A stretch of DNA of 64,000 nt, taken from assembly GCA_034687125.1 (NCBI GenBank), contig JAQGBZ010000019.1, positions 372,001-436,000 on the forward strand, written 5' to 3'. A model generated the notes under the pieces. That model saw only the letters and a program-made list of their open reading frames with translations. It had not been told where the DNA came from and ran no database searches. The position numbers and the translations under genes are program-made. Shown in pieces: positions 1-64,000 of the stretch. This DNA comes from Neelides folsomi (Eukaryota > Arthropoda > Collembola > Neelipleona > Neelidae). How positions within the stretch are numbered: position 1 is the stretch's first letter; every line of letters begins with the position of its first letter.

Positions 1-1966
1 GCGTAATTATTCCGAAATCCGGGTTCCCCGAATCCGGATTAATCAACACTAATTAATCTCATTCATAAATTCCGGATTTGGGGAAGGAAGATCCGCCCTT
101 AATCTCTTTATCTCTAGACGCGGAGAGTTGGAAGATGTGCGGGGAGGGAAAATAACCACTTGTACAAATACGGCCGGGGAACTCCAAGAGGTTAACTAAC
201 GGAACATTTCCCCCAACTTTCTTTCTCTCGACTTTTCTTTCTCTTATCGCCATTCCGAGTTTTGGGTTCTCAGGGGTTCGGAAGACTCTTCGGATTTCTA
301 TCCCTTTTTTCGAATAAAAAAATAGCGAGTGGAAAAGACGTGATTTCTATATATAAACATCGGCCGTGACTGCTTTGGTCCAAATGGAGAAATCCAGTCG
401 AAATCTCTTGAGATCCATTTCTCTTATAACAACTATATTACTCACGGAGGTCTCAAAGACCTATAAAAGGACCAAGAAGGACATGACAACTTGACTAACT
501 TCCCTTTTATCCTCAGCCTATCTCCACATCTACAGATTCACATTCCCATAATATTTACGAATATTCACAAAAAGCGGTCCAACTAAAAGGGACTCTTAAT
601 ATAAATATGTAAATACATAGGTAAATTCAGACTTTAGACTCTAATGCTATACTATGTAGAATTTTTTACCATGATAACGTATGAAATTTTCTTGCTTTTT
701 TGCTATTTTGACGCAGGATTATAGTCGAATGAATCTTGTGAATTTAAATAGGGATATTAAATGAGTACAATTTTAAAAATAGCTCAAAGTAATAGTAAGA
801 TACGTAAAGTTTACTTTAAGGTAATCGGATAAATATGTAGCTTGAAAACTCAAGCCAGTTAAATTCAAAAATTTGAATAAAGCGAAAAAATGTTTTTGAC
901 GATTAAATTATTTATAATAAGGCAGAAAAAAAGGTAAAAATATGAAAATATTCCAAGTTTTTTGTTAAACACTTTCTTTAACTTTAACTTTATTTTATTT
1001 TGGGGAATTGAAATGAATAGAAGTTGAAGATGGGAGGAATTGAGTTCCAATTGAACCTCCTGTTTATAAAGAAAGTTGTGAAAGTTTTGGGCAAAGTTTT
1101 GTCTTCAGCAACATTGTAAACAGAATGTAAACTTAAAGGACAGAAATTTTGGAAAGGCGCTCGTTCTCTCATCGGTTCCTCTCCTACATTTTAAGTACAA
1201 TTTACATTTGGATCTCCCCACATTTCCCTCTCGGTCCTCCTGAATTTTTCATGAGATTTAATCCGCAGGGCTCACGTCTCTTTATGATCCTTATAAATTG
1301 GACATAGCAGTCCCAATCTGGATTATGCCAACTTCCCTTGCTAAAACCCATATTTATATTATTCTTTTAATTCGCTAATTTATACAATATCCAAACACCG
1401 GAATAATTTTAAATTCGAAACATTTCCTCAAATCTCACAACTCACAACTTTAAATATTACTTATTCCCATATTTTAATACAATATTTATAAATATTTATT
1501 TTTTCCAACTGTATAAATAAGTATCTAACTAAATATCATTAAATTTTATTTTGAATTAAAATACATAAGTGAAATAAGTAACTAACATTTAAATAGTTAA
1601 ATTAAATTAAATTAAATTGAGCTAAAAATTTTAATAATGGGTGAGTTTAATCCTTGGGTGAATTTTGAAAAATGTTTCCCTTCATTCATACTTTCGAGGA
1701 TTAAAGTCTCATTTCCTAAGGGGACCTGAGGGGATTCCAAAAGGGAGAGTTAATATATTACAAGTATTATGTAAAGAATGGGTAAAACTCGTCTGTGACG
1801 TTGAATTGGAATGGAGGTGGATGTAAAGTGGATTATAAATCATATGTGAGATAGGAAGGGGAGTGAAAGGGAGCAAATGGAGGAATTTCCCTCCTTTCCC
1901 CAAAAAGGGAAATTCAATAAGGAGGATCTTTGGTCATTCGAGTCACGTGGTTGGAGAAGAACTCAC
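1..1966. other. Intron sequence downstream of NMDAR2 exon 9
   Basis: Exon 9 ends with a GTGAG donor (1966-1962), so this is the start of an intron whose next exon is not in the window. I looked on the minus strand for the rest of S2 (the segment ending near the conserved aspartate, and M4) and did not find it. The stretch is AT-rich with a short TTAAA-type run at about 1597-1618. No other gene is visible. Confidence 0.6.
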
Positions 1967-4900
1967 TTCAGCTTCGCAATCCCATCGTCGAAGGAGAAAA
2001 CGGGATATTCTTGGATGTGTTCCCAAAGGTGAGGATTTTCCCTTTTGATGTAAAAGTCAGTTGCGGAATGCTTCACACTCGCCACTCGCTGATGAAGCAA
2101 CTATTCATTCAAAACAGACAATATTGTAATTAGGGTTCAAAATCATCAAAATTCCTTACATAATGGACAATTGCATAAATTGAAATAATCTTATAATTAA
2201 ATCAAATTTAATCAAATCAAGAGCTAAAATCTAATTTATTAAATAAATAAAATGTAATGGGTTTATAATAATAAGTATATCTGAATCTGGCTACTTAAGT
2301 GATCCAAATCTGGTATAAATTGCGACGACGTGGTCAAGGAGATAAGGTGGAAATCGCGAAGCGGATATTTCAAAATACGCTTCGTTTAATTGGAGACATG
2401 AGATAAGATATAGGGCATTTGTGCACATCACAGTCCTCGATGGCGTGATGCCAAATGAGGGAAAAGCAGAGGAAACTTTGCCCATTACCCAAACTGAAAT
2501 TCTCACATTCACCGCTACTTTAAATTTCTATTAACAGACAACTACAATAAAAGTTGACGGAGATTCGCATTTGAGACATTAAACGCCCCACTTCCATCCA
2601 CTGCATTCAAATACATTTGGAGAATCCTATACGATTCAGCACAACCATGTTTAACATAATAAAGATATAACTAAATAGGTTGATATTGTTAAAGATTTTA
2701 TATACGTTATTTTGGCTTATATTTGACTCTTTAGGAGTTCCAAAGGTTCAAATGGTTTGAACGTAATAGTGAAAACATGTAAAAAGCAATTGTTAAAAAA
2801 ACTTGTGAAAACTTTTTTAATTCGTCCATAACGAGCTCGTTATTCAATCTAGGGATTCTTTTGTTGAATTGAACTTCTTCACGACAATATTTAGAAAACA
2901 AGATGGAATAAATTACAATATCACTCAAAATGAAAAAGTTTGAATTTTCACTCATCAATTTATAAATTGGCGCGTAATTTGAAAGTTTAGGAACACTAAT
3001 GGAAAATTACAAAAGGAGCATTGTCCGCTTCTCCATTTGCAATGTTTCCATATCAACACGTTACGTAAATGTAAATGGAATAAAGGAATGAGAATTGAGG
3101 AAATAAGAGAAAGTGTATGGAAATAATCGTAAAGATAAAATTGGAGGTCTTACGCTTCTATCATGAACATCAACGGCTCGTTCGAAGAACATTCCGGCAA
3201 AAAGAGCGGCAATGTTGGCAGTGTAGGACGCGACGAAGATGACGGAAAATCCGCCCCAAACGTTGATGAGAAATTTGTTCGGCCATGATTTCGGAGCTTT
3301 GAAGGCCACAAGATGGGAAAACAACCGACCCCAAACGACCCATAAGGCCGAGGCCATTGAGAAATTCTTCGTCCGTTGTCGCCCCCATGGATTTAAACCA
3401 AATGGGGAGAACCATTCGTAAAGGGCCACGGCCAGAGCAGTGATGTTCAACGTGATAAAAATGACCAACCTGTTTGAAAATTCATAAATGCAAAAATGCA
3501 TACATCCACCTTAAATTAATCTAGCCTAAGATAATATTTATTATTAAAATGTTTGAAAATTTCATAATTTTGTTAAAATTGGCCCAAGGGGACTTTAATT
3601 AAAAACGTTGCCATGGTGATTAAAAAACCGCATTCATTACCTTCAATTAAAAACCCCGATCGTTATCCCAATTATCGAAAGTGCGAAAAGTTCATAAAGT
3701 CATAAGTATCAATGTGAAGGGAGGTGTTATCAGGGAAATTAACTTTCCCCAAGTTTAAATTAACTTGATGATGAGGATGAATGTAAATAGGGAAAGTTTG
3801 TTTAATTTAATGTTACCATAGCTCCGGACTGAAAGGGGCCAGAAAGGCGAACAGCGGCACGTCGTGATCCCGCGTCTTTCCAAGAAATCCAACACCAGAG
3901 AAGAAAAACGGCGTGGAAAAGTCGACAGCCAAACTCCTCATTGACGTCACAGAAAAGGGGGCAAAGCTAAGGATAATTTTACAATTTATTCAAATGATCC
4001 GCCATTCATGATTAATAAATTATTTAATATAAAACAATATTTGAGTTTAACTTTTTAATAGTATAGGTAAAAGAAAAGAGGTTTAACAATGGAATAAACC
4101 TAATAAAATATTTTAAAGAATGAAGATTGCTTAGTATATAAAAAATAACCTCATATGGGCTCCTCCAGACACAATTGCTCCCATCAGACCATTCCATTGC
4201 CCCGACGCCTGGAAAAGAATAAAAAGAAATAAAAAAACCGTTTCATTTCATTTAGATCTCATTTCCTAAATGGAGATGATGACTTTATCACTTAACAAAT
4301 TCTCACATTTGAACTCCCGGGTTTAAATTGACAAAAATTCAATAAACTTTCCGCTTTGTTAATTCAAACCATTCCTCGTTATTTAATTTATTTATCAACG
4401 CACATTATTTAGACCTTGCTACTTAAAGTCACCAGTTGGAATTTTGTATTTACAAGGAATTTCCTCCACCTGCCCGCCAGCAAATTTGTCATCTCATAAA
4501 GAAGAATTTCAAGCAGATGGTCCAATATTGGACTCTGAATTTAAAGGGCGGGCGGGAATTTAAAATAATAGCAAAAGGGGGATTGTAATTAATAAATTGA
4601 CGTTATGAGAATTCATACGTCGTGGAGGCGTTTAAAGACGTCTGCACCAGCTGGCCGCACTTCATAAAACACTTCCACTACGTGTTCCCGTTTTTTAAAA
4701 AAGATTTTAGCAAAACTTCAAACTCTCCCGCCCTGAGCGCCTTATGTTACTATACTGTCTGGCTTATTTCAAATACTTCTTCTATACACACTGTTGTAAA
4801 TTATAGTAGTTACATGCTATAGTAGTTACATGTTAAATGCTATTAAGTTCATTACATATAGCATTTAACATGGACACTATATATCTGTACATTTTGTTCC

Positions 4901-7900
4901 AACGTTCCAAAGTTGGTAGAAGTCAGACATATAAAAGAATATTTCTTTTTGGTGTTGTGAAAGCATAACTATGCTAGGCTGCTATACGGACGTGGACGCT
5001 GTCGGGCGTAATTGAACCGAAGGGTAAATTGAAGGAGGAATAGCCCAAGTTTGTCATATGTATAACAAATGGATGGATATTTGGTAGGTGAAGCGGGAAG
5101 TTTGGAGTTGAGAGGCTCACAATTGATGATGGGTGGGAGATAAAGGAGGATTCAAAATTCCTCATACTTTCCAAAGATCCTTCACGTCTCCTACCGACGC
5201 GGATTTATGGTACAAAACGAAAAAAACACAAATTCTTATAGACATTCCTCTTTATTTTATTAAAAGTTTAAATTTCCCTCGATATTATTTTTAAAGATCG
5301 TTTCCTGGCTCTTGCAACTTATTGAAGATGGCGTTAATGTCATTTTAAAAACTTCTCTCATATATTACATATTGGATATTATGGTATATTTTAAGCATTT
5401 AAGTTCTTGAAAATTTATTCATTGTTGGATGGAATTACGGAAGCTTTGGAGCCATAGAAGCCGTCAGGGACGAGATAAAGGTCATAGTCGAACTTGAGCT
5501 CCCGGCCGATGGAAGTGAGGAGATCCGTGGCAAGGCCGTGACAGCATTGAAGCGAATATCCGCCGCCGCCGTTGCCCGCTTCGAAATCCGTGAAGATTAA
5601 CGCAAGCTCGTCCTTGGAATATTTTATCCATTAATATTTAAACTTGGGGAAAAGTTATCTCAAACTCTGCATCTATTAAACCTTTGTATATTTTACCAAA
5701 CATAAAATATTCTTTGAATATTCTCAAATTTATAACATTTTAGCATGTCTCAAACTTATTTTCTCTAGCCGATATAGCCGAACTAAATCCTATATAATAC
5801 TTATTGGTGTTGATATAAATTGAAATTGGGATGAATATTTCATAATATTTCTTATTCTTACGATACTTGTACTTAAGAATGATAAATGATAAAACCTTTA
5901 AAGTTTGAATATATTTGAATTTTGAATACACGTACTTCGTAAAACCATAATTGCGAATTGCGAATTCATATAAGATAAGGATCGGAATTTCTATTTCCAG
6001 TTGTTTAAGAAAAGAACTCAGAAAACGCAGAGTTCATCACAAAATGGACAATAAACATTTTTACGAACTTTTTTTATGAAACCCAAAACCCAACGCAAGT
6101 TTTATCAGGAGCTCAAGTTTAAGTAAATAATAAAATTTTAATATTTTTACATGCCACAGTTGGATTTATTAAGTTTTCGCACAATACAAATAAAAATATT
6201 CTGAATATCAGAATATTAAATAATACTATAAAATTCAATATTAAATATCTTAAAATTTAATTTAACAGTAAATAATTATCATACAAACTTATAGAAAAAA
6301 CTTTTAAAAAAACTTAAATCTAATTTAGAATTAGAATTGTTTAAAAATCTTTGTATAATTACCTTATTGTTTGTGGCGACCTTGAGACAGGGAGTTCCTT
6401 TCACACATGTTTTATTGTCTTCAGCCTCAGCGACCATTAAAAATGGAGGTGAAACGATAGTGACCACGCGGTAAGCTTTTGTAGGCCGTTCGCCTGGCCC
6501 GAAGATTTGCCCTCCAGGCCATCGAATTGTCTTCAAACTTACCGTCCCCGTCTCAACGCTCACATTCCCTACAATGTCCCACTCCCTTGTTGTCCCCATC
6601 CTTCTCATCAGATTCAGAATATCGAAAGTCAACGGTTGACCTGAATTACTTGCGAAATCTTTTTCGGACAAAAGTCCCATTTGAGACCGAATTTCTCTGT
6701 AATTAATTTAATTATGTTTTAGCTAATTTCTCTTTCTTGTTCAATCTCTTGCTCAATTTGGTCATTATTCAATGTAATTATAACTATAAAGTAAATTAAT
6801 TATCATTAATTGCTATAAATAGTTAATTAGCGTAACTTTACTTTGCAAAGGCAGATGAAACAAATTGTCTTGAAGGATGAAAGCCATCCTTCCAACAAGA
6901 GACATTGGGAAGGAATTCGAGTGCGTCGAGAATGGGTCGAAGAAATCCCGACTTCTTCTTTGTTTGCTTCCCCTTCTGTTCCTCAAGGTACGTATTTGCA
7001 GTTGGGAAAAGTTGGTTGCGAAGGTCGTGGATGTTTGAGTTTTTAATCGGACGACTTCCGCCCTCGTCCTCCTCGTAAATGAGAAGATCTTTGATGGCCG
7101 AGAAGGCTGAGCTCAAAACTTTCCCTGTTGTTTTCATTGACGTTTTCTCTAACCTACTGATCCGCGGGCTCCGGATGGCCAAAACACCATTTGGAATCCA
7201 ATCAGGTATCACTTCAAACTACAAACCCATAAAAAACTCTCAAGACTCTCAACTCAAATTATTTAGTGACATTAAGTTAGGTCAGGATTTAGTCCTGCCT
7301 TTTAATTCTAAAGTTTGGTTAGGTCGGGGTTTAGTCCTTTAAATTCTAAATTGGCTTGGTAGAGCTTACACTTAAATTGGTATTGATCTTAAAGTTCGAG
7401 AGTTCAATTTTAAAGCTTAGAATTTAGGTTAGTTCTATAGATAAAGTAAAATAAGCTACGAGTATACGTATTTGTTGTAAGCTCAGGATTAAACGTTTAA
7501 AACAAAATCTGTAAGGATTTAGTTTGTGGTTAACGTGGCTGTGTAGTGTTTAGTGTTTACCTGTGCGGGTTGTCCTACAAGTAGGAACACGTATTCCCCA
7601 TTGAGCATCCTCAACTGCTGAGCGGCCCTGAAGACCTGGAACATTGTCCGTTGGGAACATAGGAGGACGATGACGCCTTGGGTGGCCTTCATAAGATCCG
7701 AAAGAGCCCTGAAGGCTGAATTGGGCGACCTCGTCCGGAGAGTGATGAAGTTTGGGCGGAGTGCGGGATCGTCGTCCTCCGAGTCTTCCGGGCTTCTTCC
7801 CCCCGTTTCATCATAGTCCACAAAGTCCTCAATGTTATTGTAAAGGGAGAAGTTGAGGGTGTTGGCCGTCGCCCGCAGTCCGCCCAGCGTCTCCTCCCAC

Positions 7901-10692
7901 GTCGACTGGCTCGACAGCACCGCGGGGGAATCGTCGAAGAGGACGGCGAAGGAATGCCAATGGCAGTGGATGAGCAGATGGCCCAAAGCCAACGCCACAT
8001 GTCGGACGGACGGCGACAAATTGATGTACAATTCATTTTCCTCCTAATTATAAGTCAAAAATTCAAATTATTCAAACTTTCAGCTTTCACTATTTTACTC
8101 TCGCAATATTTAGTTAACTTTCTTTGATATATCTATTTAGTTTTTTCTAATGAAGATTAAACTACGCATGGTTTAGTGATCTGTGATGTGACCTTGCGAT
8201 GTTTTAAAAACATCGATATGTCCCATACAAGGACATATGGGCGAAGAGATTGAAGATAATGAGAAAAATAAAAAATAAGGTTCAATTGAAGCTGTCAAGT
8301 AGGCGGAGAAAGCAAGGCGATTAGAATGTCGAGAATATTATGGAAATTGGATCTCATAATGCAGGGAGGATTTGGCGGAAGACAAAAGCGAGTCCCCGAG
8401 GCTGGTGAGATCCGATATGTGGATTAAATCAGCTCATTAGACACAAAATTTCCCTCCCGCTCAACACTCTCAAACTCACCCGGGTATTACATAAACACCC
8501 GAGTGATATTTTATATATTGTAGTAATCATATTTCATTCTCCGTATTTAACATGTTTAAATTCTGTATTTGAGCCTACACTGTACTGTATTCTATTCGGT
8601 TATATAGTTATAAGTTGGCAAGTATTATTATATATATTTTTATATTCTTATGTACCGTATGTACTGTGTGATCCAAGTAAAGTACTCTTAATATACCTAT
8701 ACATTTATGTAGCAAATATAGTTTTGAATGTCATTAAGTCTTAAACAACGTGTTTAAACTATTCTGTAAATTGAATGAAATACATATTACATAAGAATCA
8801 TACAGAATGTACATGTCGTACAAGGGACATATCAGTTGATAATGCATTGGTATACACATATCTACCTCTACTATCTCTACTCTCGTATTATCATTTCAGA
8901 AATTCATAAAATGTTCATTTTGGTATAGTGAATAGCTAAACCTTGGTTATAAAGTTCACTTCTCTGAGTTCTGAACATTTGGCTGAATCCTCCTTTATGA
9001 ATTCCCACGGACTCCCCGATGGTTTACCCAACTTTGTGTTTGAATGTCAGGGAAGCGGGAGAGCCACATAAACCACAATTCAAACCTTCAACTTCTTTAA
9101 AGAATCCATCTCTATTAACGCACCCAAAATGGCGTGTGAAACAAAATGATGAACTACGCTGACTATTGGACATTTTTTTCTTTAAAATTCCAAATGTTTT
9201 TATTTTTCATCATTATTGTAAAATTGTTTTTAAATAAACCTTTTGAAATATTGTTGTAATTTAGAGTTGTACCAAAAGACATGCTACTTCATTTGTATCA
9301 TTCAATAATAAAAAAATAACAATATTTTCAAATTTTACTATCAATGTTTTTAGACATTGTCAAATTTTGTGTTTTGATTTAACAATATGAAATTGATTTG
9401 GAATTTTAATAGTTTAAGAAGTTTAATTTAATTTGAGCATGTGGGAGTGTAATGAATGAGGGAGTGCATAAAGGGGAATTGAGTGAGTTGAATGCGAGAT
9501 GTAATGTGTGTGATTTGAGAGAAGACATGTCATTAAAAGGAGTGAGAAGATTGTTGGATGTAATTGAAGGTGGAAGTGGTGGGAAGGGCGAACGGAGTTC
9601 ACCCGCTACGTACAGATGAGAACCCCAATCGATGGACACTCGAGAGAAGGGAAATTGTCCCATTTTGGAATACCATTCCTCTTATCGCACTTTCTCCACG
9701 CCCAGACTTCAAATTCACATCCAGTTCAAATGATCTCACTCCAATGCTCTCAAAATCCCAATCAAATAAAACATAAAGAGAAAAAAATCCCATCTACATG
9801 TCTAAAACTTGAATAAAACGTGCGCTGAATATAGTTTATAGGATAATTATTATTTTTTAAAAATACAAAAATATATTCAAAGAGTTTTTCTCACGGACAG
9901 TATGAATGATTTATTGTCTTATTCGTTTCATTTAAATATTTAATATTTTTCCGAATTGTTAGAATTTATAAACTTTTTTTCTTTACTCTTTTATTTCACT
10001 AAAGTATGCCAAGTATGTCTAACACTATACAATATTTGTAAGTAGCAGTATCAGTAATATATTGTGTAACATATAGGTATTAAAGTATTAGATATGTAAG
10101 CAGGTTGAAAAGTTTAGTTAAATCTAAATTCTTTTAAACTTACATGTGTAGGACTCGGAATTAAGTTTGTTGATCCGAGCAAGGGAACAACGGCAGCCGA
10201 AGACACGAGCGACACTATCCTTTCCGACGGCACATGAGGAATGAAATTGACAATGGCGAGCGGGCGGGAACGCTCCAAAAAATCACAAAGAGCAGCAACT
10301 TGACCGGGAAGAAAAACTCCATTTGGTCCCTCCTCCCTTCCCACGTAATTCTTCACTTTCCATGTGATATTCCTCCCAGGGAAGAAAACGTTGGATTCGA
10401 ATTCCAAATGAGCCGTCCCGGCATTCAACGACCGCCCCAAGGCCCTGGACAAACTCAAGGAAGAATTGGACGCATCGGGCAAAACGGCGATGATTTCCAA
10501 TCTCACGACAGCGGGATTTGGGGCTGAAGTTGGAGTTGACCCTTTGGCCCCGCGCAGCTCCAAGGTCACGTCTTCCTCTGACACGATAAGTGGGAGGAGG
10601 AAGAGAAAGACAAGAATCAATTTCCCGCCAGGTTTCAAATTGAAAAGGCGCCTTCGGTCGACAGTTGAAGGCTCCGCAAACTCCCCGGACAT
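1967..10692 (-). CDS. Nmdar2: NMDA-type ionotropic glutamate receptor subunit 2, partial (3' end off the window)
   Basis: Postsynaptic glutamate-gated cation channel subunit that works in heteromers with NMDAR1. Nine exons, in transcript order: 10144-10692, 7561-8043, 6842-7218, 6363-6696, 5439-5612, 4150-4208, 3817-3966, 3154-3469, 1967-2100. All junctions are GT..AG and keep frame, giving about 859 residues. The ATG at 10692-10690 precedes a hydrophobic signal segment (residues about 25-37). The amino-terminal domain runs to about residue 500. The ligand-binding S1 half follows, with YRVVTI, PPFLM and CVKG. M1 lies at about 707-727, the pore loop (WVVWGRLFSH) at about 751-763, and M3 with SYTANIAALFAG at about 778-800. 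The last visible exon (LLHQRVASVKHSATDFYIK) starts S2. The rest of S2, M4 and the C-terminus lie left of position 1. GLNPWGRQR and KAPKSWPNKFLINVWGG are arthropod subunit 2 features and differ from subunit 1. Family assignment is firm; the first exon's start is the least certain point. Confidence 0.94.
4802..4872. repeat. Direct repeat fused to a hairpin in NMDAR2 intron 5
   Basis: TATAGTAGTTACATG occurs twice in a row (4802-4816 and 4818-4832). The second copy runs into a 15-bp perfect inverted repeat: CATGTTAAATGCTAT at 4829-4843 and its complement at 4858-4872, with a 14-base loop. No terminal motif or target duplication identifies it as a known element. Confidence 0.7.
7276..7354. repeat. 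Two-copy imperfect tandem repeat in NMDAR2 intron 2
   Basis: Unit 1 (7276-7317) and unit 2 (7318-7354) both begin GTTAGGTC, continue GG.TTTAGTCCT and end TTAATTCTAAA.TTGG. Unit 2 is shorter by a few bases. The repeat lies in the 342-bp intron between exons 2 and 3, just upstream of exon 2's donor in genomic order. Confidence 0.7.
8044..10143. other. NMDAR2 intron 1 (about 2.1 kb)
   Basis: Longest intron inside the visible gene, bounded by a GTAAGT donor after 10144 and an AATTAG acceptor before 8043. It holds scattered short palindromes around ACATATG (about 8210-8240 and 8810-8835) but no exon or recognisable mobile element. Confidence 0.6.
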
Positions 10693-11794
10693 CTCAACAA
10701 CATTTGAGTCACATTGGGGCTTAATTGAACTCAATTTTAATGGCAATTGTCACTTTTTTTCCTTGGTGGAATTCTTCTTGGCATGGTTTTTCTTGATATA
10801 ATTTTTCTTGGATTTCTTTGGTGAAATTGAGAAGTGGAGGAACTTCATTGATTTTCACCTCCATTCTCCTTCTGGTTGATTTAATTACACTAAAAGCACT
10901 TCCAACTTCTTCTCCTATTTCAAAATAAATCGTTTGTGTAAATAAATAAAATGACCCAAAGTGGTAAACGAATATTTAATTGAGGATCGAATAAACTTTA
11001 AATCTGCAAGGAAAACTCGGAAAATATAAAAGTGGAACAACAAGGAGGAAAAGAAGTTCAAAATTTTGAACAAATTATAAGGAAAGATGATAAATGAAGA
11101 TTGATGATTATAAATGTGGGAAATTTAGTTATTCACACAAACCTTTCGTTTCACTTCCATGAGTTCAAACTTTAATCCCCAGCCTTTCATCACCGTTTCC
11201 CATTCAAATCTCCCTCCTCACCGCGGGATCATTTCCTATAACATTAAAAAATTCATTATTAGCATCAGCGGCAGTTAGGTCGTTAGGTGGGATGACAAAA
11301 CCCAAGGAGGCATTTCCTCTTAATCCAACCCAAATGAAAACAAATTTGAAAAAGGCGCGCATGGATTTAGCATAAAACCCCTTCGTTTAAGATTTCAGTT
11401 TGGACCAAACTTAGTTTTTAGCAAAGTAGAAAAGTTGAGAGAGAATTTAACAAATCTCTCCCCTGTTCAAATACCGATTTTTCCGGATTTTCTTACTTAA
11501 AGATAAAAAGTGAAGTTGAAGCAAAAGGATCTTAATATTTTATTCCTATCTTCAAACATTCTTCAACCTGATAAAAAAAACGTCAAATCTACTAACTTCC
11601 TCTAGTCCCATACTCCCCATACATTAATACCTTCATATGTCTCTCCTATAGCAACCTATACGGTTAAAATATACAAAAAATTCTGGTCTATTTCATCAGG
11701 GTTGGCCTATATAGTGCGATGAATTTTTTAACTTTCTTTTATATCCAATATTTAGTTTCCGACTCTTCCATTCTTAATAGAAATTATGTACATA

Positions 11795-11962
11795 CTGTCC
11801 TGTAAAAGTTCGCTCTTGACTTCCCGCTTTTTAGATTTTTTAAGATCAGCATTTATATTAACATATATTTATAATCTATCACAATTATATTTATGTTAAT
11901 CTAAATGCTGATCTAAATAAATTTAAAATGCGGGAAGTCAAGAGCGAACTTTTACAGTACAG
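11795..11962. mobile_element. Foldback MITE, 168 bp, Tc1/mariner-like (TA target duplication)
   Basis: The two halves are inverted copies. The left arm begins CTGTCCTGTAAAAG and the right arm, read on the other strand, begins CTGTACTGTAAAAG. Pairing continues through TTCGCTCTTGACTTCCCGC and inward past GATCAGCATTTA to nearly the centre. TA dinucleotides flank both ends (11793-11794 and 11963-11964), the target duplication expected of Tc1/mariner elements. There is no coding capacity, so it is a non-autonomous element. Confidence 0.85.
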
Positions 11963-14900
11963 TAGCTAAGATACAACCTAAATAATACAGTAGTCACTAT
12001 AGTTATTTGATACAAGTACCACAGACTAAAAGGATCTTTCCAAAATACACATGTTAGCATATGTAAATTATATTAAGCTTCAGCGGTTAAATATAAAGTA
12101 TTTGGGCAAAGTTTAGAGATGATTTTAGAGAGCTGAAATACTTAAAAGTGTGTTTGTTTGATATTAAGCGTCCTTAAGGTTCCTTTCCGTGTGCAGAGAG
12201 CATTTGCATAAGTAATGGGATCGATGAGTTTGGCCTGTCGGATCTAATGGAGAGACCGGGTGGGAAGTTGAAAAATGTGGAGAGAGAAAGGAATGTCATC
12301 GCCCGGCACGTGGATCTTTTCATCTCGGACACTCATCTTCATCACGGGGGGAATAAACCGGACTTTCCCTGCCGTTCCTCCCCCAACTCGGACATTAGTC
12401 AAGGGGAATTTCCACGTGGGTCAACAGCCACGCTCACTCAATGTCACTTCACTTAATTAACACTCCAACTTTCTCCTAAAACAATTTTACAACCTCCCTT
12501 TTTTATTTTCTTTCCGTCTGTTTTCATTGAATCTTTCCAATCTCGACCTTAAGCAAAGTAAAATAAAACATATTTTTTAACATTTAATTCCAGCGAATTC
12601 AAATCAGCTATTTTTTTTATTGTAAGTATAAAAATTATCAATGTTTGAACGAATGTCTTTTGGAGTAAATGAATATTTTTGTAATCCATTGTAAAGCTTG
12701 TAAAACATGTGGTCCAGGATTGGAAAAAACGCGACTTGAATTTTTATAAAAAATTCGTCGATAATTATTTATGTATACGATTTTTGCACGGATTTGAGGT
12801 TTTGTTGCATTGTGGATTTTTTGTAAGGAAATATTTTATCAAAATGGGAAAACCTGAATGAGAAAAAGAATCAACCGGTTATTTGAAAAGACCGCGGAAA
12901 GGAGATTTGAGATGGGTTGAATGGAATGACATTTATGAGCTTCGCCATCAATGAAGTTTCTTTAAAAGCTGGAAGAGACGAAGAGCGTCGAGTGGAATTT
13001 TAATCATGCGATTTGAAACTTGAAACTTCTCAATTTTCCCCACAACGCCAGACCACCATTTCCAAGATCTCGTTGGAGAAAGAAAAATGAGAGAAAAATT
13101 GGAATTCCTCCACGACTCTAAACAAACAACCGACGCTTTCTCTCTCGATAGGAATAAAATAAAGAATTCCAATCTCCGAATTTATAACCAACTGCAGGCC
13201 ATTTCATTCTTTTCTCATTAAATCTCTCATTAAACAAAATATTGATACAAGAACCAGAAATATTTCATATGAAGAAAAAGTTCAATCAATTTATCAATTT
13301 TTTCATACAATTCTTAACCCAAAGATCCAAACTTAATTCTAAATACCGACTTTGAGACAATAACAATGAGGTCAGTTTCAATATCTAACTGTTTATTAAA
13401 AACTTCGACATTTTTTCTAGAAATAACTTTTGCAAGAATACCAAATCTATTATGAGAAATGTCATTCATTCAAAATATGATAGAATCTAATAATTAATGT
13501 TTGTCTTAGTTAAAATTGTATTATATTGAATCTTAAATAATACCCCGTTAGTACTTAAATACAGAAACGATAAATTGTGGTATGTTGATGTTTATGAAGA
13601 AAAAACCTAAAATGTCTGCATGGTTGCAACATTTTTGTTCTGGAAATGGGAAGGGAAAGCATCGATAACTGTAAGGTTCAGTTCAGGGACCTGACACATT
13701 AATCCTGAATTGTAGATTGTTCATTGTCCTTGAGAGAAGTGGAAAGAGGGTCTTAAAATAATTTACGAAGGAGTTCCTCCATGGAGAGAATAAACCTTTG
13801 GGTTTTCATGGGAGGAATTAAGAAGAGAAAGGGGATAAATGGAGTATTTCGGCGGCCGCCGCCTCTCGCTGTATCCATCTCTTCCGACCAATTTATCGCC
13901 CATTTGCTCACTCAAACAATCCTCCCCATCCAAGGGGGAAAATGAAGAGTTCGCTAATCTCCCAATCTCCCTTCACTTGGGCTGGAGAAAATTCCAAAAG
14001 GACATTGAAGGGAACTATTTATTTATAAGGGAAGGAATAACATAGAAGTGGGGGAAATATAAGGGAAGAGTAAGTGCCCCCTTCAGCCTTTCACCCACAG
14101 GAACCTTTTCACATCCTCTCCCATCCCTCTCCCATTAACTATCACATGGACTCAAACGTCAGCTTCAACGACCAACTCACACGTTTCCAGGCTTCAAGTC
14201 ACGCCAACGCCAACTTAATATACGATCGACTACCTACCATACACAATGATCATTAAATTCTATTCTTTATTTCACTAGAAACCTATACACTTCAATGGTG
14301 AACATTCTCATTTTTTTAAATTGAAGATTTAATTCATATATCAAATTTTGATTGTGAAAATGCTCTAGTTTGAATTTAAAGTATTTTAGATTTGGAAGGG
14401 GATTGGAAAATGGTCAGAGTTTTCAAATAATGGCTAAAATCGAGTGAACTTGTTGAAGCCGGTTTTGGGGGTAACGAAGTGTGAAATGAGTTTAAAAAAA
14501 TTTTCCCCATCTCGTTTGCCCTGAGGAGCCCTTGAAAGTTGTGTATGTAAGGAGTTGATATATCAGACTTAATTCCCCAAATCCCCAATGGGATTACACA
14601 CACCACACCCGTCTGATTTTTCCGCCCAAAATGAATGGAATCCCATCAACGGCCCCAATAACCACCACTAGACTGTAATTAATGAGCAAAGCCCCAAGGG
14701 TCAAATAGTTCCATACACAAGGTAAAAGACCAAGAGGCTCCTCCAATTCATCGACTCCATTGACTCCCACCAACGATCTTTTCATCCCTTTGGATTCCGA
14801 CGCCCCAATCATCAATTTCCCCACCACAATAGAAAAAACTATCAAGGGCTCGAGAATTGAATTCGGAGGGCGGCTAATGTAAAAAAATCGCAATTTTTCT

Positions 14901-14983
14901 CCTGACAAACCAAACCTTTTTCTAAATCGTACTACTTACAAAACTAACCAATTTATTAAGTACAATACTAAAAACGGCCATTT

Positions 14984-15150
14984 TGTTATATAGTGCCAAT
15001 TCTAAAAATAATTTCATTGTTATCAATAAGTGGCCAAAATGAATGAAACTTGCTTAATAGGGCCAGTGTTAAATAGTGCCAATAAAGTTTATAAAATTAA
15101 TATGTAGTTTAAGAATTAAGAATGCAGTGACTAAATAGTGCCAAGTTGGT
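14984..15150. repeat. Scattered AATAGTGCCAA motif
   Basis: Variants of (A)ATAGTGCCAA occur at about 14989, 15071 and 15132, with related GGCCA words between them. The spacing is irregular, so this is a weak degenerate repeat rather than a clean tandem array. Confidence 0.3.
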
Positions 15151-18100
15151 CTAATAATTTAGCTAATTTAATCTGGATGATTTAAAAACATGTTTGTTTA
15201 TATAAACTTGGTAAACTTACTGTGGATGTAAGGAGCAGTAAATGAAGGATAACTTTTTCTCTATCGGGGAGAATGAGAGCTAAAAGATGAGAGTTTTGCC
15301 CATAAACTCCACTTCTTCTCTTCCTGAAGTAATAAGAGAAAGCAAAGCATAATTTACCATAAGACTCCCCTCTTTGTTCTCCTTTTTTGGAAGTTGAATG
15401 GGAAAGTTGGAGCGTTTTTGGCCCAATGTGGTTTCCCAACTCCAATACATTCCTTCTCATTTACAAAACAAAAGGAGGAAATAAATGGGAAAGAAACTCA
15501 TAAACAAATGTCGTTCAAGACGTTCATAGTTTAACCTTTAATGTTCCATTTCCAAAGAATCTCCACTTACAACAACAAATGTTTTCATCATGCCTATTTT
15601 ATTACATCTTTAATTTCTCATTCTTCTCTTCAATCTCTTGCTGATCGGAATTTAATTTTACTATACATCTGCTCGTGTCATTCGTCAGATCGATATTTGA
15701 AAATTCAGCGTGCAAATACAAAAAATTTCACATTTGATGCAATTTGCAATGTTTTTAAAATTCAAATAAAAATTCAAATATGAAAATGAAATTCAAATAT
15801 GAAAATGAAAATACTCTATGCTCTGGTGGTTTAATGAAGTTTAATCGACAAAATAATCTTAATAATCCCGGAAACGATAAATTGGAATGGCGGATTATCC
15901 CGCTTAAAAATAATTTCCCTTAAGCCAATAAAGCTCATTCTTCATTGAGTTCATTGTAGGAAAAAGAGTTTAAAAAGAGAAAGATGGGAGAGCGGAGAAT
16001 TTATTCCCAGTTGGAAGTGTCCATTAGGCGGAGGAGAATTAGGGAGGATTTCCCTCACCACTTTCCCCCTCTGCTCAAATGAGGCAATTAAAAGGGAAGA
16101 GGAGGAAAAACTTCATTTGATTCTCTCTTTAAGGACACAATTAAGATACTGCCAAGGCGGCCTTTTCAAATTTCCTACTTTCCTCTTAAAATTGTACTCG
16201 CGCGTTATCATTACGAAACATCGAGTCCTTTCATTGTGAAGATGAAATTTAATGAGATGAAAGTCCCCCACTTTACAACTCAGCTTTGTTGCTTTCGACA
16301 ATTTTAATATTCAACATACCCTCTTTTAACCTTTTCTTATTATTTTTGACAACTCTTGAGATTTCTTGCTAATTGTAAACATTTCTCTTTTAATTTGCAA
16401 AGTAGCAAATAACAGAAATAACTATCCTACAGCAAATGCCATTTTACATAAGAAGATAATTTTGAATATGAAGAGCCTAAAATGATGATTCTACTGCAAA
16501 ATGCAATTGCAACAACTTGGAAATTATTTTAATTGCGAATTATTGTTCCAATTGTAGTAAGTTTGTATCAGAATGAAAATTAGAATAAAAATAGCGGATT
16601 TTGCCATGCTTGCGCGCGCAATTTGAAATAATATCAATTAGATTCTTTTTCTTCTGGTACATTAATTAAAGTAATGTCTCTTGAAGTAAATGAAATGTAT
16701 ATAGTTGTAAGTACGTGTTAAACCAATAAATAAAAGGACAAAAACATGTTTAGAAGCTCCAGTGCTCCACTTTTAATCTTTTTTTATTTGACTTTAACTG
16801 GTTCATAAAAATGGGGCAAGTTTTGGTTTTAATTCTCTCCTTGGTCCTCATATTCGTCCTTTGTCTCGCGACGGTCGGATGAATAAATAGACTCAAAGCC
16901 TAAGTTGGCTTTGGGGTAATAAATGGGGAGTTGCGGGTAAAAGGTATAGCCGCCCATGTCTTTAAACCCCTTAAACAATGGAGAATCTTCTTTGTAGTAC
17001 GTAAGGAGCTATTAGTAAAAGTATTATTTGGCCAAGGGAAAAGTTCCCCATAAATTACTCGGGAGAGGAGATGGGAAGATAGGCAATTCAATTGATTTAT
17101 CCCCAACTCCGGACTTGGTAATATCATCATCTTTTTCCATTCACCTCCTTCAATTCCTTCAAAGAAATAATTTACTTTTTTCAATTCCTATTCTTCCTAT
17201 GATGTGGAAAGGAGTCTTATTGGACTTTTCATTTCTGCTTTATGACTCTCATTTGCTAGTCGCATCTTCCATTCATCCTTTATCTTCCGCTTCAAATTTT
17301 AAAAAAAACCCGCTGCTTTTTTATGCAACGACATGAATTCTATTGATTTCTCCAAAATCCACAAAATTCCCAAAGAATGGCTAAATGTGGATGGACAAGT
17401 GAACGCATGTGGAAAGGAAATTGAAATAATAGATCTCAATAAAGATGTGCATATCATGTACAGATAAACTTTCTTCCGCTTGTTACATTTTATTTAATAA
17501 CATTAATAAGCTAATTTCTGCTATAATCATATTAATTTAAATTTTGCTATATAAGTGAGCCAAAAATAAATATGTAAAATGTTAAAAAGTTAATTAAATT
17601 AACTTTTTATTTAATTTCGTATTTTGGTAATAAATAAAGCATTATAGAATTACTAACATTTAAAGTTACCATGATGACTAAATTGACTAAAAACTGCTAT
17701 GGTTTCAAAAAAGTAAAATAGAATTAAATAGATCTCCCAGCCATTACATAACATTTATATGAATGATCTCATGACTCTTTTATGTTATCTGAGTTGAACA
17801 TGCAGAGTTGGTAAAAGTTGGATGGGGACGCGAAGTTGTCTAACAAGGGAGAGATGCTCGCATTATATAGAACGAGACGTAATCGATATGGTGACTCGAG
17901 CGAGAGTCGATTTCCCCAATTAATATATTTCTCCTCCTCCGCCTTAATGGGAAAGAGCGGAAGGAAAAAAAGGAACAAAAAAGTCCTCAGCCCACAAACG
18001 AAATGTGAGAAGGAAAAAAAGTTGATCACTTTTCCCCTTCTTATACAACTTTGTTTTCTCCTTCGCCCAACCACCCAAACTTTCCGATCTTTTATCATTA

Positions 18101-20040
18101 TATTGGATTACACATCTTGGCATCATCAACCTTTTTTATAAAGAATATTATATGCGTAATAATACGTGATAAATACTACAGAGTATATCCTAGTACCATA
18201 TGGTACATTATGTACTTTGCTGTATTTTATACCTATACATATATACTGATTCAAAATAAATAATTCACTGTAAATATTTAAGTAAAAATAGAATAAATAG
18301 ATGTAATTTTATTCAAAAACCATTAAGTTGACACAGTATTTAGTTTTTTCGTGCTTTCACCAGAATATTTTCCCGTGTGTTTTGAATTACAAAAGATTTT
18401 TATGAAAAAAAGGCGTCAATTGTTGACTCAAATTTCCCTCCCCATCCCCATTAGTTTGAACAAACAAAGAATGGGGAAAATTGCTGACTTCTATTTATTA
18501 TTTGTGATATGGAAGGGCTTTGGATTAGAAATGGGGCTTTGGGCAAATACGTTGTATTTATTCTAATGGGGAGGGGAGTTCCATTAGAAGTCCATTAGAC
18601 GCTCCATCGTCATTTCCTCCCCACCCAAACGTCCCTGTCGCTCTCTTTTTTATTTCTCGACACGTGCGAAGATCATCTTCCTATGAAAACCACTTCCATA
18701 AACGTCCTTATCAAAACACTTCTATTTTCTTTACTCCCAAATTCCCACTTCACTCCTTGAGACAAATCATCAGTCAAATCTCTCCGATTTGTCTACTAGA
18801 AATTCGAAAATAATTTTTTTAGAAAAGCGTAATTCAAAAATAGGAAAAAATATTTATTTGTTTGATTATTTATTAGAGTTTATTTATTATAGTTATTTAT
18901 TATTTACATTTTTCACTTATTATACTCTAAATATTAGAATTTAATCCTAAATCTCTCTATTTTGCAAAAATGGTAAAACAAATCAAAAGGAAACTAGAAA
19001 ATCGAATTTTTCAATATTTGTAAATTTGTGCAAATTGGAAAATGGTTATTGGCTAAATTGAAATTGTGTTTCAATTGAATATTGAGATGGAAGAGTTGAT
19101 AAAAGTTGTGGTTTTGGGTGTTGAAGAGGAGTTCCGCACTTTCTTTTCATTTTCTTGGGTAAAAAAGGGAGCGTATTAGGGAATTGGCGTTGTGGCCCTG
19201 GTCGGTGACTCCAACTGATTGCCTTTTTCTCCTCCTGTCAGACCAAACTACGGCTAAAGTCCCAACAACCAACCCATCTTCAATGATGTAATCTCCCTCT
19301 TCTGAACCGCCCCATATATCACATACATAACAGAAACCGGGCCTTTTCTCCATTTCTTTCCCCTAGTTCAAGGAATAGGAATCTTGCATATAAAATATCC
19401 AGCTATTGGATATATAAGAACTACTGGAAATATATTTATTGGTATATAGAAGAAATAGAGATATGTAGGAAATATGCATAGGAGAAATATAGGGCAAATG
19501 ATAGAAAGATATAGGCCGAAAATGGGGAAATGGGAAAAACTAAAGGGATGGATAGAAAATGCATAGAGACAACTTAGGTTGGTGGACTTGGGATAGGAAA
19601 TGCGAAGCATAGGAAAAATATCAGGGAAAAGTAAGGAAAGTTTCGACCGGGTTGTTCCCTTACAAAGGACATCCTTGAATGAATGAGCCTCATTTCAATT
19701 TTATCGTCTGGGAAGTCGATGGAGGGATCCTTTAAAACCCTCACATATGCGAACCTCAAGTTCTTTAAACCAAGGAGTGAAAGATCCTTTAAAAAGTAAA
19801 GTAAACCCCTCGAGCCTCCTCACATACAATTCCTCCTCCAAATCTCCGGTTAGGCTCAGCAAATATAAGAAAGAAACTCAAATTCCGCCTCAAAACCCCT
19901 CCATTCCCTCAAACTTCAAAAATAACGGTCCTAAATAAGGAAGAAAGGACGGGAAAATGGGAGAACACAATTGAATCTGATACAATAGAAAATCAAATTA
20001 TTTATTCTGTACAGAAACCAGGGGTCATTTTTCAAAAATA

Positions 20041-20074
20041 ACCGCCTTCAGGACAAAACCGCCTTCAGGACAAA
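20041..20074. repeat. Perfect 17-bp tandem duplication
   Basis: ACCGCCTTCAGGACAAA is present twice head to tail with no mismatch, in otherwise non-coding DNA. It is probably a recent replication-slippage event. Confidence 0.8.
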
Positions 20075-23000
20075 AATCTTTCTTTTATGGCCATTGAGCC
20101 TAAATCATGCACATTGCATTTTCATAATAATGGTTTCAAATTCTATAGCCTTGGGGCATTTGACCAAAATCGGCCAAATAGGAAAACCTTCGGATTTGTG
20201 GAAAATTATTTATGAATGGAAGGATCTGTGTACTTATGGATTTGTAATGGATTAAACTTTTCCTCAAACACAATGTAAGTATTTTATAGGAGAGATTTTG
20301 AAAGTTGTGGACCAGAGTTGACCTGGAGTCAAAGAGCGGTACAAAGAGTTCTCGTGGGGGTTAAAAAGTTTTTCGGGTGGTTTTCTCAGGTTCGGAGGGT
20401 GCGATGGAGCGACGAGAGGACGAAGTGGGTAATTTAATAATTTATAATAGAAAGAAAATATTTGAGCTATAAGGCGCGGAGCATTAAAGGAATCCAAAAG
20501 GGGAGCTTTATGAAGAGATCCACTTGGAGAAAAGCCAAAATCGGAGGAGGAGGAGAAAGAAACTCCTTTTAAGTAAAACTTTTAGAGAAATATTCCGGGG
20601 GAAAAGCTGGAGGTTCCAGCAGAAAACGACGTACAAATGGTCAGGAATACTCAGACCAAATACTCCTTTGACGTCACGCTCAAATATATTTTCCTATAAA
20701 TAAGGAAACCCTTTATGGGAAACTTCTAACAGAGGTCAAACCTCCGTTTAATTAAATGCTAATAAAAACAATTACATATTCTTTTATTGACCAAACTTCC
20801 ATTATAACAATTTAAACACCTTTTAATCAACAAATAAAACTTTATCTTTTTTAAAAAAATATCTTAAATTTTTAAAACTTTTGCATAAAATATTTATTTA
20901 GAAAGATAAAAAATCCTTTAGATTCCCAGAAATTCTTAATTAAAATCCATCCAAATCGAATAAAAAAACTAATGTAGAATTTATTAAAGAAAAATGAACC
21001 ACTATAAAATAAATAAATTATAATTATTTTAGCTTAGTTAGCAATTCAAAATGTTATTTATGGAGGACATTTAGTAATAGACAATTAAATGGATTATAAA
21101 ATTATAACAAAGAACTTAAACCCCCCAAAGAAATTTCAATTTAAGGAAAGTTGAAGGAACTAAACCGCACTTTATGATTTTATTTCCCCTAAAAATACCA
21201 AAGGGAGTGAATAAAACAAAAGCGTAAAGATCTCATTCTTCTTTCTTTTAAAATATTGTTCAGCACAAATAGACAGAATAAGAATTGAGAGAAAGTTGGA
21301 AAAGAGTTTTAAGAGGCTCATTGAATTAATTAATTAAAAATTCCAGGGTTTCTCTCAAGAAGAAGAAGGGCATTAAAATACTTATGAACCAAGGAAAGGA
21401 AACGCATGGAGTTGAGAAGGTGAATGTAGTAATTAATTTCCTCATTTTAATTGCCTTCCTCCTAATGGAAGTTCGAGGAGGAGAATTAATAACTCCAGCC
21501 GCTCCTAAACATCGCCCGGTTCTAAACAACTCTTTTATTTCATTAATTGAACAAACGGGATGAATGGGAAAGTTGGGGGGAACGACCAGTTTGGGAAAAC
21601 ATTTATTTTCTTAACATTTCAACTACGACGATCATGATTTCTTAAACAACGTTGACTTTTAATCAAAGTATTATGATCCGCTTTCTCATTGTTTAGAAAC
21701 TCTATAATTTTACCCAGACTTTCACTCTAATTTAATTAACTTGTTTATTTAGGATAAAAATTTAAATATCCCCGCGAGCTAAATCAAGTAGCAATTTTTA
21801 GTTCACTTAGCTTCAGTTGCCATAGTGATCTTAAAATCTTGAATATTTTCGTGCTGTCCTTCTTATTTATTGAATGATTAATATTTTGTTCTGAAATTTC
21901 ATTCATTGATTTTTTAAATCAATAAGAAATAAATAATGGACGCTGGAATTGAAAACGTGAGAATTCCGTATGGGACATTTCGAAAAATTTTAAAACTTAA
22001 TCATGATCTCTTAAATATTGATAAATGAATTTTGGAGTTTAATAAATAGTGATGAGTGTATGATGCGGAATTTCGATTGGGGAAGGAATCTTGATTAAAT
22101 TAAGATTATAAATTCATTTCCCCTCCTTAAAGAAAGATGGATCAATGGGAAATTGGAATTTGGGAAATGTGGGTGAAAAAGTTGGGCCCGTCTTCCTCAA
22201 GGATCTTCCTAACTAGATTCTGTCTGGATTGATAAATATAAAAAAATTCATTCAATTCCCTATTTCTTTCTGGGGGACAAATGAGCGAAGTTTCCCTGCA
22301 TGTCCTCATGTGGATGTCTAAAAGGAGAAAAAAACTGAAGAAGTCTCCAATTCCGCATCACTTCCGTTTGGGAGAAAAAGTTTGCGTGAACGAAGCGTGA
22401 AGGTTTCCCTACGACTTGCCCCATATATAATATCTAACGAACAGAAAGTTTTTATTTTCATTTTTTCAATCCACATCAACTCCCAGTTTCGTGCGGATGA
22501 TGATGAGAGTCAAAGGAAGGAAATTAATGAGAAATTAATTAAATGCTAATTTGAGCAAAGGGAGGAATTCGCCTAATGGGTCAATTAACCTCCACGCGAC
22601 AAAATAATTTAATTACCATAAAACTAACCCTCCAAAAATGGAAAGAAACACCCTTTTTTATAATACAAAACTAAAGCTAAATGCTGCGCTTATTCTTTAT
22701 TCTGCGTTTAAAAGAGCAGACATTTAAAAATTCCTAACGTTAGCACGGCGCGAAGATTCAAACACTTGAAATGCATTTAAATTTGTTAATTAAAGATTCT
22801 CACCTTTCACTTTAACTCCAAGAAGTTAAATAGTAATTCATGCGAAGAATTTCATAACAATGAGATAATCAAATCACTTAAGGAAAACCAAGGAGTTTGA
22901 ACTTTGGCGGGGAAATAAAGTTTAAAGCACTGTTGACTTTAAGGGTTTAAAATTAAGAAAACGTCGCTTTTTGACTCACGTCGGAATTCTCAACTTTCCC

Positions 23001-26000
23001 ATTATATGAGTTTTCATCCTAAGGACCCTCAACGTCACTTCCGTCTCCTTCCCTTCTCCTTCCCTTTCCCTTCTGAGGGAATTAAACTCACTTTTTCCTT
23101 TCAAACTGACAGTTAATCAAGAGAAGATTCTCGAGATCACATTCGACAAACTTTGGCTCAACAACTCTCAAACACTTTCCCAAATCTTGGCAAATCTTTC
23201 TCCAATCCCTTCAATGCCCAATCTCAAGGTTTTTTTTATCTGATCACTTTTTACCTCAAATTAGACAAGATAGAGATTTCATCGCATTGCCAAGAGAATA
23301 CAATTCCACGTTTATGGAACAATATAAAGGAATCAGTTCATCAATATTTAATCCCTTTCACACACTCACTTTGGGTACAATAGGAGTTTAACACTGTTAA
23401 ATGAGATGTTGGGGTCGTTGGGGTTAAAAGATGCGGTTGCTATGGTTCCTATTGTTGGTTTAACGGTTGGCGGAGTAGCGGTTTTTTATATTCTGGGTTA
23501 AGTGGATTAAGAGGCACTTAATTGTGTTGGAGCGTGGGAGCGAACGGGAAGGAGCGAGTGGGGAAGGAAGTGGAATATGAGTGAGGGAGTTTGTTGGGGC
23601 CGAAGGGAGTTAAGTGCTGAGTCGGCGGCTTTCGCTCCTCCCGGAACCAAAAGGCCCCCCTTCGATCGTCGTAGACAAAATGACGCGTCGAAACTCCCGC
23701 CGTCTCGATTTCCAGCCCCCGCCATTGAAATTACAATCCCTTTAGTTCGGCCCTTAGTAAACCGACCCTTTATCTGGAGGTTTAAGGCCCTAAATGGACA
23801 TAATAAAGGAAAGTGGTTCCGCAGAAGTCGTAAAATTCTATTGACAATTTTTTCTCACCATTTTTTCACTTTTAGAAACATTTTAGAAACATTTTAATTT
23901 TCTAATTTAATTTTTCCATTATTTTTTACTTCCTTATAAACCTTTATTATAAATTAGTTTTCTTTCGGTGACAGAAAACTTGTCATTAACTAATTTTTTA
24001 TTTCCTTAATGATTCAAAAAATCTATTTTTTATTTTAATTGACAGTTTTATTATAGTTATAATTTAATTATAAAAAAATATGGTAAAACATCATGGTTTT
24101 TGGAATAGAGTGCGAGGGTTGCAAGTTGCAATATGATGGGATTTTTATTTTAATAGTAAGATGAAAAAAATTGAGAAGAAACTGTTGAGTTTGTGAAATG
24201 GAGATGAATAAATTTTGTAGAGTGGTTCTACCTTTCCTTGTCAGTTGATTCACTCGTTAAGACTCTCATTTGAAAGGAAGATGAGGAGAAATTGACAGGT
24301 GAAGGCGGGAAAACCAAAATCTCCTTCTTCACACTCTACAAATTCCCATTCATTTTGGGAAATCAAATCCTCATTTTCCTCAAACCCACAACTCATATTA
24401 CGAGAGATGGAAATGCTCTTAATTCAAATGCCGCTTTCACGCTTCATTCACTCAACCCCGCCAATTGGAAAATCCAATTTTTGGCACGCATAAATTCATT
24501 AATCCCCAAATTCACATTTAGAGGACCAATTTGTATTTATTACAAAAGAACAAAGGAGTTTAATCTCTTCATTTACAACCATTCTCCAGAATACAACCAA
24601 TCCAATAAATTGCTCTTACTCTTGGCTATATTAAAATACACAGTTCAACAGTATATTAAAAGGTATATCCTGCTAGTAGTCGTTTGAGTAATAGTAAGTT
24701 AAACTTGTAGCCAAACACGTAGTCAAACTTTATAATTCATCTCAAGCAATGTTCTGATAAATTTCTAAATTACAAAACTACAAATTCTAATTTGCCTCTT
24801 AAATGGGTCGTTTATTCATAATGGCCTTGATGGATATTGGAAAAGGTGAACGTGGTTGATAAAATGGATAAAATTCCACTGAATTTGTTTATAAAGGTGT
24901 AAAATTGCAAAATAAGATTTTATTGGGAAATTTCCTCGTGAAGAATTTAAAGGGAGAGGTGAAATCGGTTCACTCTCAATTCACCTCCCATCAAAAGGAG
25001 TAATGGAATGCGATAAATCATGGATGTGATAGAAAGATCCTCTCAATGTGCACAACCGCAATGCCCAAATACTCAAAGGAACCTCAAAGTGTTCAAAATT
25101 TCCAATTTAAAATATTCCAACAATCATTTCCACAATAATTCCTTTGCATTCTTCGTCAATGTCATTCGGCACTTCTTGAAAATCCTTTTAAACGCAAAAT
25201 CAATCTGCAGTTCATTTATTTTTAAACCATAGACATATTTATCGAGATACTTAATGTTTCATAAATTGTCATTTTAAAACCATTTCAAAGACTTCAAGGA
25301 TTATTTTAATTTATCATTAAAACATTCTATAAAAATCAAATAACTATAACATGTATGAATAAAGAAAAAATTTACTTTAAGTACATTAAAATATCTCCAT
25401 AACAACAAAATAATAAATTCATGGCAATATATAGCATTATCTTATTTTTATAATAGAAAATTTATCAGAACGCTCAGGAAATTTGATTTTATGTTTAATA
25501 TTAAATCGTAATGGAAATGTAACGTGTGCAAAGGACACTCTATCCAACTTGTAATATAATCTATTAATATGGGTCTAATAAACAAGTAAAGTCATTAATT
25601 ATGCTCCATTGAGTGAAAAATTATTTGATCAGGATTAAACGCATTGCATTGCATTTGAAGAAGTTGAGCCTTTATATTCTGTAAGTGATTGGAGTTCATA
25701 GCCCAGATATGCCCCATAATATCCAATATTATACAGCGCAGAGAAGTAAATAAAGTGTTTTTGTGAAGGGTCCTTGAAAGCCGTGTTCAAATACGCTCGG
25801 GTTTTCCCTATAATGGTTAATAATGTGTATTTGTATATTACAGTGAAGGGGGTTGATAATATAAGGAGCATCTTGAGCTGATTATGTGACTTTATTCCTC
25901 TTTTCTTTCCCTTATGAACCGGCCCTGAAGGAGGGAAAGGAAACGTGAGAAGTTTCTTTAAATGTCCCTCAAATGCCCCAAAAAGGGGCGTAGAAACCGG

Positions 26001-26619
26001 AACAAAGGGCGATAAAAGAGACGGCCATGGTTAATATAGAACCAATGGGCACTTATATAACTTAACTATAACAAATCTTATAATTATAGTCTTGTATGGA
26101 CCATATACAACCTTGTACATACATTTTATGTCCCTGGATATAATAAGTATCTTGTATGTCTTGTTTAAATAGGAGAGCCATATCAAATTTCTTGAGTTGT
26201 TCAATAAAAGAGATTCGAGGTATGAAAAGAATCTCGGTGCGGTTTCCTCAGGAAATCATTTTCCAAAATCTTTTATGCCATTTGCTTCATATTGGTTCAG
26301 TTTAATTCAAAATTATTTGATTTATGATTCTAATCTTATGTTATTGACTTTCAATTTCATTCCCATACAAAGTAAATCTGTACATATGGGAGTTCAACTT
26401 GGGAAATTGGGGAAAAGATCAAGATTTCATTTTTATAGGAAATCACCAAATCATTATTCATTTTTATTATGTCATGTCTGTGCCAATAATAAATAAAATT
26501 GTCAATTAATCAAATTGTGTTTCATTTAATATTTTCTACTGCAGATATTTTTATTGCAGTTAACTTTACAAATCGTGATTTTCCATGTTACAATTAAAAA
26601 TTAAATGTCTACACTACTA

Positions 26620-27959
26620 CAACGTGACCCAAATTAATCAAAACCCTATGGAGAAAGTCTTCTAATGTATTAAGATAGGGAAATGTAAAAACCTGCCTTC
26701 GTCATTATTCCATTCAAACGTTTACAGCTTGAACGAATTGAATGAAACCTCTAATATTTCCATATTATGAAATTTTAGTGCCATTTTAAATTCAGTTATG
26801 GCTTTCAATAAATTCACTTTAAATGAAAGAATTGTTATTGTTGAACAATATATTTCAACAAAAAGCTTTATCCGCACAATCAGAAACTTCAGAAACGAGT
26901 ATTCCGAAACTGAACCACCGAAAATCACCACCAAAAATCCACTATTTATAATTTATATAAGTTTAAGTTAACTGGGAGTGTCAATCGTGTCAACACACGA
27001 AGACGTCGAAAAATTCGAGTTGAAGACAACATTGTTAGCCTCACCGCGGCGATGGGCATTAGCCCACAGAAGTCTATCAGAAAATTATCTGCTCAAAGTG
27101 GATTATCTCGAGAATCTCTTCGAAGAATTTTAAAATATGATTTAAAATTGAAACCATATAAAATCATTTAACTCAAGAATTACTTCCCATCGATTATACG
27201 AAAAGAGTTGAGTATTTTGAATGGTTTCTCACCCACATTTCTCCAACTTGTGAAGAACTCGACGACGTCTATTGGACAGATGAGGCCTGGTGTCATCTTA
27301 ACGGATACGTCAATAGTCAAAATAACCGGTGGTGGACAGGAGAAAATCCTCACAGATTAATGCAGGTAAGAATAATATTTTTATTTTTAAATTATAAAAT
27401 ATAATTTAATTATTTAAATTTAATTATTCATTATCTTTAATTTTTAGGTTCCTTTACATTCTGGAAAGATAGGGGTTTAAGCAGCCATTTCAAGAAGAAT
27501 ATTTATTTATTTCTTTAATGGCACAATAGACAGGCAAAAATATATTCAGACAGTTGACAATTTTATAGACAAATTACCCCTAGCCTCAATTGCCAATACA
27601 TTTTTTCAGCAAGATAATGCACCATGTCATCGATCCACACAAGCAATGAACTTTTTGGAGGAAAAATTCCCAGGACGGCTAATTCGCTTTCCTACAAGAT
27701 CACCCGATTTAACTCCTTCTGAATAATCCCCATACCATTGAAGAACTACAGTAAACATTCAAATTGTAAATTCAATATCTCAAGAAACGTTATTCAATGT
27801 TTTCAACAATTTACGGAGAAGAGTAGAATTATGCCTCGAACAGAATGGAAGACACTTCGAGCATCACAAGGATAATTTTTCTACTTTTTGTCTATGATTA
27901 ATGCATTGTTATTGTATATGGCTTTCTCCATAGGGTTTTGATTAATTTGAGCCACGTTG
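26620..27959 (+). mobile_element. Tc1/mariner-type DNA transposon, 1.34 kb, inactive
   Basis: Terminal inverted repeats of 38 bp lie at 26620-26657 and 27922-27959. They read CAACGTG.C.CAAATTAATC onward, differ at two positions, and are bounded by TA at 26618-26619 and 27960-27961. The interior holds a transposase pseudogene on the plus strand. The near-identical ends suggest insertion not very long ago; the interior has since gained stops and frameshifts. Confidence 0.9.
26798..27897 (+). pseudogene. Broken DDE transposase with DUF4817-like N-terminus
   Basis: From the ATG at 26798 the first frame reads FTLNERIVIVEQYISTKSF and SETEPP, the DUF4817-type domain found at the N-terminus of many arthropod Tc1/mariner-type transposases. 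A helix-turn-helix region follows in another frame (GISPQKSIRKLSAQSGLSRE). The catalytic core then shows WTDEAWCHLNG, FQQDNAPCHRST and RSPDLTPSE, a DDE arrangement with about 35 residues between the last D and E. The C-terminus resembles the family ending (CLEQNGRHFEH). A GT..AG intron of 82 bp (27366-27447) interrupts the gene between LMQ and VPLHSGKIG. Damage: loss of frame near 26945-26965, a one-base shift near 27165, a stop after KIGV at about 27478, and a stop after TPSE. It cannot make active transposase. Confidence 0.88.
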
Positions 27960-27961
27960 TA

Positions 27962-29228
27962 TTACATACAAATGTTTAACATTGAATTATTCAAATACTA
28001 ATAAGTACATTTAATTTACAAAACACTAATTTAATTTATAAATATTTCATTTTAATTTTTAGATTTGAATGTGCTTTCTATGAGATTCTGGTGGTTGATT
28101 AAATAATCTTAATTTAATTTTATTATCGTTCCATAAATTAGAAATTGAAAACTAATCAAAAATGGAAAGAATGGATTTATTAATTTAATTTAAGTGGAGA
28201 TGAAAGGGGATGAAATGGACAGCGGAAGAGGGGCGGAAGCGGAATGAAAGGGATGATGGGCGTTGGAAGGTTTTTCCTCTTAATGAATCTCTTCTTTAAC
28301 TACTAATGAGAAAGAAAAAGGAGAAGTCCATTATTTCGGGAGAACTTCCATTTATTTGAAAAGGGTCTGGAATTCCTGGAGTTGAAATTTGGGTTGGGGA
28401 AGAAGGAACCGCTCAGCTCCTAAGGGGATTTCAGTCTCGATCCACTTCTTAAGTTGGAAAAGATACAAGTTTACTCCTTCGGCCCAGCCAGAGAGATTCG
28501 CCGGCATTCCTTGGGAAATCCCACACGTTTACACAACTCGGAGTTAAGTCAGGGCTTCGGGGACTCCGAACAATTTCAACGTAGAGATGGGAAGAGAAAT
28601 TCGATATTTTCTCCTAACGTTCTCAACGCCATCTTACAAATGGAAATTGTATTTATTTGGATATTTCAAACCTTTCACATTGTTTGTGTTTTAAAGTTTC
28701 TCCATTTAATACTTACATTCAAATACGTTAGCCATTATTACAATTTTATTGTGCATTTCTTGAATAAATTCCTCAATAAATCAATAATTAATGTATGATA
28801 TTAATGCTGGTTGCTTTTAGATAAATTCTAATGTTAAAAATTGCTTGATCGATTATTGATACTTACTGTTAGTTATAAATAAACTCTAGTTGGAAATTTT
28901 AAAACTACAATGAAAAATAAGAATGAATGTTTTGTGAATGTGTTATAAGTTATAAGTAGTTTAATTAAAAAGCTTATTCAAATATTTGTTTATGATTAAT
29001 GATTTATTAGTCCAACATTTTGTAAACATAATATGCATTTATCACTATATTCTCATATTGGAAACATTACCAATATTCACTAACTAAATGATGATGAAAG
29101 TAAAACTCTACAAAAGAATAATAAGAGATGTGGTAGATGAAACATTCCAATCATAATTACTAGATAACATATTAGGTATTTGCATAAAATCGGTAGGATT
29201 AGATATTATTATACAGGTAGAGACACAT
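27962..29228. other. Non-coding spacer between mariner element and receptor gene
   Basis: The plus-strand open frame at 28454-28798 has no family signature and ends in low-complexity hydrophobic sequence, so I do not call it. The minus-strand receptor gene ends at 29229, and the first few hundred bases here would include its 3' UTR. Confidence 0.5.
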
Positions 29229-31664
29229 TTACGATGTATGCTTTTGATTCCTTATTTCTTTCTTTCTTCTTTTCTTATAATTTAAAGATAATGTTACTTT
29301 AAAGATTTTTAAAATTCGCTTATAAAATTGAATAAAAGTGTCCAAATAATATATTTCCACTAATAAAACTACGATTGATAAAATTAGTAAATATGAAAAA
29401 ATAACAATGAATGATAATAATTTTCGAATTTTTAATGTTTGTGGTTCATATTTAAATTTTGGTATGTTTAAACTTTTAAAAGTATTTATTTTGTTAAATT
29501 TTTCACGGTTCCATCGTCTAAACTTCAAAAAACTATCCCTATTATAATGTTGGTCAAATCCAGAAAAGGCTGAGATTGAATTAAATATTTCATCCCATAG
29601 ATTATAAATTCCTGATTGTATGATTCGAGAAAATAATGTTTCTAATTTATGTTTGAATTGGGAATTAGAATAAAATACAAAATGACTATTAGAAATGTAC
29701 CGAGGTTCATAATTTACTTGTTCAACAATATAATATTTATCAGGGAAGTGATATTGAATGTATTTTTTAAATTTGGACAAAACAGTAATTTCATCTAAAA
29801 TGTAAAATTTTTTAGGAAGCTTAAAACTTCCAATATTAGTTGTTATTTTTTTATTTGTGTATATAATATTTGTAAAAATTTCAAAATCATAAAAAGAAAG
29901 TTGAATTAATTTATTTAATTTTTCTATTGTTGAAGATTGTAATGACATTTCTACAGTTCCAAATGAAACGTTAAATCCCGATGAAACTCTATCAAAATAA
30001 AATTTTGTGGTTAAATTTCCACGGAATGTTTGATCTTCTATTTCCATTTGATCTTCGACACTATACGCAGCCGAAAATGTCAAAATTAAATTACTCGGTT
30101 TTAATTTACTCAAATGGTTAAAAGTTTGGACAGATTTGGGTGGTGGTTCATAAACAATTAATAAAAATAATTTTCCTTTGTATGCTGAACTTAAAACAAA
30201 ACACATTAAAATTAAAACAGCGTATAAAATTATGAATTTATAATTTGTAGAAGGAACATCGCATAGTAAATTATGCCCTTGTTCAAAAAATAAAATAAAT
30301 ATGGCGAAAGGATAATCTAAAATATTTTTATTGTGAAGTCCATGTTGATTGAATTTAAATATCCTTATCATTTTTACAGTTAAAATAAAGGATACCAAAC
30401 TAAAAATTATTAAAATCCAAATATAACTTGAAAATGGTTGAAAAATAAGAAAATAATTAATGATTGAATTTTTCTGTATGTATTTCGTAAATGAATATTG
30501 CTTAATATTAGATTGATATTTAGAATAAGTTTGTAGAATTGTTAAACGAGAACTTGTATTGGAATATTCAATTAGCTCAACTTTGTTATTTAAAAATTCA
30601 GATAAACTTAATGAAACATAAAGTCGAGTAATTACATCTTCCCGATTGATTTCTTTATTATGTACTGAAAAATTTAATTGATTTGCTGCCGTTATCAAAA
30701 AGCAGCGATTTTTATCATAATTAATTAAATTTAATTCTAACATCTGACATGGTCCAACCTCATTAATTGGGGAATTAACTTTTTTGTATTTTATATAATC
30801 ATTTATTATTGTAGCACCTTCAAAATCATTCTTAGCGCAAGTACCATGGTTACTAAATAGCAACCCGTGCATTTCCCTTATTTTAATGATGGAGGATTCA
30901 TTTTTCAATTGAGGGGCAAATTCAAAATTTAAAAAGTAATTTCTATAACTCTTTCTACGATTTTTAAATTTCTTTTTTCTTCGTATGTTTTTCATAAAGC
31001 ATTTCAATAGCATTACATTTGAAGGGATTTGATTATGATTGGGTTGAGATACTGCGTATATTAAATGGCTATCAGCGGGATATTTAAAGCTATTGAAATA
31101 ATTATAATCAGAATATAACCCATTTTTTTCTAATTCCATATAATATTCCCATTCAATTGTTTCTTCTATATTTTTTATGTCTGCAGAAAAAGCTACAACA
31201 AAGAAATTTAGATCTGAAATGATCATTCGATCTCTTATGTTAAAAATATCCTTTTGGAGTAACATTAAATGAAAATTATTGTTGAAATTTCGATCATTTA
31301 CTAAAAATATAACTTTGCACGTCAAAAACTTTTTGGATATGTTTATATCTTTATAAACATTGTATAAATATTCCAAGTCTTTTGTCGAATTGATATATTG
31401 TGTAACAATTGATTCATTTCTTTGGTTGTTAATTGTCAACGCAGAATTCAAATATTGAGAATAAAAATCTATATAGTTTAAAAATATAGTATTTCCCCCA
31501 TTATCCGTTTTGTTCCGCAAATGATTAATTAAATGTATTTCACAAATTCCCAATGATCGCAAATAAATTGAAGTATTATCAAAATTTTCAAAATTGGTAT
31601 TAATTATACTTGTTAACGAATACGTAAATTTAAAATAAATAGATAAAATTAAACTTAAAAGCAT
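29229..31664 (-). CDS. Divergent ionotropic receptor (IR-like chemoreceptor), intronless
   Basis: An 811-residue ligand-gated channel of the ionotropic glutamate receptor superfamily, in a divergent chemosensory IR form. A signal peptide (residues 1-16) leads into a long poorly conserved extracellular region. TM1 is at about 412-432 (SSYIWILIIFSLVSF), the pore loop at about 450-466, and TM2 at about 477-495 (ILYAVLILMCFVLSSAY). The linker YEPPPKSVQTFNHL is the strongest IR hallmark, matching the 'YEPPI.S..DL' region after TM2. The last TM is at about 749-770 (LLSFIVIFSYLLILSIVVLL), followed by a lysine/arginine-rich tail. The whole frame is one exon from ATG to stop, in very AT-biased codons. 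The receptor SYTANLAAF motif of NMDAR2 is absent, as usual for divergent IRs. No ligand or partner can be inferred, and odour, taste or another role are all open. No intact neighbour copy is present. Confidence 0.85.
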   Translation of the reverse strand: MLLSLILSIYFKFTYSLTSIINTNFENFDNTSIYLRSLGICEIHLINHLRNKTDNGGNTIFLNYIDFYSQYLNSALTINNQRNESIVTQYINSTKDLEYLYNVYKDINISKKFLTCKVIFLVNDRNFNNNFHLMLLQKDIFNIRDRMIISDLNFFVVAFSADIKNIEETIEWEYYMELEKNGLYSDYNYFNSFKYPADSHLIYAVSQPNHNQIPSNVMLLKCFMKNIRRKKKFKNRRKSYRNYFLNFEFAPQLKNESSIIKIREMHGLLFSNHGTCAKNDFEGATIINDYIKYKKVNSPINEVGPCQMLELNLINYDKNRCFLITAANQLNFSVHNKEINREDVITRLYVSLSLSEFLNNKVELIEYSNTSSRLTILQTYSKYQSNIKQYSFTKYIQKNSIINYFLIFQPFSSYIWILIIFSLVSFILTVKMIRIFKFNQHGLHNKNILDYPFAIFILFFEQGHNLLCDVPSTNYKFIILYAVLILMCFVLSSAYKGKLFLLIVYEPPPKSVQTFNHLSKLKPSNLILTFSAAYSVEDQMEIEDQTFRGNLTTKFYFDRVSSGFNVSFGTVEMSLQSSTIEKLNKLIQLSFYDFEIFTNIIYTNKKITTNIGSFKLPKKFYILDEITVLSKFKKYIQYHFPDKYYIVEQVNYEPRYISNSHFVFYSNSQFKHKLETLFSRIIQSGIYNLWDEIFNSISAFSGFDQHYNRDSFLKFRRWNREKFNKINTFKSLNIPKFKYEPQTLKIRKLLSFIVIFSYLLILSIVVLLVEIYYLDTFIQFYKRILKIFKVTLSLNYKKRRKKEIRNQKHTS

Positions 31665-32036
31665 TAATGACTCTAGTCTAACATCATCACAATATAACTA
31701 ATTCACAAAAAAACGCAAATTCTACATATCAATGAATCTCTTAATGCTGGTACTTAAAGAAGTTTGTCTATGATATACCCCGAAAGAGATGATTCTGTTA
31801 TTAACTGTTGTAATAATGTACTACTACTTAAAGTTAGTACAAATTTATTGTAAACAAAATCAAATTACAGTTCATAAAACTAAAACATTGGTTAGGCATA
31901 AAATCAAGAATTATTAAATCAAAGTAGCTGTGCTTAAATGGGAGTTAAGATAATTCGAAATCTTATAATTAACTATATGGAGAAATTTATTCCTAAAATT
32001 TCACGTTGGGTGGTCTTATAACACGTAGAGGAGTAT
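31665..32036. other. Upstream region of the ionotropic receptor
   Basis: The 5' flank of the minus-strand receptor is AT-rich. I see no certain TATA box or upstream exon. No gene is visible on either strand. Confidence 0.4.
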
Positions 32037-32275
32037 TAGATAATGAGTAGTAGGTTGGAGGTAAATTGGGTAGTGGGTAGTAACTTGTATGTGAGTACAA
32101 CTCGATGAGTACTGTCTTGGATGTGTAGTGAGTAGATGGGTTCCAGGTTGTATGGATATTTGGGTACTACCTTGGAGCCAACATAGGAACTCTAATGTAT
32201 TAATTTATACACTGGGTAGTTGAGTACAAGATTGGATGGGTAGCTGAGTACTACCTTGGTGTGTATTATGTACCA
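32037..32275. repeat. Degenerate minisatellite built on GAGTACTACCTTGGATGGGTAG
   Basis: The words GGGTAG, GAGTAC and CTTGGATG (with one- or two-base variants) recur across about 240 bp, for example at about 32068, 32092, 32107, 32118, 32162, 32222 and 32246. The unit is roughly 16-28 bp and heavily diverged, so the exact period cannot be fixed by eye. Confidence 0.6.
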
Positions 32276-32639
32276 AATAGTAGTTGCCTATTTCTTCGAT
32301 GAAACACTTTGTGAATTCTTGTCCTTTGTCTTGGTACATAAGTTTAATGACATTAATAAATTATGTATTGTAAATAAATGTGAAAAAATTATTGATCTTT
32401 TAATGAATAATGGAAAGTTTTCTATAAGTTTTTAAAGGAGGGTATGGAATAAACTGAGAGTTTGGGCCAATACATTGATGCCAGAATGTATTCTTTTAAT
32501 TCTAATTAACTTTTAAAAAAATGAGATTTTTTAATCAACTCCTATATAAAAGTTGTTTACCATAGTGATACCTACAAAAAAGATGAAATATATTTTGCGC
32601 CAAAATGTAAATATAAAAAGTTAATCACGAGTCAAAGAT

Positions 32640-33420
32640 TGAAAATATCAAATAATTACTTAAATATATTAATAATTTAAATTTTCGAATGATGCCAACT
32701 AATTCATTATACCCATTTTAAAGAACATTAAATTCTGTATTGAAAAGATATGATTTAAAGAAAAAGTCGATTTACCCGAGTAGTTTAAATTAACGATGAA
32801 TTAATAAAAATGATTAATTGTATATTGACTGATAAAGAGTATTAGTGATTTATTGGTATTATTCATTTAGTAATAATATATAAGTATTTACATTAAATAT
32901 ATTAAATGTTATAATCATTAATATTATGAAAAAACGACAAGTAATTTTATTAAAATGAATAATATTCACTTCTTAAATACGCATTAAATAGAATATCGTA
33001 TATAAATATATTAAATGTTTATAGTTTAAATCATGATAAATAATATAATAAAAGGAGAACATAATTTAATATATAATATAAGGTTTAAATGAATTTAATA
33101 TAAGATATTAATAAATATAGCACTATAACGAATTAGATAAAGTCATTTAATATTGAAATAAATATAAAATAAAGATATAAATCATATTATAGCGAAAAAA
33201 TATATTATATAATAATAATTTTGAAATAAATATAATAAAATGAAATCAAGTAGTAAAAGATATAATTAATAGAGACACTGAGAAATAATCTGAATTATTC
33301 AAACGTTGAATCAAATATTTTGATGACAGCAAAATACCTAAGAACAAATATATTTTTATTTAGACTAATAATTAGTATATTATCAATTGCTACTCGTCAA
33401 TTATATACTATAATCTAACA
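32640..33420. other. Extremely AT-rich low-complexity stretch
   Basis: Very few G or C bases; the sequence is dominated by words such as TAATATAA, AAATAAAT and ATTAAAT. No open frame of note. Possible origin, matrix-attachment or replication-slippage region, but nothing in the sequence discriminates between these. Confidence 0.5.
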
Positions 33421-33593
33421 AAAATCCCAAAAATTATATAATCTTACATGTTTAGGATAATGAAAGTTAAGAAACATTCTTCTCCGTTTCTCAGGTCTGC
33501 TTTAATAATTCTGAAATGAACAATAATTAATATAAACTTATGATTGTGAATTTATTTTCAATATAAAATATATTTCAATATAAAATTAAATAC

Positions 33594-33751
33594 CGTAGCC
33601 GAATCATATCCATAATAATAAGAAACAAAATTTCCTTCAAGTGCTTCTAAAACGGTAGCAATTGTCCTTGATATTCTACTTTGGTCGTAATGAAACAGCC
33701 TTGCAATTTGAGTTTGTGAAATATCCATCTTCAATTTCATAAAATATATAC
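33594..33751 (-). pseudogene. Transposase-type helix-turn-helix exon (PIF/Harbinger-like remnant)
   Basis: Bounded by TTTCTTTATAG at the 5' side and ACG|GTATTT at the 3' side. It encodes a stretch including MDISQTQIARLFHYDQSRIS, then RTIATVLEAL. The pattern of a leading MKLK..IS, IARLF and SRISRTI fits the HTH that precedes DDE_Tnp_4 catalytic domains in PIF/Harbinger transposases. A possible next exon at about 33472-33519 (PEKRRRMFLNFHYPKH, GTAAGA donor) has an in-frame TAA at its start. No catalytic domain is seen, so this is probably a fragment. A host HTH gene exon is the alternative. Confidence 0.45.
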
Positions 33752-33849
33752 CTATAAAGAAAAAATATTATATTTTTATCCATATTTATAAACAATTCTT
33801 GTTAATATTAAAATTTTATTCATTATAAAAGTATAAATTACCAAGGCAA

Positions 33850-33857
33850 TTTCTTGC
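33850..33857. repeat. Left target-site duplication of the hAT MITE (TTTCTTGC)
   Basis: Identical to 34252-34259 on the other side of the element. It marks the exact insertion point. Confidence 0.9.
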
Positions 33858-34251
33858 CAGGGGCGTAGCGTGATTTGGTCCGGCCCGGAGGCGAGCGGCC
33901 ATGGTCCGGCCCCTGTATGTAATATACTCAAAATTCTATCAAAATTTTGAATATATCTATAGGTATATAAATTTTTTAGTATTAAATAAATAAGATTATA
34001 TTTTAAGCATTAATAAGGGACATAAGGGGGGCCGGACCTAGGCAAAATATATACTAGATATTATTCAAAAAATAAAACGAGATCACATTTGACGAGAATA
34101 AAAATAAATATGGACCTTGGTCAAGAGAAAATTTTAAAAAATTCAATTTTATTTAGTCTAAAGTTCCTTGCAATTGGAAAAGTATCTAGTGTCTACTCCG
34201 CATTGGTCCGGAGTTGACAACTCCTCTTAACTCCTCGGCGCTACGCCCCTG
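33858..34251. mobile_element. hAT-type MITE, 394 bp, with perfect 8-bp target duplication
   Basis: The ends are exact 13-bp inverted repeats: CAGGGGCGTAGCG at 33858-33870 and CGCTACGCCCCTG at 34239-34251. The CAGGGGCGTAGC start is typical of hAT elements. TTTCTTGC flanks it on both sides (33850-33857 and 34252-34259), the 8-bp target duplication of hAT superfamily insertion. There is no transposase, so it is non-autonomous. The GGTCCGG words inside near both ends form a second, looser inverted pair. The perfect duplication indicates a fairly young insertion. Confidence 0.92.
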
Positions 34252-34259
34252 TTTCTTGC
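34252..34259. repeat. Right target-site duplication of the hAT MITE (TTTCTTGC)
   Basis: Identical to 33850-33857. Confidence 0.9.
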
Positions 34260-34404
34260 TGATCTCATTTCAGTAATATAAAAGTTAATAGATAATAATT
34301 TTAACTTTATAATGAAAGAGAATAAAAAGCATTAATAAATAATAAGTTTTAAGTTTTAATGAAAATGAATAAAAATGGTTAAAAAAAGACTCGTTAAATG
34401 AAAG

Positions 34405-34477
34405 AACCTCAAATGTTAAACAGATACCCCTTTTAAGTACTAATGGTTCGCCCTTTTCCTGCCTAACATTTGAGGCT
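34405..34477. repeat. Short inverted repeat AACCTCAAATGTTA / TAACATTTGAGGCT
   Basis: Arms at about 34405-34419 and 34464-34477 flank a loop of about 45 bases. A GC-rich block of about 190 bp follows (34490-34690), unlike the AT-rich surroundings; its origin is not recognised. Neither arm shows a target duplication. Confidence 0.5.
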
Positions 34478-34756
34478 CTTACAATTTCTGAAGGTGCCGT
34501 TGCAGTGACACAAACGAAATCAGCGAGCTCTCGTTAGCCTTCCAAGTTTTCGGTCACTTTCGCCCACTTGTCCTATACTGGAGACTTGCGAGGCGCGGAG
34601 GTATTAGTGACCTACTTGCTTTTCAAGCCCTCCTCCACCCTCATCGATGGCACGTCTTTCCCGTAAGGATCTAAGACGGGGAATGAGGAAATATAGAATA
34701 AATCATATATATCATTCAATTATTTTTTATTAATCTTTATTTATTTATATAAATAT

Positions 34757-34823
34757 ATATGTAATAGAGATATCTAAAAGGTCCTATTTAAAAAATCAAA
34801 TAAATTTTAATGCGTTTCTAGAG
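34757..34823 (+). repeat. Left terminal inverted repeat (67 bp)
   Basis: Pairs base for base with the complement of 37084-37150. The inner 45 bp contain only about three mismatches; the outer part is less conserved. Confidence 0.85.
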
Positions 34824-35109
34824 GTTTTTAGGATTTCCGTTATTTTTAATATGGTACTTAAAATGATATAATGTGTATTAGACCAAACTTTGGGGGCAAT
34901 CTGAGTAAAATAAAAGATCATAGAATACAATCTGCGAAGTTTTACTTTGTTCATGTGTCGTTGAATTTGAAATTGAAGAAGAAAAATTATTTAATTAATT
35001 CTTTCCCTTCAATCTTTAAATACCAATTAAAGATTGTCATTTCGCTTTAATTTTTTTTGTTTCATTGATTGATTGTATTAATTAACCACAATTTGTTAAT
35101 GATTTCATA

Positions 35110-36911
35110 ATGAATAAAATAGAAATACCTCTTAAATCGTTACAAAATAGATCCATTTATAAGAAAAAGAGAGAAAATGTCTTAAATCAAAATAAAGTGA
35201 AATACAAGCTATTAAACAATTCAAATGAGGAATTCGTCAACACGAAAGATGAAACCATTGAGGCCAAAAGCGTTCCAAACAGTGTAAGTACTAAATAGAA
35301 TAATTAGAACAAAGTAAATGATTACAATAATATTTATGATTATCAATAGTAAATATTATACTTAATACAGGATTTTGAATGTGGAATTCGATGTACAAAG
35401 AAGGATGTAATTTGCCATTGGAAAAGAGAATTGAAATGTTCAATGAATACTGGGAGACTAAAAATAAAAGTTCACAATCAAAAATACTTGCAAGACTCAT
35501 TGACCGGTTTGATGTAGCTGTGAGTAAAATCGAAAATTCTCGAAAACAATCAACTTTTAAATTCTACCTTCTGGACAACTTTGGAACACGTGTTCAAGTT
35601 TGTCGTGAAAGATTTATGAATACGTTCGGGATTAAAATTCGGACACTCAGGACGGTTTTAAACAAAATTAAAACAGGAAGCACGAATTTTGAAGACCAAC
35701 GAGGGTATCATTTAAATCACCCAACACAAATTAATGATGATCTCAAAGAAAGAATGTCTGATCACATCGAAAGTTACCCAAAAGAAATTTCACACTATGG
35801 AAGAACGGTAATAATTCAATTATTAAAATTTATATATTAAAATAATTTATACTATTCTAATAAATAAAGCAATTTATTAAAAAAATAATGATTATACAGG
35901 GTGATCCATTACAACTTTATTTGGGCAAAGACTTATCAATTGCGTCTATGTTTCGATCATTCATTGAGATAAATGGCGTCGAACTCAAAAAACATTTTTG
36001 GATGTATAGAAGAATTTTCAATGATAAAAAACTCAAATTTGAAGAACCTCGACAAGACACTTGTGCAACTTGTGATCGATTTAAGGTAAAAATTGATGCT
36101 TTTCCTATTCCCAATCAAGAACGGACCAATTTAAAAGCTCAACATGAAATCCATTTGCAACAAGCAAAAAGAGCATATTTTGAGATGCAAAATGATATCA
36201 AGCAAGCAAAAGAGGAACCCATTTACATCTGTCTTTCAATTGATTTACAATCGGTAATTATTTGATAAGTAAATTATTTACATTATGAGATTAATTAGGT
36301 ACATAATAATAATTTATTACATAAATAATATAATTATTATTATTAGATAATAATAAAATTATAATTATATTTAGGTTTTGTCTAGCCCAATGTTATCCTG
36401 TCAGACAAAGCATTTTACTTCAAATTTCCAGAAATACAATTTGGGAATTATCAATAACGCGACAGATACTGCGACATTCGTCATTTGGCATATGAGAAAA
36501 GCAGACATTTTGGATCCAAATGACTTTCTTCAAATGATTCAAAAGTCTAATATTGTTCATCCTTGTGGAATTCAAAGAATGACATACACAGATTTCTTCA
36601 AATTCGATCAATATTTGAAAGTATTCAGGTGGCCAAAAAGTCTCAAAGTGACAAGAGTCAAGTGGACAAAAATCACCAAAGCCGAACCAGGATTAATTCA
36701 CACAAAAGAAGAAATTGGATCGGATACTTTTATTCAACACCGATTGGTTTATGCTAACGATTCTCTCTCAGAAATTAACCTTCTTCCAATGTATACTTCT
36801 CCTCTTCAAATCTCGCAATCGCTTCTGAATGACATTAAAAAGATCATTGGCTTCATCCCTCATAATAAACGACAATTTTGGGACTTTTTGATTGACTCTG
36901 TAAATGTCTAA
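35110..36911 (+). pseudogene. Broken gene of an uncharacterised arthropod family (DUF7869-like), probable transposase
   Basis: Four exons with good splice sites, all phase 0: 35110-35283, 35371-35807, 35900-36253, 36375-36911. Features seen: a basic N-terminus; a CGIRCTKK cysteine motif; a helical basic region; then EEPRQDTCATCDRFKVKID, a helix-rich segment rich in lysine, and ICLSIDLQS|VLSSPMLSC leading to QKYNLGIINNATD. I recall this layout (a TC..CD motif, then a D.Q..L..P segment and YNLGIH) from many large arthropod proteins listed only as uncharacterised; the DUF7869 label is from memory. Two breaks: exon 2 must change frame between CTKK and CNLPLEKR (about 35400-35410), and the part usually lying between the YNLGI region and the C-terminal RKADI region, where the D..GQN and H-S-D residues sit, is missing at about 36490. 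A sequencing error could explain the first break, not the second. The flanking terminal repeats make a transposase role likely. Confidence 0.7.
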
Positions 36912-37083
36912 TGTATACCTACAATGTTATTTGTTTGTTTATATAAATATCTTTATGATGTTGTTTATCTTAATTATTTTATTAATTGTTTATAATCTTA
37001 TAAATAATGATTTTAATCATTCGAACATTTTTGAAGTACTAATCAGATAACAATTTAAAATTAAAATTTTTAATAAACAAAAT

Positions 37084-37150
37084 CTTTAGAAACGCATCAA
37101 AATTTATTTGACTTTTTAAATAGGACCTTTCAGATATTCCTTTCACATAT
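37084..37150 (-). repeat. Right terminal inverted repeat (67 bp)
   Basis: Complementary to 34757-34823. It lies about 170 bp beyond the stop codon of the internal gene. Confidence 0.85.
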
Positions 37151-37532
37151 GTACGTAGAATAGAATAATAGAATGTATTGTTCTAAATGCAAATGTCAAT
37201 GAAAAGGTATTTTATATTGTATACCCATTTTGATGAACAACTTTTATATAAACATGAGCATAAAGGGAAGTTGATGTGAATGGTGGAGATCTGGCAACGT
37301 ATTTGTAAGACTATTGTTTGCAGATCTCGAAGTGCTCAGTTTATTTCATACCCTCCTTAAACTAAGAAATTGTAAATTTGTTTTCTTTAATTACCACTAT
37401 GTATGTAATGTAAACATATTGTTTTATATTTTACTTTTATGTTTTACTTTACTTGAAACAATAAAACCATTGGAAAATTTATTTTTATTTACTTTTTACA
37501 TCATATGTATTATTAATGATAAGTTTTGAAAA

Positions 37533-38380
37533 TTAAAATTTTCTATGAATTTTTTTGTGATGATGAATGCGATGACGAGAACGTTTAGAATTGCAAGGTG
37601 TTGAACTTCTTCTGATTGATTTTACATCTCCTGGCTTAATCCCGGCGTCAATTTCAGCTATATTAAAAACAGCTCCAGGTGTTTGGAGTTTTGGATCCAT
37701 TGGGTCAATGCAATAATGAAGCCCTTCATAATTCTCTCTTTGATAAAGAAGAACTGGACTTGGGCCCATAATGAGCATTGAAGAAAAATGATACAGTGAA
37801 ACGTCGGCATTTTCTGTGTCTATTTGAAAGCGTCCTTCAAATTTTGGTTGATCAAAGATGGCAAAACTTTCTTTGACATTATTTATTCCTGCGAATTGAT
37901 AAGAGCCAAAATTTTTTTGAAATCTGCAAAAATTTAATTAATTTTATTTACAAAGACGATTTTAAATTATATTATGTGAAAAGTATTGAAAATATTCTAA
38001 ATTTACTTGATCGGAAAGTTTCCGCAAGTTTCTTCTCCATCTTTTCCAGCAATAATATATGGATATCCAACGTGTTCGCTCAAATAATTTGGAAATTCAT
38101 AACCGATCCAACTGAAAAAATTGAATAATTTATTAAAATTGTCATAAATGTTGAAATATGTAAATTACAATCCTGGGCCGTAGACACAATAAGAAACAGC
38201 TCTGTTTTCATCACTCAAACAAGTTTGGTTTGGGGTTGACCAAGAAGTTTCCACGTAATATCGAGAAGTTTCCATGTTGTGGTCCAATTCTGAAAAAAGA
38301 ACCATTTTGACCTTATCTCCAAAAACTGGAGAAATTGTCCCTAAAAGTAAACTTAAACTTAAAAAAATAATTAAATTCAT
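37533..38380 (-). CDS. Secreted beta/gamma-crystallin-like protein, copy A
   Basis: Three exons (38169-38380, 38007-38111, 37533-37923), both introns phase 2, giving 235 residues. The signal peptide is residues about 1-21 (LIIFLSLSLLLG). Greek-key signatures (aromatic, five residues, aromatic, x, G) appear in FAIFDQPKFEG and LLYQRENYEG, and the domain closes with GDVKSIRR, the usual crystallin turn. Five cysteines are shared with copies B and C. Unlike them it ends in a basic, histidine-rich tail (RHRIHHHKKIHRK) that might bind metal or anionic surfaces. TATA box at 38451-38458; an AATAAA signal lies just downstream (complement at 37478-37483). First of three tandem genes on the same strand. 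Role unknown; secretion with a structural, calcium-binding or defensive job is possible. Confidence 0.8.
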
Positions 38381-38450
38381 TTTACAATTTTAATTAAATG
38401 AATTTCAATGTCAAGCCAGGGAGAAAAATGACGAAAATTTTCAAGGGTTC

Positions 38451-38458
38451 CTTTTATA
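38451..38458 (-). promoter_or_regulatory. TATA box of crystallin-like gene A
   Basis: TATAAAAG on the minus strand, 71 bp upstream of the ATG. Copies B and C have a matching element at a similar distance. Confidence 0.75.
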
Positions 38459-39537
38459 GCTTTAATGTCGTCTGTAATCATTCATTACCACTTTATTGAT
38501 TAAAATGATCATTAATTTAGTTCCATCCATTGTCGAAATAATACTGATTCCATGTCTCAATTAAAAATTGATTGCTATTACAAATTGATAATTTTCATAC
38601 ATACATTGATTTGATTACCATTTTCACCTCCAATTAATGATTTATATTCATAAAGTAAAATCAAAGTAATTAAATTGAATGACGTTTGTTAGGATGAAAA
38701 AAGCCGACGCAAACAATCCACTTCTATTTTATCTTTGTTGAATTTTTAGGATAGATGGAAGGTTGAATTTAATTTTATTGGAAAATTTATGAACCACTGA
38801 ATAAAAACATTAGATTGATGTTTATTATTATTGTTTAAAAATTGTGAATCATGAACTTATTTTTTAATTATTTTCTCGTATACTTAAATACAAAAATAAT
38901 TTTAAGTTTAAATAATAATAATGATTTGATAACAATGAATACTTTTTAACCCTTCCCCCCAGATCGGTCCACATGTGGAACCGGGAGAAATCTTTCTGAA
39001 ATTGGGACCGGTCCCACGTTTGGATCAGTATTAAACTGAGTTTTTACCATAGTTTTAATTAGAAACTTGAATTTTACTCCCATAAAATGAAAATATTTTC
39101 TCCCATTTGCCGCATGGTAAAAGGATTAATTGATATGTACTAATACATAGGAATCGTGAATTTATAATAAGATGAAAGTAACTAAGTGGTAAATATTAAA
39201 ATTATAAATTTTCATCATTTACTTTGCATTGCTCTAACTTCCTCTAACCCAAAATTGATAATAATTGACTTAACATTGTTACCTAAGTAATATCCATTCA
39301 TATGTATTGGAGGCTATTTTATTAATTACTTGTATTTACAAATTATTGTATCACTATATTATATTTTATAACAATATGCATTTATGTATAATTGCAATAT
39401 GTTACAATTTTACGCAAATATGAAATCAATTCCGGATGCATTTAAGATGATAAATAATTGTGTAATATTTAATAAAATCGAATAAAGTGATTTAAGAAAG
39501 TAGATTAAAATATTTATTTATTTCAATATAAGTTATT
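38459..39537. other. Spacer between crystallin-like genes A and B
   Basis: AT-rich, with no open frame worth calling. The AATAAA signal of gene B lies at its right end (complement at 39513-39518). Confidence 0.5.
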
Positions 39538-40394
39538 TTATGATTCAACCCATGTCTTGGTTGGAGTGCAGGCGTTTCTTCTGATTGATTTAACATCTCC
39601 AGGAGCCAAACCAAATTGGTCTTCCATATCTTCAACTTGTCCTTGACGTGAGAGGTCTGGGCTTGAGGGGTCAAGACAGAAGGAAAGTCCAGCGAATCCA
39701 ACGCGTTGGAACATTTGAACATTGGTTGTGCCGAAAATGAGCATTGAAGCGAAATGGAAATCTGAAATATCTTCAATCTCATCAGTCATCACAATGTTGT
39801 GTTTTACTCCTTCGAAATAAGTGCCGTTGAAAAAGGTAATGCTTTCAGGTGCATCGTCTAAACCAGCGAATCTGTATGATCCAATACGGCCTCGAGTTCT
39901 AAAATGATTTTAAATTATAATTATAAATATGAAGTTGGCTAAAAATAAAATTTAATATTGATTTAAGTATTACGCTGCGTTAAAAGCGTCACAATTTTCA
40001 GTTGCACCAGCACGCCCCATAATGACATAAGGAAAGTTTCCGGTCTGATCACTTTCAAAATTTGGTTGTGAATATCCAATCCAGCTAATTCAGAATGAAC
40101 TCATTTTTAATAATTCATTCAATTTTTAGATCAATTAGAATTACTTAATAGAATTTATAAATATTAATTATATTGATTCACTTACAATCCAGGTCCATAA
40201 GCACAATATGACTGGGCCGCATTTGTTGAGTCTAAACACCCTTGATTTTCATTTTCAATCCTTGTATCAATGTAATGGTTGGATTTCTCTGGGTCATGTT
40301 CTAAAGTATTACTGTATAATCTAATTCCTACATTAACTCCAGAAATGACCTCAAAGGCCAATCCGAAAAGACATAATAAAATAATGACTCTCAT
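39538..40394 (-). CDS. Secreted beta/gamma-crystallin-like protein, copy B
   Basis: Three exons (40186-40394, 39974-40084, 39538-39898), both introns phase 2 and at the same sites as in copy A, giving 226 residues. The signal peptide is IILLCLFGLAFEVISG. Greek-key signatures are ITFFNGTYFEG and VQMFQRVGFAG, with IGSYRFAG before and GLAPGDVKSIRR at the end. The five cysteines of the family are present. Identity to copy A is clearest in the IGSY.FAG, FSSMLI/FASMLI and PGDVKSIRR blocks. The TATA-like element is at about 40469-40484. Function unknown. Confidence 0.82.
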
Positions 40395-40468
40395 TTTGCT
40401 AATTGGACGCCTCTGATCTGTTCGACGTTATTTCAACGGACAATGCAGGCTGGATTCAATTTCTCATT

Positions 40469-40484
40469 CCTTTTATCCTTTTAT
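40469..40484 (-). promoter_or_regulatory. TATA-like element of crystallin-like gene B
   Basis: Two overlapping candidates, ATAAAAGG twice in tandem on the minus strand, about 75-90 bp upstream of the ATG. Confidence 0.6.
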
Positions 40485-41395
40485 TTTTTATCAAAAATTA
40501 TGTATTGATTAAATGATCTATAGACCAATTTGTTCTATAGAATTAGATTTTATTGAAAAGTTGAGAAAACTACATATCAGCTTTAAAATATTATCTTTTA
40601 ATTACTTGATTAATTTATCAAAAACTTGTATGTGAAAGATCCGGCGACAGACGACAATGGAAATGTTTTTTATTTTTTAATTGTTAAAAGATACTTGAAA
40701 TCTGGAACAATGTTTTGACCTTCATTTAATACCATATTCCTCGTATTTAAATTTTATGTATTTGTAATTAACGAATATTAAATAATTTATCTCCTATTAG
40801 CATGTGATCGATTTATGTTCAATTAATAATTCATGTATCATGTAATGTATTGGGATTAATTGTGTAATTAAGCATATCAACTTGTTACGGAAAATTTTTA
40901 TTGGCGCATTTGGGTCAATTCATCTTGAACATATTTATGATAATGTTTTCATTGGTTCTTAAAATCAAAGTAATCAAAATATCCAACTTTACTATGTACG
41001 GTGTTTCGTATATAAAATCTCGTTTTTATCACATGACCTTAGTTCATTACTGCTTAGATATAATAAATACTTTGTTAAATTCAGAGCTGTGTATGATTTT
41101 TTTAAAAAGTAATTAAAATTAAAAAAGGGTATGCCTTTTATTGATAATTGATGAATGAAACATTAATAAATATTTTACATGTAAAACAATATACAATACA
41201 ATATATTGGCAAGTTTACAATATATCTAAGAAATTTTTTAATTTTTTTATTATGTAATATATGCAAGCAGTTGTAAAATGATGAATAATTTCTTTGTGGG
41301 TATTCATGTATTATATTTATGCATTTTTTAATGTGTGTAATTTTGTATTGTGAAATTGAAATTGATTAATATATGAGTTTGTTAAATAAAAATAA
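40485..41395. other. Spacer between crystallin-like genes B and C
   Basis: AT-rich. The plus-strand frame at 40901-41116 lacks any family signature and is not called. Confidence 0.5.
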
Positions 41396-41415
41396 TTTAT
41401 TGTCAATTGATCATT

Positions 41416-42204
41416 TTAACATCCCTTTCTAAAAGAACCAACATCTCCGGGCAACAATCCATCGAGATCATCCCAACTGTAGAAAACTCCGTCTTTGATT
41501 GGATGACTCGTCTTGTCCCAGCAAAGGTTAAGTCCAGTAAATCCCTTGTTCATGAAGAACCTCCATGTGGAATTTCCACTAATAATGAAACTATGGTAAG
41601 CACTTCCGTCAACGAGATCGTCCGATTCTTCCAAAGGTGAAATAGAATCTCCTTCCAAATTCTCTCGGGTGAAAAAGGTGATAGTGTCCTCTTTATCGTG
41701 GGCTATTTTTTCAAAAAATAAATAATTTTAAATAACTTCTTTTCTAAATCTTTTAAAAATAAGCCATAAGAGAATATTTAAATTTACCTCCAGCCATTCT
41801 ATAAGAAACGATTTTCTTAGCAACATCATCTGGCAAATCAGCGCAGTTGTCTCCTTGAAGATTGTAAATTGGTGATGTGAAATTGGCCTCTTCATAACCA
41901 ATGAAACTAAAACAAATACAAATATTAAATAATTTGCATGAAGGTTTTATACAATCTTTAAAAATTAAATGATCATAAAATTTAAAAAAAATTACAATCC
42001 GTGGTTAACGCAAACTGAAGCTGGTTGAAGTCTTTCTGGCAAGCATGAGTAATCTCTGTTTGGTGAAGGGAATGTTAAATAAGTCCTATGGGGATCATCA
42101 TTAGAAGATCCCTTTTCTGAGTAAAGGACCGCAGAGACTTTTTGACTTTGGACGCTGTTGAGAGCAAAAGCTCCCAATAGCAAACAAACGACAATTTGGT
42201 TCAT
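41416..42204 (-). CDS. Secreted beta/gamma-crystallin-like protein, copy C
   Basis: Three exons (41996-42204, 41788-41906, 41416-41702), giving 204 residues. Intron 1 is phase 2 as in A and B. Intron 2 is phase 1 and lies about 12 codons further on, after VSYRMAG. The signal peptide is residues about 1-20 (QIVVCLLLGAFALNSVQS). Greek-key signatures are ITFFTRENLEG and RFFMNKGFTG; the end is LLPGDVGSFRKGC, so the last cysteine is the final residue. It is the most diverged copy: it lacks the short insert between the first two motifs and any tail. TATA box at 42263-42270. Confidence 0.8.
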
Positions 42205-42262
42205 TTTCTATTCGATCCCTACTCGACTTTAAGAGGAAACTCATTGAAGTTGAAGAGACGAA

Positions 42263-42270
42263 GTTTTATA
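42263..42270 (-). promoter_or_regulatory. TATA box of crystallin-like gene C
   Basis: TATAAAAC on the minus strand, about 60 bp upstream of the ATG, preceded by CCC. Confidence 0.75.
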
Positions 42271-42721
42271 GGGAGCATTTCGGCCTTGGACCACAACCAC
42301 AACTTTAATCGCTATCTTTCCCATGTCTCAATTTTTTAACCAACGGTGATTTTTTTATCTTTCCGCTTTAATTAAATATTTTTAATCAATGGAAAACCAA
42401 TTAATCAATTTTATAATACAGTATGATAAACATTATAATTATTAGTATTAAATTATAGTATTTTAATGCCTTACACACAATTTATATTTTATTGAGATTG
42501 TGCTTATTTATGATAATATGGAAGTTAAAATTCGATTGTTAAATTTTTGATTAGGTATGTAAAGTTTAAACAGATGAAAAATAATCCATCAACACGTTGA
42601 GATTTATTAAGTTTTATTCAAGTCAATATTTTTTGAATTGAAGATTGAATGATTTTTTATTCTATTTCTGTGAATAAATAATATTGCAAATTGTTATCAA
42701 TTTGGGTGATAAGTCACAATT

Positions 42722-45517
42722 CAAGCAAAGAAACGTTCCTCATCTGTTCAAAGTAAAAAGTGCTATTATTATTATTGCCAATATTAAGATTGTTAATGAA
42801 TATTACAATAAACAAAGATTAAATATTTACAATATTTTAATTAATTATAAGTTAAAATAAAATATATTATTTACCAATGCAATGAACGGCAATTTGATTT
42901 GGAAATTTGAATTGATCCATTTCCAATAGGCAATCATAAGTAGGAACGACTCCACTCCAAGTTTTGGTTTCCCCATCTTTGAAAAATGCAATTGGTGAAC
43001 TCGTTTTAGAAATTACAATATCATTATTAACGAATTCCAAAATTTCTGAATTTTTGTTCAACGTTGAATCTTTATTTTTTGCCGCTTCGTTCATAAACAC
43101 TATATTCTGACTTGTGAAGTTTGAAACTGCAATTAAATATTTGGTCGAAATGAGGGAATTTTCAAATAATTTAACTTGGATTTTCATTTCTTCCTCATTT
43201 TCAGCTGGGAAAATGTAAATGACATCAGATGGGAATAAAGTTGGTAAATGTGCATTTTTCATTGTTGGTTGGATTCCGAGGAATTTCAAAGGAATTGAAT
43301 TTCTTTTTCCGAGTTCTTGCATGTAAACATTGTATAACAAAATACTTTTGATTTTTGAAGATAAAGACGAAGAATAAAATTGAAGTTCTTCTTTGGGTTC
43401 TTCTTCCAAATAAATGTTCAATTCTTCAACTTCTTTTTGGGTAGAAATGAACGAATCAAGTTTCACATTGAATTTCGGATCTTCCAAAGTGAGAACTCTG
43501 ATTTTATTATTACCCAAATTGTTGTTGTTTATTTCACATTTTTTCAAATTAATTGTTTCAATTACAGAATTTCTATTAATTTCATTCAAAAATGGTAAAT
43601 CCATACAATCTAGGGAAAATGATTTTGTTGAAGGTTCAGATTCAATTAATATTTCGTCGCCGAAGCCAATTGTAATGTCAACAGGAAGATTGTAAATTTC
43701 TTTAAAATCTCCCAAAACTCCAATTTGGAACGGAATTGTCAAAATTGTGCTAAGCTTCTTTTGAAACGAAATAAATGTAGGGTTTAATTTACACATAGGA
43801 TTATCTTGGAATTCATGATAAAAATATGATTTAAGTTTTGGCAAATTAAGTTCAGGAATATCCATAAGTGTCATTAAAGGAAAAGCATCAAAATGTTCAA
43901 TATTCCGCAATATTAAATGTTTCAACTCTGGGAAAGATTGAAAATGAGGTGCAATATTCATAATGTTTAATTCCGACTTTTCAATTAAAATCAATTCAAC
44001 TGATTTATCTGAATCCATTAAAATGGTTTTGATTTCGTCCAGAGTTGCATTTTCAATTCTAAGTATTTTGTCTTCAGGGACGAGAGCTAAAGGCGAAGTG
44101 TCATTTTCCAATTCATCCAAATAAGTAAAATCGAAATGTTCTTTTTCAATGCTATTGGAAAAGTCATTAAATTCCACATCAAAATATTTAAAATATTCGA
44201 TGCATTCGTCAAGTTCAATTATTCTCTTGTAGGTTTCTTTGTTCACAATCCGATATTTCTCACAAGCATGGGCGAAATTATCTTTACAATTTGAATCCTT
44301 CTGTCCGTCCAAGTCATAAAGTTCAACTCCTGGAAGTTTAAACAAATGAAGAATTTCCTTTGTTTCTGTTTGCAAGAAATCTGATTTTAATTTTTCTCCG
44401 TTTATTTGATCAATAAAGAATAGATAAACTTTGTTAGCTGTGAAATATTTTGTAAAATCTAAAGTTATTTCTGACATTGGAGATGAAATTCCAAAAGTTT
44501 CCAAATTTAATTTTGCAATTTCGGGTTCTTCTTTAATTGAGCCAGTTTTGTATTTTGTCAATTTAAAATTTCTAAGATTTTTGGGTAATTTTGAAAGTTC
44601 GAAATTTTTAACTCCTGACAATACAATTTCCAATGTCTCAATTGTGGAGCGTTCTTTAATAATATCACCTATTTTTTTCGAGCAATTAATTTCTAAATAA
44701 AGATCTTTTATCTTTGATGGAATTAATCCAATGTTCAATTTCTTTGGATTGGTCAACAAAGCCAATGTTTGTAAATCGAATGTTGCTCCCGCTTTGAGAA
44801 GAAACGCTGATTCCTCGGCATCAACAATCAAATCATTTGATTCGTATCGACCAAAAATAATATTTCCGCTAATTTTAATTTCAACAGTGACATCATCCCC
44901 TTTAATTTTTCCTAATCCGCCTTTGTTCTTCAATTCAAAGAAAAATAAATTCTTAATCAAAGCGTTGGATCCTCGCACTTTCTTGTAATCCGATTCTTTA
45001 TTGTCGAGACGAATGACAAAATTTTTAATTGAAGGCATTGGGATTTTTTCAATTTTTTCCAGGAGTTCATCGCTAAATGTGCTCTGAACAATATAAAAAT
45101 GCTCAAGATTTAGATTTTCAAATTTCTTGGTAAAAGTCGGGTCTGAGAAATGGAAATTTTTAATGTAAACAACTGTAGTGTTTGGAGATATTTCTTCGTC
45201 AAGTTGAAATTCCGCTCCGTCCCCGTATATGTATTTCACTTCTTCAGATTCATCAAAATAAGTAATACTGTCATCCTGAAATAATCAAAATAATTAATTA
45301 TAAGAATAATTGTATAATCTATGTATTATGTTGATATTTACAAATATAAATTAAATATAAAAAATTGAACTAAAATGTGAGCTGATTGTGAGTAATTTAA
45401 CATAATGTTATGTAATAATTAATAAATTACGTCTTCATCTTTTGCGACTTCAGACACAGAGTAACAATAAATAAAATTTACAAAATTAACCAAAAGGAAT
45501 AAATATACAATTTTCAT
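42722..45517 (-). CDS. Secreted leucine/isoleucine-rich solenoid-like protein, family not recognised
   Basis: Three exons: 45431-45517 (signal peptide, VYLFLLVNFVNFIYC), 42875-45275 (main body) and 42721-42743 (last eight codons, ending DEERFFA). All junctions are GT..AG and the sum is 837 codons, so 836 residues. The body is acidic, with repeated blocks of leucine or isoleucine spaced as in irregular leucine-rich repeats (ELKHLILRNIEHF, IETINLKKCEIN, IRVLTLEDPKF, LRNFKLTKY). Canonical LxxLxLxxN units are not regular enough to name the fold. There are about eight cysteines and no transmembrane segment. It lies head to tail with the crystallin-like genes, about 500 bp upstream of copy C on the same strand. 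Function unknown; a secreted adhesion or binding protein is the simplest reading. Confidence 0.72.
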
Positions 45518-45572
45518 TGTATTAAAATTATATAAAATATATTTTCATTGTATTAAAATTATATAAAATATA
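45511..45572. repeat. Two perfect 31-bp tandem copies spanning the start codon of the 836-residue gene
   Basis: Copies at 45511-45541 and 45542-45572 are identical, followed by a partial third (TTTTCATG). Each contains a CAT, which is ATG on the minus strand. The proximal ATG opens the gene; the distal one opens a six-codon frame ending TAA before the real start. Confidence 0.85.
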
Positions 45573-48500
45573 TTTTCATGCAAATTGATTAAATAATGTT
45601 ATTTGATGAAGAGATGGAATGGAATCAAGATATTTATGTTAATGACAAACGTCAGGCGAACGCAGTCAAATTCAAAGAACTCTAATTTTACTTTATTTAA
45701 ATAGTCCCTTTATGTGCTTTAAATATTATCTGCATTTATTAAAGAAAATTGCAATTGTTAAAAACCACTACATATAAATTTTGAAAATGTATCATTTTAA
45801 TTTCTTACGTAAAACCGATATCGTTAATTTAATTTATATTATTACTACTACAATCTACAATATAATTTAGATAATTTATATTGTGTGATGTTCAGTTCAG
45901 TCCAGACTTGTCCAATTAAGCAAATTGTATCACGCACTTAATCCTATTTAATACTTAAAATGACGGCGAAATTAAAAAATTTATTTTGGGACTTTATCAC
46001 AAAACACGAAATTTTCAATAATAAAATATTTTACAAATAATATTCAAATCCATGCTGATGATTTATTCAGAGCTCATTAAATAAGTACATGTCATAATTA
46101 AGTACTAGTATGTCAGTTATTTTAACTCTACTCTATGTTACTATAGCTATGCTATGTTGAAAATATATATGATACGATACATGTATGGAGCAGAGCGATG
46201 AAATTCTTTGATTTTATTCCTCAAGGTGTCGGGCACATTCTCCTCTCATTTTATATTCTGCTTCTTCTGCCAAGCTAAATGTAAGCTTCCCAAAGCAAAG
46301 CTTCTTTCAAACGTTCTTCCTTCATGCTTCATGACATTTTAATATAAAAGATTCATATGGTTGTTTAAGTTCCATTTAATTCAATATAAATAATTTCATT
46401 AAAAAGATTACGTTATCAAATAATTAAATTAACTACGAAAATGAAAGACAGGCACTAATTCATTTTTAGTTATGATTTTATTTTTAAGATATTATTATTC
46501 TTATAGTAAAAGAATTTTATTTGATTAACTGGATTGAAAAGTTTTGAAGAGAAAGAGTTTGACTTTTATGTTCTGTTTGGATTGGTATGTAATTAGGTGT
46601 ATATTGTGAGCTGTTGGGCGTCAGTAAGTCTTTTTCTTCCTCGCCATAAATTTTGAAGAGAAAGTGAATTCAGTTTTTACGGCCGTAACATAATAATATA
46701 AAAAAGTTGAATCACTTTTATGAGTCCGGAATTTAGTTTGATTTATTGACCCTGCCCCGAATTCATTGTTTCCTCCGGACGGGAAACGCGGCCGCACCCA
46801 AAATACAGCGAAAATTGTTCCTCATCCTCCCTTTGGATTTATTAGGAAGGAGATTCAACCCGCCTCCGACAACAACCATTACACCACACATTACTCCTTA
46901 ATGGAACGTCTACTAATATAAATGAAGCATCCATCAAAGAAAAACCAAAAAGTAATTTAAAACTTAACATCATCAACATGCAGATATATTAATAAAAATA
47001 TTATTTTCTATAATTTACAAAATTAAAGGATTTTATTTCCCATTGCCCATTAGTAAATATAAAAAGAGTAATTATTTATTGAATGGACCATTTGAAGTAT
47101 TTAAGGACCTTGTATAACAAATTGATTTTTAGATCTGGTCTTTGGGAGAGGAACAATAGAAGTAATATATGGGTTAAGTTTAGGCTAATAAAGAGGTTAA
47201 GCGGGATGATGTGGACTTTCCCATCCCCGTTGTCACGTCCGTGAGTGAGTCTGTGATTTTATGGTTTTTTAGGAAAGTGGTATCTTTATGGGGGTTCTTA
47301 ACGAGGGCCGAGGGACCGGCCCAAGGCCCGCCGAACAAAGGGCAAATGACTCAATAAACCCCGATCGCTTTCCCCACAATCCCCACACATAATATTTTGA
47401 CTCTGGTTCCATTAATCCCTTCATATCCGGAGAGAAGATCTGGAAGGTCAAGGAAATGTGTTTAGATGGAGTTTGGACTCGGACAACGCCCAAGAGGAAC
47501 AATCAACTTTGCTTTTAATGAGAATCTTGGAAGAAGCGGAAGGAAATTCGGCCATTAGGACACTTTCTCATCTCACGCTTTCTCACGCACTTTCCAACAA
47601 CACCCAAGAATTATGGAACACACAATAGCAAGATAATAAATTCCAAACAAAGCTTTTCCTTATTTCCATTCATCTACTAGTTTTTCGTGCAAATATCTAT
47701 TTTATTACATCATGAATTAATTCCAGAAAAAGTTAACAAAAAGATCAAAATAATTTTGTCAGGATTTAAAATTATTAACCATGAAGCTTATATACATAAC
47801 TTAAGTTTAGTATTTTATAAAATAGGTAAAAATTTAGCAATAAATTAAAAAGGTTTATTATTGATATTGATGCAATAAATACATGCATCTACTGCATACA
47901 ATGTTTGCAATACATACTGATATTTACACATTTACATAGGATACTTACATATTTTATATTTAAGTTTATTGTCCAAGTTTGTAGATGTATAGGTATGCAG
48001 ACCATGATAAAAAGGTATAAAGGTTATAATGTATAAGAATGAAAGATAATGAATATATATATAGTTTGGATAGATGTATAGTAATAAATGAAGGCCCGCA
48101 TGATATCATGAAGGTTGTTTAATAAAGTTCTAATATTGGATCTGTTCGTTGTAAAGACTCATAATGTAACATGCTATGAGAGCATGTTTACTAAATCAAC
48201 TTTTCAAATTGAGTGAAGAATGAGAAACATGAAACGCCTTGGAAGTAAAGGGAAGTTTTTGGGGGGAACTGAAGGGAAACGGAATGAATTTTCCCTCCCT
48301 CATCTCCAAATGAGAATCAAAATGAAGGCGTTCGAATCCTCAGCATTATTTATTCAAGGCTGCAGAGATTTTTCAATTACATTATCACAATCAATTCCTC
48401 CATTGAGCCTTTTTCCATCCAAGCTAAATATAAAGCCAAATTTATAAACCCTACAAGAATTTACGCCCTAATTTCCCAACACAATCATCGTTTATCTCCT

Positions 48501-48789
48501 TCCTTTAACACTAAAAGCTTATTGTTATTTTTTCATTTTTAAATTTTGGCGCACTTTCATTAAATAAATAATATTTCAATTTATGATTCGGTTTAACGCA
48601 ATACGCAATAATTTATTTAATGGGAAGTATCAAGGTAAAAAGCCTTCTTGTTAAAATTGAGAAAAATGAACGAATTGTAAAAAGTTAGAGAAAGTCATAG
48701 AAAATTATATATAAAGAGGAATATTGAAAATGAAGAGATTTTGAGAGTATAAAGAACGTATAAGAAACGTTCGATAAAGAAATTTGAGT
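45573..48789. other. Spacer with no supported gene
   Basis: AT-rich to about 46.5 kb, then GC-richer patches reappear. The minus-strand frame at 47269-47502 has no signature. No mobile element ends were found by eye. Confidence 0.5.
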
Positions 48790-49023
48790 TTATCTTGAAG
48801 ATCTTTTGGATCTCTTTGAGTCGAATATCTTCCCCGGTATCACAAATCTCATGGTGTTCCTTCCGCAGAGCTCCGATGAGCTCCCCGCATAATTCACATC
48901 GAGTAACTCAAATTTTCCCGGTCTTTCAACCTCCTTCAACTCTCCCATGTCGCCGTAAATCGAGCTGAAGCCAATCAGATATACCTTTTCATTCAACAAT
49001 AATTCATCTCCCGATATTATTAC
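48790..49023 (-). CDS. Candidate terminal exon of an unidentified gene
   Basis: A minus-strand frame opened by an AG acceptor (GATATAG|GTAATA) and closed by TAA at 48790. It reads LNEKVYLIGFSSIYGDMGE, then a charged stretch, AGSSSELCGRNTMRFVIPGK and a basic tail (SKRSKRSS). Composition and codon use look more coding than the neighbouring frames, but I recognise no family and cannot find a preceding exon. It could be a chance frame. Confidence 0.3.
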   Translation of the reverse strand, partial: VIISGDELLLNEKVYLIGFSSIYGDMGELKEVERPGKFELLDVNYAGSSSELCGRNTMRFVIPGKIFDSKRSKRSSR

Positions 49024-52000
49024 CTATATCCGCCCATCCTTCCCTTACACTTCCCGCATTCGCGGAATTCAACGCTATCGGAATGTGAAAAACAAGTAGA
49101 GTTTTATTTCTTATATTGAAATCATATTTCAAATACAAAAATACAACATTTATTATTTATTTTATCTTTAAATATAAAATTCTTCAAAGAACGAAAATCC
49201 TAGGAATTTCCAAAGAACTAAAAGGTGGTAACTATAGAAACGCTACTAATATTAAGTTTCCATGGTTTTCATTGTCATGACATTTTTAGTAAATTAATTT
49301 CGTGTGTTTTATCAACATTGACAATTTGACAAGTTAAATAACAACCAGAATTCCTAATTTACTCCCGGCCTTGTGGATAAAGTTTTGAAAGTTGTGTGGG
49401 GGAAATTGGAATGATGTAAAGAACGGCGTAATGAATTATAAGTAAAGTTGAGTGCATGAAGGGGAGCGATTGAGAAGGAATAAATTGCGGATATTATGAA
49501 CGTATGGGGCGTCTAATAAATAAGCTCCAAATTTCTCTCTGCGACTCAAAATAGGGAAAGTAAAATAATGAAGGCAAACTCGCGTAATTATTCATAGGGC
49601 CGGAGTTTCCAGGGGCCCAATTAATCGAGAGAAAGTAATGAGCCCTTAAGAGTCATAAAGCTAAAGAGGAAGAGAAATTATTCACTTTCTCATCCCCTCC
49701 GTTGGAGTTGTGGAAGGGGTGGAGAAATGACTGCAACACCCGGCACTAATGGCAAACCACGTGAATGGATCCAATCCATCCACACCCTCATTCACACCGC
49801 CAGGAATTTCCAAGGAATTTTCAAAGAAATCAAATCAACAACCTTGCCCATTTACCCGCGTCTTCCTAACACACATTTCGGCCCAATATGGTTCAAACTT
49901 GTGAAAAACTTTCCAGTTTGACAATAAATTTCAAAAACCTTTCTCGCCTTTTTAACCCTAGCTTACTCTGTGTAAATTGAGTCGAAAATTCTAATACATA
50001 TTTGGGAAAGAAATAAACTTGTTTAAAATATGCGAATAAATCAAATCTTCAGAATCAATAATTTATTAATTTTAAAAATATGCAGAATATTAATAATATG
50101 TTTGTTATTTATGTAGGATATATTTAATTTCGTATAATTATATTAAATTATTGATAAAAATTTGTACTATCAAAATTAAAATTTGTGTTAAATTATAATA
50201 GCGCAAATATTCAAAAAATCCTAAATAGTTGGTTTTTAAAATGATTCGAGGTTTTTAGATGGATGGGATGAATTAGAAAATAGCTTTTTCTTTTAGTGAG
50301 TGCGAAAAGTGTGTATGTCCGTGAGCTAGAGGAATCTCCCCCTCAATTCCCTCAGAGTTTTGCTAAGGGACCGGAGGAATAATTCCATAATTTGAATGGG
50401 GGCGGGGGTCTTGCGAGACTCTGGGTCTAACTGCGATGGCGGGTGTGTCGGGACGGGGGGGGGACGTTCCCTCGTGGGTCCTTCTGCCTCTTTGCGGTTC
50501 TTCCGGAGGCTTCAGCCCCTCCGCCGGCCCTCGGTGAGAATTTCCAATTGAGTTGAGTCGATGAATTATTCATGGGCCATCCATACCCAGTTGAGACTTC
50601 CCAAGAGCTCCACCACCCAAAAAGAGATGACGTCTATATGCCGCCTAACTACAACCTGATAAACCCGCTTTACCCGTATTACCCACACCGAACATACTTC
50701 ATATAACTAACTTACGTAGTTGGGCCATTTCATATGCAAGTATTATACAATCTAACCTGTACCTTACCTACATATAAAGTTGTGCCTAGATATTAAGGTT
50801 CAGACGTGTATTAAATGCAGTATGTATGTAGACAAAGAAAGTGTTCTATCTTAAAGGTAATACTTTGTATGTTAAGGTTCGATTATAGAAGTAAAGGGCT
50901 ATGGAGTTTGTATACGAGGAATTCAAGGAAATGAGTAAGTGAATTGCCCGAATGCGGGGGTCGAAAACTCCAATGACCCTTTACGATTACGACCGTCATT
51001 ATGTTTGTAAGAGCGCGAAAAGGGTACGAGAGAGAGTTGAAATTCCCGAGCCTCTCACCTACACCCGATGAGCGTCGTAATTGGTCCCTTCATCCCGATT
51101 ATTTCTCAATCCCCTCTCCAAAACGATCTCGGTGAAATTTCTCAAGAGGATTTAACCCAACGACTTCCTATAGAAAATGCTCACGATTATTTCACCCCCG
51201 TTTCCTCCACGACCCCATCTAATTATGAGACTCGAAATTACAATCGTTCAAGAATTCGTCAGCGTCAACTAACCAGCTATGTTAGTAGCAGGTTTTAGTC
51301 TACTATGTCTATGATCAAGATTAACAGTTTCTTTTGAGGCAGTTTTTTGTGAACAAGCTTTAGACAAAAGGGAGTTTTCAGACATTCGAAATTTTAAGAC
51401 AATTTGTAGGTTTGGACAATTTTAAAATAGGGGAGCAGTATTTAGAGTATTATTAAAATTTATACATTATTCAATAACTTGATCCATTATTACACTATCA
51501 ATTTCTCCTTAAGGGACAGAGGGGGCTTTGAGGGAAAAAATTAGAGATAAAATAGAGAAGCAATAATTTGAAATTTATTAAGCGTAATAAACTCTCGGGG
51601 TCAGGATGTCACGGAATTTTGTTGAGAATCCTCAATAGATCCATAAGACGGCTATGTGCATTCTTATTATAATAAAGTGGGAGTTATAGGTACCCTTATG
51701 GGTATAATGGACCAAGATCGGGAATGGGTTTTGTGTTTCTTATGGGAGGATGTGAAATGTAATGCGGGAGGACGGCGGAAGAGAAGAGGAGTTCAAGGGA
51801 GAGATTTACAGCTCTCTCGAGTCCCAACACCAAACACGCCATCCGCCTCCTTAAAAACACTCAACATACTTCGAAATGATCACTACCAAAGCCATACGAC
51901 CCTTTATTACTTTATCCACTCTCACAAAGTTCATTTAATTTAATTGCAATAATACTTAATTTAATAACAAATTGAAATACATTTTGGAACTATTTGGGCC

Positions 52001-54839
52001 AAATCTTGAATTCAATTTTAAATGAATCTGCTCAAAAGGGAACAAGAACATGGTGCAGTATTTAGGTCACTGGTTGTTGGCTTACGATAAATTAGAAATA
52101 TTCAGTGATAGTTAAATAAAGATACAGTAAAGTGGAATTTAGTTAGTGACTGGAGTGAACTACCGGGGTAAGTTAAATAATCCGGGTAAATTCGGTTTTC
52201 AAGTAGTTTCCTAAATAAGTGAGGAGTTTGTGGGGAATAGATGAGGAGGTATGGGGAAATAAATCGTTGAGTTTAGTAAGAGAATAAATTAGATTGAGTC
52301 TGAATAACTCATGTTGGGGTTAATAAATTGATGGGGTTGGAAATTGTTCTCTTCCTTATTGATGGACTTTCAGTGCATTGTGGTGAAGACGCGGAGGAGA
52401 AAGGCACTAAATTCAAATGGAACTTCCTTCAATTACTAATGAACTAACAAACGTCAATGATTCTCTCAACAACAATCAACGTGAAATTCAATTGAGCATC
52501 TTCAATCCACTTCTAATCCTTTGATAAACATTAGCCACTCTTCTTCAACCTTTTACCTTCCAATTCGTCAATTGATTAATTCATTATTAGTCACAATATT
52601 TAGATCCAAATCATCTCTAGTGAATTCTTAAAATTTGAACCAATTATTTAACTAAATATTTTAAACATTTATTCGTACAACACAATTAAATACAGATAAC
52701 TTAAAGTATGTAATAATCAAAAATTCTGGAATATATAAAAATGACAAATTTTTAATATGAGAGTAAAATTTAAAATAATAAAAAGAAATCTTTTAATCTT
52801 TTGATCAAAATCTTCTTGTCAAATATTTCCTCAAAACGTCATTTTGTGTAAAAGATTAAACGCAAGTTTGCAGTAGAAGTTTATTGAATTGGGCTTGAGG
52901 CTCTCAAATTTAATTTCCATGTTTTTCCAACTTTTTTAGGAAAAAAACTTTTAAAAAACCTTTATTTTTTTCTCCTCGTTTACAGATTGTGCAAGTTAAA
53001 AAATTTCCCAACCTTAAATATTCTAAATAATGCCATAAATTGTTCAAATGTTACCGAGAAACATTAAGGATCTTATTGTCTATTATAATAAAACCCTGGA
53101 ATTTTATTTACACTTTGTATATTAATGTTCTTGTAAATTGCACTTCCTTCTAAATTATAAATAAGAAGTTGTAAGTATCCCAAAGGTGACAGTTTGTGAC
53201 AAAAGAAAGTAAATGTTGTAAAGTTGGACTGATTCCACGGGTGGTTTATGATCTTCGGTGGCAAAGAAAGGAAGAAACCCGGGCTGTGTGTTTTTTGAGA
53301 TTGTTGAGGAGACTTGGTTCTTCCGGTCCTAATAAATATAGAAGGAGGAGATTAGGACTCGCCCGCCCGCCAACTCACCCTTTTTTCTCCCTACTTGCAA
53401 ATTTAATGCGGGAAGAATCCCATTTTCTCCAGATGGTTTCACACCACCCAAAAACTCAACCCTGAGGAAAAACCTCTCGGAACGTATTTGTAACTGAATA
53501 CACATCCGAAGAGTCAAAGATCCCTTCCCCATTCCCTTTATAGTTAGTAGCGTAATTAAAAGGTATTTAGCTAATTGAATCCTCGTTTTCATCACGAATT
53601 CAAAAATGAGCAATTTATTTCTCCTTGAGAAAAGAGGGGAAAAGGTAATTTTCCGCTCCCCTGAAGGGAAATGAACATTCACATCATTCCAACGTCGTCA
53701 TCCAAACACCTTAAAAGGAAATTCTGGGAAAGGCAAAGCCATTCAATGAATGAAATTCACTCCTAGAAATTCGGAATAGAAAAACAGAGATTCCGACAAT
53801 TCCAAAGAGTCGTGAAAAGAAAGTCAAACGGATTTTGTCCATTCATTCCCCCATGAAATTTCATGTTTTGATAATGTCTTGTTTATAACACTATTTTTCA
53901 CTTCTCCTCCCACACTCACCAAATATACTTTTAGCACTTTGGATGTAAAAAGTAATTTCGGTATCATTTTGGTGATTTATTGCATTATTAAAATTTATGA
54001 CAATATTTATTACATTTATCATTTATGATATGTTCATCTATTATCTTCCTGAAAAATTATTTTGCCAATATTTTATTAGCACCAGTATATTATATAAATT
54101 ATTTATTATTATACATAATTTAAAAAGTTAAACGTTATATTTAAGATATAAAAATATTTATACTGCAATTCAATATTTTTTATTTATATTATTAGGTCCT
54201 TCCGTGACGAATAAGCACTTTCTTTATATTTTCATTTTTTTCATTGTTACTATTATTGGCCTATACCATACATCCAGTGGCACAATGGAGTTATCATTGA
54301 TACAACCAATAAAACCATTAGCGTCAGTTTAAATTGTATCGTAAAAGGCTTTGAAGAATTATTCAGAAGAAAATGTTAAGATTTATTCAAAATTTCCAAC
54401 TCGGAGGAATTCGGAAACTTTGGGTAAAATTTAATTGACACCCATAAACTTTTCGGCGTATTAATATTTGTAAGTAAAAGAAATTTAACTTGTTCATCGT
54501 CCCAAACTCTCCGGGTGTCATTAATCTTAATAACGATGAAAGATTTTTTAATAATATAGGGGGAATCACAAGACTAATTAAATATTGCTCGTAAAGAATC
54601 TTAAGCCTATCAAACATTTATAACTCGTTTCTCTCTATCTCTGTCACTCAGTTAAAGCAAAACTTTGAAAAGTTTTCAATCAAAACTTTTTACAAAATAT
54701 CTTGTAAAGATTACATTGTAGTATAATACTTATGCTAAAATTCTTAATACAATATTCATACCTATACAATATTTTACATATAAAAACTGCATACTCACTT
54801 TAGGTATAAAAATGAACTATTATTCTGTATTCACATTAC
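49024..54839. other. Gene-poor stretch
   Basis: No exon that I can support. Notable only for a G-rich patch (50395-50465) containing several G runs. The open frames at 49727-49921, 51068-51298 and 53196-53682 lack family signatures and overlap antisense frames. Confidence 0.5.
50395..50465 (+). other. G-run cluster with quadruplex potential
   Basis: Runs of five, five, three, three, three and nine G occur within about 70 bases on the plus strand, which is unusual in this AT-rich window. No gene start is identifiable beside it. Confidence 0.55.
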
Positions 54840-54841
54840 TA

Positions 54842-54957
54842 TCTGGAAAACAAAAATCAAGTGAGACAAAGAATCCATGGCACTGCACAAAAAACAAACT
54901 ATATGTTTTTGTGCAGTGCCATGGATCCTTTGTCTCACTTGATTTGTGTTTCCCAGA
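54842..54957. mobile_element. Near-perfect 116-bp hairpin, probable TA-flanked MITE
   Basis: Two arms of about 50 bp pair with only three or four mismatches. The left arm starts TCTGGAAAACA and holds AAATCAAGTGAGACAAAG and ATCCATGGCACTGCAC; the right arm is its complement. The loop is about 10-15 bases of A/T-rich sequence. TA flanks both ends (54840-54841 and 54958-54959). A small Tc1/mariner-type MITE is the simplest explanation; a hairpin small-RNA precursor is the alternative. Confidence 0.75.
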
Positions 54958-54959
54958 TA

Positions 54960-57900
54960 CATATTAGATATTTGGCGAATACGCATTTCATAAATATAAA
55001 ATAATTTTAAAATCGGTACTTATAAGGTATGTATTGTTATGACATTGCATGCGTTTTTATGTTAAATTGTATTCCCGTTTTACAGTATTTTAAGCCCTGT
55101 GTCAATGGAAAAGATGTCTTTTATACTTATACCATATATCGAAATAACATTTTGGAATCCAGATTCATTTCATATACGAAGTGTTACAAGGGAGTTTGGA
55201 TATAGTTTTGTAATCTCTTTTGGTCGAGATTGGAAAGTTGGGCTTAGTCGGCGCGGCGAAGGGCAACAAAGAAATCCTCATCTCTCAGTGTGATGAAGTG
55301 TGAGGAATTTGGAAGAAAAACCCGCCCTTTTTCATCCGCTTCTTTCCGATTACCTAACTCTACCACCTAACCTTACATAAACTCTATAACACTAATATAC
55401 TTTAAATATCTTACATACTTGTATTCTACTTTCTACAAACTAATAGTTATCAGTATGTCTGCACATGCACTGTAAAATAAAATTATAACCCTTATTTATA
55501 CTGCATGTGCACTTTGGAACTAATAAATATTGTGTGTATACATATAGCCATGCGGTGTATTAAGATTATGGTAAAAGCTATAGTGAAAGTATGTATTTTA
55601 AAACCAAGTATGATAAATATTGATTAAGAAATCATAGATGTAATTTTTAAGATGAGGTCGTCCCCAGGCGTCCGCCCTTATAAACAATGGACTAAAAATT
55701 AATAGCTGCGTTTATGATCTGGCGAATATAGCGGATGGAGTTTGGATGTTCCAGAGGCGGATGATGATGAAAAATGGGGATAACGGCGGGGTGCGGCGGG
55801 GGAGAAGAAACTTTCTAATCACTTTCTGACGGCTCCCCTCACTCTGTGATTAATTATTCCAACACTTCCTCCTAAACGAATTTCCTTTATGCTTCCCCTT
55901 TCTTTCAGGTGCGACACGACACGGATAGCAACACGGATTCTTTCCTTACAAATTATCATCTCTTTATTTCAAACTCTCCCTTGTTTTATAAATTCTAATT
56001 TATATCTTACATGATTTTGTGCTATTATGTAATATATTAATAAGATTTCAATGTTTTATACGTTGCATTTAGGTATTAGACAGTTTTCACTGGTATATGA
56101 TCTGTTGAAATAAAAGCATGTTCAAAGACAAAGAACTAAATAGTGCGATACCAATATTTCTTCCAATTTCAATTTCCTTAATTGGAAGAAAATGAGACTA
56201 ATAAGAAAGGACGCATAGAAGAAAATAAGGGGGTTTAGTAATGAGTTGAAAATTGGGAAGTGGAGCCAGTGGAGGAGTATAATATTGCAATGTAGTCGTA
56301 ATAGTATTTGGTCGTTTAAATAGAGCGCTGTAGTCTGTTTAAATAGCAGGATATAGCTTGGCAAAGAACTTTCATTAAAAGCATGAGGTGAGGGAGTTTG
56401 TTTCATCTCATAGATGGATATTGCTCATTATGAAATTAATCCACTTCCCTTTCCTTACTTATTCAAAGGTTGAACAATTCAAATTGTTTTCTTCTTCCTA
56501 TAGAATTATTTACGAGCCTTCACCCTTTCTTCTTAATTATTTCTCCAGAGTTTGAAAGCATCGGGAGAGTTTGGTCTTATGAGTTGGACAACATGAAGAC
56601 ATTTACGAGTGCGGTTATTTCTTTCTCTCCCTCAAATGCTTATTTACTTATGGATGATACATGTGATTGTTGTTGTAAATGTTAAGTAGGTCGTTCTTCC
56701 CAAACTCCATTTCTTAAGAATTGACAAGACGAGGGGAATTTATTATTCATTCAATCAAGAACTTTTTCATTTCTCTCTTCACTTCCAAGGGCTTGAAATA
56801 TTCATCAACTTATTCCTTTTTATTTTTGATTAAGTTTATTAACCAACTCTTCAAATCAATTATGTAATTGATTTGCACATATTATTTACGTTGAACTTTA
56901 ACGTCAGATTATATATAAAAAATGGCAAATTACATAAATGTAAATGTAAGCGGCGCAGTATTTGATTCAATAGTTTTATATAAGAAAAACTTACATATGC
57001 TCAAGTTTGATAAAATAAATAAATCATAATATATAAATATTAAGTTTTATTGACTTTTCAAATGTGATTGAGATTTGGAATTAATTCTTTATTGATTTTT
57101 CCAATTGAAAAAGAAATTGATTAAAAGTCGGCAAATCTTTCTTGACATCAATTGACCTCTTGAGTCTTGATTAGATTGGACTATCGATTTTTAATCAATT
57201 ATTTAATTAATTGAATTTTAAATTTTCAAATGAAATCAATAAAAATCAAGATTTTATAATAGAAAATGTAATGAAGTAATAAAAGAAATGGGTTGAATAA
57301 AATGGTTAAAAAAATAATTCCTTTCTCTTTCAATGTTGGTTGGAGGGTCGAAAGAAATCCAATTGAATTTTATAGGGAAATAAGGCATGATTTCAATTTA
57401 AATCTTTCCACGATCCTCCTTGAATTCATCTTTAGGAATTTAAAACTAAAAATAATCAAATGATCGGAAATTAATAAATAAGTTTAAGCTGACATTCAAA
57501 TTGATAATGAAAGAGAAAAATTGAATTCTACAAACATAGATTCATTTTTTTTTATTAAAGATTAAACAATAGGAAATATAAATTATCAGGATCAAAGCGC
57601 TTTAATCTCGAAGCGTTATTGAAATTCAATCCATCACATTCAGATCATATTCCTTCAAAATTTTCTAAATACAATAGACTGGAGCAGAAGTCGTTGACAG
57701 AATAATATTTCAAAAAACAAAAAATCCTATCAAAAATTTAAATCATTATTAAATTAATAAAAAATCAATAAGTAACTTGTACCAGTTCATCCGAATTTCA
57801 GGTTCATATCTTAAAATTGAACAGGACCGAAATTGACAAGTGACATGGAAAATGAAATATATTTGTAACTATCCGGAAAGTGGAATCAAGTAAGGAGAGT

Positions 57901-60900
57901 AAATGTATAGATGGATTGAAATGTTTTGGTGTTCTTGTCCATTGGGCTTTTATTGTCCACTCTGAAGAGAAGGGGAAATGAACGGAGGGACCTTTAACTT
58001 TTTTCTACCTCTCTTTCCTGGAGGATCTCGAAGATCATAAGAGAGCTGGAGATAAAGAAGAGAAAGAGGCGGAAGACATCGCTCCTCTTCGCTCCCTCCA
58101 TCTCCCCTACAACGACTTTCCCCCATTCCCCCGCTTTGTGGATGTTGGCATAAATATTAGGATAAGAATCTCGCCCATTTCCTCCCCAAAATTCCTTCCT
58201 TTTCCCTCCCCCTTTTCTTCTTTCCCTTTCACCTCAATTCGTACATTCGCCTTTTGCTCGTGATGGAGAGGAATCCGCTAATTAACTTCTTTTATTTAAT
58301 ACCCAAAGGCTTTGGAGGAAAATTCAAACTTTTTCCAATAACAGTTTCCCTTTCCTTCCAATAAATAGATCATAAGATTGAATACTCAACTTTTTCCTAA
58401 TTTACCATTTTAATTAATATTCTTTATTCTTAACCTATGGTGTGACAATTTATGAATTTGAATTATTCAGTTAAAATTGTAGCAACTTTTAGTCGACCTC
58501 ACATTTGCAAATATTGAATTTCTTTAAGTCTTACATAAAGAAAAATGGAGTGAATGGTGAAAGTAAGCCAATTGGATTTGAACTCCTTTTGGCCGCCTTT
58601 CCAATATTTCACTTCTGTAATTGAGAGAATTGAGACACTCGCTTTGTAAGAAACGTAAAAAGTCGTTCCAATGCGTGTGTTTCTGCTCTTTTTATTCAAA
58701 CATCTCTTCCATCTCAATTCTCACTAATGTCCCATAAATTGTGGAAGTGGAGATATTCCCTTACAACTGATAAGCAAATTCCTCGCGTTAAACACATCCC
58801 CAAACACACTAAGATTTCCGCTCTTTTCGGATTTAAACTCACCCAATTTTCCAGCTTAAGATTCTCTGCTTAACATGCAGAATTGCTCATTTAAATTCTT
58901 AGAATTCTTTGGTAAAACATACTTAAATTCTTTACTGTTAAACCACGTGCTTTTGACAATGACTCATACTTTTGACATAAAGACTGCAAAATTCTTTATT
59001 TAAAACTCTTCCTGCTAAATAAACAAAATACCATTACAATAAACGTGTACATAGTTTAAGAGAGATTTTGTTTGGGATTTGAGTTGTGAAACGGAGGGAC
59101 CAGTTGAGCCTTCCAAACTTTTCATAACCATCGAGCTGGTTGGAGAGTTAAAGAAAAGTTGAGTTTTGGGTCGTCGGTGTCTCAAAGAAGTTTGTTGGTT
59201 CAAATTAGCACTTTAATTTGTTTTCCCTTGAGTGGAAGGAGGAGGAGCTCGAATTACACTTGTAATACTAATAATAATCTTACTAAAAGAAACTCTTATA
59301 GAAACTCTCTTAAAGATCAAAACCCCTTATAGTTCATCCTATGATAATGTATCCCAACTCCCAAACTATACAGTAATATACAGTTTTAGGATATCTTACC
59401 TAACCGGTGTATCCCAGCCAACTGCTTCCAAATCTTTAAGAAACTGAAAAGTGAAGATAAGAGAACTTGGATTCAAAAGTATTATGGAATTACTCTCACT
59501 ATCAACTCAACACTTCTTTTATGCCTATTACACTTATATAGTAATTTAGAAAATCTAATCTATCATATAAGTAATCTTATGTTTGTAGAATATGTAAGTA
59601 ATTCGTAGTTATACAATATAATTTACAACCTTAGTTATAACTCCTATGCCATTAACTCTCATGATATTAACGTAATTAAATAATTTCATATAAGATTTCT
59701 ATATGTATAAGAAAGCCATATAAATATTATCAAGATGAAAATTGTAGTTTTTTCCTCCTCCTTTATTTCATTTCTTCTTAATCCTGTGAGACAGAATGGA
59801 AAGAATTCTCTGTGGGCCAACCAACTTCCTTCACGACTCGCCCAACTTTCCTCCTCATGGAAACCCTAAAGGGGACCCGATGAAATACCCGAATGTAATG
59901 AAAGACCCCGACCTTGGAATACACTCGTGAGATAGGAATTGTGTGCCGCCCATTCCGCCAGAAGATAAACTTGACACGTTCTTTCGGCGACCAGCTCAAC
60001 AAAATGACTTAACCCTCGCAATCAATAGACCAACCACCAATCCTATCCAAACTTGGCCCGTACAAAACCCGCACTTTTACCTTAAAACTTCGGTTTCATT
60101 GTCAGTTTAAATTTTATTACCAAATAAATTCAATTCGCAATTTAAAATTACGCCCAAGTTTTATGTTCATTGTAGAATTTTTGACTCCAAATATAAATTT
60201 TATTAACACTTAAAATTTAAACTTTAAATAAAATGCCAGTTTCGTGATCATAAACATCATTTCTAAGAAATAATTTTCTAACATTTTGAATAGTTTTGTA
60301 AAAAAATGTAATTTCGTTTAAATTAAATTTTTACACTGGAAGTACATAAGGATCATTTAAGTATTTATAAGATTATTTTAAATTAAAGTTAAGAGATATT
60401 TAATTAATCCCGCGAGAACTTAAAATTTAATTATGTAATATGGGATTTAAAAATTAAGTTTGAAAAAACTGTGGGGAAATAAAGGTTAAAGAAAATGTTG
60501 AGTCTTATGTTTCTCATATTATTAAGGATCGAAAGGGGAAGCGGATTTGTGTAATAGCTCCGTTGCAACTCGACGGCTACTCCGCCATGCATTAGGTTGT
60601 AATGGCAAGGAGCTTAAAGTGAAGGTCCTATTAAGCAGATTAATTTCCTCAGCGGGTCTTTCAGCCCGAAACCTCTTCGAGTTCCATCATGCCCAAGAAG
60701 GGGAAATCAGCTCTGCATTACTTTAATTGCCCTCCTCCCTTCTCGGTGCATTCCAAAAGGATGCCACTTTGAGCTGTTGAGTGAAGACCGGAAGTTGAGG
60801 AAAGTCCTCAGAGTGGGCTGAGGGTGAAATGATGGTCATTTGGAATTCCCCTCGCTGGAATCAATAAGACCATAATATGTGAGATATAGGAACCAGATGA

Positions 60901-61682
60901 AAGTGAAAAGCGATTTTGAATTTTGACAGACAACATCCGAATTGATTTTTCATATGCTGGTGGCGAGGGCTTATCGCTCCCCACAAATTAAAATGGAGCT
61001 TCTTTTGAGGAGGAGACGTAAATGATGGGCAGGCACGAATTTTCATGTTTTTACAACATTACTCCTCAACCAACTTCCCCTCAAAACTCAGAAAAAACCA
61101 AAACAGCTCATCATTAGCTCAAGGAAAAAACTTGCCAATTTTTTTACAAACTCACGAAAGCTTTTCAAATGATTTCAAGAACCTTCAGAAAAATTTACAG
61201 GTAATTTTCTATCTAATAGTTAAACCTTAGACCTATGATATTATTTTTTCGCTATATCAAATAAAAATAAATTGTATATAAAAACACCCAGATCTAACAA
61301 ATCTATTTCATATCATTAATTAAAAATAGAATGTATGCAAAATATAATAATTACAATGGTACTGGCAAAAAAGCGATACTATAAAATAAGTATGGTATAA
61401 GTTGCCTACATGTGAAAATAAGTACTATAGACATAAAATACCTTATGCTCGTGTATAAATTTCTATCAAAATTTACTGAAAGGATATATATGTACTTACT
61501 TATGTGATGTGGAGCAGTTCAAATAACGCGCGTGCATTGATTAATTAATTTAAAGGGACTGGCTGTGAATTAGTGGCGGGCATATCTCCAATATGAGCAT
61601 AAATTAAGAATTTTCCTCTCTAGGTCTTTTGAGATAATGACGATAATGCGTTCTTTTGAATTATTTCACCGACCGAAATCAC
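54960..61682. other. Gene-poor stretch
   Basis: No recognisable exon. A pyrimidine-rich segment spans about 58080-58260. The minus-strand frame at 59778-60002 was considered and left uncalled. Short AT-rich runs fill most of the rest. Confidence 0.5.
55463..55512. repeat. Small inverted repeat around TGCACATGCA
   Basis: TGCACATGCA near 55463 and TGCATGTGCA near 55502 form a short stem, extended by TGTAAAATAA against TTATTTATAC. It is too short and imperfect to class. Confidence 0.45.
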
Positions 61683-61807
61683 CGTTTGCATTCAAATGGC
61701 TCCATTTGGCACGACACCAGCAAAAGGCAGTCTTTTTGTTCTTCGACGTTTCCGTCCCTTTCAATCACGTCGTTCTCAATGGACCAAAACCCGATATTTG
61801 AGATGCC
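61683..61807 (-). CDS. Candidate internal exon, family not recognised
   Basis: A minus-strand open block between an AG acceptor (TTTCCGAG|GGC) and a GT donor (AAACG|GTGATT), 41 codons plus two bases. It reads ISNIGFWSIENDVIERDG, then NVEEQKDCLLLVSCQMEPF ending ECK. The amino-acid mix, with three cysteines and a balanced charge pattern, looks coding. Its phase does not join the candidate exon at 62008-62136 or the beaten-path exon at 62544-62790, so any connecting exon is missing. Confidence 0.3.
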
Positions 61808-62007
61808 CTCGGAAATTCAAAATAAAAAGAGCCAATTTTTAACTAAACCTCGCGATAAAAATAATTGTTATTCTAACAATGCAAAAATGTTTGGTTGATA
61901 ACAGCGCGTGATGTTGGTTTTCCCCAGGAATTTTAAAAAGGTTCAATGGAGGGGAAAAATTGTAATGAAGCTGTGTGTTATTGGGCCAAAAATTTAAAAA
62001 GGGTCAC

Positions 62008-62136
62008 CAAGGGAATTTTCCGTCCTCATTGGCATGGTCGTTTAATAGATGCAATTTTGTGGAAAGGATATTACGAGCGATGACGTTGGACATTGGCGGC
62101 TTGGCGGCGGGGTTGAATTGGATTACTTTTGTGGAT
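62008..62136 (-). CDS. Candidate internal exon, family not recognised
   Basis: A minus-strand block between CCACACAG and CTTG|GTGACC, reading VIQFNPAAKPPMSNVIARNI and STKLHLLNDHANEDGKFP. The acceptor is preceded by a pyrimidine-rich run. One leading base and two trailing bases set the phase, which does not match the flanking candidate exons. Coding on appearance only. Confidence 0.3.
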
Positions 62137-62543
62137 CTGTGTGGAGTAATGGGGCTTAGTGCGGCGGGTTTTTGGTATGAGGTAAATCACTCCTTTTATC
62201 TTCCTGACTGACAGCGGGGGTAAACAAACGAGTTTTATTTTCTCCATGATTTATATACACATTTATATCCATTTCCGCCCGTCCGTGGAATGTGTGACGA
62301 TCTTCAGACCACGCCGCTCGCCCACAACATCCACAGGAACAAACTCACAAATGGCCGCGAACATCCTACAACAAATAAATATTCCCAATAAAAATCAAAC
62401 CCGTCATAAAAGAGGATTATCACCACTCGTTAATTAAATCAATGCCTTTCAAAGAAACTGTTTCTGAGAAACAACAAGTTGAACAATGTCGCAGCATTTA
62501 CAAAAAAAATAATAACGGGAAATTTAAAAACAGATTTATTTAC

Positions 62544-62790
62544 CAGCTGAAATTCTCTTTTGTCCCGTCGAGTGTTCTAATGATGTTTTGTCCTTTCGCT
62601 GATACGTGGGCTCGAACACAATTTTCTTCCTGACCCAATAACCGTTCCCAAGCGTGGCCGTGCATTTGAGTTCCATCGCCCCGCTCCGGAAGTGTCGTGG
62701 CTCGATGGGGAAATTGATCCCGAGGACTGAGGACTCAAGGCCGTCCGCATCCCGAGTTGGTAAATACTCCACGACGTCCGACAACTCTGC
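62544..62790 (-). CDS. beat: Beaten-path family protein, second immunoglobulin domain exon (partial gene)
   Basis: Beat proteins are secreted or surface immunoglobulin-domain proteins that bind Side-family receptors in axon guidance and target choice. This 247-bp exon starts after TGTGCAG (phase 0) and ends before GTAAAT (phase 1). It encodes the end of the second Ig domain: YLPTRDADGLESSVLGINF, then IEPRHFRSGAMELKCTATL and GNGYWVRKK. The 'DGLE...LG..F...HF..G.M.LKCTA' run is the family's signature. The paired upstream Ig exons should lie right of 64000 on the minus strand, and the downstream tail to the left. Which Beat paralogue it is cannot be told from one exon. Confidence 0.82.
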
Positions 62791-64000
62791 CTGCACATTC
62801 ATCACAACCCCATCACTTCATAAAGAATTCTACTAATGTAAGCGAACTTTCCCTATATTTAGCTTTACATAGATCATAAAGTCATATTATACTTATTTAT
62901 AACATATTGATCTAACGTGTACGCATTGTCGCGTGATATAGCTAAAAGTGAATATAAAATAGTTTTTTAAAGGCATACAGCTATTTTACAGATAAAAAGG
63001 GATGATAAAATATTTGTAAATTATGAGCCTTTGTAACTTCCGGATATGAAATGTCATGTTGATACATTGTGTCCGCGTGGTTCTTCATTTCCTATCTCCT
63101 TTATAAGGAAATATCTTCCCATTTTGAATGTTTGGGCTATTGAAGAGATAGGAAGTTCCCTGTTTGCATGTCTTGCATGGATTAGTTGTGACAAGTTGAA
63201 GAGTATTTCAAGTATGTCATAAGAGTGAGTATCTAAATATTGCAAGTTTCTTTAAGTGCTTTCCCCCATTGTGTTAAAGCTGGATATGAAAATTTCAATT
63301 CCTCTCACAACTTTCAAACAAAATTACGAAGACATTAAATTAAATAGGAATACATGAATGAATTTGAGTTATATTATTAACTTTCAATTAACTATTTTGC
63401 AATTTATATAAACATACACATTATATATAATGTATATAATGAATATTTTATAGTAAAGATATTTGTATAAGTATATGAATCTGGTTAATATATATTACTT
63501 ATTACACGATCTAATAATGAATAATATTTAGTATCGTGTAAATTAATAAATTAAAGCAATTTTTTTCAATGTATTCTAGTCATTATTTTGTTTATCAGGG
63601 AATTAATGTCGTACTTACTGATTTATTTCTTAAGCCTGACACACCGAGAATTTGAAATTCGGAAAGTGGCATATATGTGGTAAAATTAGGAATTTTTAAC
63701 CTATCATTGTCGGAACCTTTATTATATTATTGTAATTATGTAACAATTGTTTGAGAACGTCACACAATTACTTACGGTCGCGAGTGCGAGGCAATTTTGG
63801 AACAATGAGTTTCCAAGAACTCATTGAAGAAGATTTGGTTTAAATGTTAACCATTAGTTCATAATATTTACATAATAAAATACTTTAATTTAATCACTCC
63901 AGTTGTGATTGGTTAATTTTGAAAATAAACATTTTTTAATCTCGGGGTGTGTTAGGCTCGAGAAATAAACCAATATTAGAGATATTAGCACAATTATACT
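62791..64000. other. Beaten-path intron, to the window edge
   Basis: AT-rich sequence upstream of the Beat exon on the minus strand. No earlier immunoglobulin exon is visible, so the intron probably continues beyond the window. Confidence 0.5.

Follow-up and report, generated by a model that had tools for sequence, protein, structure and literature searches.

Dead DNA transposons of probable Sola2-like type in Neelides folsomi, and their possible link to the Pfam domain DUF7869

Sola transposons encode a DDD transposase, generate 4-bp target-site duplications and possess inverted ends of 11–1124 bp, according to the available excerpt of PMC10741241, and they are grouped in the RNase H-like superfamily in the accessible part of PMC3985635. 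For Sola2 (Bao and Jurka 2013), the excerpted text of PMC3627910 describes AT-rich 4-bp duplications of the form AWWT, i.e. ATAT, AAAT and ATTT. I report here a dead transposon copy from a 64,000-nucleotide stretch of the N. folsomi genome (hereafter the window), and its relatives elsewhere in that genome, whose ends and target sites fit these descriptions.

A first-pass annotation of the window had described 67-bp inverted ends located 2.4 kb apart, with a single gene between them. The ends are real, if one base pair longer than stated: the element proper spans 2,386 bp (34761–37146), starts with GTAATAG and finishes with CTTTCAC, and within it the arms measure 68 bp. The aligned arms extend slightly further, as a 75-nt pair (34754–34828 and 37079–37153, 87% complementary, 2,250 nt apart) that is the longest inverted pair within positions 34000–38000. 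The same annotation had been unable to fix a target duplication; ATAT is found immediately outside both ends, and since this word is its own reverse complement, it lengthens the inverted repeat and conceals the duplication at this element. As annotated, a single gene lies between the ends. It runs in the same direction as the element, and possesses four exons separated by GT/AG introns, as read by eye. The identified features are as follows.

34757..34760, no strand: left target-site duplication, ATAT, the outermost 4 bases of the interval in the first-pass annotation
34761..34828, plus strand: left terminal inverted repeat, 68 bp, GTAATAG start, 9 of 68 positions mismatched to the right arm
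35112..35283, plus strand: exon 1 of the putative transposase gene, first letters MNKIEIPLKSLQNR, from open frames
35371..35807, plus strand: exon 2, with one frameshift, from open frames and genome matches
35900..36253, plus strand: exon 3, with the final motif SIDLQ, from open frames and genome matches
36375..36911, plus strand: exon 4, internally deleted, C-terminal part kept, from comparison with loci L048, L047 and L050
37079..37146, minus strand: right terminal inverted repeat, also found in a half copy on contig C509 (locus L045)
37147..37150, no strand: right target-site duplication, ATAT, the outermost 4 bases of the same interval

I scored the best inverted repeat bracketing the gene; the window element reached 55, while the best of 20 dinucleotide shuffles reached 21. 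Among random anchors placed elsewhere in the window, 6 of 234 scored 32 or more, each with a score of 39, which may be due to a second element with inverted ends, at 26615–27964. Its ends (50 nt, 88%) start at TA, and it encloses a broken gene (WTDEAW..., FQQDNAPCHRS...SPDLTPSE) that is presumably Tc1/mariner-like. Other repeats were also seen in the window. Two tight inverted repeats, at 11793–11964 (79 nt, 90%, arms 14 nt apart) and 54840–54959 (54 nt, 94%, arms 12 nt apart), are possibly small foldback or MITE-like elements, and a 55-nt direct repeat (37760–37814 and 39726–39780, 71% alike) perhaps reflects a duplicated gene, because its first copy sits in a minus-strand open frame (37533–37937).

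The 75.1-Mb assembly (840 contigs) was searched for relatives. At the protein level, exons 4, 3 and 2 gave at least 37, 7 and 9 matches respectively, window counted; with a fragment of locus L048 as an additional query, matches were found in at least 34 other places. None of the frames read (L048, L050, L058, L059, L060, L068 and the C71 locus) held an intact full-length gene, the remaining places being known from matched fragments. The ends are repeated as well, with copies of the left end on contigs C181 and C173, 96–97% identical, in addition to the right end retained on C509. Whole elements also recur: that of locus L062 (contig C52) matches C131 over its length (93%), C138 in pieces and C681 in two pieces. 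The 516-bp element of locus L024 returned 50 match rows, many of which correspond to its ends, and on C37 and C144 both of its end parts match, while its middle, containing the coding remnant, does not. Short copies with both ends measure 432–868 bp, and are typical deletion derivatives.

Some copies have been rearranged. In L043:3867–4176 and L044:3349–3658, the left end of the window element is followed by the same segment of ∼220 bp, absent from the window element, which terminates at GCATTACCA, and neither place showed a right end. A 186-nt inverted repeat (98%) encloses this stretch in L043, where a 30-bp remnant of that left end (L043:3161–3190) is also truncated by another repeat, CAAAATAATAAACGGC..., likewise found in L044. 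The C71 copy (L063, L033) is interrupted by an opposite-strand gene, apparently of mariner type.

I then applied the bracketing test to 26 loci with protein matches, using shuffles as control. In 18 of these (the window element, L024, L027, L028, L029, L031, L046–L051, L054–L057, L061 and L062), the best inverted repeat enclosing the protein remnant scored 32–65, above the highest shuffle score at any locus, 24. The remaining eight (L030, L045, L052, L053, L058, L059, L060 and L063) scored 9–22, with no convincing bracketing repeat. Six further loci were scored without shuffles: L070 (56) and L072 (64) reach values as high as in the first set, L068 possesses a 31-nt inverted pair (90%, score 25), and nothing convincing was found for L069, L071 and L073 (scores 17, 14 and 25). 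Locus L034, whose flank is too short, was left out of the test, as were C155 and C403. The 18 positive loci are not all independent, since end types are shared by L031, L061 and L062, by L050 and L051, by L054 and L056, and by L027 and L057. Many clearly different end sequences are nonetheless found among them, and these loci are therefore not copies of one duplicated segment: these relatives have inverted ends of their own, immediately enclosing what is left of the protein. In this genome, the repeats thus belong to the copies of the gene.

The bases flanking the elements were compared in 23 copies, 19 with ends set from aligned arms and four added later; L028 and L054, whose ends are unclear or run into an AT repeat, were omitted, and L078 was not scored. 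Sixteen copies have identical 4-bp flanks (ATAT in 13, AAAT in two and ATTT in one). In the seven others the flanks differ, by one base in four copies and by two in three. No copy of the 23 had equal flanks once the boundary was slid by 1–4 bases in either direction, and sliding by 5–8 bases gave 0–3 such copies, with two of the matches non-palindromic; this control is not blind, because the ends were set with the ATAT-G junction in view. The palindromic ATAT, which alone cannot separate a duplication from an inverted end, accounts for 13 of the 16 equal pairs, so that the weight is carried by the three non-palindromic ones, in L048 (ATTT), L062 and L070 (both AAAT). Pairing the flanks of different copies gave agreement in 139 of 342 cases, compared with 13 of the 19 true pairs, and cross-copy agreement falls to 5 of 108 where the left flank is non-palindromic.

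The duplication is 4 bp long, and has the form AWWT in all 16 equal pairs. Over the 38 ends of 19 copies, a terminal G is present at 35, and the four bases preceding the element are A (34 ends), T or A (38), A or T (38) and T (36). Since ATAT is the rarest AWWT word in the window (698 occurrences, versus 1,208–1,318 for the others), its dominance reflects a preference.

Empty sites were also searched for. The joined flanks of the window copy matched nothing but themselves in the genome. The L062 copy interrupts an array of 84-bp units, the reverse complement of which contains ...HTRVHTGEKPFKCKI..., which by eye is recognisable as a C2H2 zinc-finger linker. When the flanks of L062 were joined with a single AAAT, they gave four alignments to other units of the array across the junction, at 70–73% identity. 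All four are ungapped at the junction itself; a one-base gap lies 6 bases before it in two of them, and a gap of 2–3 bases is found ∼20 bases after it. The other array units serve as an empty site from the same locus, albeit a diverged one. Since this short copy lies inside a zinc-finger array (L062:2156–2712 and 2714–3369), it may have interrupted a gene.

The window gene itself is decayed. Comparison with other copies, mainly L048 (contig C11), places a frameshift close to the beginning of exon 2, and reveals that exon 4 is devoid of the WSDRC..NNN and GHSFL..DRHF..E blocks, amounting to ∼100 codons. Three acidic blocks are recurrent among copies, and the window copy lacks two of them. The gene cannot encode a working enzyme. 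Of the three motifs listed in the first-pass annotation, TC..CD (as DTCATCD) and D.Q..L (as DLQSVL, spanning an intron) are present, and the third, YNLGIH, reads YNLGII in this copy. Exon 1 has relatives in L046, L047, L048, L049, L050, L052 and L057. A low-confidence model suggests that exon 2 may contain a helix-turn-helix DNA-binding region, and the SIDLQ at the end of exon 3 is presumed to provide the first catalytic aspartate.

As to the identity of the protein, fragments from four members of the family match a Pfam domain of unknown function, DUF7869 (PF25273), whose curated cut-off is 26 bits. The catalytic region of L048, read through, matches it just below this value (E 1e-5, 25.6 bits). 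Three of seven fragments from other members also match, L063 above the cut-off (27.3 bits), L068 and L058 below it (22.1 and 21.4 bits); a second fragment from each of L068 and L058 and two from L060 did not match, nor did six single pieces of L048. A search of the genome with the family found one place, scoring 24.5 bits, which is the L063 locus on C71. The three window exons tested gave no DUF7869 match, because most of that region is deleted, and nothing else above cut-off in a Pfam scan. The best of the weak hits, TRCF for exon 2 (E 7e-4, 20.3 bits where the cut-off is 25), I regard as fortuitous, the corresponding E value for the L048 exon being 0.13.

Locus L068 (contig C385) is a distant member with 31-nt inverted ends of its own, flanked by ATAT, and the association of DUF7869 with such elements therefore does not depend on one subfamily. 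No relative beyond this genome was found in viral_contigs, genome_contigs, phage records or PDB sequences, and a motif pattern gave 0 matches in viral_contigs. Two structure models of protein parts are of low confidence (mean pLDDT 58.0 and 61.3), and neither matched a PDB structure at E ≤ 0.001. The predicted strand-helix-strand-helix order around YSD and DHSFL..REF..E would fit half of an RNase H fold, and proves nothing. Since relatives possess their own inverted ends and 4-bp duplications, the protein is very probably the transposase, as the first-pass annotation had proposed.

The transposon nature of this stretch is strongly supported. I consider that it is probably a dead copy from a diverse and dead family of Sola2-like cut-and-paste DNA transposons, because the set of duplications found in the family (ATAT, AAAT and ATTT) is the same as that given for Sola2 in the excerpt of PMC3627910. 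This placement was made by comparing target duplications and inverted ends to published descriptions. In this reading, DUF7869 would be the core of a Sola2-like transposase, which is probable, and is the useful new part of the result; the link of this Pfam family to such transposons may itself be new. The suggestion of an undescribed transposon group is not borne out, as AWWT duplications and inverted ends are already reported for Sola2 and Sola in the portions available of PMC3627910 and PMC10741241.

A distinctly less likely, though not negligible, reading is that these elements form an undescribed superfamily of their own among DNA transposons, and have only the AWWT 4-bp duplications in common with Sola2. 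Under this unlikelier account, DUF7869 would be the catalytic core of a large uncharacterised AWWT transposase superfamily, distinct from Sola2 in sequence, and the dead copies of which pass for ordinary 'uncharacterised proteins' in the annotation of animal genomes. It draws on the fact that the placement with Sola2 was made from ends and duplications, that the string 'DUF7869' appears in no paper of the literature searched, and that PDB sequence searches gave no match. Against it, the duplications equal those of Sola2 in both length and sequence (PMC3627910, as excerpted), and the longest copies (2.0–2.6 kb) and their inverted ends agree with the description of Sola in the available text of PMC10741241.

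Duplications of 4 bp are not unique to Sola, and are also known for superfamilies such as Academ, Ginger and Chapaev/CMC. Membership in one of these is very improbable: no Pfam transposase model matched, the only hits besides DUF7869 being weak, sub-cut-off and unrelated ones such as TRCF, and the AWWT target agrees with Sola2 (PMC3627910, in excerpt). Finally, the notion of a host gene family lying by chance between unrelated inverted repeats, outside the unit of the gene, to which the introns and the eight of 26 loci without such ends could be ascribed, is scarcely credible and was rejected on the bracketing test, as loci with differing end sequences have the remnant enclosed all the same, with ATAT-like duplications beyond the ends, and the same element (the L062 type) is found at several places.

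For the Sola2-like reading, I infer the following mechanism. The transposase would have a DNA-binding domain at its N-terminus, followed by an RNase H-like DDD/E core, with the catalytic acids presumably being the D of SxDLQ, the D of WSDRC and the D/E in GHSFLPADRHFALVE. It would bind the long inverted ends and excise the element adjacent to its terminal G. Joining of the element to ATAT-like (AWWT) targets would occur across a staggered cut of 4 bp, doubling those four bases. Internally deleted copies retaining both ends could have been moved in trans.

These results offer a probable function for DUF7869, listed by Pfam as a 'domain of unknown function'. They also provide repeat annotators with the ends, target preference and gene model by which such elements can be recognised; gene sets including DUF7869 proteins may require the removal of transposon remnants. 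Aside from this assignment and its value for annotation, this is an ordinary fossil transposon family.

Compared to the Sola2 elements of Dictyostelium fasciculatum and Polysphondylium pallidum, as described in the excerpted text of PMC3627910, the copies reported here share the AWWT 4-bp duplications, the terminal inverted repeats and the occurrence of derivatives that have lost most of the transposase. In contrast to the 12–21 bp ends given there, the inverted ends in N. folsomi range from 31 nt to more than 100, and the copies measure 0.4–2.6 kb; no Fanzor gene was noticed in the window element. Terminal inverted repeats are a common feature; their lengths here, which fall within the 11–1124 bp range, and the 2.0–2.6 kb of the longest copies both fit Sola as characterised in the available part of PMC10741241.
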